Source: Acidobacteriota bacterium
GTDB taxonomy: Bacteria; Acidobacteriota; Thermoanaerobaculia; UBA5066; Gp7-AA6
Length of the DNA: 64,000 nt
NCBI GenBank assembly: GCA_020199905.1
Contig: JAIVJS010000071.1
Span: forward strand, 72,668-136,667
Reading direction: 5' to 3'
Shown piece by piece: positions 1 to 64,000 of the stretch. The translations under genes were made by a program, and so were the position numbers. How positions within the stretch are numbered: position 1 is the first letter of the stretch; each line of letters opens with the position of its first letter. The notes under the pieces were generated by a model, which saw only the letters and a program-made list of their open reading frames with translations, did no database searches and had not been told where the DNA came from.

Positions 1-726
1 CAGAAAGGGCAGCCAGTAGACGTGGAGAGTTCCCGCGTCGAAATCGGTTCGCGGCGCGAGGAATCCGAGACGGGAGAGGTCGTCCAGGCCGACGGAGACG
101 GTGAACATCTGAGTTCGGACCCTCGACGTGCCCTCGGAGGATTCGACGATGAGCGCCACGTCGGGAAAATGACGGAGGGCCATTCGAATCCCCTGGAGGT
201 AGGCCCGCCATTTTCCGACTCTTCCCCGGTAGCGCTCCCGGAATTCGGAGATCCGCACATACACGCCGATCAGGACGTTGTTCAGGAAATAGCGATCGTT
301 GATTTTCCCGACGTCGATTTTCCTGGTCGAACCCGACACGGCGATCTCGAGAGCCTCCCTCCAGGCCAGCGGGAGGCCGAGATCGCGCGCGAAATGGTTC
401 ATGGATCCCATGGGGACGACGGCGAGCGTCGCGTCCGTGCCCACGAGGCCCTGCGCCGCGGAGTGGATCGACCCGTCTCCCCCGGCGACGACGAAGAGCT
501 TCGTTCCCGCCGCGCGTCGCCGCTCGATCAAGCCGCGCACGTCCAGTCCGGGGGAAAGCTCCACGACCTCCAGACCCGCCTTCGTGGCCGCGGCGCGCAG
601 GTCCTCATCCTCGCTGTCGACCACGGCCCCGGATCGGAGGTTGGCGAGCAGAACTCCCGTCGTCGGCGACGGGGGATCAGGCGGCGCGGGGCCGGATGTT
701 CGCGAAGAATCGCGGGGAGTGTCCAT
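1..726 (-). CDS. Diacylglycerol kinase / YegS-type lipid kinase, 3' end cut by window edge
   Basis: Likely phosphorylates diacylglycerol or a related lipid with ATP at the inner membrane. The visible 242 residues hold the DAGK catalytic fold: the nucleotide-binding GGDGS motif near residue 82 (FVVAGGDGSIHSAAQGL), then PMGSMNHFARDLGLP (the family's PxGTxNxxA site) and the NNVLIGVY segment. Translation runs from ATG 726 without a stop to base 1, so the C-terminal part lies outside the window. Its first 50 bases overlap the end of the upstream PAP2 gene in another frame, so the two are probably co-transcribed. PAP2 phosphatases and DAG kinases catalyse opposite steps in lipid recycling. The exact substrate cannot be read from sequence. 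Confidence 0.85.
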   Translation of the reverse strand, partial: MDTPRDSSRTSGPAPPDPPSPTTGVLLANLRSGAVVDSEDEDLRAAATKAGLEVVELSPGLDVRGLIERRRAAGTKLFVVAGGDGSIHSAAQGLVGTDATLAVVPMGSMNHFARDLGLPLAWREALEIAVSGSTRKIDVGKINDRYFLNNVLIGVYVRISEFRERYRGRVGKWRAYLQGIRMALRHFPDVALIVESSEGTSRVRTQMFTVSVGLDDLSRLGFLAPRTDFDAGTLHVYWLPFL

Positions 727-1357
727 TGGCCCTCCGGTCGGTCGAGGAGTCCGCCAGCGGCAGGAGCAAGACGCGTGCACGACCCCGAGGAGGGGTCGCA
801 GGGCGGTCGAGGAAGGGCCGGCAGGCGAGGGTCCACAGGAAGAGCCAGAGGAGGCCGAGAGCGACCCCGCCGGCGACGTCCGACAGCCAGTGGGCCCCGA
901 GGTAGACGCGCGAGAACGCGACGGCCGCGATCGCGATCACGGAGACGATCAGGATCGCGGCGCGCCACGCGGGATGCGGCGTGAGACGGAAGACAACGGT
1001 GGACAGGCCGCCGAAGAACACCACACCCATCGTGGAGTGCGTGCTCGGAAAGCTGTGAGTCTTTTCGGTCTCCAGCGCGGGCCAGAGGTCCGGCCGCGCC
1101 CGCCGGAACCTCCATTTCAGAAGGGGACTGAGCGCCCGTCCGCCCAGGACGGCGCCCCCGAAGACCGCGGCGAGCCTGCCGTGTCCGAAGGCGATCAGCA
1201 CGGCCGCGACGGCGATCGTCGCCGAAATCATGAAGCGCGGGCCGCCGAGAAAACTGACGCGCCGCAGGAACCGGTCCCGCACGGGGCCATGAAGCCTGCG
1301 AACCTCGAGCGTCGCCCGGCGATCCAGTCCGACCAGCTGCTCGCGCAGGCTCGTCAT
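677..1357 (-). CDS. PAP2 (type 2 phosphatidic acid phosphatase) family membrane protein
   Basis: 226 residues, with hydrophobic segments around the three PAP2 phosphatase motifs: KWRFRRARP (KxxxxxxRP), PSTHSTMG (PSGH-like) and SRVYLGAHWLSD (SRxxxxxHxxxD). All catalytic residues are present. The family dephosphorylates phosphatidate, PGP or undecaprenyl diphosphate at the membrane; the substrate here is unknown. ATG 1357 overlaps the stop of the upstream MerR gene as ATGA, which indicates translational coupling, and the lipid kinase follows directly. A longer reading frame upstream exists but would run through the MerR gene in another frame, so it was not used. Confidence 0.88.
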   Translation of the reverse strand: MTSLREQLVGLDRRATLEVRRLHGPVRDRFLRRVSFLGGPRFMISATIAVAAVLIAFGHGRLAAVFGGAVLGGRALSPLLKWRFRRARPDLWPALETEKTHSFPSTHSTMGVVFFGGLSTVVFRLTPHPAWRAAILIVSVIAIAAVAFSRVYLGAHWLSDVAGGVALGLLWLFLWTLACRPFLDRPATPPRGRARVLLLPLADSSTDRRANGHSPRFFANIRPRAA

Positions 1358-2268
1358 GCCGATCGCGCGGTCCGGAGGCTCCGCAGCCAGTCGGCGAGCC
1401 GCTCGAAGTCCTCGACGACCGCGACGCCAGCGGGCGGGTGGCTGCGCCGGGCTCCCTTGCCTCCCGCGAAGATCGGGACGTGGGACGGGACCGCTCTCCG
1501 GAGCGCCTCGAGCTCCCTGTGCGCCGAGGCGCCCCCGGTCGATATCGAGATCGAGAGCCCGATGGCCGAAGCGTTCCGAAGCACCCAGGCGTCGGCGATC
1601 TCGCGGACCGGCGTGTCGCTGCCGAGGACATGCGGCCTCAATCCGGCCGCCGCCGTGACGAGCGCCGCCATCTGGAGCCCCAGCCGATGCGTCTCGCCGG
1701 AGAGGGTCGCCAGCAGGATCACCGGGCCCCGCGCCGCCCGCTCGTACGGGAGCCGGATGCCGCGAAGCACGTCCTCGGCGCACTCGGAGAAGAAGTGCTC
1801 GTGATGGATGCTGAGCTCCCCCTTCGCCCACGCCTCGCCCACCGCTTCCGCCAGTGGAGCGATCCGGTGCGTAAGAAAGGCGATCGGGCCCAGAGCGGAT
1901 GCGTCGGCGAGGAGCGCAGCGGACAGCTCTTCGCGGCGATGCTTGCTCACGTGATCGAGGAGAGCGGCGATCGGACGCGCGGCGGGCGGCTCCCTCGAGG
2001 TGGAGGCTGCCTCCTCGGCGAGGAGGTTTTCCAGCTCTCGTTCCGGCAGGGCCACGACCTGCGAGGGCCGATGGCCGCGCGAGATCGCGCGGGAAATCTG
2101 GCGGAGACGGCGGATGTCGCCCGCGGAATACAGACGGTGCCCGGAGGGCTTGCGGCCCGGAACCGGAAAGCCGTATCGCTTCTGCCAGACCCGGAGAATG
2201 TCGGGAGAAAAGCCGGTCGCCCGGGAGACGGCGCCGATCGGAAAGGCAGGCTCAGAAGTTTTTTTCAT
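1354..2268 (-). CDS. MerR-family regulator with cobalamin-binding domain (CarH/LitR-like)
   Basis: 304 residues. An N-terminal MerR helix-turn-helix (residues about 9-75; FPIGAVSRATGF, ILRVWQKRYGFP, HRLYSAGDIRRL) is followed by a helical bundle with the Wx9EH signature (W147, E157, H158). A Rossmann-like B12 domain follows, with ExHxxG (E192-T-H194-R-L-G197), the lower-ligand histidine motif. These are the hallmarks of CarH/LitR proteins, which bind DNA in the dark as adenosylcobalamin tetramers and release it on illumination. It heads an operon with PAP2 and lipid kinase genes rather than carotenoid genes. A TACAAT box lies about 60 nt upstream (2329-2334), so this gene has a leader. Light sensing is inference from the motifs. 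Confidence 0.85.
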   Translation of the reverse strand: MKKTSEPAFPIGAVSRATGFSPDILRVWQKRYGFPVPGRKPSGHRLYSAGDIRRLRQISRAISRGHRPSQVVALPERELENLLAEEAASTSREPPAARPIAALLDHVSKHRREELSAALLADASALGPIAFLTHRIAPLAEAVGEAWAKGELSIHHEHFFSECAEDVLRGIRLPYERAARGPVILLATLSGETHRLGLQMAALVTAAAGLRPHVLGSDTPVREIADAWVLRNASAIGLSISISTGGASAHRELEALRRAVPSHVPIFAGGKGARRSHPPAGVAVVEDFERLADWLRSLRTARSA

Positions 2269-2328
2269 GTTTTGGAAGAAACGTGGGCCCGGCCGCGCGC
2301 CATGCCGCGTCGCCGGGCCCGTGGATCA

Positions 2329-2334
2329 TTGTAG
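2329..2334 (-). promoter_or_regulatory. Putative -10 box (TACAAT) of the CarH-like operon
   Basis: On the minus strand the sequence CTGTCTACAATGATCC contains a TACAAT hexamer about 60 nt before the regulator's ATG. No convincing -35 is seen. A CarH-type protein often represses its own promoter, so this is the natural place to look for its operator. Confidence 0.4.
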
Positions 2335-2361
2335 ACAGCTCTCTCCCGTGGCCCGCGGAGG

Positions 2362-2606
2362 TCACGCGGGGGAGCTCAACACTCGGTTCACGCGACCGGT
2401 CAGACGAGGGCCCAGCGCCTGGATGGCCTTCCACCCGACGCCCTGATAGATGCCGGCCATCCCGACCAGCACGTAAACGACCCTCGAAAGAATCGACATC
2501 GGCCCGAAGAGCGCGGCCACCAGATCGAATTCGCCGCCCCCACGAGTCCCCAGTTCAATGCGCCGACCGTCACCGGAATCGCGCACGTGACGTCCAACGG
2601 CCTCAT
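2362..2606 (-). CDS. DUF378 (YuzA-like) small membrane protein, reading frame broken at a poly-G tract
   Basis: ATG 2606 has a strong ribosome site (GGAGG, 5 nt spacing) and opens a DUF378 protein (PLDVTCAIPVTVGALNWGLVG). The rest of the domain (EFDLVAALFGPMSILSRVVY, then VLVGMAGIYQGVGWKAIQ) lies in another frame and stops at 2362. The break is at a run of five G on the coding strand (2537-2541). Adding one G restores an uninterrupted protein of about 81 residues in which GLVGGGEFDLVAALFG matches the family spacing. It is either a sequencing/assembly contraction or a true frameshift. Function of DUF378 is unknown; two membrane segments are predicted. Confidence 0.75.
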
Positions 2607-2818
2607 CGAAACCTCCAATTTGTGACGATTCATATGTCGATATATATTATTTGACAAAAACGGGCAAGATTTCAGGGCCGGCAGGCGCATTAATTCCTAA
2701 GTGTCTGTATCTACGTGACTCGTTTCGAGCGTGGGTCGGGCGATCGGCAGGATGGAATGCCCGGTTTGTCCACTTCACATCCATTCCTTTCGCCGGTGAT
2801 AGCCTCCCAATCTCGCGC

Positions 2819-4936
2819 ATGACCGAACCCCGACGGATCGAAGGCGGAGCGTCGCCGGAGGACCGGCTCAACGATCGTGCGCTCTACTTCAACCGGGAGA
2901 TCTCGTGGCTCGCGTTCAACCGGCGCGTGCTCGAGGAAGCGCTCGATTCGTCCTGGCCTCTTCTCGAACGGTTGAAATTCCTGGCGATCTTTCATTCGAA
3001 CCTGGACGAGTTCTTCATGATCCGAGTCTCCGGCCTGCACGAGCAGCTCGAGGCGGCCGTCACCGAGCGCAGCGCGGACGGGCTCTCCGCCGACGAGCAG
3101 TTGAAGACCATCTGCGAAATCGTCCGCCGGGATTGCGCCCTGGCGGTCTCGACTCTCACGGCGGACGTTCTGCCGGGGCTTCGCGAGAAGGGAATCCTCC
3201 TTTCGAGGTGGGAGGAAATCCCCTCCGCCGCGCGCCGCGAGCTGACCGGCTACTTCGAAAACGTCGTCTTTCCCGTCTTGACGCCGCTCGCGTTCGACCC
3301 CGCGCATCCCTTCCCGTTTCTCTCGAATCTTTCCCTGTCCCTCGCGGTCGAGCTCTCCGGGAAAGACGAGGGCAAACCCTTTTTCGCCCGCGTCAAGGTT
3401 CCCCCGTCGCTCCCGCGATTCGTGCCAGTGCCCGGCGATGGAGAACGAGCCGAATTTCTTCTGCTCGAGGACCTGATCGAGGCCCACCTCTCGAGCCTTT
3501 TCCCGGGGATGAAGGTCCGCGGGACCTCGGGGTTTCGGGTCACCCGCGATGCCGATTTCGACCTGCGTGAGGAGGAGGCCGGCGACCTCCTCCGGGTCGT
3601 CGCGGAGAACGTGCGCCAGCGACGCTTCGGCGCGGCCATCCGCCTCGAAGTCGACAGCCGTTGTCCCGAAACGATCCGCGACCTCCTGAGCAAGCAACTC
3701 GCTCTCGACCCGGAGGACGTCTACGCGATCGACGGCCCCCTGGGGGTCACCGATTTCCTGGCGCTCCACCGGCTGGAGCGTCCGGAACTGAAGGACGACG
3801 ACTTTCTTCCGGGCTCGCGCGCCGTGTTCGCCAATCCCGCGACGCTCTTCGACGCGATACGGCAGAAGGACGTCCTGCTTCATCATCCGTACGACGGATT
3901 CGACCCGGTTCTCTCGTTTCTCGAGGTCGCGGCGGACGACTCCGACGTCCTCGCCATCAAGATGACGCTCTACCGGACGGGACCAGACTCCCCCGTGGTG
4001 GCGGCGCTCGCCCGCGCGGCGGAAAACGGAAAGCAGGTCGCGGTCTTAGTCGAGCTGCAGGCGCGCTTCGACGAGGAAAAGAACATTCAGTGGGCGCGGT
4101 CCCTGGAGCGCGCGGGGGTTCACGTCGCCTACGGCGTCGAGGGACTCAAGACCCACGCGAAGATCGCGCTCGTCGTCCGCCGGGAGGGATCGACGATGCG
4201 GCGGTACGTGCACGTCGGGACGGGCAACTACAACACGACGACGTCTCGGGTCTACACGGACCTCGGCCTCTTCACGGCACGGCCGGATTTCGGCCACGAC
4301 GCCTCGGAGCTCTTCAATTTCCTGACGGGCTTCTCCAAGCGCACGAGGTACAAACGGTTCAGCGTGGCCCCGTTCTCCCTTCACGAGAAGGTGGTGGGGT
4401 TGATCGACGGTGAGGCGGAGAAGGCGCGGGAGGGCCGGCCCTCCGGCATCGTCGCCAAGATGAATTCGCTGGTCGACGCGAACGTGATCCGCGCCCTCTA
4501 TCGAGCGTCCGCCGCCGGTGTCCCCATCACTCTCGCCGTGAGGGGGATCTGCTGCCTGAGGCCGGGAGTGCCGGGAGTCTCCGAGAACATCCGGGTCTCG
4601 AGCGTCGTCGGCCGCTTTCTGGAGCACAGCCGGGCATTCGCCTTCGGCGCGGCCGACGAGCAGGAGATCTTCCTTTCGAGCGCCGACTGGATGCCGCGTA
4701 ACTTCTTCCGCCGCGTCGAGCTCATGGTTCCCGTCCTCGATCCGCAGGCGCGAGAGAAGATCCGCCAGGAAGTCTTCGACCCTCTCCAGGCGGACAACAG
4801 CCGCGCCCGCGACCTGCAGGCCGATGGGGCCTACGTGCGCCGCACTCGGGAGCCGGGGCAGCCGCGTTTCGACGCGCAGGAGGCAGCCTTCGACCGCCTC
4901 GCCCGCCGGGGTCTGCGCGCCGTCCCGGAAGCCTGA
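2819..4936 (+). CDS. ppk1: Polyphosphate kinase 1
   Basis: Reversibly polymerises the gamma-phosphate of ATP into inorganic polyphosphate. 705 residues, the usual PPK1 length. The N domain opens with LYFNREISWLAFNRRVLEEA and NLDEFFMIRVSGL. The catalytic part carries VLLHHPYDGFDPV, IKMTLYRTG, the phospho-histidine segment GLKTHAKIALVVRR and the HVGTGNYN motif. The ATG at 2819 was chosen because it lies just before the conserved N-terminus; the frame stays open a further 56 codons upstream without family similarity. It sits near ppx, phoU and a CHAD gene, so the locus is dedicated to polyphosphate and phosphate handling. Confidence 0.95.
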   Translation: MTEPRRIEGGASPEDRLNDRALYFNREISWLAFNRRVLEEALDSSWPLLERLKFLAIFHSNLDEFFMIRVSGLHEQLEAAVTERSADGLSADEQLKTICEIVRRDCALAVSTLTADVLPGLREKGILLSRWEEIPSAARRELTGYFENVVFPVLTPLAFDPAHPFPFLSNLSLSLAVELSGKDEGKPFFARVKVPPSLPRFVPVPGDGERAEFLLLEDLIEAHLSSLFPGMKVRGTSGFRVTRDADFDLREEEAGDLLRVVAENVRQRRFGAAIRLEVDSRCPETIRDLLSKQLALDPEDVYAIDGPLGVTDFLALHRLERPELKDDDFLPGSRAVFANPATLFDAIRQKDVLLHHPYDGFDPVLSFLEVAADDSDVLAIKMTLYRTGPDSPVVAALARAAENGKQVAVLVELQARFDEEKNIQWARSLERAGVHVAYGVEGLKTHAKIALVVRREGSTMRRYVHVGTGNYNTTTSRVYTDLGLFTARPDFGHDASELFNFLTGFSKRTRYKRFSVAPFSLHEKVVGLIDGEAEKAREGRPSGIVAKMNSLVDANVIRALYRASAAGVPITLAVRGICCLRPGVPGVSENIRVSSVVGRFLEHSRAFAFGAADEQEIFLSSADWMPRNFFRRVELMVPVLDPQAREKIRQEVFDPLQADNSRARDLQADGAYVRRTREPGQPRFDAQEAAFDRLARRGLRAVPEA

Positions 4937-5368
4937 GAATCAGGCGGTCGCGGCGCCTCCGCCGTCGCTCTTCTGACTCGTTCAGGCGAGCCATCGCCGC
5001 CGCGCTTCTGTGGGAGTCACGACGTTCGACAGCCTGAGCGGCTTGACGTCTCCCTGCTTGACCTCCGCCGACTTCGCGGACGGGGAGAACACGATTTGAA
5101 GGCGGCATGAAGTCGGGGCGCCTCCGGCGACGGCCGGGTGAGACGAAGATCAGGCGGCCGCGCCACGGCCGCGAAGGTCTCCACGCGGAACAGGGCCGCG
5201 AGGGCGAGGTCCCGCACGATCGCGAGCACCCGGTCGCCTCCGCGAGACGGCCGCTGCCCCTGCCGGGCGAGCGCGCCCTCGACACAGATCCCTCACGGCG
5301 GTAGGCCGGCAGACCCGGTCGCGGTCGGGGCACCCGCTGGGGCCTCTCGAATCCGCCGAAAGCCGAGC
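4937..5368 (+). other. Intergenic region, no convincing gene
   Basis: 432 bases between convergent ppk1 and the DUF72 gene. A short GCCTGA/TCAGGC hairpin overlaps the ppk1 stop (4932-4946). On the minus strand two short frames look mildly coding-like: one around 5229-5095 (residues like LAIVRDLALAALFRVETFAAVA) and a shifted one ending at the stop near 4990 (IVFSPSAKSAEVKQGDVKPL). They may be remnants of one decayed gene, but no family is recognised. Confidence 0.4.
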
Positions 5369-6130
5369 TCACTCAGAGGACCGCTTCTCGAGCAAGCTTC
5401 GAAGCCGCGCGGCGTCCCGCGGCGCGTGCCCTCCGATGTCGTTGTTGAAGTACGCGTACACGTCCCGTCCCTCGCGGAGTCTCTCGGTCATCCAGCCAGC
5501 CCAGTCGGCCAGGCGCTCGTCGGAATAGCGGCCGCCGTATTTTTCGTCGAAGCCGTGAAAGCGGACGTACACGAACGGACCCCGGGCCGTGCGCTCCGGC
5601 GACGAGCGGGGCATGTCGTGAAGGCAGAGCGCGACACCGTGGCGGTCGAGGGCGTCCAGCACGGGGGCGCAGTACCAGGAAGGGTCGCGGAACTCGAGGA
5701 CGTGGCGAGCCCGCTTCGGAAGCAGCTTCAGGAAATTCTCCAGGCGCTCGAGATTGACGCTCCACCCGGGAGGCAGCTGGTAGAGGACGGGACCGAGCTT
5801 CTCTCGGAGGAGCTTCGCGCGGCTGAAGAATCGGTCGAGCGGCTCGTCCGGCTCCTTCAGTTTCTTGTTGTGCGTCAGATACCGGCTGGCCTTGACGGCG
5901 TAGAGAAAGCCGGGCGGGGCGCGGCGGCGCCACGTTTCGAAGACCGAGCCTTCCGGCAGTCGATAGAAGCTGTTGTTGATCTCGACGGTGTCGAACAGCG
6001 AGGCGTAGAACTCGAACCAGCGCGAGGCCGGAAGCTCGCCCGGGTAGATCTCTCCCCGCCAGTGCCGGTACTGCCATCCCGAGCAGCCCACGCGAAACCG
6101 GGCCGCGGAGGTCTTTGAAAAATCGTCCAT
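5369..6130 (-). CDS. DUF72 family protein (YecE-like)
   Basis: 253 residues forming a TIM-barrel-like DUF72 protein. Visible family segments are VGCSGWQYRHWRGEIYP at the start, FDTVEINNSFYRLP, FLYAVKASRYLTHNKKL, LGPVLYQLPP, VLEFRDPSWY, FVYVRFHG and VYAYFNNDIGGHAPRDA. ATG 6130 was chosen because the conserved GCSGW motif begins shortly after it; an earlier start would add 18 residues without similarity. The molecular function of DUF72 is not established. It points towards ppk1 and lies 3' of phoU on the same strand, separated from it by a heptad repeat. Confidence 0.9.
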   Translation of the reverse strand: MDDFSKTSAARFRVGCSGWQYRHWRGEIYPGELPASRWFEFYASLFDTVEINNSFYRLPEGSVFETWRRRAPPGFLYAVKASRYLTHNKKLKEPDEPLDRFFSRAKLLREKLGPVLYQLPPGWSVNLERLENFLKLLPKRARHVLEFRDPSWYCAPVLDALDRHGVALCLHDMPRSSPERTARGPFVYVRFHGFDEKYGGRYSDERLADWAGWMTERLREGRDVYAYFNNDIGGHAPRDAARLRSLLEKRSSE

Positions 6131-6200
6131 GTCCGGCGGCCACCCCCGGGCCGGGGCGTCGCAAAAGGCCTGCCGGCGTCTCAAACGCGACAGGAGGGGA

Positions 6201-6235
6201 GGGAGAACTGAGAACGGAGAACTGAGAACGGAGAC
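6201..6235 (-). repeat. Heptanucleotide tandem repeat directly after phoU
   Basis: On the minus strand, immediately after the phoU stop codon, five 7-nt units follow: GTCTCCG, TTCTCAG, TTCTCCG, TTCTCAG, TTCTCCC. The TTCTCAG unit recurs after the secreted-protein gene at 45702. Confidence 0.8.
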
Positions 6236-6899
6236 CTAGGCCAGCTCGACGGCGTGGTGCTTTCCCCATCGCGCCTCGGCGATGAAGATGGTGTCCTCGC
6301 AGATGTTGGTGGCCAGGTCGCCGACGCGTTCGAGGTTCTTCGAGATCGAGATCAGCTCGATGCAATAGGTGATGAGCGTCGGATACTCGGCCATGTCAGT
6401 CAGAAGCTCCCGGATGATCGACACGTTCTTCTCGTCCAATATGTCGTCCTTCTTCAGGACCTGCTTCGCCAGAGCCGCGTCGCGGTTCACGAACACGTTC
6501 AGCGACTGTTTCAGCATCGTTTCCGCGACCTCCGCCACGAAGGGGATGTCGATGAAGGGCTTGAACGGCTTCTGCCCGGCGAGCCGTTCGGCGCCCTCCG
6601 CGATGTTGACCGCATGGTCGCCGATCCTCTCGAGGTCATTGTTGATCTTCAAGGCGGCGATCAGGAAACGGAAGTCGACCGCCACGGGCTGCTGCAGCGC
6701 GAAAAGCTGGACGGCGAGATCTTCGCCCTTCCTCTCCATGCGGCCGATCTCGTGATCGGCCGCGATGACCGCCCGCGCCTTTTCAGGATCCGCTTCGATC
6801 AGGGCCTCGATCGCGCGGTGTATCTGCCGCGCGACCTCCCCCCATGAGAATCAGATTCCGCCTCAGCTCTTCCAATTGCTCTGAAAAATGCTCTTTCAC
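6236..6899 (-). CDS. phoU: PhoU phosphate-signalling protein, reading frame broken at a poly-G tract
   Basis: PhoU couples the PstSCAB phosphate transporter to PhoR and modulates phosphate uptake. The C-terminal 168 codons read as classic PhoU (VAVDFRFLIAALKINNDLER, IGDHAVNIAEGAERL, LERVGDLATNICEDTIFIAE). The N-terminus (KEHFSEQLEELRRNLILMG) starts at GTG 6899, with GAGGAA upstream, in a different frame. The frames meet at a run of six G (6838-6843). Removing one G or adding two restores an open frame; family spacing (Met-Gly-x-x-Val) favours two missing. GTG lies 12 nt after the ppx stop, so ppx-phoU is an operon. No pst genes are in the window. Confidence 0.88.
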
Positions 6900-6911
6900 G
6901 AGTTCCTCACT

Positions 6912-8510
6912 TCAGTTGGTCCAAAGCGCTTCGTTTGAGACCAGCTCGAGGTCCTTCTGTGTAACGCGTTCGTCGCGATCCGCGGGAACCGCCCGGAACG
7001 AGCACCGGCGGTCGAAGACGCGTTCGAACAGATCCGATTTTCGGCGCGCGGCGTCGAGCTCCGCCTCGCAGTCGCCGCGGGCGGAGACTTCGAGCTCCAT
7101 CTTTCGCGGCCGCACCCGGCAGGACACCGCGGACACGAGCTGGCGGTGGCTGCGATCGAGCCCGTCGGCGACGCGGAGGACCGCGGAAAGCTTCTCGACC
7201 GCCGCGCGCAGGGACGAGCCAAGCCCGCTCCAGCTCTCGTGCCGCGCTTTCGGCCCGCCGCCCTTGTGGTACCTCGCCAGGAGCCCCAGCACCTCGACCT
7301 CCTCGGCCGAGAACCCGGTCAGGTCTCCATGGGTGATGAGGTAGTAGGAGTGGCGCTGATGCTTGCTGTATCCGACGTAACAGCCGACGTCGTGAAGGAG
7401 CGAGCCGTACTGGAGCCATTCCCGCTCCGTGGACGAAAGCTGGTGGACGGCATGCGTCTGGTCGAAGATCTCGAGCGCCAGCCGCGCGACGTGGGTCGCG
7501 TGCAGAACCTCGGCGTTCGACCGACGGAGAAGTCGATCGACGCTCCGGGCGCGGACGTCCCGGTCCACCGTGCGGCGGGTGGCCGCTCCGAAAGCATGGT
7601 CGAGCAGGATTCCTTCCCGAAGGCCGCGCTCTCCGACCACGATGGCTCTGGCGTCCGACCGCTTCAGGATCCAGGAGAGGAGGATTCCGCCCGGCACGGA
7701 GATATCCCGGCGGCGCGGGTCGAGTCCCGAGATCCGGAGCTTTTCCTTCGCGGTCGAGCGGCGCAGCAGGCGATTCACCCTCTTCAACCCCGCCGCCGTC
7801 AGCGTCCGGTGCCCGGAGAGGGTCCCTTCCCGGCCGAGGATCGCACCCTCGTGGACCAGCGAAAGCGACTGGATCGTGCCCGAGGACCCGACACAGGTCT
7901 CGAATCCCACCTTCCGGACGGCGTCGACGGCCCGCCTGGCAACGGCCTTGATCTCGCGCTTCATCCGCTTGCGATCGTTCTCGCTCGGGGGATCGTTCCT
8001 GGAATACCGGTCCGCCAGACGGACCACCCCGAGCGGAAGACTCTCTGAGAGCAGAACGCGGGAGCCGTCGGACACGACGAGCTCCGTCGAGCCGCCGCCG
8101 ATGTCGACTAAGAACAACGGGTCGAGCCGCGACGGAAATTCGCTTCGTACGGCGAGATTGATGAGCCGCGCTTCCTCGTCTCCGGAGATCACGTCCACCT
8201 GCACACCCGTGCGTTTCCGGACCGTTTCCACGAACTGCTCGGCGTTGGCGGCCTCGCGGACCGCACACGTCGCCACGGCCCGCACGAGCTCGGCCCCGGC
8301 GCCGCGCACCGACCTCAGAAACTGCTCGACGGCGGAGGCACCCGCTTCCATCGGCTCTTCGGGCAGCCGGCCGGTGGTGAGCGTCTCGTTTCCCAGGCGG
8401 ACCATCGATTTCTCACGGGACAGAACCTCCAACGCTCCGTCTTCTTCGACCGAGGCGATGAGGAGCTTGATGGAATTCGTTCCGATGTCGATGGCGGCCA
8501 GCGAGGTCAT
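6912..8510 (-). CDS. ppx: Exopolyphosphatase / pppGpp phosphatase with C-terminal HD domain
   Basis: Hydrolyses terminal phosphates of polyphosphate and/or converts pppGpp to ppGpp. 532 residues: N-terminal ASKHA fold with AAIDIGTNSIKLLIA (phosphate-1 motif), AVATCAVREAANA, LVDIGGGSTELVV (phosphate-2) and TCVGSSGTIQSL; then an HD domain (HATHVARLALEIFD, SLLHDVGCYVGYSKHQRHSY, ARYHKG). ATG 8510 opens directly on the ASKHA motif. The upstream GACAAT box sits 9 nt before it, suggesting a leaderless or nearly leaderless transcript. Divergent from the CHAD gene and followed by phoU. Confidence 0.93.
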   Translation of the reverse strand: MTSLAAIDIGTNSIKLLIASVEEDGALEVLSREKSMVRLGNETLTTGRLPEEPMEAGASAVEQFLRSVRGAGAELVRAVATCAVREAANAEQFVETVRKRTGVQVDVISGDEEARLINLAVRSEFPSRLDPLFLVDIGGGSTELVVSDGSRVLLSESLPLGVVRLADRYSRNDPPSENDRKRMKREIKAVARRAVDAVRKVGFETCVGSSGTIQSLSLVHEGAILGREGTLSGHRTLTAAGLKRVNRLLRRSTAKEKLRISGLDPRRRDISVPGGILLSWILKRSDARAIVVGERGLREGILLDHAFGAATRRTVDRDVRARSVDRLLRRSNAEVLHATHVARLALEIFDQTHAVHQLSSTEREWLQYGSLLHDVGCYVGYSKHQRHSYYLITHGDLTGFSAEEVEVLGLLARYHKGGGPKARHESWSGLGSSLRAAVEKLSAVLRVADGLDRSHRQLVSAVSCRVRPRKMELEVSARGDCEAELDAARRKSDLFERVFDRRCSFRAVPADRDERVTQKDLELVSNEALWTN

Positions 8511-8519
8511 GGCAGGGCG

Positions 8520-8525
8520 ATTGTC
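8520..8525 (-). promoter_or_regulatory. -10-like box (GACAAT) 9 nt before the ppx start codon
   Basis: GACAAT on the minus strand is separated from ATG 8510 by 9 nt, leaving no room for a normal leader with ribosome site. One of the series of start-proximal -10 boxes described in the findings. Confidence 0.45.
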
Positions 8526-8617
8526 GCCTTTCGCCCGGGTCGGCGGGTGAATTCGACGTGAAAAGCGCGTGAAGGGGCGTGGGCCGGCGGCGGGATCGGC
8601 AGGGGAGTTCGTCTCCA

Positions 8618-8623
8618 TATAAT
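8618..8623 (+). promoter_or_regulatory. -10 box (TATAAT) 9 nt before the CHAD gene start
   Basis: A perfect TATAAT lies 9 nt before GTG 8633 in otherwise GC-rich DNA. Expected transcription start is at or within about 3 nt of the start codon. Confidence 0.6.
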
Positions 8624-8632
8624 AGCCGGTCC

Positions 8633-9466
8633 GTGCCGGAACGCATCGCCCTCTGGAAGACCAGGGCGCGCTCACTCGAGCGCGCGGGGAAGCAATTCCG
8701 CCAGAAGTCTCCGGAGGCGATTCACGACCTGCGTGTCGCTCTGCGCCGCGTGTCCGCCACGGCGACGGCGCTCGGCCGCGACGGGCTGGCGAAGAGATCG
8801 CGCAGAATCGTGAGCTCGCTTTCCGATCTGCGCCAGATCGAAGTGGACCGAGACCTTCTCGCGCGGGTCCGGAAGCTGGGATGGCTGCCCGACGACGTCG
8901 CCGCCGGGGTGGACGCGCGATGGGACGCGCTCCTGCGGCAGGGCGCCAGAGACGCCGCGCGTCGAGTGCCGGAGGATGAGCTCGAGAGGCTGCGCCGGAA
9001 GCTCGGCCGCCTCTCGAAAGAGAAACAGCGCGACCTGATGCCGCGGCTGGACCGGGCGCTGGAGAAGGCCGAAAAGCGTCTGACCCCCCTGCCGGAGATG
9101 CCAACGGACCGCGCGCTGCATCGTTATCGCCTCGCGGTCAAAGAGGCACGTTACGTGACGGAAGACCTCGCCCTCGCGGGCCGCGCGGGACTCGGGCCCG
9201 AGATCGAGCAAAGGAAACAGGTCCAGGACGCGCTCGGCCGATGGAACGACCTGAGGCTTTTTCGCCGGCATCTCCTCGCGACGCGCAAAGAGGCCGAGCG
9301 CCGCGGCGCGGTCACGTTCGTCCTGGAGCTCGACCGTCTGGCCGCCGCGCTCGAGCCCGCCGTCGCTTCGGCGCGCGACGACGCGCTTCGGGCCGCGTCG
9401 CTGCCGACGCCCCCGGCGAGGTCCCGTCCTCAACGGGCGCCCACGCCCGCTTCGAACGTCCGCTGA
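8633..9466 (+). CDS. CHAD domain protein (polyphosphate-binding)
   Basis: 277 residues of charged alpha-helix with the CHAD histidine motifs: EAIHDLRVALRRVSATATAL at about residue 27 and RALHRYRLAVKEARYVTEDL in the second half, each with His and several Arg/Lys that in this family line a polyphosphate-binding groove. CHAD proteins localise to polyphosphate granules, and the gene is divergent from ppx and close to ppk1, which fits a granule-associated role. GTG 8633 was chosen because a TATAAT box ends 9 nt upstream; an in-frame GTG at 8579 lies upstream of that promoter. The catalytic activity, if any, is unknown. Confidence 0.88.
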   Translation: MPERIALWKTRARSLERAGKQFRQKSPEAIHDLRVALRRVSATATALGRDGLAKRSRRIVSSLSDLRQIEVDRDLLARVRKLGWLPDDVAAGVDARWDALLRQGARDAARRVPEDELERLRRKLGRLSKEKQRDLMPRLDRALEKAEKRLTPLPEMPTDRALHRYRLAVKEARYVTEDLALAGRAGLGPEIEQRKQVQDALGRWNDLRLFRRHLLATRKEAERRGAVTFVLELDRLAAALEPAVASARDDALRAASLPTPPARSRPQRAPTPASNVR

Positions 9467-9560
9467 ACGGGGCCGCCGCCTGAGCGGGCTTACGCCTCCC
9501 TCCTCCGGGGCTCGAACGCCGGCTCGCGCACCGCGGCCGGCGCTCCTGCTCGGCGCCCTG

Positions 9561-10931
9561 GTGGCGATGACCGCCGCCGCAAAGCTCGTCCTCGCGTGGC
9601 GGTTCCCCGGTTTTCTGACCGGCGATGACCTCGAGATCGTCCAGACCGCGGCGAAGTACGCCCTGGGGGTCGAGTACCACCCGTGGGAGCTTCGGTGCCT
9701 GTTCCACCCGCTCGCGCTCGTGTGGCCCGCCTTGAAGCTCGCGGCGATGGCGGGTGCGCGCGACCCCGCGCTCGTGACGTGGGTCTGCGCCCTTCCCAAC
9801 GTGGCGGTCTCTTCGGCGGGGATCGTGATCCTGTACGCCCTCGCGCGGCGGTGGGAGTGGCCGGTTCGCCCGGCTCTCGCCGCGGCGTTCCTGTACGCAT
9901 TCGCGTGGATGCCTCTGGCCTACGGCGCGACGCCGTATCCCCGGCCGATGTCGGCGACCGCGCTGATCGCCGCTTTCTGGTTCGCGAGCGCCCGGTCGGA
10001 GTCCGCCGGACCGCAGATCGCCGCCGGATTTCTCGCCGCGGCCGCGTTTGCGATCCGGTGGAGCGAGGGAGTCGTCCTGGTCCCGCTTCTGGCGTGGAGC
10101 GCCTGGAGATTCCGGAGCCCGCGGGGTGTGATCGGAATCGGGGCCGGCTTCGTCGCCGGGACGCTCGCCTGCGTCGGCCTCGTGGACCAGCTGACGTGGG
10201 GGGCTCCGTTTGCGAGTCTCAAGTCCTTCGTGCGGATCATGTGGCTGGAAATCCCGGCGGCCCGGCTCGCCATCGAGGAGCCGTTTCCCTGGTACCTGCG
10301 AACCCCGCTTCAGTGGGGGGGACCCATCCTTCTGCTCCTCGCGGTGGCGGGTTGGACGAACCGCCGCGGCCGCGCGCCTCTCGCCATTTCCCTCGCGATC
10401 GTGCTCGGAATGTCCCTCTTCGCCCACAAGGAGTGGAGGTATCTCCAGTGCGCGATTCCCTTCCTCTGCCTGGCCGCGGCGGCGGGATGGGAGCGCCTCT
10501 ACGAAGCCGGTCATCGGCGGCTCGCGGCGGGGGCGCTCCTGCTGTGCGTCCCCTATGCGGCGGACCGTTCCCTCGCGCTCCTGCGGGACAAGACGTCCGG
10601 AGAGATCGAGGCGTCGCGGCGGATCCTCGCGATGCGCCCCGCGCCGCGCGTTCTGGCGTTCGAGCAGATGTGGGCCTACGGCGAGCGCCTCTATTTCGGC
10701 AACGCCGTCGAAATCCGGGAGATCGAGCTGCACCGGCCCCTTCAGCCGGCCGCTATCCGAAAGGCGGCGACGGGAGCGGACGTCGTGGGCGTTTACTCCC
10801 TCCACCTCGATCGGGCGAGCCTTCGGGAGCTCGCGTCTCTTGGTTTTCGCCCCATCGTCAGCTTGAAGCGGGACACGTCGTACGAGTGCATGCTGTTTGG
10901 AAGACGGGAGGAGGCAGGCGGGAGGCGGTAG
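9561..10931 (+). CDS. GT22-like (ALG9/PIG-B type) membrane mannosyltransferase-like protein
   Basis: 456 residues with many hydrophobic segments, a GT-C membrane glycosyltransferase. The acidic pair of the first loop (TGDDLEIVQTAAKY) and the diagnostic GT22 motif FAHKEWRYLQCAIPF (HKExRF in eukaryotic ALG9/ALG12/PIG-B) are visible. Such enzymes move sugars from polyprenyl-phosphate donors to acceptors outside the cytoplasmic membrane; donor and acceptor here are unknown. The first usable start is GTG 9561, but hydrophobic sequence (LLLGALVAMTAAAK) begins earlier in frame, so a CTG at 9480 is possible. Its last codons (REEAGGRR-stop) lie inside a heptad repeat. Confidence 0.72.
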   Translation: MAMTAAAKLVLAWRFPGFLTGDDLEIVQTAAKYALGVEYHPWELRCLFHPLALVWPALKLAAMAGARDPALVTWVCALPNVAVSSAGIVILYALARRWEWPVRPALAAAFLYAFAWMPLAYGATPYPRPMSATALIAAFWFASARSESAGPQIAAGFLAAAAFAIRWSEGVVLVPLLAWSAWRFRSPRGVIGIGAGFVAGTLACVGLVDQLTWGAPFASLKSFVRIMWLEIPAARLAIEEPFPWYLRTPLQWGGPILLLLAVAGWTNRRGRAPLAISLAIVLGMSLFAHKEWRYLQCAIPFLCLAAAAGWERLYEAGHRRLAAGALLLCVPYAADRSLALLRDKTSGEIEASRRILAMRPAPRVLAFEQMWAYGERLYFGNAVEIREIELHRPLQPAAIRKAATGADVVGVYSLHLDRASLRELASLGFRPIVSLKRDTSYECMLFGRREEAGGRR

Positions 10932-10978
10932 GCGGGCATGGCAGACGGGCGGAAATTCAGAATCGGGAATCGAAAGGC
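10911..10978 (+). repeat. Heptad repeat spanning the 3' end of the GT22-like gene
   Basis: Units near gcggnag run through the stop codon (gcgggag, gcggtag, gcgggca), followed after a gap by cagaatc, gggaatc, gaaaggc. The gene's stop codon is itself part of one unit, as also seen at 53599-53605. Confidence 0.6.
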
Positions 10979-11057
10979 AGTCCTGCGTTCGCTTTCTCTT
11001 CCCTTTCCCGCTCAGTGCCCCGCACCCACCCCGGAATTCCCAGATCACACTTCGTCG

Positions 11058-11441
11058 TCAAGGAACGCCTTCTTCCCCGAGTTTCGGAAATGAATCGGGG
11101 GGCGGCGCCGGTGACCTTCCTTCGGCCCACGCGACGACGGAGGGACGCAGCTGGCGGAGCGAGGACAGGAAGGCCGCGAACGCCAGGCCGTTTCCGGCGG
11201 TATCTCCGTTCTCGAGCTTCTCGATGCCCGCATCGAGCAGTCGCAGCGACCCTCTCGGATGCTCAGCCCGTCCCGCCTTCAGAAGAGCCGCGGCGATCTG
11301 GATCAGACCCTGGAGGACGCGGCGCCTCGCGCCTGTCTCGACGAGCCACGCCTCCTCCCACACCTCGTGCGCCTCGAAGAACAGACCGTCGTTGAAGAGA
11401 GCGCGCCCCCGGGACAGCGAGACTCGGCTGGCGGGAACCAA
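11058..11441 (-). CDS. DUF309 family protein
   Basis: 127 residues with the DUF309 helical signature RGRALFNDGLFFEAHEVWEE and VLQGLIQIAAALLKAG. Function is unknown; the fold is a small helical bundle with conserved E-x-H-E-x-W-E residues. The only standard start is TTG 11441, directly after the U-rich tail of the terminator of the upstream TonB receptor gene, so expression probably depends on read-through or on a start codon slightly further in. Convergent with the GT22-like gene. Confidence 0.82.
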   Translation of the reverse strand: MVPASRVSLSRGRALFNDGLFFEAHEVWEEAWLVETGARRRVLQGLIQIAAALLKAGRAEHPRGSLRLLDAGIEKLENGDTAGNGLAFAAFLSSLRQLRPSVVAWAEGRSPAPPPDSFPKLGEEGVP

Positions 11442-11471
11442 GAGAAAAGGGGGCGCCGCAAGGGCGCCCCC
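11441..11471 (-). terminator. Rho-independent terminator of the first TonB receptor gene
   Basis: Minus-strand hairpin of nine pairs (GGGGGCGCC / GGCGCCCCC, loop of 5 nt, 11449-11471) followed by TTTTCTCT. It lies 14 nt after the receptor's stop codon. Confidence 0.8.
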
Positions 11472-11485
11472 GAAGATCGAGGACC

Positions 11486-14449
11486 CTAGAAGCTGACCTT
11501 GGCGGCGATTTGCAGGATGCGAGGTCCGAGGGTCGCTGTCGGCGCTCCGAACCGTGTTCGCGAGGCGGGGTTGTTGACGGGAACGAGCTGCCCTCCGGTC
11601 AGATTGTAGTAGGTGTTCCGCGTGAACGTAACGTTTTTGTTATTGAAAACGTTGAACGCCTCCGCGATCAGCTCGACGTCGACCGGACCGATCCCGACGT
11701 GTTTCGAAATGCGAGGATCCACGGAAAAAACGGATGGCAGGCGGAACGTGTTGCGTTCGAAACCCGGTGCCCGGTCGTTAGCGAAGTTCTGGTCGTTGTT
11801 CAGATCGGTGTTGATCGTCGCCGAATAAGGCTGCCCTGTCTGGTAGGTGACGATGCCGGCGAAGGACCACCCGGACGTGAGGAAGCGCATGAATGCGTTC
11901 GGGTTGTCGCGCCCCGAGTCGAGCGCCCAGAGGCCGCTGACCACGAGCCTGTGCCTCACGTCGTTGTCGCCCGGCGCCCAGTCCCCGTTCAGGTTGAGGG
12001 GGTCCTGCGCAAACTTGTTGTCGTCGACCCCCGGGACGACCGCGGTCGCGTCCGGCTTGTTGTCCAGCACTTTGCTGTACGTGTAAGCGACGCGGGCGGT
12101 CCAGCTGCGCGAGTAACGCTTGACGAGCTCGAGCGTCGCTCCGTTGTACCGCGAGCTCGCAGAGCTCTGAAACTCGATGATCCGGGCGAAGTTCGTGAAC
12201 GGGCGTGGCCCGTTGTACCGGACATATGTCGCGCTTCCATCCCCCGCAATGGGAGTCGTTACGATCTCGGGCCCAGACTCATTGAGGTCCGTCGACCGGG
12301 TGAGGTAAGAGCCGCGCACATAAAGGTATCCGAGGGCCAGGGAAATGTCCGGAGTGAGAGCGTGCTCCACACCCGCGCTCGCCTGTGTGATCTTAGGGTT
12401 CTGGTAATTGGGATCCATCACAAAGATGGTGGGCTTTGGAAGGGTGATTCCGGTTGGCAGTGCCGCAAAAATATTGGGATACGTCGGCGCCTGAGCCGCG
12501 CTGAATGTGATCGTCTGGACGTTTATTCCGTTGTTGGACGTCGCGGTTCCGTAAATGATCGACGGGGTGCGCGCATAGAAGATGCCGTATCCGGCCCGCA
12601 CCACGGTGCGATCATCACCGCGGGGGGTCCACGCGAGCCCGATACGGGGGGCGATGTTGTTCTTGTCGGTCGGAATCCGGTCCGTTCGCAGTCCTGCCGC
12701 GAGCAGCTGAGCGTCGGGGTTCTGCACGGAGGGCTGATGAACGTCCTGAAGGTCGTACCGAACGCCCAGATTCAGCGTCAGGTTCGTCAAGAGCCGCCAT
12801 TCGTCTGAGACGAACGCGGCGTACTCGCGCAGGTTGGGATTCGTGAAAGCGCCGCTCGTCCCCGGGCCGGCGAACGCCTGGATGTAGCGGGTCGGGGTTC
12901 CGCGGTTGAAGTTCGCGAAGCTGTTGAAAGTGTAAGACCCGAAGAAATTACCAGGGAAGAAATTCAAGATGTCGTCCTTGTTGTAGTCAAAGCCGACCTT
13001 GAGCGTATTGCTCCCTGAAAGCAGGGTCACCGTGTCGGCAGCCTGGTAGCGCTTGATCGTGGTTTCGCGCGGCGAGAAACTGTTGCGCCCGATGATGAGC
13101 ACGGTTTGCCCGCCCGACTGGACCACGCCTTCCGGGTTCGCGCTGTTCGCGAGCCCCGGCTCGCTGTCTTTGGCGTACTGGCCCCTGAGTTCGTTGAAAA
13201 ATCCAGCCGAGAGAGACGTCGCGAGCGAGCCCGAGATCGTGTCCGTCTTGACTAATGAGTTGCCTGTGTGCTCGATCGAGTTCGTCAGGCCGCCGTTTTC
13301 GAAATTTCCCCCGGTGAAGTCCTGACGGTTGTAGCGCAGCGTCACGTGATTCGTGCCGTTCGCCTCGTAGTCCGCTTTCACCAGATACACATCCTGGTCC
13401 TGGATGCGCTCCCAGCTCTGGGCGAGCGGTAACAGCCGGTTGTAGCCCGCCAGTGTGTCCGCGTCGTTCGGAAGAGTCGAGATCGGGGGAAGCGGGTTGA
13501 CGGTATTCGGGAGCGTGTTGCGCTGACCATCGTAGTTCGCGAAAAAGAAGAGCTTGTCGCGGAGGACGGGACCGCCGACACTCGCCCCGAACTGATCGAA
13601 ATGGTACGGGGCCTTCACACGGCCGTTGAACTCGTCGATGTAATTGATTGCGTTGATCTTCTTGTCCCGGTAGAAATAGAAGCCCGTCCCATGGAAATCG
13701 TTCGTGCCGGACTTCGTAACCACGTTGATGACGGCGCCGCCGGCGCGGCCGTACTCGGCGGAGTAGGCGTTCCGGTTGACCTGAAACTCCTTCACCGCGT
13801 CCTGGCTGAACTGGTATGGCGCGCGGCCGGACCCGGTGCGCCCGAGAGCCTGGCCGAAGAAGGTGTTGTTGTTGTCTGCCCCGTCGACGATAAGACTGTT
13901 GAGCGTACCGCGCTGTCCGGCGAAGCTGATGTCGCCCTGGCGGACGTCCCGGACGACGCCCGGCGTCGTGAGGACGAAGTCGATGAAGTTGCGCCCGTTC
14001 GCTGGAAGATTTTCGATCAGTTTCTGTCCGACGACCGACTCCTGCTGCGACTGCGTGGCCTCGATCAACGGAGCCTCGCTCGAGACTGTGACGGCGGCCT
14101 GAACGCCGGCGATCTCCATTTTGAGCGTGACCTTTTCCTGGCCGCCGATCGAGACGGTCACGTTTGAGACACGCGCGGTCGCAAACCCGGAGAGCTCGGA
14201 GCTCACCGTGTAGCGCCCCACAGGAAGCAGCGGGAACGTGAAGTTTCCCGTTGTGCCCGAGGGCGCGGACTTCGCGGCACCGGTGTCCACGTTGTTCACG
14301 CTCACGGTTGCGCCCGGAAGGCCCGCGCCCGTCCCGTCGACCACGTTCCCGGTGATAGACCCCGTGGGACTCTGCGCGAGAGCTGTAATCGCCGCCGCCG
14401 CGAGCCCGAAAGCGCAGAGAAATCGAATCAGGACCGTGCCTCTCTTCAT
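11486..14449 (-). CDS. TonB-dependent receptor with carboxypeptidase-regulatory-like N-terminal domain
   Basis: 987 residues of outer-membrane protein. A signal peptide (MKRGTVLIRFLCAFGLAAA, cleavage after ITALAQ) is followed by a CarboxypepD_reg-like Ig fold (TGSITGNVVDGTGAGLPGAT), a plug region (NLPANGRNFIDFVLTTPGV, EFQVNRNAYSAEYGRAGGAV, INVVTKSGTNDFHGTGFYFY) and a long beta-barrel ending in LQIAAKVSF with a terminal aromatic residue, as required for BAM insertion. This Oar-like architecture is abundant in Acidobacteriota. AGGAG lies 7 nt before ATG 14449. The substrate is unknown; such receptors usually import polymer fragments or act in surface adhesion. No TonB/ExbBD genes are nearby. 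Confidence 0.92.
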   Translation of the reverse strand: MKRGTVLIRFLCAFGLAAAAITALAQSPTGSITGNVVDGTGAGLPGATVSVNNVDTGAAKSAPSGTTGNFTFPLLPVGRYTVSSELSGFATARVSNVTVSIGGQEKVTLKMEIAGVQAAVTVSSEAPLIEATQSQQESVVGQKLIENLPANGRNFIDFVLTTPGVVRDVRQGDISFAGQRGTLNSLIVDGADNNNTFFGQALGRTGSGRAPYQFSQDAVKEFQVNRNAYSAEYGRAGGAVINVVTKSGTNDFHGTGFYFYRDKKINAINYIDEFNGRVKAPYHFDQFGASVGGPVLRDKLFFFANYDGQRNTLPNTVNPLPPISTLPNDADTLAGYNRLLPLAQSWERIQDQDVYLVKADYEANGTNHVTLRYNRQDFTGGNFENGGLTNSIEHTGNSLVKTDTISGSLATSLSAGFFNELRGQYAKDSEPGLANSANPEGVVQSGGQTVLIIGRNSFSPRETTIKRYQAADTVTLLSGSNTLKVGFDYNKDDILNFFPGNFFGSYTFNSFANFNRGTPTRYIQAFAGPGTSGAFTNPNLREYAAFVSDEWRLLTNLTLNLGVRYDLQDVHQPSVQNPDAQLLAAGLRTDRIPTDKNNIAPRIGLAWTPRGDDRTVVRAGYGIFYARTPSIIYGTATSNNGINVQTITFSAAQAPTYPNIFAALPTGITLPKPTIFVMDPNYQNPKITQASAGVEHALTPDISLALGYLYVRGSYLTRSTDLNESGPEIVTTPIAGDGSATYVRYNGPRPFTNFARIIEFQSSASSRYNGATLELVKRYSRSWTARVAYTYSKVLDNKPDATAVVPGVDDNKFAQDPLNLNGDWAPGDNDVRHRLVVSGLWALDSGRDNPNAFMRFLTSGWSFAGIVTYQTGQPYSATINTDLNNDQNFANDRAPGFERNTFRLPSVFSVDPRISKHVGIGPVDVELIAEAFNVFNNKNVTFTRNTYYNLTGGQLVPVNNPASRTRFGAPTATLGPRILQIAAKVSF

Positions 14450-14485
14450 GGAAAGCTCCTGTTTTTCGTTGGTTCGAACGTCATT

Positions 14486-16135
14486 TCAATTCGCTTCGCC
14501 GAATCGCCCTTCGGGGAGGCTCGGCGCAAGAAACCAGTTCTCGTCGGGTCGGGGATCGAGCGTCTTTCTCCGGCGCGCGTCTTCCAGAAGGATATTCCGT
14601 AACGACCCGAACTCGGAAATCCGGGGGCACGCCCGCCACACTTCGAATCCCCCGCCGCCGGACGCCCGGTAGGAATTGATGGCTACGGTGAACGTCTCCT
14701 CATCCGCAACCTCGCGCCCGTTCCGGCGGAGGAACAGAAGCCGCTTGCCTTCCGGCCGGGTCGGATCGAGCGCGTACTCGGCGCCGCTCATCGTGTCGCA
14801 GTTGTAGCCCCAGATCCGCGCGTTTCTCTTCCAGACCGGCTGCCCGTTCTGCATCTCGACCCCGGAGACGCACCGCCCGGCCGCCTCCAGCGCTTCCCGG
14901 ACCTGGCGTCCGGTCGCGCGCACTGTCACGAGGGCGTTCTCGTAGGGGTAGAACGACCACACCTGACGGACGGTCAGCGGCCCCGGCGCCCACGCGGGCA
15001 GTGAGCCGGGAAGGAGAGACGCGAAAGAAAGATCCGCCTTCCCGTTCTGCCGCTGCACCTCGTGAAGCCAGTCGAGAAGCCCGTTGTCCGCCGTCCGCGC
15101 GTCGCGCACGTTCGCCGGCGAGGCGAGGGTCGCAACCGCTTCCCCGAGCTGCCGCATCGCGGCTCCGTGCTCCACGTCGACTTTTGCCGAGAGGTCGGGA
15201 TCGGCGGCCACGTCCTTCATCGCCATGTTGCGCCCCGTAATCGACACGATCGCCCACCGCGAGCCCTTTTTCGCGACCGAGACGTCGAACCGCGTCAGCG
15301 TGTTGCCGAAGCGGCCCGGCTGGGAGATCCAGGTCGAACCGAGCCGCCGCGGTGCGATGATCGTGTGCGTGTGGCCGGTCAGCAGGAGGTCGATCCCGGG
15401 CACTGACGTGGCGATCTCGTACGCCTGGTTCTCGTCGCTCGTCTTGAGATCCTCCCCCGTCTCCGGCTCCTTCTCGAATCCCTGGTGGGTCAGCACGATC
15501 ACCACGTCGCATTTCTCCCGGCCCCGCAGGATCGGGACGAAGCGCCGGGCGGCGTCGACGGTGTCGAGGAAACGCAGGCCGGCGATGTTTCCCGGCGGCT
15601 CCCAGCCCGGCACGTTCTTCGTGGTGAGGGCGAGGATCCCGACCCGCACTCCCGCCAGCGTGCGGATCACGTACGGCTCGAACGCCGCCTTGCCGTCCTC
15701 GCGGACGATGTTGGCCGAGAGAAAGGGAAACCGGGCCTGGCGGCGGGACTCTTCGAGCCGCGCGACTCCGAAATCAAACTCGTGGTTTCCGACCGCCATC
15801 GCGTCGTACCCGAGCGAGTTCATCGCGCGCACGGTCGGATCTCCGGCCGAAGGCGCCGCCTGGAACGCCACGGCCTGCATGGGGGTTCCCTGGATGGTGT
15901 CTCCCGAATCGAGCAGAAGGGTGGGCCTTCCCTCCCCCCGCGCGGCTTTCACGGCCGTCGCGATCCGGGCCAGACCCTCTCCAAAATCCCGGTCGACGAG
16001 CTCGTCTTTCGCGACCACGTGCCCGTGAAGGTCCGATGTATGGAGAATCGTCAGAGTCGCGCCCGACGACGGCCCGGCGAGCAGGGCTCCGGCCAGCAGG
16101 AGAAGAGCGCGAACCGGCGCCGTGCGAGTGCGGAT
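14486..16135 (-). CDS. 5'-nucleotidase / UshA-type metallophosphatase, secreted; ATC start codon proposed
   Basis: Periplasmic binuclear-metal phosphoesterase of the 5'-nucleotidase family. Motifs: HTSDLHGH, DSGDTIQG, GNHEFDFG, LTGHTHTII, then the C-terminal nucleotide-binding domain (DNGLLDWLHEV, YPYENALVTVRATGRQVREAL, VAINSYRASGGGGFEV). The first standard start (GTG 16018) would begin after HTSDLHGH and lose the metal site. Upstream in frame is an intact signal peptide (VRALLLLAGALLAG) preceded only by ATC at 16135-16133, with AGGGG 5 nt before it, so either ATC is used or an ATG has changed. About 549 residues. Lies 36 bp before the TonB receptor gene on the same strand. Confidence 0.85.
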   Translation of the reverse strand: MRTRTAPVRALLLLAGALLAGPSSGATLTILHTSDLHGHVVAKDELVDRDFGEGLARIATAVKAARGEGRPTLLLDSGDTIQGTPMQAVAFQAAPSAGDPTVRAMNSLGYDAMAVGNHEFDFGVARLEESRRQARFPFLSANIVREDGKAAFEPYVIRTLAGVRVGILALTTKNVPGWEPPGNIAGLRFLDTVDAARRFVPILRGREKCDVVIVLTHQGFEKEPETGEDLKTSDENQAYEIATSVPGIDLLLTGHTHTIIAPRRLGSTWISQPGRFGNTLTRFDVSVAKKGSRWAIVSITGRNMAMKDVAADPDLSAKVDVEHGAAMRQLGEAVATLASPANVRDARTADNGLLDWLHEVQRQNGKADLSFASLLPGSLPAWAPGPLTVRQVWSFYPYENALVTVRATGRQVREALEAAGRCVSGVEMQNGQPVWKRNARIWGYNCDTMSGAEYALDPTRPEGKRLLFLRRNGREVADEETFTVAINSYRASGGGGFEVWRACPRISEFGSLRNILLEDARRRKTLDPRPDENWFLAPSLPEGRFGEAN

Positions 16136-16217
16136 GGTGTCCCCTTTGGAAGCGCGCGAAGTACATCATCCGGAGAGGGCGCGGTCAATGCCACGAGATG
16201 TGTGCAGCTCCAACGGA

Positions 16218-16223
16218 TAAAAT
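16218..16223 (+). promoter_or_regulatory. -10 box (TAAAAT) exactly 6 nt before the nth start codon
   Basis: The sequence ggaTAAAATccgttcGTG puts transcription start on the G of GTG 16230, the geometry of a leaderless mRNA. Confidence 0.7.
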
Positions 16224-16229
16224 CCGTTC

Positions 16230-17054
16230 GTGCCCAGACCCGGCAAGGAACCCCTCGGATCCGCGCGCGCCGCCCCGTCTCGATCAAAGGCGTCTCGATC
16301 GAACTCCCCGGCGCGCGGTCGAAAAACGCTCCCGCGGGAAACGCCGGAAGGGAAGCGGCGCCGTGCTCGCCTGGTCTTCGCGAGGCTCGCCAGGACGTAC
16401 CCCGACGCCCGGTGCGCGCTGAATTTCTCTTCCCCTCTGGAACTGCTCGTCGCCACCGTCCTTTCCGCCCAATGCACCGACGTCCGCGTCAACCAGGTCA
16501 CTCCGGGTCTCTTCGCCCGGTACAGGACGGCCGCCGACTACGCGCGGGCGACGCCCGGGGAGCTCGAACGCGAGATCCGGGCGACCGGCTTTTTCAATTC
16601 CAAGGCGAAGAGCCTGCGGCGCGCGGGGGCGGCCATCGCGGCGGAGCACGGCGGGCGCGTGCCCGACAGCATGGACGAGCTCGTCCGCCTTCCCGGGGTC
16701 GGCCGCAAGACCGCCAACGTGATCCTCGGAAACGCCTTCGCGAAGGATGAAGGGTTCGTGGTCGACACCCACGTCGGCCGGCTCGCGCGGAGGCTCGGGT
16801 TCACCCGGGAAGAAGACCCGGTCCGGGTCGAAGACGACCTGAACGCGCTCGTCCCGAAGGGCCGCCGGACGCTCGCCGCGCACCAGCTGATTTTCCACGG
16901 GCGGCAGATCTGCGTGGCGCGGCGTCCCCGATGCGAGATCTGTCCGGTCAACCCGCTTTGCCCCAAAGTCGGCGTCCCTTTGCTGCCGCCGGCCGGGCCT
17001 GCCCGACGAGCCGGCCCGCCGGCCGCGCCTTCCGGGCGGCGGCGCCGGGCGTGA
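16230..17054 (+). CDS. nth: Endonuclease III (DNA glycosylase/AP lyase)
   Basis: Excises oxidised pyrimidines and cleaves abasic sites in base-excision repair. 274 residues, longer than the usual 210 because of a basic N-terminal extension of about 45 and a proline/alanine-rich tail. Core features: LVATVLSAQCTDVRVNQVTP, helix-hairpin-helix LPGVGRKTANVILGNAF with catalytic Lys, catalytic Asp in VVDTHVGRLARRLGF, and the [4Fe-4S] ligands C-x6-C-x2-C-x5-C (CVARRPRCEICPVNPLC). GTG 16230 is supported by the TAAAAT box 6 nt upstream. The stop overlaps the next gene's start (GTGA). Confidence 0.95.
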   Translation: MPRPGKEPLGSARAAPSRSKASRSNSPARGRKTLPRETPEGKRRRARLVFARLARTYPDARCALNFSSPLELLVATVLSAQCTDVRVNQVTPGLFARYRTAADYARATPGELEREIRATGFFNSKAKSLRRAGAAIAAEHGGRVPDSMDELVRLPGVGRKTANVILGNAFAKDEGFVVDTHVGRLARRLGFTREEDPVRVEDDLNALVPKGRRTLAAHQLIFHGRQICVARRPRCEICPVNPLCPKVGVPLLPPAGPARRAGPPAAPSGRRRRA

Positions 17055-17557
17055 CCGGCCGGAACTCCCCGCGGCCCGAGGCGCCGGAGGCGTATCTCTC
17101 GGGCGCGATCGAGCATGCGGCGGATTTCGGAAAGGGGTGGCGGGCCCGGATGCGGGAGTTCGTCGAGGGCACCCTCGGGCACAGGGTTTACGACCCCGCC
17201 GCCGACGAAGCCAAGAACCTGAGCGTCGAGGAGCAGTCGAGCTTTCGCCGCTGGAAAAGCGAGGACCCGGCCAGGTTCCGCGAAACGGTCCGGAAGATCA
17301 TCGCCTGGGATCTCGACCGCATCGAGCGTGAGAGCGGGTACCTGATCGCCGTCTGGGACCGGCAGTCGGCGCGGGGCGGCGGCACGGCGGCGGAGATTAC
17401 ACTCGCCCACCGGCTCGGAAAACCCGTGTATCTCGTCCTCGGAATGCCGGTCGAGGAAGCGTCCGGCTGGGTGCTCGCGGCCGCGGACGAGGTCTTCCCG
17501 AGCTTCGAGGAGCTCCAGGCCGCGCTTTTGAGCCGGTTCGGCGGAGAACGGAGCTAG
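17051..17557 (+). CDS. Nucleoside 2-deoxyribosyltransferase-like protein
   Basis: 168 residues resembling the nucleoside 2-deoxyribosyltransferase-like fold: [20 protein letters not shown] at the start, a central [20 protein letters not shown] and [20 protein letters not shown], where acidic and small residues form the nucleotide pocket. The precise family is uncertain and it may bind rather than cleave nucleotides. GTG 17051 overlaps the nth stop (GTGA), so the two are translationally coupled; tdk follows. The trio suggests repair or salvage of nucleosides. An earlier in-frame ATG at 16931 would sit inside nth and was rejected. Confidence 0.6.
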
Positions 17558-17696
17558 CCGGGGCCGGGAGCCGAACGACCAACGGGAGCGAGACGGCCGC
17601 GGTACTCCGCGGTCAACTAGATCGAAAATTGAGAATCGAAGGCCTTTGGCTTTCGCCCTTCCCCCGGCGCCCAGCGCCGGACACCCGGCGCCTCGT

Positions 17697-17702
17697 TGTA
17701 AT
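17697..17702 (+). promoter_or_regulatory. Possible -10 box (TGTAAT) 12 nt before tdk
   Basis: TGTAAT lies 12 nt before ATG 17715, which would give a leader of about 6 nt, too short for a ribosome site. Confidence 0.4.
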
Positions 17703-17714
17703 ATCCGCGCCCCC

Positions 17715-18284
17715 ATGGCCCTCATAAAAACCCAGCTCGGCTGGATCGAAGTGATCTGCGGAAGCATGTTCTCCGGAAAGAGCGAAGAGCTCATCCGGCG
17801 GCTGCGGCGGGCGATCATCGCGAAACAGCGGGTTCAGATCTTCAAGCCGGCGATCGACGACCGCTTCGCGGTGGCGGAGATCGTGTCCCACAGCGAGATG
17901 CGCCTGCCCTCGACCTCCGTCTCCTCGAGCGAGGAATTGCTCGGGAAGCTCGACCATCGGACGGAGGTGGTCGGGGTGGACGAGGCGCAGTTCTTCGACG
18001 CGGGCCTGGTCGCCGCCTGCCAGAGGATGGCCGACCAGGGAAAGCGAGTCATCGTCGCGGGACTCGACAAGGATTACCGCGGGAACCCCTTCGAGCCGAT
18101 CCCCTCCCTCATGGCTGTTGCGGAGGACGTCACCAAGACGCTCGCGATCTGCGTCCGGTGCGGATCCCCCGCGAACAACACGCAGCGCCTGGTGGAAAGC
18201 GACGAGCGCGTCATCGTCGGCGCGCAGGGAGTCTATGAGGCGCGCTGCCGCCGCTGCTTCGAGCCGCCCGACCGGGCCGATTGA
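17715..18284 (+). CDS. tdk: Thymidine kinase, type II
   Basis: Phosphorylates thymidine to dTMP with ATP. 189 residues: P-loop [18 protein letters not shown], lid region, [13 protein letters not shown] (Walker B with catalytic Glu), [20 protein letters not shown], and four structural-zinc cysteines in CVRCGSP and ARCRRCF. ATG 17715 was chosen because it directly precedes the conserved N-terminus and follows a -10-like box; the longer open frame from 17646 lacks similarity. Together with the preceding deoxyribosyltransferase-like gene it suggests deoxynucleoside salvage. Confidence 0.95.
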
Positions 18285-18652
18285 CAATTCTTGCTGCAGC
18301 GCGCACTCGCCGGAGTAGCGCCCACCCGACGTTCGCCTCCCTCTTTTTCCCCGCGCGCCCGATGCCATTCCGTGCGTTCCCGCGAAAGCGCCAATGATTA
18401 CGGCTCGCCGGGAGTTTTCCGGAGAGCCGGCGGAAAACTCTGTCGAAATGCCTGTGGAAAGCGGACAAAAATGACTAGAACCATTGATCTCGGTCCGGTT
18501 TGCACCGACCTCTGTGCGTCTCAATAAGTCGAAGCGTATCTGCGATTTACGAACTCGCGCCGAAAACTCAGCGGTGTGGCGAGGCGGGCCGGAGGGCCTG
18601 CGGGTCGTTTTCCACACCCGCAAACGCCTTTTCCCCATGCACTTACCTCGAA
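18285..18652 (+). other. Intergenic region with a 10-bp inverted repeat
   Basis: 368 bases between convergent tdk and the mutase gene. It holds a perfect inverted repeat gagttttccg / cggaaaactc (18412-18421 and 18431-18440, 9-nt loop) without a U-run, so not an ordinary terminator. AT content is higher than in the flanking genes. No open frame with family similarity and no RNA gene was recognised. Confidence 0.45.
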
Positions 18653-20233
18653 TTAACCTCCGGGCCCGTGTTCGCCATACACGGATTTCAGGCGGGCGAC
18701 GACTTCGCCGAGCGTCACCCCGGCCGTTACGCCCGTGAGAATCGCCGGCATCACGTTGCGATCCTCCCGTGCGTCGCGCTCGAGAGCCTCGAGCGCCGTC
18801 GTGACGGCGGCGGCGTCCCGGCGGGACTTGAAGGCGGCGAGCCGCTCGATCTGATCGCGTTCGATCGCGGGATCGATCGTCAGCAGCGGGGGGCGGAGGT
18901 CCTCCTCTTCCCGAAACGCGTTGACCCCCACGACCGTCCGGCGCCCCTCCTCCACTTCCCGCTGGGCGGAGTAGGCGGCTTCCTCGATCTCCCGCGCCAG
19001 GAATCCCTGCTCGATAGCGGCAACGGCTCCCCCGAGGCCGTCAATCTTGCGGAGAAGGTCGCGCGCCCTCGATCGGATCTCCTCGGTCCACGCCTCGACG
19101 AGATAGGAGCCTCCGAGCGGGTCGGCCACGTCCGCCGCGCCCGACTCGCAGGCGATGACCTGCTGGGTGCGCAGCGCGAGCCGGGCCGACGACTCGGTCG
19201 GGAGCGCGAGCGCTTCGTCCGCGGCGTTGGTGTGCAGGGACGACGCGCCTCCGAGGACCGCCGAGAGCGCCTGCAGGGTCACCCGGACGGCGTTGACGTC
19301 CGTCTGCTGCGCGGTCAGCGTCGAACCGGCCGTCTGCGCGTGGAAGCGGAGACGCCAGGAGCGCGGGTCCTTCGCTCCGAAACGATCGCGGACGATCTCC
19401 GCCCAGAGCGATCGCGCGGCTCGGAATTTCGCGACCTCCTCGAAGAAATTGGAGTGCGCGTTGAAGAAGAACGAGATTCGCGGAGCGAACTCGTCCACCG
19501 CCAGGCCGCGGGCGAGCGCCGCCTCCACGTACGCGATCGCGTTGCCGAGCGTGAAGGCGACCTCCTGGACCGCGGTCGATCCCGCCTCGCGGATGTGGTA
19601 CCCCGACACGGAGATCGTGTTCCAGCGCGGAACCTCCTTCCCGCAGAACTCGAAAACATCCGTGGTCAGCTTGAGCGAAGCCCGCGGCGGAAAGATGTAC
19701 GTGCCCCGGGCGACGTACTCCTTCAGCAGATCGTTCTGGACGGTCCCCGAAAGCGCGTCCCAGCGGAGACCTCGCTCACGCGCGACGGCGAGCAGGAAGG
19801 CCAGGAGGATCGAAGCGGTGGAGTTGATCGTCATCGAAATGGACACGCGGTCGAGCGGGAGGCCTTCGGTCAGGATCCGCATGTCCTCGAGCGTCGAGAT
19901 CGCCACGCCGACCCGGCCGACCTCCCCCCGCGCGACCGGATCGTCGGAGTCGTAGCCCATCTGCGTCGGAAGATCGAACGCGACGGAGAGACCGGTCTGG
20001 CCCTGCTCGAGCAGGTAGCGGTAGCGCCGGTTGGACTCCCGCGCCGACCCGAATCCCGCGTACTGGCGCATCGTCCAGAACCGGGCGCGATACATCTCCC
20101 GGGAGATGCCGCGGGTATAGGGAAAATCGCCGGGCGCCGGGTCTCCGTAGAACGGGGCTATGGGGATACCCGAGCTCGTCTCCAACGGAACGGGGCGTCC
20201 CGCCTCCTTCGCGCGAACGGGCGCCTTCTTCAT
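18653..20233 (-). CDS. Methylmalonyl-CoA mutase-type catalytic subunit without B12 domain
   Basis: 526 residues covering only the TIM-barrel acyl-CoA-binding domain of the adenosylcobalamin-dependent acyl-CoA mutases: [77 protein letters not shown] and [17 protein letters not shown]. The cobalamin-binding domain (DxHxxG) is absent, so a separate small subunit must be encoded elsewhere, as in two-subunit archaeal-type mutases. It would interconvert methylmalonyl-CoA and succinyl-CoA, feeding the sdh/suc genes, although another short branched acyl-CoA is possible. ATG 20233 has a TAGAAT box 6 nt upstream, another leaderless candidate. Confidence 0.9.
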
Positions 20234-20239
20234 GGCAAG

Positions 20240-20245
20240 ATTCTA
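20240..20245 (-). promoter_or_regulatory. -10 box (TAGAAT) exactly 6 nt before the mutase start codon
   Basis: Minus strand GGATAGAAT followed by CTTGCC and ATG 20233. Same GGATA-prefixed form as at nth, the GWxTD-like gene, mdh and the DEAD helicase. Confidence 0.68.
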
Positions 20246-20326
20246 TCCGCCGGCTCGCGGCGGCTTCGTCCGGCCGGTCCGGCGTTCCCGGGTCCGTCCC
20301 GGCGGCGTTCCGGCTCCGGCCGGCCG

Positions 20327-20332
20327 TACAAT
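20327..20332 (+). promoter_or_regulatory. -10 box (TACAAT) 10 nt before the PATAN-HDOD gene
   Basis: TACAAT then 10 nt to GTG 20343. Any transcript would have a leader of at most about 4 nt. Confidence 0.55.
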
Positions 20333-20342
20333 AGGCCTTTCC

Positions 20343-21767
20343 GTGACCAACCATTTACGCGGGCGGCTGGAAGTCTTCGGCTTCGCCGATCTTCTCCAGT
20401 GGATGGAGTTGAACCACCGTTCGGGGCGGCTGACCCTGTCTCAGGGGCGCGACCGCCGCCTCCTCGACTGGCGGGGCGGGGAGATCGTGTACGTATCGGG
20501 GTCGATTCCCCGCCACCGGCTGGGGGTCCACCTTCTCCGAAGCGGCGCCCTGCCGGCCGCCACCCTGTACGACCTGCTCGCCCGTAACTTCACGAGCGAC
20601 AAGAACCTCACGCGCCTGATCCTCGAGGGCGGGCACGACACGCACGACGGCCTGTCGCTGCGCGTTGAGGAGCTGGCCCGAAAGCTCCTCTTCGAGATGT
20701 TCGACTGGAACGAGGCGCAGTTCGAATACGACCCCGAGCACCGGGTCCAGCCCATCCTGCGCATCGGCCTGACTCTCCGCGGACAGGCCCTCGCCTTTCA
20801 GGGTGTCAAGAATCTCGACGATTCCCACCGGCGGCGCCCGCGCCGGAAATCGGTCCGGGACGAAGCGGAGATCTGGGACTCTCCGTTCGAGCCGAAGGAG
20901 TCGGAGGAGCGCTTCTGGGACCTGCTCGAAAGAACCGAGTCGACGGTGTCACCCGAGGAGGCGCGCAAACTCGCCCGCGCCTTCCGGGAGTTCGTGGACC
21001 GGCTCCGAGCCCTCTCCCAGCGGGCGGTCGCGATGCGGCCCATCTTCGAAGACACCGCGGTCATGCTTTCGGAGCTCCTGAGGAAGTCGCCCGTCGATCC
21101 GACTGCCGTCATTCCCGTGGCGGCCCTGGACCCCTATCTCAGTCTCGACCTGCTCATCCTCGCCAACGCGCTTTCCGTCGATCGCGACAACGCCGTGGGC
21201 ACGGTGCCCGACGCCGTCGAACGGCTGGGCGGACGGGCGGTCACGGTCCTGATCGACCGGTTGACGGCCGTCGATTTCGACCGGATCCCCGACTCGGACG
21301 GCGCGGCTCGCGCGCTGCGGCGGGCGAGCGTTTCCGCCGCGGTGGCCGCCGGCCGGTACGCGGAGCGCTACGGCACGACGCGCGAGCGCGCCTACACGCT
21401 CGGCCTCCTGCACACCGTCTGCTACGCCGAGATCTTCGAGCTCTTCCGGCTGATGGACTTCCCGGCCGGGGCGTTCCGCGGCGTGACCCTGGACGCCTAC
21501 CGGACCGCGCTCGGGGTCCGCCTCGCGGAAACGTGGAGTCTGCCTCCCGATTTTCAGTCGGTCATCTCGGACGACGGATCGGATCCGAGCGAAGCCGCTT
21601 CGCTCGTCCGCACCGCGAGGGCCACCGTGCCGGCGTGCGCGATCGGCCAGCTCGGCCACGAGCCCGTCGACCCTCTCCTGACGGAGGAGATCGCGGCCGA
21701 GGTCAACATGGTCTTCCAGTTCCTGGGCCTGCCGCCCCTGGAGGGCAAACAGGCGCGGAGGAGGTAG
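20343..21767 (+). CDS. DUF4388 (PATAN) and HDOD domain protein
   Basis: 474 residues. The N-terminal about 200 form a DUF4388/PATAN domain (LRGRLEVFGFADLLQWMELN, RSGRLTLSQG, LLDWRGGEIVYVSG), a module linked to two-component and GTPase signalling in myxobacteria, Deinococcus and Acidobacteriota. The C-terminal half is an HDOD domain (DPYLSLDLLILANALSV, VPDAVERLGGRAVTVLI), related to HD phosphohydrolases but usually lacking the catalytic HD pair. A regulatory scaffold is the best guess. GTG 20343 follows a TACAAT box. The gene is divergent from the mutase gene and its stop codon runs straight into heptad repeats. Confidence 0.78.
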   Translation: MTNHLRGRLEVFGFADLLQWMELNHRSGRLTLSQGRDRRLLDWRGGEIVYVSGSIPRHRLGVHLLRSGALPAATLYDLLARNFTSDKNLTRLILEGGHDTHDGLSLRVEELARKLLFEMFDWNEAQFEYDPEHRVQPILRIGLTLRGQALAFQGVKNLDDSHRRRPRRKSVRDEAEIWDSPFEPKESEERFWDLLERTESTVSPEEARKLARAFREFVDRLRALSQRAVAMRPIFEDTAVMLSELLRKSPVDPTAVIPVAALDPYLSLDLLILANALSVDRDNAVGTVPDAVERLGGRAVTVLIDRLTAVDFDRIPDSDGAARALRRASVSAAVAAGRYAERYGTTRERAYTLGLLHTVCYAEIFELFRLMDFPAGAFRGVTLDAYRTALGVRLAETWSLPPDFQSVISDDGSDPSEAASLVRTARATVPACAIGQLGHEPVDPLLTEEIAAEVNMVFQFLGLPPLEGKQARRR

Positions 21768-21858
21768 TCGGAGCCGGGAATCGGGTTCGAGAAACGGGAA
21801 ACGGAGGAAAAACTAAACACCGAATCTTCGCCTCCCCGCCTACCCCTTCCGCCTTCCG
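21768..21858 (+). repeat. Two heptad repeat arrays between convergent stop codons
   Basis: After the PATAN-HDOD stop: cgggaat, cgggttc, gagaaac, gggaaac, ggaggaa (21775-21809). After the VWA stop on the minus strand: CGGAAGG, CGGAAGG, GGTAGGC, GGGGAGG. The spacer is made almost entirely of 7-nt units, one family per flanking gene. Confidence 0.75.
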
Positions 21859-23499
21859 TTACTCCACATGCACGTCGGCGCGTGCGGTCCCCATCCTGCC
21901 CGTTTCCTTGTCGCGAACGTTGACGACGAGCCGGGCGTTGCCCTTGCGCACCTGGAGCCTTGCGGTGTACCGGACGGGAGCGTTCGCCGGAGCGTCGGGC
22001 GGCAGCGTGAAGCTCGCCTCTTCGCGGCTGATCTCGCTCATGCGCCCGGAGTCGTCCATGACCCCGATGTACACGTCCGCGGAGGCCTTGCGGGATGCGC
22101 CGTCGGGGAGAAACGTCAACGCGGAGGCGGGAAGCGACACGACGACCGGCATGGTGTAGTACTTCTTGTCCTTCGTGGCCGGCGCGGTCGAGAGCTGGAC
22201 CGGGATCCCGCGGTACTGGATGTTCGACCGAAGAGCGGCCTGGGCAACGTCCCCGCCCCGCTCGACCGGCGAACGAGGCGCGAAGCTCCGCCGCGATCGG
22301 ACGGTTACACCCGGCCGCGACACGGTCACCCGGACGTCCCGGAAGCCGCTTCCCGGCAGATTCGAGAGATTGACGCCCACGGAGTAGTAGGTCGACGCGT
22401 CCTGATAGACCCGCTGGAGGCCGCCGGTGAGGGCGTTCGTGTTCAGGAGGGCGATGCCGCCGGTCTCCGTCGCCAGGGACTGGAGCCCGGCCTGGCTGTC
22501 CTGCCGGGCGAAGAAGGAGACGCCCGGGCGGTTTAAGAGCGGGTCGTCTCCCCCGGCGGATCCGCCCTCCGCCGTCAGGCCTCGGGCGTCCACCGTGTAG
22601 AACGTGACGTCGGTGGCGTTGGCCCGGCGGATCAGACCCTGGACTTCTCTGCCCATGTCTCCCGCGTCGAACGAGCTCAGGCTGAAGTTTCCGAGGGCGT
22701 ACTGCATCATCGCGGAGCCGGGCTGCATGTCGAATCCGCCGGAGATCAGAAGGAACGCCCTCTTCCCGGGCAGCGCCGTCAGCGTCGTCAGCTCGGCCGA
22801 CATGTCGCGAAGCATGTTCGCGACTTCAACCCTGACCTGCTCGGCGTACATGCGGGCAAAACTCTCCCGGCTCGAACGCGATCTCGTCGAATCGATCTGG
22901 TTGAGTGTCTGCGTCTCCGTCATCAGGCGCGACATCCCGACGCCGGTCGACTCGATCTTCGAGAGGGCGGCGAACAGGGTCTCCTTGCTGGAGGTCCAGT
23001 CCGTCTGCTCCTTCGCGCGTCGGTCGAACAGAACGACGCGGCCGAGATCCGACGGACCCATCCGCGTCACGAGGTCGCGGAGAGCTTCGACCCCCCGCCG
23101 CTTGTTGTTCGGCGAGAGGTTCCCGGTGTCTATGTACATCAGGAACTGGCGCGGCACGTACGCCTCACCGCCCTTGCGGTATTCCGCGAGGACGAGGTCC
23201 GGCGACGCGCTCGCGAGGTCCGGACCGTGGATCGTGCCCTCCGCCACCCGCGTGAAATAGTCGATCGGGACTTGCTTTCCGTCGACGGTGACCCGGAACT
23301 CGTCGCGGTTCAAATCGGGGACGGGGTTTCCGCGCGAGTCCGTGACCGAGACGTCAACGTCCATCACCTGCACCCGGACTGTCTCGCGGAAGGTTCCCGG
23401 GGGGGCCTCGGGAGGAGGGGCCTGCGCGAGGGCCATCGCCGGAAGAATCGCCATCCAGAACGGTGCGACCCGAGAGACTCTGCCTGTGTTTTTCATCAC
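21859..23499 (-). CDS. VWA-related secreted protein (acidobacterial type), no MIDAS
   Basis: 546 residues. Signal peptide (RVAPFWMAILPAMALAQ), then an Ig-like opening (VQVMDVDVSVTDSRGNPVPD, LNRDEFRVTVDGKQV) typical of the VWFA-related family expanded in Acidobacteriota, a VWA fold from about residue 115 (FLMYIDTGNLSPNNKRRGVE), and a C-terminal beta-rich domain. The usual DxSxS metal site reads DTGNLSP, so classic MIDAS binding is unlikely. Function is unknown; extracytoplasmic protein binding is the general expectation. It lies downstream of the TonB receptor gene on the same strand, separated by a strong terminator. Confidence 0.82.
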   Translation of the reverse strand: MMKNTGRVSRVAPFWMAILPAMALAQAPPPEAPPGTFRETVRVQVMDVDVSVTDSRGNPVPDLNRDEFRVTVDGKQVPIDYFTRVAEGTIHGPDLASASPDLVLAEYRKGGEAYVPRQFLMYIDTGNLSPNNKRRGVEALRDLVTRMGPSDLGRVVLFDRRAKEQTDWTSSKETLFAALSKIESTGVGMSRLMTETQTLNQIDSTRSRSSRESFARMYAEQVRVEVANMLRDMSAELTTLTALPGKRAFLLISGGFDMQPGSAMMQYALGNFSLSSFDAGDMGREVQGLIRRANATDVTFYTVDARGLTAEGGSAGGDDPLLNRPGVSFFARQDSQAGLQSLATETGGIALLNTNALTGGLQRVYQDASTYYSVGVNLSNLPGSGFRDVRVTVSRPGVTVRSRRSFAPRSPVERGGDVAQAALRSNIQYRGIPVQLSTAPATKDKKYYTMPVVVSLPASALTFLPDGASRKASADVYIGVMDDSGRMSEISREEASFTLPPDAPANAPVRYTARLQVRKGNARLVVNVRDKETGRMGTARADVHVE

Positions 23500-23611
23500 T
23501 TCACCCGGCTACTTCAACCGCCGGTGTCCTGAAAGGATTCCACTTCGAGGAAATCCACTCCCGGAAGAAGCCTCTCGCCCTCGTCGGGCCGGGGTGTCCG
23601 TCGAGTCTGAG

Positions 23612-23644
23612 CAAATAAAAAGGGCCCCGGCGCGCCGGGGCCCT
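23612..23644 (-). terminator. Rho-independent terminator of the second TonB receptor gene
   Basis: A perfect 24-nt palindrome (agggccccggcg and its mirror, 23621-23644) followed on the minus strand by TTTTATTTG, 19 nt after the receptor stop codon. Confidence 0.88.
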
Positions 23645-23663
23645 CTCGCAGAGAGCGCTGAGC

Positions 23664-26585
23664 CTAGAAGCGAATGCCGGCCGAGGCCAGGTAGGTGCGA
23701 GGTGACTGGTAGTGAGTCGAGGCGGTCGCCTTTCCGAAATTGGGGCCCGTCGTGTAGGTCGTCGCCAGGCCGTTGGCGTCCTTCGGCCCGCTGTTGTTCG
23801 CAGTCACGGTCGTGTCGAACTGCTGGAGCGCCTGTTCGTTGGTGAGGTTCCGAACCTCGAACTTGATCCACGGCTCGACCGTCTTCCAGACCGGGATCCC
23901 GTAATTCAAGGCGACGTCCACACCATGCACGCGCTGGAACTCGCCCGCGCCGCGTTCGCCGAAAAAGAGGGTCTGGCTCGTCGGGGGACGACTGTACCCG
24001 GCCGGGGTGCGCGCCTTCTGCTCCGCGGAGAGCGGCACCGCGGCAGCCGCGATGTTGAACGTCAGCGGCGAGTCATACCGGTAGAGCAGGCCGAAATCGA
24101 GGTTTCCGAATCGGCCGAGCGCGAACGTGTACGTATTGAAGAAACGGAACTTGTCCCGCTGGTAACCCGCCAGACGGCCATAGGGAAAGTTCCGGTCCGC
24201 GGCGTAGATCTCGGGATAGTCGCCGGCCGTCGACGGATTGCCCGGCTGGTTGGCGGCCTCGCCCTCGATATTCCCGTGATTCTTGAGCTCGCGCGTGTAG
24301 TTGGCGTCCACGCTCCAGCGCTGCGTGATGCGATAGCGGCCCTGGAACTGAAGCGCCTGGTACTTGCGCGTCAGGGAGTCGGTGTTGCCATACAGCTGGT
24401 TATCGAACGTCCCGAAGTTCCGCCCGAGAAAATTGACGGTCGTTGTCCCGGTCGACAAGTCGATGAAATCCTCATAGAAGCTGGAGTACTTCCGGTCGAC
24501 GTACGTCAATTGGACGTACCCGAACTTGCCGATCGCGGACCCCACCGACCCGGTCCACTCGTCGATCACGGGCGATTTGATCTTGGGGTCGACGAACACG
24601 TTGGCCGTCGGGAAGCTCCCCGAGATGATGTTGTAGTTCGCGAAGTCGAATCCGGGTGCGAAGTCGAGCCCCTCTCCCGCGGGCCCTTTGTATTCGTAGA
24701 GGACGAGATTCGGCTTGCCGACGTTCGTGTTCTGACCGAATTCGCGCTCGTTGTACTTCCCGGAATACTGACCGTAGGAACCCTTGATCACCAGCCGGCT
24801 GTCGCCCTTGACGTCGTAGGCGGCAGCCACGCGGGGAACCCAGCGGGTGCTGTCGACCGTCACGATGCCCCCCGTGGCGTCACCGGTGACTTTCTCGTAG
24901 CGCACGCCGAGGTTGAACGAGAAGTGATCGTTCAAAGCCCAGCGATCCATGAAGAAAGCGGATTTGGTCTTGATGTCCAGCCGGGCGCCCACGACCGGAA
25001 TCCAGTTCTGAATCCGAGCGGCGCCCGTCTGGCCTGTCGGGATGAACAGCGGGATGTAGCGGCCGTTCGCGTCTACCGCCGGCGTGCTGTCCGCGTTTCG
25101 CTTGAAATTGGCCTGGATGACGTATCCGGTGGCCGACTGGGAGTTCCCGCCGTTTCTGTTGCTGTCGTACCACTCGTAGCCGGCCTTCAGTTCGTGGCTT
25201 CCGAGCTTCGCCGTGGGAACGAAATAGGACACGGACCCGGAGGCCTCGCGGTTGTTCCGGTCTTCGGGGTCGAGCGAGCTGAAGTAAGGCGCGTTGTAGA
25301 CCCGCTGGGGCCCCGTACGCGCCAGGATCGGAGACTCGTGGATGTCGGTCAGAGTCCCGCCCGAGTTTCGGAAGCCGAACTTCTTTTCGGAGTACTTCAA
25401 CTCCGTGAAGAGCGCGGAGGTCCAGACACCGTTGTGGCTGGCGGCCCACCGCGTGTTGGGGAGCGTTCGATTGATCTTGCCGCGCGGATCGATGTACCCG
25501 CCCAACCCGAACGTCTCCTCGGTCCTGTCGTTCTTGAGATAGGACGCCTGGAGTGTGTGGTTCGCGATGTTTCCGGTCAGCTTTCCTTCGTAGCGCTTAT
25601 TGTCGTCCGATGTCGGCACCACGATTCCCGACTCGGAGAGCACCACGCTGTCCGTCAGTTTTGCGAACCGCCCGCCGCCGTAGAACCAGAGCCCGTCCTT
25701 TAAGATCGGACCCCCGAGCGTTGCGGTGTAGGCCTTGTTGGTCTTGTCCACGCGAGGGAGGTTCCGAGACTCTTCGAAGGGCGTCTTCTTCGTCCAGTCG
25801 GTGTTCGTGAAGTCCACTCGAGCGGTTCCTGAGAAGAGGTTGCCGCCGCTCTTCGTGATTGCGTTGATGACGCCCCCGCCGAAACGGCCGTACTCCGCCG
25901 GGATGCCGCCCGTCAGGACCTGCACCTCTGCGATGGAATCCTCGATGAAGAGATTGTTCGCTGTGCCGAAGAGGTTGTCGTTGATGTCCGTGCCGTCGAT
26001 CAGGAAGACATTGTCAAAGGCCTGTCCACCGTTGATGTGCACCTGGCCGGCGTTGGGCGTATGGGGGTCCGCCTGGCCGGCAACTACGGTCCCGCCCGTG
26101 ATTCCCGGCGTATTGGCGGCGATATTGTTGAGGTTCCGGCCGACCGGGAGCTTGTTGATCTCCTCGTTGCGATAGTTCGCGCCGAGCTGTGTCGTCGCGA
26201 TGGGACTGATCGCCTCTCCGGTCACACGCACGGATTCTGAGAACTTGCTGAGCTCCATGGCCACGTCGAGCTTCGTCGTCCCGGCAAGCGTGACGGGGAG
26301 GTCCCGCTCCACGGCCGTCATGCCGGGCATCGAAAACGTCGCCTTGTAGTCGCCGGGCGGAAGGCCCCGCGCGATGTAATCGCCGTTGACCGCGGTCACC
26401 GCCGTTCGTTGTCCCTGGAGTGCCGGCGAGGTGAGCGTAATCGTGACTCCGGGGAGAGGATCGCCCTGCGAAGTCCTGACAGTTCCGGACAGGGTTCCCG
26501 TCTGAGTTCCCTGAGCCAGAATGCCACCCGCAATCCCGCAAAAAGCGATGAAGAGTACCAGGAGGCGGAGAGGGTCGCGCTTCAT
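23664..26585 (-). CDS. TonB-dependent receptor with carboxypeptidase-regulatory-like N-terminal domain
   Basis: 973 residues. Signal peptide LRLLVLFIAFCGIAGGILAQ, Ig-like regulatory domain (GTLSGTVRTSQGDPLPGV), plug (NKLPVGRNLNNIAANTPGIT, HINGGQAFDNVFLIDGTDIN, EVQVLTGGIPAEYGRFGGGV) and beta-barrel ending in TYLASAGIRF with a terminal phenylalanine. It differs from the receptor at 11486-14449 in plug and barrel, so it is a paralogue of the same Oar-like class rather than a recent copy. A strong ribosome site (GAGGAGG) precedes ATG 26585. It is divergent from one VWA gene and upstream of another, suggesting a surface module. Confidence 0.92.
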   Translation of the reverse strand: MKRDPLRLLVLFIAFCGIAGGILAQGTQTGTLSGTVRTSQGDPLPGVTITLTSPALQGQRTAVTAVNGDYIARGLPPGDYKATFSMPGMTAVERDLPVTLAGTTKLDVAMELSKFSESVRVTGEAISPIATTQLGANYRNEEINKLPVGRNLNNIAANTPGITGGTVVAGQADPHTPNAGQVHINGGQAFDNVFLIDGTDINDNLFGTANNLFIEDSIAEVQVLTGGIPAEYGRFGGGVINAITKSGGNLFSGTARVDFTNTDWTKKTPFEESRNLPRVDKTNKAYTATLGGPILKDGLWFYGGGRFAKLTDSVVLSESGIVVPTSDDNKRYEGKLTGNIANHTLQASYLKNDRTEETFGLGGYIDPRGKINRTLPNTRWAASHNGVWTSALFTELKYSEKKFGFRNSGGTLTDIHESPILARTGPQRVYNAPYFSSLDPEDRNNREASGSVSYFVPTAKLGSHELKAGYEWYDSNRNGGNSQSATGYVIQANFKRNADSTPAVDANGRYIPLFIPTGQTGAARIQNWIPVVGARLDIKTKSAFFMDRWALNDHFSFNLGVRYEKVTGDATGGIVTVDSTRWVPRVAAAYDVKGDSRLVIKGSYGQYSGKYNEREFGQNTNVGKPNLVLYEYKGPAGEGLDFAPGFDFANYNIISGSFPTANVFVDPKIKSPVIDEWTGSVGSAIGKFGYVQLTYVDRKYSSFYEDFIDLSTGTTTVNFLGRNFGTFDNQLYGNTDSLTRKYQALQFQGRYRITQRWSVDANYTRELKNHGNIEGEAANQPGNPSTAGDYPEIYAADRNFPYGRLAGYQRDKFRFFNTYTFALGRFGNLDFGLLYRYDSPLTFNIAAAAVPLSAEQKARTPAGYSRPPTSQTLFFGERGAGEFQRVHGVDVALNYGIPVWKTVEPWIKFEVRNLTNEQALQQFDTTVTANNSGPKDANGLATTYTTGPNFGKATASTHYQSPRTYLASAGIRF

Positions 26586-26764
26586 TGTCCCTCCTCAGTA
26601 TGCCGTTTTCGGCGTATGGTAACGATTTGGCAGCAAGCAAGCATAAAGCCAAGCAGCGGACGGAAACACCCATTGATTACCGGAGGTTTCTGGCCACACG
26701 CGGCGCGTCACGAGATCGGCAGGTCCGATTCCATGAATAAGAATCCAAAATTCCGTGGCGCCGG
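26586..26764 (+). other. Divergent promoter region between TonB receptor and VWA gene
   Basis: 179 bases with higher AT than the genes. It must contain the receptor's promoter; no clear -35/-10 pair or operator could be singled out. Confidence 0.35.
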
Positions 26765-28612
26765 GTGGCGCGCCCGGCGGTCGGGCCGGATCGCCCGTTG
26801 ACTCCCGGCGGGCGCACGGCCGATCAAGGGTGCGCGACGCGAGGGGTGCCGCTTCTTCCGGCCCCGCGCTTCGCGCGGTGCGCGATGTGGGGCTTCGCCG
26901 CGCTCTGTGCGTCCGGCGCCGCGGAAGCCCTTTCGCCAGAACGACCCGCCGGCTTCGTCGAGCGAGTCCAGGTGAACCTCGTCAATGTGGAAGTCGTCGT
27001 GACCGGCCGCGACGGAAAACCTGTCGCCGGCCTGAACCGGGAAGATTTTGAGGTCCGAGAGGACGACCGGCCGATGGTGATCAGCCACTTCTATCGGGTG
27101 GAAGGTGCCCGTGCCGCGGAGGCGTCCTCGACCGCTCCGGCAACATCCCCCGCGCCCGAAGAGGCAGGCTTTGCCACGCTGATTCCGGAAGATCAGCGGC
27201 TTCACCTGGTCATTTACGTGGACAACCGGAACCTCGAGCCGGGCAACCGCAACCGGGTGTTCGAGCAGCTGCACGAGTTTCTGCGCACGAGCCTCGGGCG
27301 GGCGGACCGCGTTGCGATAGCCACCTTCGACGGGTCCGTCAGGATCCGCCGCCCGTTTACAGACAATGCGGAGCTCGCGTCCCTCGACTTCTTCGATCTG
27401 GACAAGGACATCGGGCGCGGGATCCAGGCGGAAGCCGAACGTCGTTCGCTACTGAGGGAGATGGAGCAAACCGCGCCCGAGCAGGTCGGCGGCGACGTCC
27501 CCGAGGTTCGCGAGCTCCTGGAAAGAGTGCGGCACTACGCCCGGTCGGCCCACCAGGAAACCGTCACGACGCTCACGTCTCTCCGGCAGTTCGTCGATTC
27601 TCTCGGCGGCATACAGGGACGCAAGGCGATCCTCTACGTGAGCGACGGACTCTCGATGCAACCGGGGAAGATCATGCTCGACGCGTTCGAAAACAAGTTT
27701 TCAGGTTACGCCCGGCAGTTGAACCTGGGATCGACCCACTTCGAAGGCAACCTGGATGCCACGGAAAACTTCCGTGACGTCGTGACGCACGCGAACGCGA
27801 ATCGGGTCACCTTCTACACGATCGACGCGTCAGGATCATCGCGAGGCTTTGCGGCGTCCGCGGAGGACGTGGGCTCCGTGGACATTCGGTCCCTGAATAC
27901 GCCGGGCGGCGGCCGTGTCTGGACCTCCGATATCGCGACGACGCACGAGCAGGGCATTCGCAGCGGGTTCGGGTACCTCGCCGGGAGCACGGGTGGTCTG
28001 ACGCTCGTTCGCAATCCCACTCTCCTGATGCGCCTCAAGCAGGTGGCGGGCGACTTCGCCCATTCTTACTCGCTCGGCTATACCCCCCTGCACGAAGGCG
28101 ACGGCAAATTCCACCGGATCGAGGTCAAAGTCCGCGGTCGCGGACTCTCCGTGCGGCACCGGGAGGGCTATCGCGACAAGACCGCGGACGAAAGGGCCAC
28201 CGATCGAACGCTGTCTGCGCTCCTGCTCGACGTTTCCGACAACCGCTTCGGCATGCGGCTCGAGCCCGGCCGCGAGCGCAGCGGCGGGAAGGGAACCTAC
28301 CTGTTGCCGGTGATGGTGAAGATCCCGATGACCGAGCTCGCGCTGATCCCGGAGGCGGCGTTTCACCGCGGCCAGATCTCCGTCTTCGTCGCGGTCAAGG
28401 ACAGCGCCGGACGGATCTCAGAAGTTCAAAAACACCAGGTTCCCGTGAGGGTGCCGAGAGAAAAGCTCGCCGCCGTTTTGAAGCAGGTTGCGGGACACGT
28501 GCTGAGTCTCTCGATGCGGCCGGGATTCCACACGATCGCCGTCGGGGTGCGCGACGACATCGCGGCGACGACCTCGACGGTCCAGTTGAACGTCAAGGTC
28601 GGAAACGAATGA
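26765..28612 (+). CDS. VWA-related secreted protein (acidobacterial type), no MIDAS
   Basis: Up to 615 residues. After a probable signal peptide (CAMWGFAALCASGAAEA) come the family's opening strands (VQVNLVNVEVVVTGRDGKPV, LNREDFEVREDDRPMVISHF) and a VWA fold (LHLVIYVDNRNLEPGNRNRV, GRKAILYVSDGLSMQPGK), ending in a beta domain (YLLPVMVKIPMTELALIP). DxSxS is replaced by DNRNLEP, as in the paralogue at 21859-23499. The start is uncertain: GTG 26765 is the furthest, GTG 26846 or ATG 26885 would suit a signal peptide better. Divergent from the TonB receptor gene. Function unknown. Confidence 0.8.
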   Translation: MARPAVGPDRPLTPGGRTADQGCATRGVPLLPAPRFARCAMWGFAALCASGAAEALSPERPAGFVERVQVNLVNVEVVVTGRDGKPVAGLNREDFEVREDDRPMVISHFYRVEGARAAEASSTAPATSPAPEEAGFATLIPEDQRLHLVIYVDNRNLEPGNRNRVFEQLHEFLRTSLGRADRVAIATFDGSVRIRRPFTDNAELASLDFFDLDKDIGRGIQAEAERRSLLREMEQTAPEQVGGDVPEVRELLERVRHYARSAHQETVTTLTSLRQFVDSLGGIQGRKAILYVSDGLSMQPGKIMLDAFENKFSGYARQLNLGSTHFEGNLDATENFRDVVTHANANRVTFYTIDASGSSRGFAASAEDVGSVDIRSLNTPGGGRVWTSDIATTHEQGIRSGFGYLAGSTGGLTLVRNPTLLMRLKQVAGDFAHSYSLGYTPLHEGDGKFHRIEVKVRGRGLSVRHREGYRDKTADERATDRTLSALLLDVSDNRFGMRLEPGRERSGGKGTYLLPVMVKIPMTELALIPEAAFHRGQISVFVAVKDSAGRISEVQKHQVPVRVPREKLAAVLKQVAGHVLSLSMRPGFHTIAVGVRDDIAATTSTVQLNVKVGNE

Positions 28613-28615
28613 CGT

Positions 28616-28674
28616 CCCGCCTCCGCGTGCGGCGAGAGGAGAGACTCCCCGCCCCCGGGAGAATCGGAGGCGGG
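28616..28674. terminator. Possible bidirectional hairpin between convergent genes
   Basis: cccgcctccg (28616-28625) is complementary to cggaggcggg (28665-28674) with a 39-nt interior that can fold further. It separates convergent VWA and GWxTD-like genes; there is no U-run. Confidence 0.4.
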
Positions 28675-28692
28675 ATCTCGCCCGGCTGAGAC

Positions 28693-30231
28693 CTAAGAGG
28701 GCTTTTTCGCGGGCGCCTTCGGCGCGGGCTTTCCGGCCGCGGCTTTTCGATCCGGCATGCTGCCGTCCGGCTTCAACACCACGAATTCCTCCTTGCGATC
28801 GACGCCCTTGAACGCGGCCGAATCGCGGGCGGCGTTCAAGTCGCGGACGTTCAGCGAAAACGTGTAATAGCCCGGCTCGAAAGACGCGAGCGGGATCTCG
28901 CTGCCGGTTCCGTAGTAGTCCGCACCGAGCGGCTGGAGCTCGGCGGGGCCGGAGAACGGCGCGAACGCGGGCTGACCTTCGCGAAGCACTCCGATGCGCG
29001 CCATGATTCTCGGCTTCGGGGCGTCCGCTGCGGGCGCGGGCGCGCCGGCGCCGGGAGCGGCCGGAGCCGGCGCCGCAACGCCCGCCGCCGCCTTCGGGTT
29101 GGTGACGGTATAGAAGTACCAGAGGCTCTCGTCCCGGGCGAACAGGCGGTTTCCCTTGGGGTCCACGCGGATCGGCTTCTCCATGCCGAAGACGAACGGA
29201 TCGGTCGGTGCGGGCCGCTTCGTCAACGGCGTCAGGGTGCTTGCGAGAATCAGCGGCGAGACTTCGAATTCCCCGGTCTTCGCATGAAGCTGGAAGCTCT
29301 CCGTTCCCGACGCGAGCGGCGTCGCCCCGTCGGACGTCACGAGCGCGAAAGTGCCGCGATAGCTTCCCGGTGGGAGAACGACCGAGCGTTCGTAGATCTT
29401 CTCCGTGCGGATTCCGGTCTTGACGTCCGTGAGCGTGGCGTCGTCCCAGAACGTCGCGACGTCCTGACCGGCGTCATTGGTGACGAGGCCGGCGAACTTC
29501 GCCGTCGCCGCCGGAGCCTTGTCGGCGGGGACCGAGAGCTCCAGGGCGTAGAAGGGGTCTCCCGGGATGCTCCGGAAGGGGCCTCCCCAGAAAGAGCCGC
29601 TGTCTTTCTTCTCCTTCGCGATGCCGTCCAGAAGTGATCGGGTCGCGGCCGGCAGCGCGGCCGCCGCGGGAGCCGGAGGCGCCGCCGCGGGCGCTGGCGC
29701 CCCGGTCGCGGCCGGAGGCACGGAGGGACGCACGGCGCCGGCGGCCGGCGGGGCAGGCGCGGCGCCGGCGGCCGGCGGAGCTGCCGGGGCGGCGCCGCCA
29801 GCGCCCGACGAAGGCGACGCGGCTCCGGCCGGATTCACGATCGACTTTTCCACCACCACGGCGATCGCTCGATTCACGACGTCCGGATTCTGAAGCTCGT
29901 CCGTGCCTCGCGAGGCGTCGACGTTTACCCGGGCCGAGAGATCTCCGACTCCCCACGACGGGTCGAACTTGTCCTTCGCGTAGATCCATGTCTGCGTGAC
30001 CGCGCCGGGCGACTGGGAACCGAATCCCGCGCCCGCGTCGGGCCGGGTATTCAGGCCGGCATCCCCCGTGACTCCGCCCGGGTCGCCCGGCCGCGAGGTC
30101 GACACGCGGCTCGGACCTCCGAGAACGATCAGGATGCGTCCGCGGGCCGACTCGGCGCCCCGCTGCCGGCGAAGCTTAAACTGAGAGTCGGCCGCGGCGA
30201 TCCGCCGCGCGATCTCGTCCTTGAAACGCAG
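28693..30231 (-). CDS. GWxTD-like domain protein with proline/alanine-rich linker; leaderless CTG start proposed
   Basis: 512 residues if started at CTG 30231. The N-terminus (LRFKDEIARRIAAADSQFKL, then RGRILIVLGGPSRVS) resembles the RGRIxIxLGxP core of acidobacterial GWxTD proteins, although GWxTD itself reads GAESA. A long Ala/Pro-rich linker (about residues 135-185) precedes beta-rich domains (PFYALELSVPADKAPA, SYRGTFALVTSDG, GYYTFSLNVRDLN) and a basic tail. No ATG, GTG or TTG exists between the in-frame stop before CTG and GTG 30105; starting at GTG would cut the conserved strand. A TAGAAT box 6 nt before CTG supports it. Function unknown. Confidence 0.6.
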   Translation of the reverse strand: MRFKDEIARRIAAADSQFKLRRQRGAESARGRILIVLGGPSRVSTSRPGDPGGVTGDAGLNTRPDAGAGFGSQSPGAVTQTWIYAKDKFDPSWGVGDLSARVNVDASRGTDELQNPDVVNRAIAVVVEKSIVNPAGAASPSSGAGGAAPAAPPAAGAAPAPPAAGAVRPSVPPAATGAPAPAAAPPAPAAAALPAATRSLLDGIAKEKKDSGSFWGGPFRSIPGDPFYALELSVPADKAPAATAKFAGLVTNDAGQDVATFWDDATLTDVKTGIRTEKIYERSVVLPPGSYRGTFALVTSDGATPLASGTESFQLHAKTGEFEVSPLILASTLTPLTKRPAPTDPFVFGMEKPIRVDPKGNRLFARDESLWYFYTVTNPKAAAGVAAPAPAAPGAGAPAPAADAPKPRIMARIGVLREGQPAFAPFSGPAELQPLGADYYGTGSEIPLASFEPGYYTFSLNVRDLNAARDSAAFKGVDRKEEFVVLKPDGSMPDRKAAAGKPAPKAPAKKPS

Positions 30232-30237
30232 CGGCGA

Positions 30238-30243
30238 ATTCTA
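30238..30243 (-). promoter_or_regulatory. -10 box (TAGAAT) exactly 6 nt before the proposed CTG start
   Basis: Minus strand GGGATAGAAT, then TCGCCG and CTG 30231. Same geometry as the leaderless candidates with ATG or GTG. Confidence 0.6.
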
Positions 30244-30299
30244 TCCCGTGAAAAGGGGAATCTCCGTCCCATGTGGCGAATGGTCTCGCCCGAGAGATC

Positions 30300-30327
30300 G
30301 GGAAACGGAAAACGGGAAACGGAAAAC
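30300..30327 (+). repeat. Heptad repeat gggaaac/ggaaaac, four units
   Basis: gggaaac, ggaaaac, gggaaac, ggaaaac in perfect tandem between the hspR 3' end and the GWxTD-like gene. Unlike most others it lies 66 nt from the nearest stop codon. The gggaaac unit recurs at 21796, 40455-40475 and 57490-57507. Confidence 0.8.
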
Positions 30328-30393
30328 GTCGCCGGACAGGAAGGGTTCAGCGCTGCGTTCGCGTGCCGCGAAGCACGCGCGAGACCCGAGCTT

Positions 30394-30777
30394 TCAGGGC
30401 TTCTGGACGCGGGCGAGCGCGAGACCGGCGGGGATCTTGGCGAGAGCGAACTTGCGGTCGGGCTCGGCGCGGCGGGAGACCGCCTCTTCGCGCAGGACGG
30501 TCAGGACGTTGTGGACGTCTCCCTGCATCTTCTGCATCCGTTCCTTCATGTGCAGGATGACTTCCACCCCGGCCAGGTTCACGCCGAGGTCCCGGGTCAG
30601 GGTCAGGATGATCTCGAGCCGCTCGATCGTGTCCGCGTCGTAGAGGCGGGTATTTCCTTCGGTGCGCGCGGGCCGCAGGAGACCCTCGCGCTCGTACATG
30701 CGCAGGGTCTGGGGGTGGATCCCGAATCGTTCGGAGATCACGCCGATGCGAAAGACTCCGGGGCGATTGGAGGTCAT
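30394..30777 (-). CDS. hspR: HspR, MerR-family heat-shock repressor
   Basis: 127 residues. MerR helix-turn-helix of the HspR type: RIGVISERFGIHPQTLRMYE, REGLLRPARTEGNTRLYDAD, then LTRDLGVNLAGVEVILHMKE forming the dimer helix. HspR binds HAIR inverted repeats (CTTGA-N11-TCAAG) and uses DnaK as co-repressor, releasing when DnaK is titrated by unfolded protein. A HAIR-spaced site lies in the dnaK promoter at 33280-33300, so the circuit is complete within this window. ATG 30777 overlaps the hsp20 stop as ATGA. Confidence 0.93.
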   Translation of the reverse strand: MTSNRPGVFRIGVISERFGIHPQTLRMYEREGLLRPARTEGNTRLYDADTIERLEIILTLTRDLGVNLAGVEVILHMKERMQKMQGDVHNVLTVLREEAVSRRAEPDRKFALAKIPAGLALARVQKP

Positions 30778-31229
30778 CGGAGGCTCTTGCGCGCGTCGAC
30801 GGGGATCGCCTGCCGCTTTTCCACCTTCGACGCGACGATTTTGAGAACGCCGTTGCGGAGGGTGGCCTTGATCGCGGACGGATCGATCGAGGAGGGCACG
30901 GGGAACTCGCGGGAAAACCGACCGTAGATCCGCTCCATTCGGACGAAATGACGGGGCTCGACTCCGGGATCGGTTCGCCGGTGCCCCGAGACTTTCAACT
31001 TCCCGTCCACGGATTCGAGACGCACGTCGTCCAGGCGGACGCCGGGGATCTCGATCTGAAGAGTGATCTCCTCCGCGTTCTCGAAGACGTCGGCGGCCGG
31101 AGACCAGAGCGCGGTTTCCATTCCCTCATCCGGAAACTCGGTTCGATGGATCGTGTCCTCGAAGAGCCGGTTCATCTTTTCCTGGATCGCGAATAGATCC
31201 TGGAGAGAGTTCCACTGAAAAACACTCAT
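30774..31229 (-). CDS. hsp20: Hsp20/alpha-crystallin small heat-shock protein
   Basis: ATP-independent holdase. 151 residues: short N-terminal arm (FQWNSLQDLFAIQEKMNRLF), alpha-crystallin domain (WSPAADVFENAEEITLQIEI, PGVRLDDVRLESVDGKLKVS, GRFSREFPVPSSIDPSAI, LRNGVLKIVASK) and a C-terminal IxI/V-type anchor (AIPV). It lies 75 bp after dnaK and is coupled to hspR. The upstream sequence holds two direct CTTGAC copies (about 31241-31266) which might be a second, weaker HspR site; this is tentative. Confidence 0.93.
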   Translation of the reverse strand: MSVFQWNSLQDLFAIQEKMNRLFEDTIHRTEFPDEGMETALWSPAADVFENAEEITLQIEIPGVRLDDVRLESVDGKLKVSGHRRTDPGVEPRHFVRMERIYGRFSREFPVPSSIDPSAIKATLRNGVLKIVASKVEKRQAIPVDARKSLR

Positions 31230-31304
31230 GCGACTAGGGTCAAGGCTCTCAGGGCGAGAGTCAAGAGCTTTGAGGGCTGCTGGCTCCCGCCCGTCGAGTT
31301 CCGG

Positions 31305-33224
31305 TTACTTCTTTTCCGCGTCCACGTATTCGGTGTCGATGACCTCGTCTTCCTTGCCGGCCGACCCTGCGCCTTCGGCGTTCCCGCCGTCCCCGCCCGG
31401 GTTCTGACCCGCTCCGGCTCCCGCCGAGGCGTTGCGATACATCGCCTCGGCCAGCTTGTGGGACGCCTGCTGGAGTTTCTCGGCCGCCGCGGTCATATTG
31501 TCCGTCCCCCCGGATTCCAGGGCCTTCTTGGCGTCGGCCAGGGCGGTTTCGAAGTTCGAGATCTCGCCGGCGTCGAGCTTTTCCTTGTTCTCCCCGAACG
31601 ACTTCTCGGTCGAGTACACGAGGCTGTCGAGCCGGTTCTTGGCCTCGATTTCCTCCCGGCGCTTGCGGTCCTCCTCCGAATGGGAGCTGGCGTCCTTGAC
31701 CATCCGGTCTATCTCGTCCTTGTTCAGGCCGGAAGACGCGGTGATGGTGATCTTCTGCTCCTTGCCGGTCCCGAGATCCTTCGCCGAGACGTTCATGATG
31801 CCGTTCGCGTCGATGTCGAAGGTGACCTCGACCTGCGGGACGCCCCTGGGCGCCGGCGGAATCCCGACGAGATGGAACACTCCGATCGCCTTGTTGTCGC
31901 GCGCCATTTCCCGCTCGCCCTGGAGCACGCGGATCTCGACGGACGTCTGGTTGTCCGACGCGGTCGAGAAGGTCTCGCTCTTCTTGGTCGGAATGGTCGT
32001 GTTGCGCTCGATCAGCCGGGTGGTGACGCCGCCCAGCGTTTCGATTCCGAGCGACAGCGGCGTCACGTCGAGGAGGAGCAGGTCCTTGACGTCGCCTGCG
32101 AGGACTCCGCCCTGGATCGCCGCGCCGATCGCGACGACTTCGTCCGGGTTGACGCCCTGGTGGGGATCCTTGCCGAACAGCTCCTTGACGAGCGCCTGGA
32201 TGCGCGGCATGCGCGTCTGCCCGCCTACGAGCACGACCTCGTCGATGTCCTTCGGCTCGACTCCCGCGTCCTTCATCGCCTGTTTGCAGGGCGCGATGGA
32301 CTTCGTGATGATGTCTTCGACCAGCTGCTCGAGCTTCGAGCGCGTCAGCCGGAGCTGGAGGTGCTTGGGGCCGGCGGCGTCCGCCGTGATGAACGGCAGG
32401 TTGATCTCCGTCTCGACGACGTTCGACAGCTCGATCTTGGCCTTCTCCGCGGCTTCCTTGAGGCGCTGCATCGCCATCGCGTCCTTGGAAAGGTCGACGC
32501 CCTGGTCCTTCTTGAACTCCGCCAGGATCCACTCGATGATCCGCTGGTCGATGTTGTCTCCGCCGAGGTGCGTGTCTCCGTTGGTGGACTTGACCTCGAC
32601 GACGCCCTCGCCGACCTCGAGAATCGAGATGTCGAAGGTTCCGCCTCCGAAGTCGTAGACGGCGATCGTCTCGTCCTTCTTCTTGTCCAGGCCGTAGGCG
32701 AGCGCCGCCGCCGTGGGCTCGTTGACCAGCCGCTCGACCGTCAGGCCGGCGATCTGGCCGGCATCCTTGGTGGCCTGCCGCTGCGCGTCGTTGAAGTACG
32801 CCGGCACCGTGATGACGGCGCGGGTGACCTTCTCGCCGAGGTACGCCTCGGCCGCTTCCTTCAGTTTGCCGAGGATCATCGCGGAGATCTCGGGCGGCGA
32901 GTACTCCTTGCCGCTCGCGAGGACGCGCACGTCGCCGTTGGGAGACTGCTTCACGGCGAAGGGCACCATCTTCATCTCGTCGGTGACCTCGCCGTGCTTC
33001 CGGCCCATGAATCTCTTGATCGAGAACACGGTGTTGGCCGGGTTGGTGATCGCCTGCCGTTTGGCGACCTGGCCGACGAGCCGCTCGCCCGTCTTCGAAA
33101 ATGCCACGACCGAGGGGGTCGTGCGGTTGCCCTCGGCGTTCGGAATGACGACGGGGTCGCCACCCTCCATCACGGCCACGCACGAGTTCGTGGTGCCGAG
33201 GTCGATACCGATGATCTTGCTCAT
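31305..33224 (-). CDS. dnaK: Hsp70 chaperone DnaK
   Basis: 639 residues with the full Hsp70 architecture: [70 protein letters not shown], the substrate-binding domain from about residue 385 ([20 protein letters not shown]) and an acidic tail ([15 protein letters not shown]) like the EEVD end. ATG 33224 directly precedes the conserved start. A canonical promoter with a HAIR operator lies upstream. grpE and dnaJ are not adjacent, so the operon is dnaK-hsp20-hspR rather than the actinobacterial dnaK-grpE-dnaJ-hspR. Confidence 0.97.
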
Positions 33225-33270
33225 TTTTAGTTTTCCCTCTTCTCTTTCGCTACTCTTCAAACCGGTGGTG

Positions 33271-33300
33271 AATATAGAACTTGAGCGTATCCATGTCAAG
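33271..33300 (-). promoter_or_regulatory. dnaK sigma-70 promoter overlapped by a HAIR (HspR) operator
   Basis: Minus strand: TTGACA (33299-33294), 17-nt spacer, TATATT (33276-33271). The -35 is embedded in CTTGA-N11-TCAAG (33280-33300), the arm sequence and spacing of the HspR-associated inverted repeat. HspR is encoded at 30394-30777. Confidence 0.85.
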
Positions 33301-33407
33301 TCCCATTTTGACCGAATATCAGTCCGTTTCGCTCAGGGTCTCGGGAGCGAAACGGAAGGGGCGGGAGGGCGAGGTGGAACGAGACCTGGGCCACGACCCT
33401 GGTTTCA

Positions 33408-33498
33408 GGACTCTTAACCCCCAACTCTCGAATCGACTCTCACAGACTTCCGACCGCTCAACGCTTGCCGTTCAACGCTCAACGCTCAACCGTCCTCT
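33408..33498 (-). repeat. Degenerate heptad repeat after the PATAN membrane protein gene
   Basis: From the stop codon on the minus strand: AGAGGAC, GGTTGAG, CGTTGAG, CGTTGAA, CGGCAAG, CGTTGAG, CGGTCGG, AAGTCTG, TGAGAGT, CGATTCG, AGAGTTG and more. About thirteen units, decaying with distance, between this stop and the dnaK promoter. Confidence 0.75.
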
Positions 33499-34755
33499 TC
33501 ACTCGATCACCTGCACCCCCGGCCGGCTCTCGGGGGCGCGCCCCCGGGAACGGGCGGGGTGGATCTCAGCGACGGGGGCGAGGCTCCGGTCGAAGGAGAG
33601 GTCCAGGTCGATCTCCCCCTGGGCGTTTCGGCCGTACAGTCCGAATTTCCCGTCGTCGGTCCGGAGAATGTATCGGTATTTGCGCCCGTACGGGTCGTAG
33701 ACGCCGCTCTCGTCCAGGATCCCCGTCGTGACGAGGTCCTCGAGTTTTTTCGGGTACTGCCCCGACGAGTCGTAGAAGACCCGGACGGCCCGTTCGATCG
33801 CGGCGAGCCGCTCGAGGGAGACGGACTTCAGGAAGTCGGCGGCCTCTCTTCGCTCTCCGCGGGGCCGCACGAACAGGTTCCAGGGGTTGCGGGGCGCCAG
33901 GAACACTCCCGCGGCGACGAGCAGAGCGGCCGCCACCCACAGAAGCGCCGCCCGGGATGAAAATCCCGCAGGTCGGGGCGCCGCGGCGGGCGCCACCGAC
34001 GCGACGGGGATCCGGCCTTCCACCAGGAGGCTGCGGTCCAGAAGCTCGACGAGCCCCTTGTAGACGTCGAATTCCGAAAGGAACGCGTGCTCCTGGATCT
34101 CGGAGATGGTGCGCGTGCCGTCCACCCACTTCCAGGTCTCCGCCTCCTTCCGCGAGACGACGAGAGATCCCTCGGCCGGCGGCTCGGGCGCCGAGATGAG
34201 ACGCAGGTTCTCCACGCCGGGCGCGCGCCGGTAGACGATCTCCCGGGACGGGATCTTCCGCTCGAGGATGGGCCACTCATCCTGCATCTGCGCGGCTTCC
34301 ATGAGGATCGACTCCGTCGGGACCGGCGACATGTGGTCGGCGTCGTAGTCGATGGGGCCCTCCTGCGTGAAGGAAAACCGCCCGTCGGTCCAGCGAAAGG
34401 CGTTGAACACGATCCGCAGGATCTGGAGCCGCAGGGCCTCACGGAGGTCGGCGGGAGTCGCCACGCGATCGCGGATCAGAAGGAATCCGAGCCGCTGCTG
34501 GGTCTCCGCCTGCGTCTGCAGGATGCGGGCGAGCTGCTCTTCCGAGATGCGGCCCGCCCGGACGAGGAGGTTGCCAATCCGGTTGTCGAGCCGGCGCTGC
34601 GCGGATTCGGCGGCGACGACCTGTCCCCCCAGAAACGAGATCGTGACGGTGTCGTCCTCTCCCTCAACCGTCAGCACGCCGCTCTTTCGCTGCAGGCCGA
34701 GCACCTGGAAGATGTCGTTCAACGAGAAGACGCGGAGCGTGCCCTCAAGACCCAT
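33499..34755 (-). CDS. DUF4388 (PATAN) protein with transmembrane helix and GspG-like C-terminal domain
   Basis: 418 residues. N-terminal PATAN domain (LEGTLRVFSLNDIFQVLGLQ, RKSGVLTVEG, ISFLGGQVVAAES), a middle region with helical repeats (RIGNLLVRAGRISEEQLARI), one membrane segment near residue 275 (ALLWVAAALLVAAGVFLAP), then a domain resembling the periplasmic half of a type II pseudopilin (ERLAAIERAVRVFYDSSGQY, YDPYGRKYRYILRTDDGKFG). This couples a cytoplasmic signalling module to an extracytoplasmic one. Its start overlaps the end of the TPR gene by 11 bp, so they form an operon. Function unknown. Confidence 0.75.
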   Translation of the reverse strand: MGLEGTLRVFSLNDIFQVLGLQRKSGVLTVEGEDDTVTISFLGGQVVAAESAQRRLDNRIGNLLVRAGRISEEQLARILQTQAETQQRLGFLLIRDRVATPADLREALRLQILRIVFNAFRWTDGRFSFTQEGPIDYDADHMSPVPTESILMEAAQMQDEWPILERKIPSREIVYRRAPGVENLRLISAPEPPAEGSLVVSRKEAETWKWVDGTRTISEIQEHAFLSEFDVYKGLVELLDRSLLVEGRIPVASVAPAAAPRPAGFSSRAALLWVAAALLVAAGVFLAPRNPWNLFVRPRGERREAADFLKSVSLERLAAIERAVRVFYDSSGQYPKKLEDLVTTGILDESGVYDPYGRKYRYILRTDDGKFGLYGRNAQGEIDLDLSFDRSLAPVAEIHPARSRGRAPESRPGVQVIE

Positions 34756-36646
34756 GGGAATGCCTCCATGCGCTCGAGAGAGACACCGCCCAGACGAGCA
34801 CGGCCACGGCGAGGGGGACGATGAGCGCCGGTCCGCCTCCCGCCGAAGACGGAAGCTGCCGGGGGTCGAAGTAGCGGCCGCCGATCAACGCGACACCGAC
34901 GCAGAAGAAAAAGACGGCCAGGGTCAGGAACCCGGCGAAGGCGCGATCCGAAAACACCTGGTGCGTTCCCGGCAGAAGCACCGATAGCAGCCGGCAGAGG
35001 CGGTCGCGGGATCGAACGCGGGCCCGGATCTCCCCCGCCTGAGCCACATGGGCCGCGATGCCCACGTTCTCCTTGCGGACGTGAAAGCGCACGCACTCCG
35101 AGCAGTAGAGGGGGTGGTCTCCGTATCGCCGGCACGAATCGCAGACGGCCGTTCCGCATCGCGCGCATTCGATGGCGACGGAGCGCTTGGAGCGCCAGGA
35201 GGCGACCGCGACGCCGAGAAGGAGCGCCAGCCAGGGGCCGAGCGCGAACGGGGTCAGGATCAGGGCGGCGGCTCGCAACGGCGGGGCGTGGCCGGGCAGT
35301 CGCCGGCTCTTCGGCTGCCGGTTCCACTGTTCGATCCTCTGCCGGGCGCGCGAGAGCGGATACCCGACGGAGACGACCCGAGCCACCGTCGGCCGCTCCG
35401 TCCAGGAGATCACCGAGGCCGCGGAGAGGGCGCGGGCGCGCGTCATCGCGGTGGATTGCCCCTCGAAGTCGTACGCTTCGCCCCGCGCGAGCGCCAGGTT
35501 GTACGGGATCTCGGCCGCCTTCGGAGCGCGCTCCGCCGCCGCGTCGTAGTCACGGATCGCCTGCAGATAGTCGCCATCCTGGAAGTGCACGTTGCCGCGA
35601 TTCAATAAGGGCCGGTAGTCGCGAGGGTCCGCCTGGACGGCGCGGTCGTAGGCGGAGATTGCCCGCTCCGAGTCCCCCGACCTGTCCGCGTACATTCCGA
35701 GAAGGAACCACACGTCCGGGTCTTCGGCGAATACGCCCGAGGCCTGGCGCAACCCGTCCTCCGCGCTGGCGTCCTCGCGCCTCTCTTCGAGGTCCACGGC
35801 CGCGACCCACAGGGGAGACCGCTCGACGACGTTCTCCCGGAAAACGGCCGACAGCGCCGGGACCAGGAGCCCGAGACCTATCAGCGCCGCCGCCAGCATC
35901 GCCCGTTCGCTGCCGACCGTGTAGGTGAAAATCAGCGCGCCCCAGTACAGGAGCACCCACCCGGGCCCGAGCCCGAACGCGAGCGGCAGCAATCCGATCA
36001 CGAGCGCGAGCGGAGCGGCGGCGCCGCCGCCGAGCCGCCTCGACATCTCCCCGAGGTCGTGGGAGATCCGCGAGGAATGCTTGAGCAGAAGGATCAGGAT
36101 CAGCCCGAGCAAAGACGCCGCCACGGCAAACGAGAACCAGACGGCGGCCGAAGATCCGAGGGTGAGTCTCGACTCCCGCGTCGCGACGAGGGCCCCGGCG
36201 GCGTCGGGGATCATCCGAGACGCCTGAGAGTACGCGCCGCGGCGGGTGAGAAACCCGATGCGCGAGAGGATGGCGTCGTAGTTCGTATCGTCCAGGAGAA
36301 CGGCCGCGTCGTACGCGCGCGCGGCGCGCTCCGGTTTTCCGAGCGCCTCGGCTTTGCGGCCCTCGTGCACGGCGGTCCGCGAAAAGTCCGAGAGGCGCCG
36401 GACGCCCACCGCGCGGGCGGACTTGCGCATTGCCGCCAGAGCCGCCGCGGCGCCTCGGGCGTCGTCCTCCAGGTGCGCATTCAGAAATTCGAACCAGTGC
36501 GCCCGATAAAGACTGCGGGTCATGGGGGCCGGCAGCGCGGAAATCGGCTCCTGCGCCGGAAGCAGGCGCGGCGCGAGGGCCGCGAGCAGGAGAAAACCTC
36601 CGACCAGACGGGCCCGGCGCTCTCCGGCGCCACGCGGCGGCGCCAT
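34745..36646 (-). CDS. TPR-repeat membrane protein with cysteine-rich zinc-binding motif
   Basis: 633 residues. Signal or anchor segment at the start (LVGGFLLLAALAPRLLP), several membrane helices around residues 165-265, tetratricopeptide repeats at about 300-400 (DVWFLLGMYADRSGDSERAI, YRPLLNRGNVHFQDGDYLQA), a cluster of three CxxC pairs (CARCGTAVCDSCRRYG, LYCSEC) likely to bind zinc, and two further C-terminal membrane helices. The arrangement suggests a scaffold linking membrane and protein partners; no enzyme domain is seen. It overlaps the PATAN gene and probably works with it. Confidence 0.7.
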   Translation of the reverse strand: MAPPRGAGERRARLVGGFLLLAALAPRLLPAQEPISALPAPMTRSLYRAHWFEFLNAHLEDDARGAAAALAAMRKSARAVGVRRLSDFSRTAVHEGRKAEALGKPERAARAYDAAVLLDDTNYDAILSRIGFLTRRGAYSQASRMIPDAAGALVATRESRLTLGSSAAVWFSFAVAASLLGLILILLLKHSSRISHDLGEMSRRLGGGAAAPLALVIGLLPLAFGLGPGWVLLYWGALIFTYTVGSERAMLAAALIGLGLLVPALSAVFRENVVERSPLWVAAVDLEERREDASAEDGLRQASGVFAEDPDVWFLLGMYADRSGDSERAISAYDRAVQADPRDYRPLLNRGNVHFQDGDYLQAIRDYDAAAERAPKAAEIPYNLALARGEAYDFEGQSTAMTRARALSAASVISWTERPTVARVVSVGYPLSRARQRIEQWNRQPKSRRLPGHAPPLRAAALILTPFALGPWLALLLGVAVASWRSKRSVAIECARCGTAVCDSCRRYGDHPLYCSECVRFHVRKENVGIAAHVAQAGEIRARVRSRDRLCRLLSVLLPGTHQVFSDRAFAGFLTLAVFFFCVGVALIGGRYFDPRQLPSSAGGGPALIVPLAVAVLVWAVSLSSAWRHSHGS

Positions 36647-36697
36647 CAGAAGACGCGGGGGTCTGAGCTCAGCGGCGTCTCGCGTTCGCGTCCCCGG

Positions 36698-37243
36698 TCA
36701 GCGCGGCGCCGGACGGGTCACTTCCACAAAGGCCAGCCGAAGCTCGTACAGCACGCGGGAGAGAAAGTCCGACTCTTCGAAGGACAGGTTGTTGCGGGTC
36801 TTCGACTCGAGAACGGTCAGCCAGTCGATCATCTGGCGCGCCACGGCCGGCTCGCGATGCCGCGCGCCCGTCGGATCCGCCAGGAGTCCGAGCGCGGAAT
36901 AGGCCGTCGTCGCGAGCGAGCGCACGATCGCGATGAACTCGCCGAGAGGCTCCGCCGGCGGCGGGCCATCCCCCCCCGGGTCCTCGTCTGCCTCATCCCC
37001 GAGGCCCGCCGGAGGCGCGGACGGAGCGGAAGGCGGCCGCGGCCTCGCGGCTCCGGACGGCGCGGCCGCCGAGCGGACTTCGGGCCCGGGAGAGGCAGGC
37101 CCCGCCGGAGGAGGAGGAGGAGGCGGCGGCGCGGCCTTCTCCGGCGGGGACTCCTCGGGCTCGAAGTCCGGGCGAAGCTCCCCTTCGGAGGTGAACATCC
37201 TCCGGTCGACGACCCGGATCGGCTTTTCCTCTTTTTCGGCCAT
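36698..37243 (-). CDS. DUF1844 domain protein
   Basis: 181 residues. The N-terminus (EEKPIRVVDRRMFTSEGELR) and the C-terminal helical part (DWLTVLESKTRNNLSFEESD, FLSRVLYELRLAFVE) match DUF1844 proteins of Acidobacteriota and relatives, with a long Pro/Ala/Gly linker including an eight-proline run between. No membrane segment. GAGAAGGAAC precedes ATG 37243, and a TAAGAT box lies about 25 nt further upstream. Function unknown; it is cytosolic and conserved near membrane-protein genes. Confidence 0.8.
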   Translation of the reverse strand: MAEKEEKPIRVVDRRMFTSEGELRPDFEPEESPPEKAAPPPPPPPPAGPASPGPEVRSAAAPSGAARPRPPSAPSAPPAGLGDEADEDPGGDGPPPAEPLGEFIAIVRSLATTAYSALGLLADPTGARHREPAVARQMIDWLTVLESKTRNNLSFEESDFLSRVLYELRLAFVEVTRPAPR

Positions 37244-37465
37244 GTTCCTTCTCGGGGCTTCGAAATCTTAACCGAATAAGCGCGCGATCTCGCCTCTTCC
37301 TGAAGGGGGCCGCGGCGCGTGCGGGCTTCCGTGCCATGTCGTGTTCAAGGTTTCGGCGGGCGGGCGGGGCCGCCCACCGGCGGGCGGCGAAACTCGGACG
37401 CGGGCTGATCCGCGCGGTGTGCGCGCTCCTTTCCGCCCCGGAGCGCCACGATGGTCGCGCTCCTT

Positions 37466-38227
37466 CTATTCCTCCTTCTTCGCCTCTTCCCAGTACGCGT
37501 CGAGCTCCGCCGCCCCGATCTGGCCGATCTCGCGACCGCTCTCCGCGGCGCGGCGCGCGACTCCCGCAAACCGCGCGCGGAATCTGGCGTTGGTGCGTCT
37601 CAACGCCGCCTCGGGATCGACGTGCCGGCGGCGCGCCAGGTTGACGACCGAGAGAAGCAGGTCCCCGATCTCGCGTTCCTCCGCGGAGGCGTCGCCGCTG
37701 CCGGCGGCCTGCCGCCATTCCTGGAGCTCCTCCTCGATCTTCGCGGCCACGTCGGCGTCACGTTCCCAGTCGAAGCCGAGATCGGCCGCCCTCGACGCCA
37801 TGCGGAAGGCCGCCGCGATGGCCGGCAGTCCCTTCGGGAGGCTCTCGAACGGGTCCGCCGACGCGCCGGCCTTCCGCCGTTTCCGGGTCTCCCAGCTGCG
37901 CTTCACCTCGGCGGCATCGCGGGCGCGGGTCTCACCGAACACGTGCGGATGGCGCTCGATCATTTTCGTGGACACGGCGTCCGCCACGGCGGAGAGGTCG
38001 AACCAGCCGCGCTCGCGGGCGACTGTCGCGAGAAAGAAGATCTGGAAGAGAAGGTCTCCGAGCTCCTCGCGAAGACCGTTCGCGTCGCCGGCGTCGAGGG
38101 CCTCGAGCGTCTCGTAACATTCTTCCAGAAGAAAAGCGCGGATCGTCTCCGGCGTCTGCTCGCGGTCCCAGGGACACTCCTGGCGAAGTTTTTCGACGAG
38201 GGCGGCCAGACTCTCGAGAGGCGTCAC
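37466..38227 (-). CDS. mazG: Nucleoside triphosphate pyrophosphohydrolase MazG
   Basis: Hydrolyses NTPs/dNTPs to NMPs and diphosphate; in E. coli it also lowers (p)ppGpp. 253 residues with two MazG domains: the first with CPWDREQTPETIRAFLLEEC and ELGDLLFQIFFLATVA (ExxE and ExxD metal ligands), the second with WERDADVAAKIEEELQEW and REIGDLLLSVVNLAR. GTG 38227 lies 7 nt after a TACGAT box, another leaderless candidate. It follows the YibQ-like gene by 55 bp on the same strand. Confidence 0.93.
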   Translation of the reverse strand: MTPLESLAALVEKLRQECPWDREQTPETIRAFLLEECYETLEALDAGDANGLREELGDLLFQIFFLATVARERGWFDLSAVADAVSTKMIERHPHVFGETRARDAAEVKRSWETRKRRKAGASADPFESLPKGLPAIAAAFRMASRAADLGFDWERDADVAAKIEEELQEWRQAAGSGDASAEEREIGDLLLSVVNLARRRHVDPEAALRRTNARFRARFAGVARRAAESGREIGQIGAAELDAYWEEAKKEE

Positions 38228-38234
38228 GGCGACG

Positions 38235-38240
38235 ATCGTA
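38235..38240 (-). promoter_or_regulatory. -10-like box (TACGAT) 7 nt before mazG
   Basis: Minus strand TACGAT, CGTCGCC, then GTG 38227. It lies in the short gap after the YibQ-like gene. Confidence 0.5.
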
Positions 38241-38282
38241 CTGCCCCTGCGGCGCGCAGCCGCGCGGTTCGTGACCGCCCCC

Positions 38283-39188
38283 TCACTTCACCACCTCGCC
38301 GATCGTGACCAGCCGTACCCCCCGCGCCGCGAGCCTCGGCAGCTCCCGATCGAGCACCGCCAGGGTCGTCGGGTACGGATGACCGATCGCGATCGCCGGG
38401 CCCTCCCTCTTCGCGTGAGAGATGAGCTGTGAGAGCGAGTCCTCGATCGCCGCCTCCTTCTGGATGTCGTCGAGGAAGACGCGGCGCGACGCCGAGGGGA
38501 CGCGGGCTTCCCGTGCCGCTTCGAGGGCGACGCTCGAGCCCGTGGTCCGGCTGTCCACGAAAAAGAGCCCTCGCCCCGCGAGGACGCCGGCGACCGCGCG
38601 CATCACTCGAAGGTCCGCCGTCGCCGCGGATCCCATGTGGTTGTTGACGCCCACGGCGCCGGGGACCGTGTCGAGGTCGTTTTGCAGCGTGGACGCGATC
38701 TCCTCGTCCGACTGCGACCGCAGGACCACGCCCGGGCCCGGACGAACTCCCGGAAATCCCCGGGGCTCCATCGGGAGATGCAGCAGCACCTGCTTGCCGG
38801 AGCGCTCGAGCGTCCGCGCGGTGTCGCCGCTCGCCGGGAGCTCCGGGAGAACGGCCACCGAGACGGGAAACGGCCACCGCGCGATGTGATCGACGGCCGC
38901 CGCGTCGTTGCCGAGATCGTCGATCAGGATCGCGATCGCCGCGGAGGTCGCCGCTCTCTCCGGAGTTTCTGGAGGCGTGGACGTCGTCGTGCGCGGGGCG
39001 GGCCGGGTCCGGTCGCGAGGAACGGCCGGAGTCCGGCGAGGTTCGTGGACGCGTGTGCGGGACGGGGCGGGCGCCGGGGGAGGCGGCGTCTTCCGGGAGC
39101 ACGAACGATAGAGCAGGACTCCGAAAACGAGAGAGAGAAAGACGAAAAAGATCGCCAGCCGCGAGACCCAGTTCTTCGAGCGGGCCAA
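38283..39188 (-). CDS. Divergent polysaccharide deacetylase family protein (YibQ-like)
   Basis: 301 residues. An N-terminal membrane anchor (LAIFFVFLSLVFGVLLYRS), a Pro/Arg/Thr-rich linker and a COG2861-type deacetylase fold (AAIAILIDDLGNDAAAVDHI, PFPVSVAVLPELPASGD, VLLHLPMEPRGFPG, GVNNHMGSAATADLRVM, ERELPRLAARG-like end). The Asp pair and His of NodB-type deacetylases are partly present. Start is TTG 39188 with CCGAGG before it. Its neighbours EnvC-like and CtpA-like are the conserved context of this family, implying a role in peptidoglycan remodelling at division. Confidence 0.85.
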   Translation of the reverse strand: MARSKNWVSRLAIFFVFLSLVFGVLLYRSCSRKTPPPPAPAPSRTRVHEPRRTPAVPRDRTRPAPRTTTSTPPETPERAATSAAIAILIDDLGNDAAAVDHIARWPFPVSVAVLPELPASGDTARTLERSGKQVLLHLPMEPRGFPGVRPGPGVVLRSQSDEEIASTLQNDLDTVPGAVGVNNHMGSAATADLRVMRAVAGVLAGRGLFFVDSRTTGSSVALEAAREARVPSASRRVFLDDIQKEAAIEDSLSQLISHAKREGPAIAIGHPYPTTLAVLDRELPRLAARGVRLVTIGEVVK

Positions 39189-39206
39189 CCTCGGAGGCAG
39201 ATCCCG

Positions 39207-40412
39207 CTACGCGGCGCGGCGGCCCGGGACGGCGCCGCGGGCAACCTCGAGACCTCGCTGCAGGATCGCGTCTTCCGCCGGCTTCGAGGGCTCCCTGTCC
39301 TTCGAGACGCCTTTGGCCGCGGCCCCCGGCGTCGGAAACACGATCACCCGGTCGTCCGGCGCCAGGCCCTTGCCGGCGAGCACCGTCCCCGAAGGAGAGA
39401 CGTACCGGGCGACGGTCATGAAGAGCGTGCCGCCGGATTCCGTGGATACCTGCCGCTGAACGATCGCCATACCGACCGTCGACTCCCCGACGGTCACCGC
39501 CTGCGCGCGATCATGGAGCGCCGCGGCGAAAACTTCGGCGGCGCCGCCCGTCGAGTCGTCGATGAGCACGACCGTCTTGCCCGTCCACAGCTTCTCTCCG
39601 GAGCCTTCGAGCGGCTGAAAGACCACCTTTCGCGCCACCGGCTTCGCCACGAGACCCGGCCCGGTGAAAACTGCCGCGGCCGGAGCGGCTTCGGCGATGT
39701 CGCCGCCGATCGTTCCGCGGACGTCCACGATCACGCCCCGGGCCGATTTCGCCCGCGCCTGCTCGATGGCCTGTTTGAGCCCCGTCGGTGTGTCCTTGCG
39801 GAAAGCGGGAACGCGAATGATCGCGACATCCCCCTCGAAACGGGTGGAGACGGCGGCGGGCTCGAATCGGGAGCGGGGGACCTTGAACGTCACCCGCCTC
39901 TCATCGCCGCCGCGAAAGACGAGGATCTCGACACGGGTTCCCTCGGGGCCCTCGAGCGCGGCCTTCACCTTCCAGAGCGAGGAGTTGCGGACGGGCTTTC
40001 CGTCGACCGTGTCGATCAGGTCTCCCGGCTTGACGCCCGCCTTCTCCGCCGGCGAGCCGGGCAGAGGGGCCACGACGTACGGGAAACCGCCGCGCCGCGC
40101 CAGCACGATCCCGGGTCCGACCGCCCCCGATGCCTGCTGCGCGCGATAAGCGGCGCGCTCCGACGCCGGAACGTAATAGGAGAAGGCGTCGAGAGCGTCC
40201 GACATCCCGTCGTACGCGCCGTCGAGAAGAGTCTTCGCATCGGTCGTCTCGACGTAGTTCGACCGGGTGAGGGAGAAGATGTCCGAGAAGATCGACAGCG
40301 ATCGAGTCGCCGAATCCCGCCCGGAACCCGGCGGCGCCGTGACGGCCCGTATGGAAAGCAGAGCCGCGACCGAGCCGACGACGAACAGAAATCGCGAGCG
40401 GTTGGACCTCAT
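39207..40412 (-). CDS. CtpA-like S41 protease homologue lacking the catalytic Ser-Lys dyad
   Basis: 401 residues: signal/anchor (RFLFVVGSVAALLSIRAV), helical region, PDZ domain at about 95-175 (GIVLARRGGFPYVVAPLPGS, AEKAGVKPGDLIDTVDGKPV), and S41 core (ARGVIVDVRGTIGGDIAEA; TVVLIDDSTGGAAEVFAAAL). In active enzymes the last segment reads SASASE and is followed by TFGKG. Here the Ser position is Thr288 and the Lys position is Met315 (STVGMAIVQ), so the protein is probably not a protease. An ATG at 40412 has a TACCAT box exactly 6 nt upstream. It stands between YibQ-like and EnvC-like genes. Confidence 0.88.
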   Translation of the reverse strand: MRSNRSRFLFVVGSVAALLSIRAVTAPPGSGRDSATRSLSIFSDIFSLTRSNYVETTDAKTLLDGAYDGMSDALDAFSYYVPASERAAYRAQQASGAVGPGIVLARRGGFPYVVAPLPGSPAEKAGVKPGDLIDTVDGKPVRNSSLWKVKAALEGPEGTRVEILVFRGGDERRVTFKVPRSRFEPAAVSTRFEGDVAIIRVPAFRKDTPTGLKQAIEQARAKSARGVIVDVRGTIGGDIAEAAPAAAVFTGPGLVAKPVARKVVFQPLEGSGEKLWTGKTVVLIDDSTGGAAEVFAAALHDRAQAVTVGESTVGMAIVQRQVSTESGGTLFMTVARYVSPSGTVLAGKGLAPDDRVIVFPTPGAAAKGVSKDREPSKPAEDAILQRGLEVARGAVPGRRAA

Positions 40413-40418
40413 AGGACG

Positions 40419-40424
40419 ATGGTA
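40419..40424 (-). promoter_or_regulatory. -10-like box (TACCAT) exactly 6 nt before the CtpA-like gene
   Basis: Minus strand TACCAT, CGTCCT, ATG 40412. The gap to the EnvC-like gene is filled by heptad repeats upstream of this box. Confidence 0.55.
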
Positions 40425-40437
40425 ACAGACCGGCGGG

Positions 40438-40535
40438 GCGGTGGATTCCGGGCAGGGAAACGGGAAACGGGAAACGAAAGATTTCTTGCCTGCCCCGCTC
40501 CGATTCCCGATCTCCGATTCCCGATTCCGGCCCGG
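40438..40535 (-). repeat. Heptad repeat filling the EnvC-like to CtpA-like spacer
   Basis: From the EnvC-like stop on the minus strand: CCGGGCC, GGAATCG, GGAATCG, GAGATCG, GGAATCG, GAGCGGG, GCAGGCA, AGAAATC, then a second block of GTTTCCC x3 (40455-40475). Two different unit families sit in one spacer. Confidence 0.82.
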
Positions 40536-41762
40536 TTATCGCAGCCACGCCACCGGGTCGCTCGCCCTCTGGCGGTCGCGGATCTCGAAATAGACCCCGG
40601 GCTCGCCCCGCCCGGGTCCCGTCCCCGAGGTGCCGAGGGTCGTTCGGGCGGGCACGACCGAGCCGGCGGACACCGCGACGTTCTGGAGCCAGGCGTAGAG
40701 GGTGAAGATCCCGTCTCCGTGATCCAGGATGACGAGGTTTCCGTACTCGGCGAGCCATTGCGCGTAGACAGCCTTGCCCGCGTAGACCGCCCTGACCGGA
40801 GTCCCCGCGGGCGTCGAGACCGCGATGCCGTTGGATATCGTCCACGCGTCGAATTTCGGGTGGCGGTGCCGGCCGAAGGTCTCCATGACGGCGCCTTTCG
40901 CGGGCCAGTCGAGGACTCCTTTCCACGGGCGGATCCCGGACGAGGCGTCGGCCGTTTCGCCGCTCGACTGGCGGGACAAAGTATTCAAGAGCCGCTCGAG
41001 CCTGTCGGCCTTGTCCGACAGCGCGTGGACCTCCTCCTTACCGGTGACGGCGTCGCGGCGTTCCCGGGAAAGCAGCGCCTCCCGGGCGCTGCGCATGCGC
41101 GACATGGCGAGCGTCTCCCGCCGGCTTCTCCCCCAGTTCTGGTCTAGCTCGGCCTTCAGCGCTTCTTCGCGGGCGAGGTCCTCCTCGAGACGCTGCTGGG
41201 CGCCCCGATGAGCGGCGAGCAGGCGGCCGTCGCGCCGCGCCAGAGCGTCCAGCCGCTCGACCGCTTGCAGAAAGCCGCGCGCGTCGCCGGCCTCGAGCAG
41301 CACGCGCAGATAGCCGTAGCGCCCGAAGCGGTGGAGCACGCGCGCGCGAGACAGGAGCGCTCGCGAAGACCGTCCCGACGCGGCCCCCGCGAAGACGCGC
41401 TGCGCCCGGGTGGCGGCAAGATCCCGCGTGAGCTCTTCCCGACGCGCCGCGAGCAGCCGCGTCTCCTGCTGCGCGATCTCGAGCTTCCAGTCGAGGCGTC
41501 TGATCTCTTCCGAAAGCGTCGCGACGGTCTTTTCGCTTTCGGAGAGCCTTCCCTGCAGGGCGGCGATACGGGCGCGGATCCGAGCCAGGTCCGTCGCCCC
41601 CTGCGTGTCGGCGGGGGCCGTCGTCTGCGCCGCCGGCGACGCGGCGAAGAAGACCGAGGCGGCGAGAACGAGCCCGGCCGCGCGACGCGTGCGGCCGGCG
41701 CCCGTCTCGCGCTGTGCGCCCGTCACGCGCTCGGCGCCCGTTACGCGCCGCGCGCCCGTCAC
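40536..41762 (-). CDS. EnvC-like murein hydrolase activator (degenerate LytM/M23 domain, coiled coil)
   Basis: 408 residues. After a repeat-encoded N-terminus and signal peptide (RRAAGLVLAASVFFAASPAA) comes a long coiled coil (about 50-270; ARIRARIAALQGRLSESEKT, ETRLLAARREELTRDLAATR), then a LytM domain (GAVMETFGRHRHPKFDAWTI, VSTPAGTPVRAVYAGKAVYA, EYGNLVILDHGDGIFTLYAW). The zinc-binding HxGxD and HxH of active M23 enzymes read SNGIAV and YAWL, so it is a non-catalytic amidase activator like EnvC. GTG 41762 overlaps the upstream stop (GTGA); GTG 41726 is an alternative start giving a shorter signal region. Confidence 0.87.
   Translation of the reverse strand: MTGARRVTGAERVTGAQRETGAGRTRRAAGLVLAASVFFAASPAAQTTAPADTQGATDLARIRARIAALQGRLSESEKTVATLSEEIRRLDWKLEIAQQETRLLAARREELTRDLAATRAQRVFAGAASGRSSRALLSRARVLHRFGRYGYLRVLLEAGDARGFLQAVERLDALARRDGRLLAAHRGAQQRLEEDLAREEALKAELDQNWGRSRRETLAMSRMRSAREALLSRERRDAVTGKEEVHALSDKADRLERLLNTLSRQSSGETADASSGIRPWKGVLDWPAKGAVMETFGRHRHPKFDAWTISNGIAVSTPAGTPVRAVYAGKAVYAQWLAEYGNLVILDHGDGIFTLYAWLQNVAVSAGSVVPARTTLGTSGTGPGRGEPGVYFEIRDRQRASDPVAWLR
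41691..41762 (-). repeat. Four 18-bp tandem repeats encoding the EnvC-like N-terminus
   Basis: Four consecutive 18-nt units of the form gNgacgggcgc...gcNgc (minus strand; second unit has gtaacgg) encode VTGARR, VTGAER, VTGAQR, ETGAGR. The array begins exactly at the stop codon of the upstream phosphatase gene. Confidence 0.75.
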
Positions 41763-43870
41763 CACAGGGAGACTCCGGCGGCGTCCCGCGGAGCGGGCGC
41801 GCCGAGAAGAGCGCGCACCGACGCCGTCACGTCGGCGATTCCGGGGATCGTCGAGGTCTGGAACTTCCGCGACGAAAAAAAGATCCCGCGGACGAGGTCC
41901 GGGTCGACGGAGCAGTGGTCTCCGCTCCACACGTCGCGGTTGTCCTCGAACACGTCCGCGGTCGGCACCCCGAGCGACGCCTGCCACGAGACGCGGTACC
42001 CCCTCGTGTTGGCGACGACGAGATCCGGGATGACGCGCGGATCGAACCGACGGTAGATGTCCTCCCGTTTGAAGACGCGGGAAACCGCGCGCTCTCCGTT
42101 CTTCGGATCGGTCAGCGCCGTGAGGCGCGAAATGAGCTCCGCGCGCAGGGCCTCGTACTCGGCTCCCGGAGCGACGGTCCCTCCGCGCTCGCGCCCCTGC
42201 AGGTTGACGTACACGTCGCCCAGCCCCATCGCGTACGCCTTCGATCGGCTCCAGTCGACGGCTTCCCAGAACTGCCCGCGCGAGAAGAGGGCCTCGAGGC
42301 TTTTGCGCTTCGCGCCGCCGCTCAAAACGAGGTAGCCGGCCTCGACGAGCCAGGAGTTGTAATTCACGGAGCGGCGCCAGCTCGCGAATCCGTGGTCCGA
42401 GAGCACGATGAGGACGTCTTCGGGCCGGAGAGTCTTCGCGGCGTCTCCGACGATGGCGTCCACGGTTTCGTACGACTTCTCGACGGCATCGCCATATTTC
42501 CTGGCAAGCGCGGCGTCGTACGCGGGATGCTGAGGATCGCGAAATCTCCAGAAGACGTGGGCGACCCGGTCCGTGAATTCGAAGTAGTGGACGAGGAGGC
42601 GCTCCCGGCCCGCGAGCAGGGACTGGAGGATCCGGCGGTCGGACGCGACCGTCGCGGCCACGTCCTCGAGAAAGGCGTCTTCGGGAAGGGTGCCCGACTG
42701 GACCGACCAGGTGTCGATCGCCCATCCCATCGTCTTGAAACGGCCGAAGTCCCGGACGAGATCCGTGGCGAACCCGCGGGGGGAGGAGATCGCGAACCCG
42801 GGCGGCAGGCGCTGCGGGTCGAACTGGATCGGAGAGAGATACAGCGTGATTTCGGGATCGAGCCTGTCCAGCCGGAAGCGGCCGTAGCCGTGAACGGTCA
42901 CGAGGGGATTGACACGGAACGGCAGCGAGACAAACGCGCTCCACTCTCCGGGCTTCAGCGCCACCCGCTCTCCCCCGGCGGCGATCTCCAGCCTGTCGCG
43001 GCCCTCCGCCACGGTCAGCGTGATCGGGAGCTCGATCGCGCCTTCGCGCCCGAACGCCTTCCCGGGAGGTCCCGCGATGCGCACGGTCTGCGTCCCCCGG
43101 TTTGACTCGAGCTTCAGAATGTCCACGGAGAAATCGTTGCCCTCGCGCGTCGCGAAGAACGGGTCGGACGTGAAGTAGAAGGGCTTCCCGATCCGGCCGG
43201 AGATGTCCGGGACGCCCAGGCCGGAGAGCTGCCGGCCGCCCTCCCAGGTCTCCGGCGGAAAGGTGACGGGCATCCGGATCACCGTCGACGGGCGCGCTCC
43301 CGCCTCGGTCCAGAAGGTCGAGCCCTTCCGGTTGTTCCGCACCGAGGGCCGCTCGGAAGGGATCCAGGCGCGGACAGCCAGAAACGCGGCGGTCCCGGCC
43401 GCCAGCGCGATCACGCCCAGGAGGATCGGAAGGAGAGGCCGCCGCCTCCTCGCGAACAGGACGCCGGCGGCGAGAAAGAAGACGCCCGCCGCGGCCGCGC
43501 CGAAGACGATCGGGTTCGACCGGCCGAAGAGGAAGGCGACGGTCGTTTCGTCCGCCACCGCGAAGGTCGGGACGCGGTCCTCCGGGTTTCGTTTCAGGAA
43601 GTCGAAGATCTCGTGGCCGCCGGGGTCGAGGCCCGTGGAAAACGTGGACCACGAAACGGGGGTCTGGGCCGGAATCGTGGGCGTCAGCGGAGACCAGGCC
43701 CCTCGCGCCTTCAACGCCGCCAGGTTCGGAAGACGCCCCGCCGCCATCATCTGCTCGACGATCGCCGCGTCGACTCCATCGAACCCGAGGACGACGGTCC
43801 GAGCGGGAGGCTCCGCCGCGGCGGCCGGCGCCATTCCGGTGATGACGAGCAGAAGGAGAAGACGGCGCAT
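41759..43870 (-). CDS. Alkaline phosphatase superfamily protein (type I phosphodiesterase/nucleotide pyrophosphatase-like)
   Basis: 703 residues. Signal peptide (RRLLLLLVITGMAPAAAAEP), then the metal-site motifs of the superfamily: RTVVLGFDGVDAAIVEQMMA, TIPAQTPVSWSTFSTGLDPG (nucleophile Thr/Ser region), HYFEFTDRVAHVFWRFRDPQ (D and H), EDVLIVLSDHGFASW (DHG). Two membrane helices near residues 112-170 interrupt the fold between the nucleophile and the rest, which is unusual. It could act on phospholipid headgroups or glycans at the membrane surface; AMP or phosphodiester substrates are equally possible. Its stop overlaps the EnvC-like start. Confidence 0.82.
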   Translation of the reverse strand: MRRLLLLLVITGMAPAAAAEPPARTVVLGFDGVDAAIVEQMMAAGRLPNLAALKARGAWSPLTPTIPAQTPVSWSTFSTGLDPGGHEIFDFLKRNPEDRVPTFAVADETTVAFLFGRSNPIVFGAAAAGVFFLAAGVLFARRRRPLLPILLGVIALAAGTAAFLAVRAWIPSERPSVRNNRKGSTFWTEAGARPSTVIRMPVTFPPETWEGGRQLSGLGVPDISGRIGKPFYFTSDPFFATREGNDFSVDILKLESNRGTQTVRIAGPPGKAFGREGAIELPITLTVAEGRDRLEIAAGGERVALKPGEWSAFVSLPFRVNPLVTVHGYGRFRLDRLDPEITLYLSPIQFDPQRLPPGFAISSPRGFATDLVRDFGRFKTMGWAIDTWSVQSGTLPEDAFLEDVAATVASDRRILQSLLAGRERLLVHYFEFTDRVAHVFWRFRDPQHPAYDAALARKYGDAVEKSYETVDAIVGDAAKTLRPEDVLIVLSDHGFASWRRSVNYNSWLVEAGYLVLSGGAKRKSLEALFSRGQFWEAVDWSRSKAYAMGLGDVYVNLQGRERGGTVAPGAEYEALRAELISRLTALTDPKNGERAVSRVFKREDIYRRFDPRVIPDLVVANTRGYRVSWQASLGVPTADVFEDNRDVWSGDHCSVDPDLVRGIFFSSRKFQTSTIPGIADVTASVRALLGAPAPRDAAGVSLW

Positions 43871-43952
43871 GCGTTCGCCAGCAGTGTAGCGGCCGGCGGG
43901 GGCGTTGTCAGTCGCCCGTTCCGGCCGAAGGGAACGGGCGCCTCGCCCGCCT

Positions 43953-43958
43953 TACAAT
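43953..43958 (+). promoter_or_regulatory. -10 box (TACAAT) exactly 6 nt before the methyltransferase start
   Basis: cttTACAAT, cgcggc, ATG 43965. Leaderless geometry. Confidence 0.68.
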
Positions 43959-43964
43959 CGCGGC

Positions 43965-45158
43965 ATGTCGAGCCGAGCCGAAGATCTCCACACGCTGCTC
44001 GCGCGCATCCCAGACCCGGAGATCCGATCCCTTTTCTCGCCCGAGTTCATCGTGTGCTGCGAGCACTTCGACAGGTTCACGACCGACATGGTTCTGAACC
44101 TGGTGCGGAACCTGGACCTCGAGCCCTCCATCGCCCGCGGCACGACCGCCTCCGCGCTCGTCGAGGAAAAGGGCTTCGCGCCCCGCGCGCGGGTTCCGCT
44201 CGCCTGGTTTCTGCGCAAGCTGGCCGCCGGCGGGTATCTCGACGCCGAGAAACCCCGAGAATCGGATGAGATCTCGTACCGCTCCCGCGGGCCGCTCCCG
44301 GCGGGAGATCCCGACCGCGCCGAGGCCCGCGCCCGTGCCGTAGACCCTCGCTCGATTCCTCCCTTCACGGTGGTGCGCGCCATGGTCGAGCACGTTCCCG
44401 CCTTTCTGCGCGGCGAGAAGACGGGCGAGGAGATCCTGTTCTCCCCCGCCCGGCTCCCGCTGTGGTTCGACTACTTCTCCAACGAAAATCTGCTCTACGC
44501 GATCAACAACCGGCTCGGCGCGGAGGCCGTGCTGCGCGCCCTCCCGGTCGGCCGGCCGGCTGTCGTCGTCGAGCTCGGGGGCGGCTCGGGGTCGGCGGCG
44601 CTCGCGGTGGCGGAGCGCCTCGCGCGCGACGCGGCCCTCGGCAGAATCGAGAGATACGTCTTCAGCGAGGTCGTTCCGACGTTTCTTCGCCGCGCGGAGC
44701 GGACCATCCGGGCGCGCTTTCCCGAGTTTCCCACCGAGTTCAAGCGGGTCGACATGGACCGCGATTTCACGGAGCAGGGAATCGACAAGGGCATCGCCGA
44801 CGTGGTCTATGCCGTCAACACGGTGCACATCGCGAAGGACCTGGACGCCACGCTGTGCCGCATCCGGGGCACGCTCAAGCCCGGCGGAACGGCGGTCTTC
44901 TCCGAATGCATCCGGCCCTTCGAGGGCCAGCCCATCTACGTCGAGTTCGTCTTCAACTTTCTGGAAAACTTCACCGGCGTCGCGACCGACCCGGCCACCC
45001 GGCCCAACCACGGCTTCCTGACGCCCGGAAACTGGCGGGACGCCTTCCGGGCCGCGGGATTCGAGCAGCCGATGATCCTGCCGGACGTCGAAGACCTCGC
45101 CCGCCACTACGACGCTTTCTTCGTGGCGGCCGTATCGGCCAGGAGACCCCGCGGTTGA
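43965..45158 (+). CDS. SAM-dependent methyltransferase
   Basis: 397 residues. A winged-helix-like N-terminal part (DMVLNLVRNLDLEPSIARGT, VPLAWFLRKLAAGGYLDAE) as in small-molecule O-methyltransferases, then a class I Rossmann fold: motif I VVVELGGGSGSAALAVAERL, EFKRVDMDRDFTEQGI, DVVYAVNTVHIAKDLDATLC and ALKPGG-like RGTLKPGGTAVFSECIRPFE. Substrate unknown; the closest general class is the methyltransferase domain found in polyketide and related pathways. ATG 43965 has a TACAAT box 6 nt upstream. The gene stands alone and is divergent from the phosphatase gene. Confidence 0.8.
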   Translation: MSSRAEDLHTLLARIPDPEIRSLFSPEFIVCCEHFDRFTTDMVLNLVRNLDLEPSIARGTTASALVEEKGFAPRARVPLAWFLRKLAAGGYLDAEKPRESDEISYRSRGPLPAGDPDRAEARARAVDPRSIPPFTVVRAMVEHVPAFLRGEKTGEEILFSPARLPLWFDYFSNENLLYAINNRLGAEAVLRALPVGRPAVVVELGGGSGSAALAVAERLARDAALGRIERYVFSEVVPTFLRRAERTIRARFPEFPTEFKRVDMDRDFTEQGIDKGIADVVYAVNTVHIAKDLDATLCRIRGTLKPGGTAVFSECIRPFEGQPIYVEFVFNFLENFTGVATDPATRPNHGFLTPGNWRDAFRAAGFEQPMILPDVEDLARHYDAFFVAAVSARRPRG

Positions 45159-45254
45159 GGACCGCGATTCGGACCGCAGTTCACGCGCGGTTCAGGGAGT
45201 TTCCGGGCCGGACCGGATGTTGGTAACTTAGTCTCAGGAACAGGAGGAAAATCC

Positions 45255-45701
45255 ATGCCCGCCCAGGCCCCCGTGACGCTTCGCCGGCTCTTCGCTTCCG
45301 CCGCGCTGGCGGCCGGCCTCCTCCTGGCGGTCCCCTCCCCGGCCCGGGCCGCGGAGACCGCGCCGTGTGTTCCCGACGCCACGACTCTCTGCCTGAACAA
45401 CGGCCGGTTCAAAGTCCAGGTGGCCTGGAGTGTTCCCACTCAGGGGACGAGCGGGATTGGCAACGGGGTCGCTCTGACCGGCGACACCGGAGAGTTCTGG
45501 TTCTTTTCGGCGAACAACATCGAGCTCGTGGTCAAAGTGGTGGACGGCCGCGCCTTCAACAACAGGTTCTGGGTCTTCTACGGCGCGCTCACGAACGTGC
45601 AGTACACGATCACCGTGACGGACACCACGACGAACGCCGTGAAGACGTACGTGAACGCGAACGGGAATCTCGCCAGCGTCGCGGATGTGACCGCGTTTTA
45701 G
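45255..45701 (+). CDS. Small secreted protein with a recurrent acidobacterial beta-domain
   Basis: 148 residues: signal peptide (RRLFASAALAAGLLLAVPSP, ARAAETA), then one beta domain of about 115 residues (DATTLCLNNGRFKVQVAW, GDTGEFWFFSANNIELVVKV, NRFWVFYGALTNVQYTITV). The pair of cysteines (CVPDATTLC) may form a disulfide. I recognise this domain as recurring in secreted proteins of Acidobacteriota but cannot name a curated family or function. GGAGG precedes ATG 45255 with normal spacing, so unlike its neighbours it has a conventional leader. The stop codon is followed at once by a heptad repeat. Confidence 0.75.
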   Translation: MPAQAPVTLRRLFASAALAAGLLLAVPSPARAAETAPCVPDATTLCLNNGRFKVQVAWSVPTQGTSGIGNGVALTGDTGEFWFFSANNIELVVKVVDGRAFNNRFWVFYGALTNVQYTITVTDTTTNAVKTYVNANGNLASVADVTAF

Positions 45702-45750
45702 AACGCAGTTCTCAGCTCTCAGCTCCCAGCTCTCAGCTGTCAGCCAGAGG
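45702..45750 (+). repeat. Heptad repeat (nTCTCAG) directly after the secreted-protein gene
   Basis: Immediately after the stop codon: aacgcag, ttctcag, ctctcag, ctcccag, ctctcag, ctgtcag, ccagagg. The clearest example of the series. Confidence 0.9.
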
Positions 45751-45826
45751 GGCTCTCCGCCAGCGAGGGAGTCATCTGAGGATTCAGCACCGGTTCCCGA
45801 TCCATTGGGGCGGCATCTTGTACGAG

Positions 45827-45854
45827 CTGATAGCTGATAGCTGATAGCTGCCAG
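45827..45854 (-). repeat. Heptad repeat (CTATCAG) directly after the acyltransferase gene
   Basis: Minus strand from the stop codon: CTGGCAG, CTATCAG, CTATCAG, CTATCAG. Three perfect copies. Confidence 0.9.
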
Positions 45855-46793
45855 CTACGCTTTCCGACTCGGATCGTCCCAGAACGGATAGAAGCAGTAC
45901 CACTGCTCCGGGCTCGCCCGGATGTATCGCTCGAGGATCGAGACGTACCGCGCGACGTTCTCGCGCAGGGCGGCGTCGCGGTCGGGACCTCGCACGATCT
46001 CGAGCGGCTCCTCGATGATGGCGCGATAGCGGCCATCCGCCGTCCGGAGGATGAAGGCCGGGAGGACGGTCGCTCCCGTGGCCATCGCGACGCGGAAGGG
46101 GCCGCGCGGGAAGAACGCGTCGCGCCCGAAGAAGGGAACGGCGATCCCGGTGTTGTTGAAGTCGCGGTCGCCCTGCATCGCGACGATCGCGTTCTGCTCC
46201 AGGGCCCGAAGGACCGCCAGGGTCGGCCCGAAGCTGTGATCGATCGAGATCTCGGTCACTCCCGCGCGGCTGTGGAGGCGGCGGCGGGCCCTCTCCACCC
46301 CGGGGAAGATGTCGGGCACCAGAACGACGTGGATCGGCTGCCGGACCTCCGCGAGCATGAGCCCGCCGACTTCCCAGTTTCCGAGGTGGGCGGTCAGGAG
46401 GAGAACGCCCTTGCCCGCCGTCCTCCCCTCCACCAGCCTCGAAAAGCCTTCGACGCTCTCGACCAGGAGGGCGGACTCGGCAGGCGGCCGGCTGGCGAAG
46501 TGGAGGAAATCGAGCCAGGCCGACGCGTGCCCGCGCACCATCTCGTTGGCGAGGCGCACGACCGTCGCCGAGGCGGGATCCTCGCCCAGGATGACGGCGA
46601 GATTGGAACGGATCGCGGCGAGGTATTTGGGACGCAGCCGGAAATAGGCCCCCCCCACTTCCCGGGCCAGCGGATACGAGAGGCGCCGCGGCACGTGCCG
46701 GGCGAACCAGAGCGTTCCCGGGAACCACAGGTGCGAGGTCGCCGAGGCGAGCGCCCGCACGACGCGGTTCCGGCTGGACATCTTTTTCTGCAC
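45855..46793 (-). CDS. Lipid A biosynthesis lauroyl acyltransferase (LpxL/HtrB family)
   Basis: Transfers a secondary acyl chain to Kdo-lipid A on the inner membrane, so the organism should make lipid A or a similar acceptor. About 312 residues: membrane-associated N-terminus, catalytic HxxxxE in LLTAHLGNWEVGGLML, then AIVAMQGDRDFNNTGIAVPF and GAVLPAF-like GATVLPAFILRTADGRYR. Start is GTG 46793 (7 nt after a TAGACT box) or ATG 46781 four codons later. The specific acyl chain and donor cannot be told from sequence. Confidence 0.87.
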   Translation of the reverse strand: MQKKMSSRNRVVRALASATSHLWFPGTLWFARHVPRRLSYPLAREVGGAYFRLRPKYLAAIRSNLAVILGEDPASATVVRLANEMVRGHASAWLDFLHFASRPPAESALLVESVEGFSRLVEGRTAGKGVLLLTAHLGNWEVGGLMLAEVRQPIHVVLVPDIFPGVERARRRLHSRAGVTEISIDHSFGPTLAVLRALEQNAIVAMQGDRDFNNTGIAVPFFGRDAFFPRGPFRVAMATGATVLPAFILRTADGRYRAIIEEPLEIVRGPDRDAALRENVARYVSILERYIRASPEQWYCFYPFWDDPSRKA

Positions 46794-46800
46794 GACGCGG

Positions 46801-46806
46801 AGTCTA
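46801..46806 (-). promoter_or_regulatory. -10-like box (TAGACT) 7 nt before the LpxL-type gene
   Basis: Minus strand TAGACT, CCGCGTC, GTG 46793. Confidence 0.45.
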
Positions 46807-46810
46807 GTGA

Positions 46811-46942
46811 GTTTTCGGTTATCAGGTTTCAGTTCTGGGTCGACTGCCGACCGCGGTCCGACTGGGGTAGCCCTCAGGCGCCACCAGCCCGAAGCGGAAA
46901 AGGGAACTGATCCCTGAGGACTGATGACTGACGACTGACATC
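46811..46942 (-). repeat. Heptad repeat filling the spacer after topoisomerase IB
   Basis: From the topoisomerase stop on the minus strand: GATGTCA, GTCGTCA, GTCATCA, GTCCTCA, GGGATCA, GTTCCCT, becoming degenerate and resuming near 46811-46838 (plus strand gttatca, ggtttca, gttctgg). Confidence 0.75.
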
Positions 46943-47956
46943 TCACGACGCCTTCTGCTTCAGGAGGCTCAACAGCGCCTTTTCGGAACCGTGGAGGCCG
47001 GGCGCGCGGCGCGCCACGAGCTCCTCGACGTTGCCGAAATACCGGTCGATCACGCGGCCCCGATCGAAGCTCGAGAGCACCGCCGGGTAGATATACGACG
47101 ACCGGCAGATCGCGGGAGTGTTGCCGAGGGTCTCCGCGGTCTCCTTGATCGCCGCAACGACTTTCCGTTTGCGGGCGGTCTTCGTCTCGGCGACCTCCGT
47201 CCCCGCCCGCGCGAGCGCGCAGGCACAGATCAGCGTCCCCGCCCACGTCCGGAAGTCCTTCGCGGAGAATTTCTCGCCCATGACTTCCTTGATGTACTCG
47301 TTGATGTGACGGCGCCGGATGTCGACCCAGCGCCCGTCCTCGCCGCGATACTTGAAGACCTCCCCCGGCGCCCCCACGAGCTCCCGGACGATGCGGGCGA
47401 CCCGGCGGTCGCGCAGCTCCCGGTGCTGCTGCTTGCCGGACTTCCCCGGAAAATCGAAAACAATCAGGTCCCCGCGGACGATGACGTGCTTCGTCCGCAG
47501 CGTCGCTATCCCGTAGCTGCCGTTCTCGTCCGCATAGACCTGGCTTCCGGCTCGGAGAAAGCAGGTGGAGAGAATGCGGAGGACGCAGGCGAGGACTTTC
47601 TCGCGAGGCAGACCGGGGAGGGACAGGTCCCGTACGACGGCACGGCGCATTTTCGGCAGCGCGTGCGCGAAGTGGACCAGCCGCTTGAACTTCTCCTTCT
47701 CCCGGCGGGCGGCGCGCCGCTCGTGGTACAGGTACTGCCACCGCCCCGCGACATCCTTGCCCATGGCCTGCACGGATCCCTGGGGCGACGGGTGGATCAG
47801 GACGTCCTTCCAGGCCGGCGGAATCCTCAATGCTTTGATCCGTTCGACGTCGGCGCGGGACGCGGGCCTTCCATCCGCGCGCACGTAGCGGAACCCCGCC
47901 TTCGGAGACCCCGACCGGCGCAGTCCCGAGCCCGTAAGTTTTTCGACGAGAGTCAT
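46943..47956 (-). CDS. DNA topoisomerase IB (eukaryotic/poxvirus-like)
   Basis: Relaxes supercoils through a 3'-phosphotyrosyl bond. 337 residues, the bacterial TopIB size. N-terminal domain GFRYVRADGRPASRADVERI and IPPAWKDVLIHPSPQGSVQA; catalytic domain with YGIATLRTKHV, FDFPGKSGKQQHRELRDRRV, INEYIKEVMGEKFSAKDFRT-WAGT and the active-site tyrosine in ICRSSYIYPAVL. ATG 47956 was chosen as the first start before the conserved N-terminus. These enzymes are sporadic in bacteria, so transfer is possible, but base composition matches the neighbours. Confidence 0.92.
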   Translation of the reverse strand: MTLVEKLTGSGLRRSGSPKAGFRYVRADGRPASRADVERIKALRIPPAWKDVLIHPSPQGSVQAMGKDVAGRWQYLYHERRAARREKEKFKRLVHFAHALPKMRRAVVRDLSLPGLPREKVLACVLRILSTCFLRAGSQVYADENGSYGIATLRTKHVIVRGDLIVFDFPGKSGKQQHRELRDRRVARIVRELVGAPGEVFKYRGEDGRWVDIRRRHINEYIKEVMGEKFSAKDFRTWAGTLICACALARAGTEVAETKTARKRKVVAAIKETAETLGNTPAICRSSYIYPAVLSSFDRGRVIDRYFGNVEELVARRAPGLHGSEKALLSLLKQKAS

Positions 47957-48251
47957 TCGAGAGGCCGCCCATGCAAGTCCCCGGCCCGAGCGAAACGGAC
48001 GTTCGGTTAGCATCGATCGGTGATCCGTCGCGTCCGCGAGCTCCGGGACCTGCGTCTGCCCCCGGCCGACGCACCGGCGAGCGGCTCGGCCGGATGCGGC
48101 CTCGACCGCTCTCCTACCGTCGCTTCCGCTCGCTGCGCTTGCTCTCGCTCCCGCGGCGCGAGGCTCCTCCCTCCCTTCGGTCGGGAGACTCCTCGCGTCG
48201 CGAGCTGATGCGTCTGTTCGGCGACAGGATTGGCTCGTGCGGTGACCTCCC
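47957..48251 (+). other. Intergenic region with an orphan start-like signal
   Basis: 295 bases between divergent topoisomerase IB and the membrane glycosyltransferase. At 48008-48022 the sequence ttAGCAT, cgatcg, GTG has the leaderless geometry seen elsewhere, and opens a 62-codon frame (RRVRELRDLRLPPADAPASG at the start) that loses coding character. Further on, cgcgagg (about 48157) can pair with cctcgcg (about 48190) to form a hairpin. It may be a decayed gene; no family is recognised. Confidence 0.35.
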
Positions 48252-50048
48252 TTGAGAGAGGCCGCGCCGGTAAAGGGAGCCGTTCTTCTGCCTTGGTCCG
48301 TCTTCCTCGGGCTTCTTTTCGTTTCCTGGAACCGGTGGATCGAGCCTTTCGTGGACTCGGGGCGGGAGCTGATGGTGCCGCGGCGGGTCGCTCTCGGCGA
48401 ACGTCTGTATGCGGCCATCCACTTTCACCACGGGCCGCTCGCCCCGTGGGCCGGCGCGGGTGTGGAGACGCTGACCGGTCCCTCGTTCGCCGCCCGGACG
48501 GTTCTCGCCCTCGCGATTGCGGCCGCCGGGCTCGAAGCGCTGCGGCGGCTGGCCCTTCGGTGGATTCCGGGGACCGGAGGCCCTCTCGCCGTATCGCTCG
48601 CCGTGGCGGTCGCTTTCTTTCTCCGTCCCGGCGGGTGGGCATTCCCCTTCAGCTTCGATACGGCGATCGCCGTCGCATCTCTGACCGGTGCTCTCGCCGT
48701 GTCCGTGGGCGGACTCTCGCGGTGGCGGGAGATCGGGACGGCCGCGTGCCTGCTCGCCGCCCTGCTCTCACGACCGGAGCTCGGCGCCGCCGGGCTCGCC
48801 GCCGTGGCGATCGACGCGCGCCGCCGGCGGAGCAGCCTGATTCTGTCGGCCGTCGTCCCTCTCGCCGCGGCGGCGGCCATTTACGCCGCGATCTCCGCGG
48901 GAATCCCGCATGAGCGGCTCGTGGCCGACGGGTGGCTGGCGCTTCAGCATCCGCCACGGGCTTTTCAGAACGTCTACCGCTCGTTCGCGGGGCTGGACGT
49001 GCCCGGCCTCCGCGCGACGCAGATGGCTCTTGCGGTGATCGTTCTCGCTCTCGCGGGCTGCGTCCTCGTTCTCGGGGCGGCGGCGGCCCGGCTCGCGCGG
49101 CGGTTTTCGGACACCGGGGGCCGAATCGCGGACGGCGCGGCCGTGGTCGCTCTCGCCGGGTTCGCGGCGCTGTTTCAATTTCCTCCTGACTCGCTCGCGC
49201 CGTCCCTCTCGCTGTTCCCTCCGCTGGTTCGCGTCGTGCCGCCGTTCTGCGCCGCGCTCCTGGCCGCGCGGCTCTGGACGGTCCTTCGCCGAAGAGAGCC
49301 GGCCGATCCCGTCCCCGACGTCTCGGACGGGGCTCTGTTTCTCGGGGCGCTCTTCGGAGCACGTCTCTTCCTCGCGGCGGGATACTCGGGCCCGTACAAC
49401 GCGTTCTTTCTTCCGCTGCCGATCGTCCTTTCGGTGGCCGCGCTGCTCCGCGCGAGCGAGCGTGCCGCGCCCGCGATCGGGCCGTCCCTGCCGCGGCTCG
49501 TCCGCGCTGCCCTGGCGGTCTTCCTCGCGTTTCGCGTGCCCGCGGTCTGGGCCTCGTATCGCGGGCCCGGGTGGGAAGAGCTCGAAACGCGCGCCGGGAG
49601 CCTGGTCCTTCCCGCGCACGAGGCGAAAACCTCGCGTCTCGCCCTGGCCGACCTCGACGATCGGCTGCCGCCGCGCGGGACCGTCACCGGATTTCCCGAG
49701 GCCGGCTTCTTCGAATACGCGCTCGGGCGATCGAATCCGCTTCCGCTGGAGCAGTTCTGGCCCGGCCATCTCGACGCCGCCGGCGAAGAGCGAGTCATCG
49801 CCCTCCTTCGGGCGCGCCCTCCGGATGCGATCGTGATGATCAATGCGCTCGCGGTGGGGGAAGGCCAGCGCGTGTTCGGAAAGGACTACTCGCCGCGGCT
49901 GGCCGCCTTCGTCGACTCCGAGTTCGCTCCCGTCGCGATCTACGGACCGAATGCGAGAAACGGCGCGCGCATTGGAGAGCCCGATTTCTTCGTCGAGATA
50001 CGAGTGCGGCGCCCCGCGCCGATCGCCGACGTGGAAGTGGACCCGTGA
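48252..50048 (+). CDS. Polytopic membrane protein, probable GT-C-type glycosyltransferase
   Basis: 598 residues with about eleven hydrophobic segments (for example LLPWSVFLGLLFVSWNRWIE, LAVSLAVAVAFFLRPGGWAF, MALAVIVLALAGCVLVLGAA). An acidic/aromatic early loop (RWIEPFVDSGRELMVPRRVA) and a C-terminal soluble region (VTGFPEAGFFEYALGRSNPL, PPDAIVMINALAVGEGQRVF) fit dolichol-phosphate-type mannosyl/arabinosyltransferase folds, but no signature motif is firm. The start is TTG 48252; the region before it is poor in signals. It is followed after 10 nt by the pseudouridine synthase gene, so they are co-transcribed. Confidence 0.6.
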   Translation: MREAAPVKGAVLLPWSVFLGLLFVSWNRWIEPFVDSGRELMVPRRVALGERLYAAIHFHHGPLAPWAGAGVETLTGPSFAARTVLALAIAAAGLEALRRLALRWIPGTGGPLAVSLAVAVAFFLRPGGWAFPFSFDTAIAVASLTGALAVSVGGLSRWREIGTAACLLAALLSRPELGAAGLAAVAIDARRRRSSLILSAVVPLAAAAAIYAAISAGIPHERLVADGWLALQHPPRAFQNVYRSFAGLDVPGLRATQMALAVIVLALAGCVLVLGAAAARLARRFSDTGGRIADGAAVVALAGFAALFQFPPDSLAPSLSLFPPLVRVVPPFCAALLAARLWTVLRRREPADPVPDVSDGALFLGALFGARLFLAAGYSGPYNAFFLPLPIVLSVAALLRASERAAPAIGPSLPRLVRAALAVFLAFRVPAVWASYRGPGWEELETRAGSLVLPAHEAKTSRLALADLDDRLPPRGTVTGFPEAGFFEYALGRSNPLPLEQFWPGHLDAAGEERVIALLRARPPDAIVMINALAVGEGQRVFGKDYSPRLAAFVDSEFAPVAIYGPNARNGARIGEPDFFVEIRVRRPAPIADVEVDP

Positions 50049-50058
50049 GGGAAAGAGA

Positions 50059-51144
50059 GTGAGGCTCGACCTCGCCGTCGCGCGCGCGTTTCACCTCTCC
50101 CGCCGCGCGGCGCGGGACGCGGTGCGCGCGGGCCGCGTGGACCGCGACGGGGTGACGGTCGACGAACCCGGACTCGACGTCGCCGCCGGCGCGCGGCTGG
50201 CCTGGGACCCGAACCGGCCGGCGCGCCACAACGTCCGGACTCGCCTCGCCGTTCTTCACGACGACGAGGAGGTTTTGATCGTGGACAAGCCGGCCGGCCT
50301 GCTGACGGTTCCGACGGCGGAGCGCGAATCCGACACCCTCCATGCGCGCGCGCTCGACTACCTCCAGCACCGGTATCACCGCCGCCCGTACGCCGGCATC
50401 GTCCACCGCCTCGACAAGGACACGTCCGGCGCTCTCGTGTTCGCGCGCAACCGCGAGGCGCTGCACGCGTTGCAGGCCCTGTTCCGTGTGCACGACATCG
50501 AGCGCGAGTACCTCGCCCTGGTCGCCGGAGCGCCTCCCGACTCGGGGATCCTCGACGCCGACCTCGTGCGCGATGCCGGCCTCGGACGAAGAGGCGTCGC
50601 CCGGCGTGGGGAGGCCGGACGCCGGGCGGTCACCCGGTACCGCGTCCTGGAGCGGCTGAGAGGGGCGGCGCTCGTCTCGATCCATCTCGAGACCGGGCGC
50701 ACGCATCAGATCCGCGTGCACTTCCTCTCGATCGGCCACCCCGTCCTCGGCGACCGCGTGTATCGCACGGGGCAGGGCGAGGCCGCCCTCCCCGCCGCCC
50801 CGCGGCAGATGCTGCACGCCAGACGGCTCGGGTTCCGACATCCAGGGACCGGGGAGGGGATTGGAGTCGAATCCCCCGTGCCCCCGGACTTCGAGCGGGT
50901 GCTCGCCGCCCTGCGGGAGCGTGGTAGACCCCGGCCGGTGCCGGCAGAGCCCGGGCGGACGGTAGCACCGGGACCGGCGGCTCCCGCAGCGTTCCGCGGG
51001 AAGGCGGAGAGTCCCTCGCGTTCCGGCGGCGGGCCGCCCCGGGGCGGGGCGCCCGGCCGGTCCGCGGAACGGCCCGCGGGCACCGCCCCAAAAACGAAAG
51101 CCCCGCCGAAGCGGGGCCTTCGAGACAAACGGAACGAAACCTAA
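50059..51144 (+). CDS. RluA/RluD-family pseudouridine synthase
   Basis: Isomerises uridine to pseudouridine, usually in 23S rRNA. 361 residues: S4-like N-terminal domain (VRLDLAVARAFHLSRRAARD, AGRVDRDGVTV), catalytic core with GIVHRLDKDTSGALVFARN (catalytic Asp in HRLDKDTSG), LETGRTHQIRVHFLSIGHPV and RQMLHARRLGFRHPGTG. A tail of about 65 residues rich in Pro, Ala, Gly and Arg follows the family's normal end. The terminator of the convergent ompA gene lies inside this tail's coding sequence, and the TAA stop overlaps the ompA stop. GTG 50059 follows GAGGGAAAG. Confidence 0.88.
   Translation: MRLDLAVARAFHLSRRAARDAVRAGRVDRDGVTVDEPGLDVAAGARLAWDPNRPARHNVRTRLAVLHDDEEVLIVDKPAGLLTVPTAERESDTLHARALDYLQHRYHRRPYAGIVHRLDKDTSGALVFARNREALHALQALFRVHDIEREYLALVAGAPPDSGILDADLVRDAGLGRRGVARRGEAGRRAVTRYRVLERLRGAALVSIHLETGRTHQIRVHFLSIGHPVLGDRVYRTGQGEAALPAAPRQMLHARRLGFRHPGTGEGIGVESPVPPDFERVLAALRERGRPRPVPAEPGRTVAPGPAAPAAFRGKAESPSRSGGGPPRGGAPGRSAERPAGTAPKTKAPPKRGLRDKRNET
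51089..51120 (-). terminator. Rho-independent terminator of ompA, inside the rluD-type gene
   Basis: Minus strand GGCCCCGC, TTCG loop, GCGGGGCT, then CGTTTTTGG. It lies about 20 nt after the ompA stop and within the 3' coding part of the pseudouridine synthase gene. Confidence 0.85.
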
Positions 51145-51764
51145 GCGAGGACGATGACCACGACGCGCCGGTTCTTCGAACGGCCCGACTTGGACTTGTT
51201 CGGAGCGACGGGCTCATCTTCGCCATAGGAAATCGTGGACATCCGGTTCAACGCGATCCCCTGCTTGTTCAGGAACCGGCGGACCGCCTCCGCCCGCTCT
51301 TCGCCGAGACGGTAGTTCAGGCTCGGGGAACCCTTCGAGTCGGTGTGCCCCTGCACTTCCAGATACACGTTCTTGTTCTCGGACTTCAACTTCTCCGCGA
51401 AGTCCTTCAGCCGGCTTTCGGCTTCTTTCGAGAGCGCCCACTTGCTCGACGGGAACTTCACCGCGTCGTCGGAGAGGACCAGCGAATAGACGAATTTGCC
51501 CTCGGCGAGCTTGCCCGCCGCCTGGGCCCGCTCGAGAGCGTCCCGGGTTGACTTGTCGAGCGCCGTGATGCGCGTGTCGTGATCCCGGATCTTGCTCTGC
51601 GCGGTCTCGACCTGGGATTCGACCTCGTTGATCCGCTTCTCCGACGCGGCGCTGCTTTTGGAGACCTCGTCGCCGACGTAGCGCTTGGTCGCGCAGCCGC
51701 CGAGACCCAAGGTGCCCAGAAGGAGCGCCCCGCCAACGATCCATGCATTCGATCTCTTACCCAT
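51141..51764 (-). CDS. OmpA-family outer-membrane lipoprotein
   Basis: 207 residues. Lipoprotein signal (SNAWIVGGALLLGTLGLGGC, lipobox LGGC), a heptad-rich coiled coil of about 60 residues (SAASEKRINEVESQVETAQS, as in Lpp-like spacers), then an OmpA peptidoglycan-binding domain (VYLEVQGHTDSKGSPSLNYR, LGEERAEAVRRFLNKQGI, RSKNRRVVVIVL) with the Asp and Arg that hold diaminopimelate. It tethers the outer membrane to the wall. A textbook ribosome site (AAAGGAGG) precedes ATG 51764. Convergent with the pseudouridine synthase gene, stop codons overlapping. Confidence 0.9.
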   Translation of the reverse strand: MGKRSNAWIVGGALLLGTLGLGGCATKRYVGDEVSKSSAASEKRINEVESQVETAQSKIRDHDTRITALDKSTRDALERAQAAGKLAEGKFVYSLVLSDDAVKFPSSKWALSKEAESRLKDFAEKLKSENKNVYLEVQGHTDSKGSPSLNYRLGEERAEAVRRFLNKQGIALNRMSTISYGEDEPVAPNKSKSGRSKNRRVVVIVLA

Positions 51765-51787
51765 GGAAAATCCTCCTTTCGAAAGAG

Positions 51788-52819
51788 TTAACCCGCCGGA
51801 GCGGGAACCGTTCCTCGATACCCCCGTCGCGTCCGAACGACCCATTTGCCGGGTTTGGTAACCGACACCACCACGACTCTGTATTTTAGCTCTCCCTGGC
51901 CCGAAGGTGCGAATCCGAGGAGATATTGCTTGCGCACCTCGGTGTTGATTCTCGCCGCTATCGGCCTCAAGTCCTCCTCTCCATTGGCCAGATACAGCTG
52001 CCCGCCGCTCGTGTAGGCCAGAAGTTTCAGGTTGTCGAGAGCCAGATCCTTGCGCTCCGCGTCGCTCAACCGGTCAAACGCGGCATTTTTCATCCCGACC
52101 GCGTAGACCGGTATGGACACCTGCTGCAGGATCGTTGCCATTTCGTCCGCCGAAAGCCTGCTTGCGTTGTCCACCCCGTCCGTAAAGAGCAGGATGGCCC
52201 GCTTGCCGTTCTTCCCCGCGAGCATCCGGGAGGGAGTCGCCGCGACCGCGTCGAAGAGCGCCGTGCGGCCCCCGGCCTCGAGACGGGTCAGGGCCCGCGA
52301 GATCCGCGATGGATCGGGCGAGAACTCAGAGAGGAGCGAAAGCTCGTTTTCGGAAAAGGCAAAAAGGGCGAAGTCGTCCCCCGAGCGGCGCCCTTCGAGT
52401 ATGTGCCGGATGGCGCTCTTGGCGGATTCGAGCTTGCCCGCGATCTTCATGCTGCCGGACGTGTCGACGAGAAAGGCGAACGAGGCCGGAGCGTCGTCGT
52501 CGCGCTCGAACGTGTCGAGCGTCACGTTGACGCCGCCCGCATTCACCCGGAAATCCGCCTTCGCGAGGCCGTCCACGAACCGGCCCTTCCGGTCGAAGAC
52601 CAGCACGGGGAGAAGGACGTACTCGCTGCCCGCGCTTTCCGTGTAGGTCGGGAGAGGCGTCTCGCGGGGGGAGGGAGCCGCGGTCGAGGCGGGAGTTGCT
52701 GCAGCCGGTGGCGTCGAAACCGCAGGCGGAACGGCCGAGGGTGCAGGCAGCGGCTGGGCGGCGGCGATCGCGCCGCCAAGCAGGGCTCCCGCCGCGATCG
52801 CGAAGCAGAATCGGCGCAT
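51788..52819 (-). CDS. Secreted VWA-domain protein with intact MIDAS
   Basis: 343 residues. Signal peptide (FCFAIAAGALLGGAIAAAQP), Pro/Ala/Thr-rich linker, the family's opening strands (EYVLLPVLVFDRKGRFVDGL), then a VWA domain with FAFLVDTSGSMKIAGKLESA (DxSxS), GRTALFDAVAATPSRMLAGK and RAILLFTDGVDNASRLS, i.e. a complete metal-ion-dependent adhesion site, unlike the other two VWA proteins here. A C-terminal YLLGFAPSGQGELKYRVVVV strand follows. It is 23 bp upstream of ompA on the same strand and probably shares its transcript, and is divergent from the TrmJ-type gene. Confidence 0.85.
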   Translation of the reverse strand: MRRFCFAIAAGALLGGAIAAAQPLPAPSAVPPAVSTPPAAATPASTAAPSPRETPLPTYTESAGSEYVLLPVLVFDRKGRFVDGLAKADFRVNAGGVNVTLDTFERDDDAPASFAFLVDTSGSMKIAGKLESAKSAIRHILEGRRSGDDFALFAFSENELSLLSEFSPDPSRISRALTRLEAGGRTALFDAVAATPSRMLAGKNGKRAILLFTDGVDNASRLSADEMATILQQVSIPVYAVGMKNAAFDRLSDAERKDLALDNLKLLAYTSGGQLYLANGEEDLRPIAARINTEVRKQYLLGFAPSGQGELKYRVVVVSVTKPGKWVVRTRRGYRGTVPAPAG

Positions 52820-52847
52820 CTCTTTCCGAAAATGATACTTCGTACCC

Positions 52848-52853
52848 GATAAT
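52848..52853 (+). promoter_or_regulatory. -10 box (GATAAT) 8 nt before the TrmJ-type gene
   Basis: cccGATAAT, tccggtga, ATG 52862. The expected start site is within about 2 nt of the start codon. Confidence 0.55.
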
Positions 52854-52861
52854 TCCGGTGA

Positions 52862-53605
52862 ATGACCCTGCGGGAAATTACGACCGTCCTCGTTCGGACA
52901 CACACGCCGGGCAATCTGGGGTCGGCCGCTCGCGTCTGCAAAAACTTCGGCGTCAGGGACGTCCGGCTCGTGGATCCGGCGGCGGAGGCCGACGAGGATT
53001 CCGTGCGGCTCGCGTCAGGAGCCGACGATGTTCTGGGCTCGATCCGGCGCTTTCCGGATCTTCGCGAGGCGGTGGCGGAGTTCGACGCGGTCATCGCCAC
53101 CTCCTCCCTGCGCGGACGCGAGGACCAGCGCTCGCTCGAGCTTGGCGACCTTACAGGATTCCTGGGCGAGCTCGGGCCCGCCGCGCGAGTCGCCTTCGTT
53201 TTCGGCCCGGAGCGCAGCGGGCTCACCGAGGAGGAGCGCTCGCGCGCCTCGGCCTGTCTGCGGCTTCCATCCCGGCCTGACTTTCCGACACTGAACGTGT
53301 CGCACGCGGTCGCGGCGGTGCTCGCGGTGGCGCGGATGGGCGAGAACGGCGGCGCTTCGACAGACCCGGAGCGAGAGGAGTGGGCGACCGCCCGCGAGGT
53401 CGAAGGGACTCTCGAGCACTGGGACCGCGCCCTCGAGGCAACGGGGTTCTACGACACGGGCCACCGCGACCGGTCGCTCCGCGCGTGGCGGAAGATCGTC
53501 GCGGGGCGTCCCCTCACGACGCGGGAGGCCGCAATTTTGAGAGGGGTGGCCAATCGGGTGCTGGTATCACTCCGTCGCCTTCCGGGCGACGGCTGGAGGC
53601 GGTAG
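52862..53605 (+). CDS. trmJ: TrmJ-type SPOUT RNA methyltransferase
   Basis: Likely 2'-O-methylates position 32 of tRNAs. 247 residues with a SPOUT knot: LVRTHTPGNLGSAARVCKNF (N and R in the SAM/RNA site), VAFVFGPERSGLTEEERSRA and LPSRPDFPTLNVSHAVAAVL, the three TrmH motifs in the TrmJ form. The C-terminal region (EVEGTLEHWDRALEATGFYD, AWRKIVAGRPLTTREAAILR) matches the TrmJ-specific helical extension. The final residues (GDGWRR-stop) run into a heptad repeat whose unit gcggtag contains the stop codon. Confidence 0.88.
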   Translation: MTLREITTVLVRTHTPGNLGSAARVCKNFGVRDVRLVDPAAEADEDSVRLASGADDVLGSIRRFPDLREAVAEFDAVIATSSLRGREDQRSLELGDLTGFLGELGPAARVAFVFGPERSGLTEEERSRASACLRLPSRPDFPTLNVSHAVAAVLAVARMGENGGASTDPEREEWATAREVEGTLEHWDRALEATGFYDTGHRDRSLRAWRKIVAGRPLTTREAAILRGVANRVLVSLRRLPGDGWRR

Positions 53606-53679
53606 GCGGGAGGCGGAAAGCGGAAGGCGGGCGGACGCAGCGCCCACCACCCGGCGCCCAGCGCCCAGCGCCACCGAAG
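53606..53679 (+). repeat. Two heptad repeat arrays between convergent trmJ and ndk
   Basis: After the trmJ stop: gcgggag, gcggaaa, gcggaag, gcgggcg. After the ndk stop (minus): CTTCGGT, GGCGCTG, GGCGCTG, GGCGCCG, GGTGGTG, GGCGCTG. As at 21768-21858, each gene end carries its own unit. Confidence 0.82.
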
Positions 53680-54096
53680 CTAAATCAGCTCCGCCTCCGC
53701 GAAGAAGAAGGCAATTTCCTTCGCGGCGTTCTCCGGCGAATCGCTTCCGTGGATGGCGTTTCGCTCGATGTCGGTGCCGTAGAGATTGCGCACCGTGCCC
53801 GCTTCCGCCTTCTGGGAGTCCGTGGCTCCCATCGTCGTGCGCAGGTGCGGGACGGCATCAGCCCGCTCGAGGGCGGCGACGATGACGGGGCCTTCGGTCA
53901 TGAAACGCACGAGACCCCCGAAGAAGGAGCGCTCGCGGTGAACGGCGTAGAAGGCCCGCGCCTGTTCGGGGGCGAGCCGGATTTTCTTCACGCCCGCGAT
54001 GCGGAAACCTTCCCGTTCGAGGTGAGCGAGAATCGCTCCCGCTTTTCCCGCCGCGACGGAGTCGGGCTTCAGGATGGTCAGTGTTCTCTGGCTCAA
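53680..54096 (-). CDS. ndk: Nucleoside diphosphate kinase
   Basis: Equilibrates nucleoside di- and triphosphates through a phospho-histidine. 138 residues, standard Ndk length: RTLTILKPDSVAAGKAGAIL, FFGGLVRFMTEGPVIVAALE, MGATDSQKAEAGTVRNLYG and the active-site His in NAIHGSDSPENAAKEIAFFF. Start is TTG 54096 with AAAGGA upstream. It lies 48 bp after the small membrane-protein gene at the end of the sucCD cluster, linking it to GTP/ATP produced by succinyl-CoA synthetase. Confidence 0.96.
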   Translation of the reverse strand: MSQRTLTILKPDSVAAGKAGAILAHLEREGFRIAGVKKIRLAPEQARAFYAVHRERSFFGGLVRFMTEGPVIVAALERADAVPHLRTTMGATDSQKAEAGTVRNLYGTDIERNAIHGSDSPENAAKEIAFFFAEAELI

Positions 54097-54144
54097 CGAT
54101 GGTCCTTTTCTGTCGCGCGGATTGGCGACCTCGTTCCGTCGATC

Positions 54145-54567
54145 TCAGAATTCCCGGACGTCCGCCGGGAGCTTGTCTTCCGTCGCGACGCCGGCCCGGG
54201 CGAGAGCCGAGAGCAGCTCGCGAGGGCGCTGCGACCCGATCATGAGGGTCGAGCCATCCGTGCGCACGATCAGAACGCCCCGGTCCCCCCGAACGTTCAA
54301 GGCGCGGCGCCTGCCGAAGCCGCGAATGCCCCAGCCGCCGTAGTCGCGCACCGGCCGGTAAGCCGTGGCTTCCGCGCGCGCGATCTCGGCGATGGGAACC
54401 CGGGTCGTGTTCAGGAAACCGAAACGCACGGTCACCGCGTCCGATCCCACGGTCGTCTTCATCTTCAGGGACCCGACCGAAAGGGCGACCAGGATCATCA
54501 GGGCGGAGACGGCGTACATCCACACACCGAAGCCCTGCGCCTCTTCGTAAAGGCCCATGCCCGTCAT
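54145..54567 (-). CDS. Small membrane-anchored protein with PH-like beta domain
   Basis: 140 residues: two closely spaced hydrophobic stretches at the N-terminus ([20 protein letters not shown]), then a beta-rich domain ([60 protein letters not shown]) typical of bacterial PH-like/DUF3093-like proteins. Function unknown. ATG 54567 overlaps the sucD stop (ATGA), so it is translated with the TCA-cycle genes. Confidence 0.7.
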
Positions 54568-55448
54568 CGCCCGAGCCGTTCCTTCATCCGGCTCCCGAGA
54601 TCCGCGGGAGAGCGCACGACGGCGACGCCGGCCGCCTCGAGCGCCTTGACCTTGTCCGCGGCGGTCCCGCGGCCCCCGGCGATGATCGCCCCCGCATGCC
54701 CCATTCTGCGGCCCGGGGGCGCCGTCTGGCCGGCGATGAATGCGACGACCGGCTTCCCGAAGTTCCCCGCGATGAAGCACGCCGCTTCCTCTTCAGCGGA
54801 CCCCCCGATCTCGCCGATCAAGATGACGGCCTCGGTGCCGTCGTCGCCGGAGAAGGCGGCGAGACAGTCGATGAAGCTCGTGCCGTTCACGGGATCGCCT
54901 CCGATGCCGATCACGGTCGACTGACCGAGGCCGAGCCGCGTCAGCTGGTCCACCGCTTCATAGGTCAGAGTGCCCGAGCGCGAGATCACGCCGACCGTCC
55001 CCGGCTTGTGGATCCGCCCCGGCATGATCCCGATCTTGCATTCCCCCGGGGTGATGATCCCCGGGCAGTTGGGGCCGATCAGGCGCACCGCGACGCCCTC
55101 CGCCGCCCTCCGGGCGAGCGCCGCCTTGACGCGGACCATGTCGTTGGTCGGAATCCCCTCCGTGATGCACGCGATCAAAGGGACTCCCGCGTCCGCGGCC
55201 TCGACCACGGCGTCCGCGGCAAAGGGCGGCGGAACGAAGACCATCGACGCGTTCGCGCTCGTCTCGCGCACGGCGTCCGCGACCGTGTCGAAGACGGGAA
55301 TGCCTTCGTGGACGGTGCCGCCCTTCCCGGGAGTCACGCCCGCGACGACGGCGGTGCCGTAATCGCGGGAGGCGAGGGCGTGAAAGCTGCCTTCGCGCCC
55401 GGTCAGCCCCTGAACGAGAAGCCTCGTCTGCTTTCCCACCCAGATCAT
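54564..55448 (-). CDS. sucD: Succinyl-CoA synthetase, alpha subunit
   Basis: Carries the CoA site and the phospho-histidine of succinyl-CoA synthetase. 294 residues: [99 protein letters not shown] and the active-site His in [17 protein letters not shown] 55448 overlaps the sucC stop as ATGA, and its own stop overlaps the next gene the same way, so translation of the trio is coupled. Confidence 0.97.
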
Positions 55449-56602
55449 CGGACCGCCTCCACCACCTTCCGCGCCGCGTCCGCGAGCCCGTCGGCCGGCG
55501 TGATCTTCAGGCCGGACTCGCGAAGGATCTGCTTGCCGAGGTCCACGTTGGTTCCCTCGAGCCGGACCACCACCGGGAGGGACAGCCCCATCTCGCGGAC
55601 GGCCGCGACCACGCCGTTGGCGATGATGTCGCAGCGCATGATGCCGCCGAAGATGTTGATCAGGACGCCTCGGACGTTCTTGTCCGAAAGGATGATGCGA
55701 AACGCGTTCTTGACCTGCTCCTCGTTGGCGCCTCCGCCCACGTCGAGGAAGTTCGCCGGCTCGCCCCCGGCGAGCTTGACGAGGTCCATCGTCGCCATGG
55801 CGAGGCCCGCGCCATTGACCATGCATCCGACGCTGCCGTCGAGCTTGATGTAGTTCAAGCCGAACTTCGACGCTTCGACCTCGAGAGGGTCCTCCTCGGT
55901 CAGGTCGCGCATCGCTTTGATGTCGGAGTGCCGGAAGAGAGCGTTGTCGTCGAAGGTCATTTTCGCGTCGAGCGCGAGGACGTCGCCCGCCTTCGTCACC
56001 AGCAGGGGGTTGATCTCCGCGAGCGAGGCGTCCATCTCGGTGTAGGCGCGGAAGAGCGCCGGCATGAACGCGATCCCCTTCTTGAAGCTCTCGCCGGACA
56101 GGCCGAGCGCGAACGCCAGCTTGCGGGCCTGAAACGGGAACATCCCGAGCGCCGGATCGATCGTCTCGCGGACGATCGCCGAGGCGTCCTTCGCGGCGAC
56201 CTCCTCGATCTCCATGCCTCCGAACTTCGAAGCCATCATGGACGGGAGACCCCTGCCGCGGTCGAGCGTGATGCCGAGGTACAGCTCGCGGTCGATGTCG
56301 AGTGCCTCCTCGACCAAAACCTTCTGCACGACGCGCCCCTCGGCTCCGGTCTGCGCCGTGATCAGGGTCATGCCGAGAATCTTCTTCGCGAATTCGTACG
56401 CCTCGTCGGGCGTCCTGGCAACCTTGACTCCTCCGCCCTTCCCGCGTCCGCCGGCATGGATCTGGGCCTTGACGACCGCGCGGCCGCCGAGCCTCTTCGA
56501 GATCTGCCGTGCCTCCTCGGGGTTGTCCGTCACCTCTCCGCGGGGCACGGGGACACCGTATCGGGCGAGGAGGGACTTGGCCTGGTATTCGTGGACTTTC
56601 AT
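55445..56602 (-). CDS. sucC: Succinyl-CoA synthetase, beta subunit
   Basis: ATP-grasp subunit that, with SucD, converts succinyl-CoA to succinate with NTP formation. 385 residues: [99 protein letters not shown] and [14 protein letters not shown]. The metal and phosphate-binding residues are in place. A TATAAT box lies 12 nt before ATG 56602, so sucCD probably has its own promoter apart from mdh-sdhCAB. Confidence 0.97.
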
Positions 56603-56614
56603 GAGGAGCGGGGG

Positions 56615-56620
56615 ATTATA
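56615..56620 (-). promoter_or_regulatory. -10 box (TATAAT) 12 nt before sucC
   Basis: Minus strand CCCGTATAATCCCC; expected leader about 6 nt, too short for a standard ribosome site, so leaderless-like initiation is possible here as well. Confidence 0.6.
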
Positions 56621-56679
56621 CGGGTTGAGCGAGTCATCGCGAGAAGGCGTTCCCGCATTGTTCTAAGCGAAGCGCTCTC

Positions 56680-56714
56680 GAGGCTGCCGGTCGCAAAGCG
56701 ACCGCCGCAGCCTC
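56680..56714 (-). terminator. Hairpin overlapping the sdhB stop codon
   Basis: gaggctgc (56680-56687) pairs with gcagcctc (56707-56714) and ggtcgc with gcgacc inside, with a 3-nt loop. No U-run follows, so it may be a processing or rho-assisted termination hairpin between sdhB and sucC. Confidence 0.5.
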
Positions 56715-57459
56715 AAGTCCCGAACAGTTTCTTTATGCCGTACCGCGTGGTCGCGCGGTACATCTCCGCGATCGCCGTCGTCAGCGGAATCGACTTGGGG
56801 CAGGCGCGCACGCAGTTCTGCGCGTTGCCGCAGTCGTCGACGCCACCCTCTGCCATGAGAGCTTCGAGGCGCTCGCCCGCGTTCATCGCGCCGGTCGGGT
56901 GCGAGTTGAACAGGCGCGCCTGCGCGATCGGCGCGGCCCCGATGAAGTTTGACCGGCCGTTGACCTGCGGGCACACGTCCAGGCAGTTCCCGCACGTGAT
57001 GCACTTCGAATACTCGTAGGCCTGCTGCCGCTCGGGCTCCGGCATGCGGGGACCGGGGCCGAGGTCGTAGGTGCCGTCGATCGGAATCCATCCCTTGATG
57101 CGTTTCAACGAGTCGAACATCACCTGGCGGTCCACCGAAAGGTCCCGCTGTACGGGGAACTTCGCCATCGGCTCCAGACGGATGGGCTGCTCGAGCGAGT
57201 CGATCAGCGCCGTGCAGGCCATGCGGGCCACGCCGTTGATCCGCATCGCGCACGAGCCGCAGACTTCCTCGAGACACGCGCGGTCGTAGACCACGGGCGA
57301 AGTGGCTTTTCCGGCCCGGGTCTTCGGATCCTTGGCGATCTCCATCAGAACGGAGATCACGTTCTGCCGGGGCTGATACGGGATCTCGTATTCCTCCCAG
57401 TACGGCGACGACGTCGGGGTGTCTTGCCGCTTGACGGAGAGTCGGATGCTGGATGGCAT
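56713..57459 (-). CDS. sdhB: Succinate dehydrogenase / fumarate reductase iron-sulfur subunit
   Basis: 248 residues carrying electrons from SdhA to the quinone. Three clusters are visible: [2Fe-2S] in CLEEVCGSCAMRINGVARMA-C, [4Fe-4S] in CITCGNCLDVCPQ and [3Fe-4S] in CGNAQNCVRACPKSIPL. ATG 57459 was chosen because it opens the conserved N-terminus (IRLSVKRQDTPTSSPYWEEY). The frame stays open through the upstream heptad repeat to the sdhA stop, but that part encodes only repeat-derived residues (GKRGNGKRETTGNRN). Confidence 0.95.
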   Translation of the reverse strand: MPSSIRLSVKRQDTPTSSPYWEEYEIPYQPRQNVISVLMEIAKDPKTRAGKATSPVVYDRACLEEVCGSCAMRINGVARMACTALIDSLEQPIRLEPMAKFPVQRDLSVDRQVMFDSLKRIKGWIPIDGTYDLGPGPRMPEPERQQAYEYSKCITCGNCLDVCPQVNGRSNFIGAAPIAQARLFNSHPTGAMNAGERLEALMAEGGVDDCGNAQNCVRACPKSIPLTTAIAEMYRATTRYGIKKLFGT

Positions 57460-57465
57460 AGCTAT

Positions 57466-57521
57466 CCTCGGATTCCGATTCCCGGTCGTTTCCCGTTTCC
57501 CGTTTCCCCTTTTCCCTGCCA
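57466..57521 (-). repeat. Heptad repeat (GGAAACG) between sdhA and sdhB
   Basis: From the sdhA stop on the minus strand: TGGCAGG, GAAAAGG, GGAAACG, GGAAACG, GGAAACG, ACCGGGA, ATCGGAA, TCCGAGG. It sits inside an operon, so it is transcribed, and lies where the sdhB ribosome site should be. Confidence 0.85.
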
Positions 57522-59360
57522 TCAATATTTCCTCGCTCGCGGCTCGATCAGCGACGTGTCTACTGCCGCATAACTGATCTTCGGCCCATCCGCGGAGTGC
57601 TCGGCAATGGTCGTCTTGAGAAAGTTCGCGTCGTCGCGCGGAAGCGCGTTCTCCTCCGTTACGCCCTTCGACAGGTCTCTCACCTTGAAGTGCGCTCCGC
57701 GCGACTCATCGCGCATCAGGGCCCCCCGCGTCATCACCCTCGCGATGACCAGCATGTTGCGAAGCTGGTTGATGAAGGAGATCTCGCGGTTGGCGTAGCC
57801 CGAGCGGTCCGTCAGCCCGACGTTTTTCCAGCGCTCCTCGAGCTCCTGCAGCTTCGTCTCGGTCTCCTTCAGCTTCCCGTTCTCGCGCACGACCGTGACG
57901 TTGTCGGTCATCCAGTCGCCCATCTCTTGGGCGAGCACGTGCGGGTTTTCAGGGCCGGACACGTTGGCGAGCCGCGCAAATTCCGCATCCCAGCGCTTCT
58001 TCGCCTCCGTGAACGCTCCGTCGGCGGCGGGAAGCTTCGACGACGTTTCCCGGCCGTACCGCACCATCGCGGGCCCGCCGATCTTGCCGGCGTACAGGCA
58101 GGACACGAGGGAATTCGCGCCGAGTCGGTTCGCGCCGTGGATCGAGAAATCGACCTCTCCGGAGGCGAACAGCCCCGGAACGTTGGTGGACTGGTTCTTC
58201 GAGGATGTCTCGTCGAGAGCCCCGGTCGATTCGTTCTTCCCGAACTGCACCCAGAGGCCGCCCATCGAGTAGTGCATTCCGGGGAACACCTTCATCGGGA
58301 CTTCCCTTGGGTCGTCGCCGACGAACTTCTCGTAGATCTCGAGAATCCCGCCGAGCTTCGTGTCGAGCTCCTTGCGCGGAATGTGAGTCAGGTCGAGGTA
58401 GACCTCGCGCCGGCCCCCGAGGCCGTAGCCCTGCAGGCAGACCTGGAAGATCTCGCGCGTGGCGATGTCCCGGGGAACGAGGTTGCCGTAGGCCGGGTAC
58501 TTCTCTTCCAGGAAATACCAGCGCTCCCCTTCCGGGATCGACTTCGGGTCCCGGGTATCGCCCTGGGTCCGCGGGACCCAGACGCGCCCGCCCTCTCCGC
58601 GCGCCGACTCCGACATCAGGCGCAGCTTGTCCGTTCCCGGGATCGAGGTCGGATGCACCTGGATGAACTCGCCGTTGGCGTAATGGGCGCCGTCCTGGTA
58701 GGCGGCGGACGCCGCCGTCCCCGTGTTGATGACGGAGTTCGTCGAGCGGCCGAAGACGATGCCGGGTCCGCCCGTCGCCAGCATCACGGCCGAGGCCGGG
58801 AAAGACTCGATCTTCATGGAGTACCAGTCGAGCGCCGTGATCCCCCGGCAGTTCCCGTCAACGTCCCGCACGAGCCCCAAAAACTCCCAGGCCTCGTACT
58901 TGCGGACGAGACCGGAGACCTCGTACCGCCGGCACTGCTCGTCGAGCGCGTAGAGGAGCTGCTGCCCCGTCGTCGCCCCCGCGAACGCCGTTCGGTGAAA
59001 CTTGGTCCCTCCGAAGCGCCGGAAATCCAGCAGACCTTCCGGCGTCCGGTTGAACATCACGCCCATGCGATCGAGCAGGTTGATGATCCCCGGGGCGGCG
59101 TCGCACATCGCCTTGACAGGCGGCTGGTCCGCGAGGAAATCGCCTCCGTAGACGGTGTCGTCGAAATGGATCGCGGTCGAGTCCCCCTCGCCCTTTGTGT
59201 TGACCGCGCCGTTGATGCCGCCCTGCGCGCAGACCGAGTGGCTGCGTTTGACGGGCACGATCGAGAAGAGGTCGACGGAAACCCCGAGCTCCGCCGCGCG
59301 AACGGCGGTCATCAGCCCGGCCAGCCCTCCTCCGACGACGACGATCCGTTCGTTCGCCAT
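57522..59360 (-). CDS. sdhA: Succinate dehydrogenase / fumarate reductase flavoprotein subunit
   Basis: Oxidises succinate to fumarate with covalently bound FAD. 612 residues: RIVVVGGGLAGLMTAVRAAE (FAD), KRSHSVCAQGGINGAVNTKG (the flavinylation histidine lies in the SHSVCAQGG segment), FHRTAFAGATTGQQLLYALD, HPTSIPGTDKLRLMSESARG-EGG, GMHYSMGGLWVQFGKNESTG and GANRLGANSLVSCLYAGKIG. The length and the cytochrome b558-like partner point to the Bacillus/Wolinella-type (type B) complex. Start ATG 59360, 7 bp after sdhC. Confidence 0.96.
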   Translation of the reverse strand: MANERIVVVGGGLAGLMTAVRAAELGVSVDLFSIVPVKRSHSVCAQGGINGAVNTKGEGDSTAIHFDDTVYGGDFLADQPPVKAMCDAAPGIINLLDRMGVMFNRTPEGLLDFRRFGGTKFHRTAFAGATTGQQLLYALDEQCRRYEVSGLVRKYEAWEFLGLVRDVDGNCRGITALDWYSMKIESFPASAVMLATGGPGIVFGRSTNSVINTGTAASAAYQDGAHYANGEFIQVHPTSIPGTDKLRLMSESARGEGGRVWVPRTQGDTRDPKSIPEGERWYFLEEKYPAYGNLVPRDIATREIFQVCLQGYGLGGRREVYLDLTHIPRKELDTKLGGILEIYEKFVGDDPREVPMKVFPGMHYSMGGLWVQFGKNESTGALDETSSKNQSTNVPGLFASGEVDFSIHGANRLGANSLVSCLYAGKIGGPAMVRYGRETSSKLPAADGAFTEAKKRWDAEFARLANVSGPENPHVLAQEMGDWMTDNVTVVRENGKLKETETKLQELEERWKNVGLTDRSGYANREISFINQLRNMLVIARVMTRGALMRDESRGAHFKVRDLSKGVTEENALPRDDANFLKTTIAEHSADGPKISYAAVDTSLIEPRARKY

Positions 59361-59367
59361 GCCTCGC

Positions 59368-59985
59368 CTACAACCGGAATGCGGAGATCGAGCGCACGCC
59401 AACGACGGACAGCGCCACGAACACCACGGCCGAAATGTACAACATCCGACGCTGCGCGCGCGGCCCCACGGTGAGTCCCCACACGATCGAGAACGACCAG
59501 ATCCCGTTGGCGAGGTGAAACGTCGCCGAGAGAATCCCGGCTATGTAGAACGCGTAGATCCACGGGTTCGCGACCGCCGACTGCACCTGCCGGAAGAGAT
59601 CGAGGCTCTCGTGGTCGGTGAGCTGGACGAGCCTCGTAGTCCAGTAGTGAAACAGGATGAACGCGAACACGACGACGCCCGTGACCCGCTGCAGGAAATA
59701 CATCCAGTTCCGCACGTAGCCGTTCGAATACAGATTCGGCTTCGCGGTGCCGGCGATGAAGAGGCCGTAGATGCCGTGGAACAGGAGCGGCAGGGCGATT
59801 ACGAGGATCTCCGCGGCGACCGCGCCGGGAAGCGTCTGGAGCCGGTGCGTCATCTCGTTGTAGGCGTCGGCCCCCCGCGAGGCCGCCGAGTTCTCATACA
59901 GGTGAAAGGCGAGGAAGCCCCCGATCGGAACGATTCCGGAAAGGGAGTGCAGACGCCGGACCCAGAAGTTCCGGTCCGACGTCAT
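59368..59985 (-). CDS. sdhC: Succinate dehydrogenase cytochrome b558 subunit (five-helix)
   Basis: 205 residues, five membrane helices with histidines placed for two haems: [51 protein letters not shown] and [21 protein letters not shown] single fused anchor replaces separate SdhC and SdhD, as in type B succinate:menaquinone reductases, so menaquinone is the likely acceptor. ATG 59985 overlaps the mdh stop as ATGA, so mdh and sdhC are translationally coupled. Confidence 0.93.
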
Positions 59986-60908
59986 ACCTTCAGGATGCGG
60001 AAGAGTTCGCGCACCGCCTCGGCGGATTTCGCGAGCGCCTCCCTTTCCTCGTCGAGAAGCCGGATCTCGAGGACCTGCTCCGCCCCGCCCCGCCCGAGCT
60101 TCACGGGAACGCCCAGGTACACGTCCCGCATCCCGTACTCGCCCTGAAGATAGGCGGCGCATGGGAGGACTTTCTTCTTGTCCTTCAGGACCGCGTCGAC
60201 CATCTCGACGACGGCGGAAGACGGCGCGTAGTACGCGGAGCCCGTCTTGTAGTAGTTGACGATCTCGATTCCGCCCTCGCGCGTGCGTTTGACGATCGCG
60301 TCGAGCTTGTCCTGGCTCAAGAGCTCGGGAATCGGGACGCCGCCGACGGTCGAGTACCGCGGGAGCGGAACCATCGTGTCTCCATGGCCGCCGAGGACGA
60401 AGGCGTGAGTGCTCTCGACGGAGACCCCCAGAGCCTCGGCGATGAACCATCGCATGCGCGCCGAGTCGAGGACACCGGCCATCCCGAAGACACGCTCGCG
60501 GGGAAAGCCCGAGACGCGCCGGGCGACTTCGCACATGGCGTCGAGCGGGTTGGAAACGACGACCAGGATCGCGTCGGGGGAACGACGCGCGATCTCCCGC
60601 GTGACTCCGCCCACGATCTCCTGGTTCTTCAGCACGAGATCGTCCCGGGTCATCCCGGGTTTGCGGGCGAGCCCGGCGGTGATCACGACGACGTCGGACC
60701 CTTCCGTCTCGTCGTATCCGTTGGAGCCGCGGATCCGGGCGTCAAAACGCTCGACCGGGGCCGACTCCATCATGTCGAGCGCCTTCCCCTGAGGAATTCC
60801 TTCGAGGATGTCGACGAGTACGACGTCGGCCATCTCGCGCTCGACGAGTCTCTGGGCCGCCATCGCCCCCACGTTCCCCGCGCCGACGACAGTCACTTTC
60901 TGCTGCAT
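59982..60908 (-). CDS. mdh: Malate dehydrogenase (LDH-like)
   Basis: NAD-dependent oxidation of malate to oxaloacetate. 308 residues: [20 protein letters not shown] (NAD), [20 protein letters not shown] (the Arg pair ARKPGMTR binds substrate), [39 protein letters not shown] and catalytic His in [16 protein letters not shown]. The residue pattern ARKPGMTR is MDH-like rather than lactate-specific. ATG 60908 lies exactly 6 nt after a TAAGAT box and heads the mdh-sdhC-sdhA-sdhB operon. Confidence 0.95.
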
Positions 60909-60914
60909 GGTCGG

Positions 60915-60920
60915 ATCTTA
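60915..60920 (-). promoter_or_regulatory. -10 box (TAAGAT) exactly 6 nt before mdh
   Basis: Minus strand GGATAAGAT, CCGACC, ATG 60908. GGATA-prefixed form, leaderless geometry, at the head of a major metabolic operon. Confidence 0.68.
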
Positions 60921-60991
60921 TCCGCTCCGCCCGCGAAGAAAAGTCCGTCCAGGTTCGCATCCGCGGCGCGGCGCCGGACGGCGTCGAACGC

Positions 60992-60997
60992 TAGAAT
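60992..60997 (+). promoter_or_regulatory. -10 box (TAGAAT) 8 nt before the four-helix-bundle gene
   Basis: gcTAGAAT, gggcggag, GTG 61006. The GGAG next to GTG is too close to act as a ribosome site. Confidence 0.5.
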
Positions 60998-61005
60998 GGG
61001 CGGAG

Positions 61006-61356
61006 GTGATCGACCGACCGTCGTATAAGGACCATCCGCTCTGGAGCGAGGCAATGTCGCTCACCCGGGAGGGCTACGCTCTCGCCGACCGCGTGAAGGA
61101 AGGCGATCCCGTGCTGGCCCTGCAGGTGAAGAAGGCGGCCGTAGCGGTGCCCGCGCAAGTCGCCGGCGCGCTCGGGGCGGTTCCGGGAGCCACGGAGCGG
61201 CGTGATCACCTCGCGGAGGCGCGCGGCGCGCTGGCCAGTCTCGCGCGACACGCCCGGTCCTGCGGGCTTCCGGGATCCGATGAGCTCGCCCGGCGCGCGG
61301 AGCTCTTCGACCGTTCCGTCCTGTTCGAGCTCGGGGTGGGAGAGAAGCCTTTCTGA
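61006..61356 (+). CDS. Four-helix-bundle protein (23S rRNA intervening-sequence protein family)
   Basis: 116 residues of alpha-helix in the S23/IVP-like four-helix family: SYKDHPLWSEAMSLTREGYA, DPVLALQVKKAAVAVPAQVA, RRDHLAEARGALASLARHAR, AELFDRSVLFELG. First found inside 23S rRNA intervening sequences, most members are free-standing chromosomal genes of unknown function, sometimes associated with diversity-generating or mobile elements; no such element is seen here. GTG 61006 follows a TAGAAT box. The downstream hypothetical gene begins at or just after its stop. Confidence 0.8.
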   Translation: MIDRPSYKDHPLWSEAMSLTREGYALADRVKEGDPVLALQVKKAAVAVPAQVAGALGAVPGATERRDHLAEARGALASLARHARSCGLPGSDELARRAELFDRSVLFELGVGEKPF

Positions 61357-61400
61357 GCGCGCCGGAATCGCGGCCTCGCATCCCGCCCGCCGCCTGGTGG

Positions 61401-61748
61401 GTGCTTGCGTTTCTTCTGGTCGCGCTTCTCGGAGTCGGACCGAACTGGTGGGAGCGGAAGCTCTACCGCGACAACCAGGCTCTGGCCGGCGTGGGAGCCA
61501 CCCTTCATCCGGGCGGCTTGACCTCCGCGCGCCGGAAGATCGACCCGGGAAACCGCTCCGACCTGATTCTGCGCCGGCTGGGCGCCCCGTCGATGGCGAG
61601 CGCGGCGCAGGGACTCTCCCGACACGAGGTCTGGACCTACTATTACTCGGACGGCACGATGGTCTGCAACCTCACCGACGGGATCGCCCAGCGCATCACT
61701 CTGTCTTACGGAGCGCCGTCGATTCCGACCGCGAGAGAGTCCCGATGA
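61401..61748 (+). CDS. Hypothetical membrane-anchored protein
   Basis: 115 residues from GTG 61401. One N-terminal membrane helix (LAFLLVALLGVGPNWWERKL) and a small exported domain (LILRRLGAPSMASAAQGLSR, VWTYYYSDGTMVCNLTDGIA) that resembles the fold of small BamE/SmpA-like lipoproteins in length and in the LRRLGxP and YYxxG features, but without a lipobox. The hydrophobic stretch begins earlier in frame (AAWWVLAF), so a CTG at 61353 overlapping the upstream stop is possible. The stop overlaps the thioesterase start (ATGA). Confidence 0.6.
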   Translation: MLAFLLVALLGVGPNWWERKLYRDNQALAGVGATLHPGGLTSARRKIDPGNRSDLILRRLGAPSMASAAQGLSRHEVWTYYYSDGTMVCNLTDGIAQRITLSYGAPSIPTARESR

Positions 61749-62134
61749 CCGACACCGTTCCTCCGGCGGAGCCTTCGATCCGGGTCGTCATGATGCCGAA
61801 AGACACCAACGCCCACGGGACGATTTTCGGCGGCGTGATTCTTTCGTACATCGACCAGGCGGCGGCGGTGGAAGCCAAACGGCACGGGGCCTCGTTCATC
61901 GTCACGGTCGCGATGCGCGAGATCGTCTTTCATCATCCCGTCTACGTGGGCGACCTCGTGTCCTTCTACACGCGGCTGGTCCGGATCGGACGCACCTCGA
62001 TCACCATCGCCGTCGAAGTCTTCTCGCAGAACGGAGAAGGAAGCGGCAGGAGGGTGAAGGTCACGGAGGCCGAAGCGACGTTCGTGAACCTCGACGAGAA
62101 CCGCCGGCCTATCCCGATCGCCCCGCGGCCATAG
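61745..62134 (+). CDS. Acyl-CoA thioesterase, hotdog fold (YciA-like)
   Basis: Hydrolyses acyl-CoA to free acid and CoA. 129 residues: RVVMMPKDTNAHGTIFGGVI, LSYIDQAAAVEAKRHGASFI (catalytic Asp), VAMREIVFHHPVYVGDLVSF and EAEATFVNLDENRRPIPI. The N-A-H-G-T-I-F-G-G segment and Asp are diagnostic of the YciA/BFIT branch. ATG 61745 overlaps the upstream stop, so the two are coupled. The stop is followed at once by ccgccta-type heptads and a hairpin. Confidence 0.92.
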   Translation: MTDTVPPAEPSIRVVMMPKDTNAHGTIFGGVILSYIDQAAAVEAKRHGASFIVTVAMREIVFHHPVYVGDLVSFYTRLVRIGRTSITIAVEVFSQNGEGSGRRVKVTEAEATFVNLDENRRPIPIAPRP

Positions 62135-62155
62135 CCGCCTACCGCCTGCCGCAAA
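62135..62155 (+). repeat. Short heptad repeat after the thioesterase gene
   Basis: ccgccta, ccgcctg, ccgcaaa directly after the stop codon, leading into the terminator hairpin. Confidence 0.55.
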
Positions 62156-62194
62156 AACGAAGAAGGCCCCGATTCCTCGGGACCTTCTTCTTCC
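62151..62194. terminator. Bidirectional rho-independent terminator
   Basis: gaagaaggccccga (62159-62172) pairs with tcgggaccttcttc (62177-62190) around a 4-nt loop. On the minus strand it is followed by CGTTTTTGC, on the plus strand by ttcc. It serves the convergent thioesterase and histone-like genes. Confidence 0.85.
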
Positions 62195-62249
62195 GACAAA
62201 GCCGGACGAGAGTCCGGCAATATCTACCGGCCAATTTCGAGTCTACCTC

Positions 62250-62897
62250 TTACCACTCGCCTTCGCCCTCTTTTTTTTTCGGGGGCGAAGCCTCCTCGTC
62301 CTCGTCGTCCAGGTCATCGGCGGCTTCGCGGGCGAGCTCCTCCGAGTCGTGGGTTTCGGAGAACTCCTTCAGCCCGCGGCGGTACTCCTCGTCCGCCTTC
62401 CAGTTTCCCTCGCCGTACATCTCGCCCGTTGCGCCGGAGGTCATTCCCTTCCCCGACGACGCACGCGCGGAGGATTTTCCGGCGCTCGATCCACGGGACG
62501 CGCCTGCGCCCGCGCCGCCGGCGGACTTCGACGGCATCCGACTGGAGCCCGAGCTTCCCGAACGGCTGGACTTCGTGGCGGACATTCCGGCCGCGCCCGA
62601 ACGGCTCGTGGAAGATGACGACGTCCCGCCGCTCGATCTCATTCCGGTCGACTTCCTGGCGCCCGACGACTTCGCGCTCGATTTTTTCGCGCCCGACTTC
62701 TTCGCGGTCGAACGCGCGGTGTTCCTGCCCGAACGCGTCCCCGAGGAGGACTTTCGCGCGGACGACTTCTTCGCGCCGCCCGAGGAAGCGCGACCGCGCG
62801 CCGAGGCCCCCTTGCGCATCGTCTTCTTCGCGCCTCCGGAGCTCTTTCCTCTTCCCTTACTGGCCGCCTTTCCCGCCGATTTCTTTTTTTTGGCCAC
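62250..62897 (-). CDS. Lysine/serine-rich histone-H1-like protein with acidic tail
   Basis: 215 residues. The first about 140 are low-complexity Lys, Ser, Ala, Arg and Gly (KKKKSAGKAASKGRGKSSGG, ARKSSSGTRSGRNTARST), resembling histone H1 tails and AlgP/HctB-like nucleoid proteins. A short ordered segment follows (GNWKADEEYRRGLKEFSETH) and then an acidic tail (DDLDDEDEEASPPKKKEGEG). A role in DNA compaction or polyphosphate/nucleic-acid binding is plausible. The opposite strand also stays open across it because of its composition, but the convergent terminator and standard ATG support this strand. Confidence 0.75.
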   Translation of the reverse strand: MAKKKKSAGKAASKGRGKSSGGAKKTMRKGASARGRASSGGAKKSSARKSSSGTRSGRNTARSTAKKSGAKKSSAKSSGARKSTGMRSSGGTSSSSTSRSGAAGMSATKSSRSGSSGSSRMPSKSAGGAGAGASRGSSAGKSSARASSGKGMTSGATGEMYGEGNWKADEEYRRGLKEFSETHDSEELAREAADDLDDEDEEASPPKKKEGEGEW

Positions 62898-62939
62898 TCT
62901 GTGCTCCTCCTCTCCCGGGTTTCGCCGGTGCCCGGATCA

Positions 62940-62945
62940 TACAAT
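62940..62945 (+). promoter_or_regulatory. -10 box (TACAAT) 7 nt before the membrane-protein gene
   Basis: caTACAAT, tccgaag, GTG 62953. Confidence 0.58.
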
Positions 62946-62952
62946 TCCGAAG

Positions 62953-63588
62953 GTGCCTAATCGAGACGGGGAGCGCGTCCAGATCATGCCGCTCGCGTCC
63001 GGACTCCGCATCGAGATAGGTCCCCTGGTCCGGCGCCGTCGCGACCGTCTCCGCCTCCTCGGGGTGGCCGCCGCCCTCCTCACGGCGACCCTCTTCGGGG
63101 GGGCCCGCCTCGTGTCCGCATGGGACTCCGGCCTCCGGAAAGGCGACTTTTCCGACCTGCCGCTCTCCGCCCTGCTGGCACTCTCGATCGCGGTGGGCGT
63201 GTCCACTCCGTTCGCCCTGCTCGGGCTTTCGGCGCTGGCCTTTGCCGAGGAGACCGTCGTCGTCGGGCCGGACGAGATCGTCATCGAAACCGCGGTCTTC
63301 GAGAGAATCACCCGGACGCGGATCGCCCGGGACGGGCTCGAGTGCTGGCGGGAGACCTTCGTTCCGCTGCCGCCCTGGTGGACCTGGGCGGTCGAGCGGC
63401 TCGCGGCCCGGGCCGGCGGCCGGCTGCTCCCCCTGGCCGGCATGGCCGGCCCGAAGGAGAAGCGCCGGATCGCGGAGGCGCTCGCTCGCGCCACGGGCAA
63501 GCCGATCGTCCGCGACTTCGGCCGCCATCGCGAAACGGAGGAAGTCTCCGGAGGTTCCGGGGAGATCCGGGATAAAATCCCTCGGTGA
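62953..63588 (+). CDS. Hypothetical membrane protein with PH-like beta domain
   Basis: 211 residues. Two membrane helices (RLRLLGVAAALLTATLFGGA; LLALSIAVGVSTPFALLGLS) and a cytosolic beta domain (ETVVVGPDEIVIETAVFERI, DGLECWRETFVPLPPWWTWA) with a helical end (KEKRRIAEALARATGKPIV). The layout is that of small bacterial PH-like/YcxB-like membrane proteins; no function is known. GTG 62953 is set by the TACAAT box; the frame is open further upstream only because it opposes the histone-like gene. Its stop overlaps the helicase start. Confidence 0.6.
   Translation: MPNRDGERVQIMPLASGLRIEIGPLVRRRRDRLRLLGVAAALLTATLFGGARLVSAWDSGLRKGDFSDLPLSALLALSIAVGVSTPFALLGLSALAFAEETVVVGPDEIVIETAVFERITRTRIARDGLECWRETFVPLPPWWTWAVERLAARAGGRLLPLAGMAGPKEKRRIAEALARATGKPIVRDFGRHRETEEVSGGSGEIRDKIPR
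63573..63578 (+). promoter_or_regulatory. -10 box (TAAAAT) exactly 6 nt before the DEAD-box helicase start
   Basis: ggaTAAAAT, ccctcg, GTG 63585. The box lies in the last codons of the upstream gene, so the helicase can be made from a leaderless mRNA or by coupling. Confidence 0.65.
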
Positions 63589-64000
63589 GCGACACTTCCA
63601 CCAATCCCGGGCGGCACCTGACCGACGTCCGGCTTTTCGAATTCGACGTCCCCGACGAGGTGCGCTGGGGGCTGGCCGAGGCCGGCTTCGTGTTCGCCAC
63701 CCCGATCCAGGCCGTCTCGCTGCCCCTGACCCTGTCGGGACGCGACGTCGCCGGCCAGGCGCAGACGGGGACCGGCAAGACGGCGGCTTTCCTGATCACG
63801 ATCTTTTCCCGGCTGCTTCGCACTCCGCGGCCGGGGCCGGCCCGCGGGCCCCGGGCCCTGGTCATCGCACCGACCCGCGAGCTCGTCGTGCAGATCCGGC
63901 AGGAGGCCGAGTCCCTCGGACTGCACACGGGCCTGTCGACCCTCGCGGTCTTCGGCGGAATCGACTACAGGCTCCAGCGCGACGCCGTCAAAACGGTCCC
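63585..64000 (+). CDS. DEAD-box RNA helicase, 3' end cut by window edge
   Basis: The first about 138 residues of an ATP-dependent RNA helicase: Q motif region (FEFDVPDEVRWGLAEAGFVF, ATPIQAVSLPLTLSGRDVAG), Walker A GQAQTGTGKTAAFL (motif I) and motif Ia VIAPTRELVVQI, then FGGIDYRLQ. DEAD, SAT and the second RecA domain lie beyond the window. GTG 63585 overlaps the preceding stop (GTGA) and is preceded at 6 nt by TAAAAT. Likely in rRNA maturation or mRNA remodelling, as for RhlE/DeaD relatives. Confidence 0.93.
   Translation, partial: MSDTSTNPGRHLTDVRLFEFDVPDEVRWGLAEAGFVFATPIQAVSLPLTLSGRDVAGQAQTGTGKTAAFLITIFSRLLRTPRPGPARGPRALVIAPTRELVVQIRQEAESLGLHTGLSTLAVFGGIDYRLQRDAVKTV

Follow-up and report, generated by a model that had tools for sequence, protein, structure and literature searches.

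Genes that have lost their 5′ part by deletion between short direct repeats are of a known kind. Leaderless bacterial genes carry an element of the form TANNNT about 12 nt before the start codon (Zheng et al. 2011, PMC3160421). They average 13.3% of genes in three Acidobacteria genomes, according to figures given in that survey. On leaderless mRNAs the codons GUG, UUG and CUG are reported to fall far short of the efficiency of AUG in E. coli, and a similar tendency is described for Caulobacter; GUG is reported to work better in some actinobacteria (PMC9031893). CTG starts do exist in bacteria and make up 0.7% of the mapped start codons in Caulobacter crescentus, as reported in PMC4117421. GWxTD domain proteins are represented by the NCBIfam model TIGR04514 (GWxTD_dom). 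A literature search on GWxTD gave no match.

The locus described here lies on the minus strand of a 64,000-nt stretch of DNA, the window (G000:C85:72668-136667, G000 being the window genome). It shares with the leaderless genes of PMC3160421 the position and the sequence of a -10-like element. It differs from them, as they are described there, in that the codon is CTG, not ATG or GTG, and in that the orthologues of the gene start earlier and have Shine-Dalgarno sites. The CTG starts of C. crescentus were mapped by experiment and need not be leaderless, whereas the window CTG is a prediction from sequence. With 5′-truncated genes that arose by short-repeat deletion the locus has in common a promoter fused to an internal codon and, in the genome G002 though not in G001, a short repeat at both matching places; unlike the others, it has a CTG that happens to sit at the predicted RNA start. 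The gene is most likely a 5′-truncated GWxTD-domain gene, in which a deletion of about 225–235 nt would have fused the promoter element TAGAAT to an internal codon, the CTG being an ordinary Leu codon. As such it adds one more case to a commonplace type of event. Coordinates are given in Table 1.

Table 1. Features of the truncated gene and its surroundings (window positions)
Feature	Position	Strand	Basis or remark
5′-truncated GWxTD-domain gene, most likely; without a standard start at its 5′ edge and without the ~70 N-terminal codons of the orthologues	28693..30240	-	ORF, TIGR04514, orthologue alignment
TAGAAT, -10-like element; GAAT is the proposed left deletion end	30238..30243	-	also before intact orthologues in G001 and G002
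CTG codon, most likely internal Leu	30229..30231	-	orthologue comparison
GTG, first standard start codon in frame; Val codon, GTA/GTC in two orthologues	30103..30105	-	
GGAGGT, Shine-Dalgarno-like, 9 nt before the GTG; may be coincidence	30115..30120	-	Gly-Gly codons of LGGPSRV motif
Four-heptamer array (CGGGAAA/CGGAAAA) between hspR and the truncated gene	30299..30326	.	neighbour
MerR-family regulator, HspR-like; lies next upstream in each of the three genomes of the family	30394..30777	-	NF047375 1.7e-27, below that model's cut-off
Hsp20 small heat-shock protein, within the conserved neighbourhood	30774..31229	-	gene order

The minus strand at the junction reads TAG AAT TCG CCG CTG CGT TTC AAG GAC; the sequence across the proposed deletion junction is TAGAATTCGCCGCTGCGTTTC. 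TAGAAT and the in-frame CTG are separated by exactly 6 nt, as the initial annotation had stated. The reading frame is open for 515 codons, and the in-frame stop that bounds it is the TAG of TAGAAT itself. No ATG, GTG or TTG occurs between this stop and the GTG at 30105, 42 codons past the CTG, which agrees with the same annotation. The top-scoring coding segment under a simple codon model begins at 30225, near the junction. The window protein has no match in Pfam. Its match to TIGR04514 scores 29.1 bits against a curated cut-off of 28 and is restricted to profile positions 47–104 of 105; the first 46 positions are thus absent and the GWxTD domain is incomplete. The protein further differs from GWxTD domain proteins in having no signal-peptide-like N-terminus.

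Two other genomes of the family, G001 and G002, both of other genera than the window genome, carry the gene behind dnaK, hsp20 and hspR, as in the window. Their orthologues begin about 70 codons upstream of the position of the window CTG, with ATG or GTG followed by AAA AAA and with a GGAGGG Shine-Dalgarno site just upstream. The same TAGAAT stands before these starts, which have TAGAATCCC(C)GGTTC-type sequence, TAGAATCCCGGGTTC or TAGAATCCCCGGTTC, just upstream; these bases are conspicuous because the rest of the intergenic region can hardly be aligned. Each orthologue opens with what looks by eye like a signal peptide (MKKALLAAAGLAFAAIAMAQ... and VKKILLAVAGIAFAASALAQ...), and the N-terminal part of the GWxTD domain comes next. 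In the window gene, homology to the orthologues sets in at TAGAAT or no more than a few codons from it (NSPLRFKDEIARRIAAADSQFK in the window, TSANEFRDEVGRRIAAADDQFK in G002). In G002, 234 nt separate TAGAAT from the aligned Ser codon, against 0 nt in the window; measured to the codons that precede a shared TTC, the interval is 235 nt for G001 and 9 nt for the window. Among 148 genomes of the class searched with the N-terminal query, 140 have matches; 149 of the 150 places listed begin at query residue 1–33, and only the window gene begins at residue 71.

The CTG is therefore most likely not an ancestral start, and would be a former internal Leu codon beside the deletion junction. The initial annotation had held the stretch RGRILIVLGGPSRV upstream of the GTG to be conserved, and it is present in both same-family orthologues. 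An ATG or GTG at the CTG codon, for which an alignment of orthologues had been proposed, is found in neither. The two observations named there as counter-evidence, orthologues that start at the GTG position and a sequence error that hides a standard start just upstream, are not what was seen; a loss of the N-terminal part, probably by deletion, was found instead.

This deletion would have removed the leader, the Shine-Dalgarno site, the start codon, the signal-peptide-like segment and the N-terminal half of the GWxTD domain. Its most economical route would be recombination or slippage between two short direct repeats that contain GAAT, one in the -10 element and the other at the Asn codon of an R-D-P-N motif. 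In G002, GAATCC occurs at exactly two places within L003:1201-1560, in the promoter (1257) and at the codons of D-P-N-P (1482), and these copies are 225 nt, or 75 codons, apart. Deletion between copies of this type would give TAG-AAT followed by in-frame coding sequence, as in the window. In G001 a second GAAT was not found within 300 nt of its TAGAAT, so that the repeat model draws on one orthologue, G002. In G002, as in the window, the promoter TAG shares the reading frame of the gene; an open frame from the TAG is thus expected after deletion and needs no selection. The ancestor and the junction are reconstructed across genera at about 45–60% protein identity. CTG would stand at the predicted 5′ end of the RNA by chance, and the exact leaderless geometry is a coincidence that the deletion model must accept. 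CTG makes up 3.45% of codons; ATG, GTG, TTG and CTG together make up 7.8%.

The remaining 515 codons contain no stops or frameshifts. The share of protein change that falls on the window lineage among the three genomes is 0.33 (bootstrap 95% 0.26–0.40), and the corresponding shares of the neighbours are 0.29 for hspR, 0.37 for hsp20 and 0.31 for dnaK. The undecayed state of the remnant indicates that the deletion is recent, or that the assembly is in error, or that the remnant is still used. Under the deletion model a recent event appears probable, and the remnant may be translated poorly or from an internal site only.

Genome-scale counts refer to the whole contig C85 and 80 kb of contig C66 (387 kb of G000), in which 295 coding frames were called with the simple codon model. 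TAGAAT occurs at 16 sites (773,872 nt over both strands), about once per 48 kb per strand. Fifteen of these sites, the window site included, are found at -3 to +75 nt relative to a coding onset on the same strand, which makes TAGAAT a believable promoter element. Because the hexamer is so rare, its occurrence exactly at the junction is best read as a retained promoter. The window copy is likewise believable as a -10 element, and RNA made from it would have its 5′ end at the CTG or close by. A consensus scan of 30180–30460 detected no -35 box.

TANNNT precedes 18 of 979 near-onset ATG, GTG and TTG codons at gap 6 and 14 of 979 at gap 7; about 0.55 per offset is expected from internal codons. 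Leaderless-type genes therefore look common in this genome, and the geometry of the window site does resemble that of leaderless candidates with standard starts, as first claimed. Over gaps 6 to 12 the element stands before 72 such codons (18, 14, 12, 9, 8, 7 and 4) in the two contigs. These contigs bear what appears to be a strong signature of leaderless or very short-leader transcripts, in line with the Acidobacteria average given in PMC3160421. Before near-onset CTG codons, TANNNT is found in 2 of 701 cases at gap 6 and in one at gap 7, against about 0.5 expected per offset. The two gap-6 cases are the window site and one site with ATG as the next codon. CTG is thus without a clear genome-level signal. 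Seven of the 295 called frames, the window gene included, lack ATG, GTG and TTG alike as far as 30 codons past the coding onset. The other six may reflect errors of the caller, truncation or unusual starts.

A remnant left by the deletion could be translated from the GTG at 30105, with GGAGGT as its ribosome-binding site, into a 470-residue C-terminal fragment. This start is compatible with the deletion and is probably the one that an automatic gene caller would report. In the two contigs, Shine-Dalgarno-like sites stand before some candidate start in 60 of the 295 called genes; they precede 67 of the 979 starts near a coding onset, compared with 156 of the 4068 internal ones. Yet GGAGGT encodes two Gly residues of a motif and the GTG is a Val codon (Table 1), so that both can be coincidental, and the codons from the junction to the GTG are conserved like the rest (60% identity to residues 71–120 of G002). 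A start at the GTG is unlikely, and would be at least as plausible as a start at the CUG.

The full gene may instead exist in the real genome, with about 230 nt dropped in the assembly. The assembly is a draft of 115 contigs, contig ends interrupt the gene in G001 and G002 as well, and the remnant looks undecayed. Those contig breaks fall, however, in other parts of the gene, and elsewhere in the draft the missing segment is found in paralogues only (C66, C101 and C27). At the matching ends, G002 shows a repeat of 6 nt and no other, and the words used by assemblers are usually far longer. An assembly artefact is rather improbable.

The initial annotation had proposed a leaderless mRNA that starts on the CTG codon. 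The promoter part of this proposal is supported: TAGAAT is believable and precedes both orthologues as well. The start-codon part is not, given where the orthologues start. Read as a statement on expression, translation from CUG is compatible with the deletion; it would give a cytosolic protein, and the gene would be a new allele formed by fusion of promoter and coding sequence. The 6-nt gap from a believable -10 element, the enrichment of leaderless geometry in the genome and its reported occurrence in Acidobacteria (PMC3160421), and 515 undecayed codons that evolve no faster than the neighbours fit this reading. No orthologue begins at the CTG position, however, and the gap-6 count for CTG shows no clear enrichment across the genome. 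CUG and the other non-AUG codons are reported to work much less well than AUG on leaderless mRNAs in E. coli (PMC9031893). In the fold predicted for the first 142 nt, which is unexceptional (z -1.55), the 5′ CUGCG is base-paired, and the product would be missing half of the GWxTD domain as well as the signal-peptide-like segment. Translation from CUG, if it takes place, is unlikely to be efficient, and that the truncated gene is expressed in this way is very doubtful. It is likewise hard to credit that a short-repeat deletion turned a secreted, Shine-Dalgarno-led gene into a leaderless gene for a CUG-translated cytosolic protein.

On the deletion model, a candidate for CUG initiation on leaderless mRNA is removed and its geometry is explained. 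The case is a caution: a non-standard codon at perfect -10 spacing can be the sign of a truncated gene. Should the remnant be expressed, the deletion would have turned a leadered gene into a leaderless one in a single step; if it is in fact read from the CUG on a leaderless mRNA, the locus would be a natural example of leaderless genes that arise in one step.

Three further explanations are rejected: pseudogene decay, by the absence of stops and a rate of evolution no faster than that of the neighbours; a frameshift, because the orthologous N-terminus, searched by tblastn in all frames of the whole window and of the 1.1 kb upstream, had no match above chance level among those listed; and relocation of the N-terminus, whose best match, G000:C27:10141-10356, lies in another GWxTD paralogue, one that has a start of its own and seems to be frameshifted.

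This paralogue (L032 9713-10341, minus strand, in G000:C27) starts with GTG AAA AGG and has at least two frame changes, near 10060 and 10000. It is either a decaying gene or affected by sequence errors.

The heptamer array upstream of the truncated gene was considered as a deletion end and rejected; it lies more than 50 nt from the junction and so is not directly at it. A literature search on heptanucleotide tandem repeats in Acidobacteria gave no match. Tandem arrays of the form (CGGGAAA/CGGAAAA)n are hugely expanded in G000, and some are near contig ends. The sequence CGGGAAACGGGAAACGG, with up to 2 mismatches, occurs at 374 places genome-wide, overlapping units counted apart, against 11 for a reversed-pattern control; 18 other genomes of the order have 0 to 18 places each. 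The arrays resemble the short tandemly repeated sequences of cyanobacteria.
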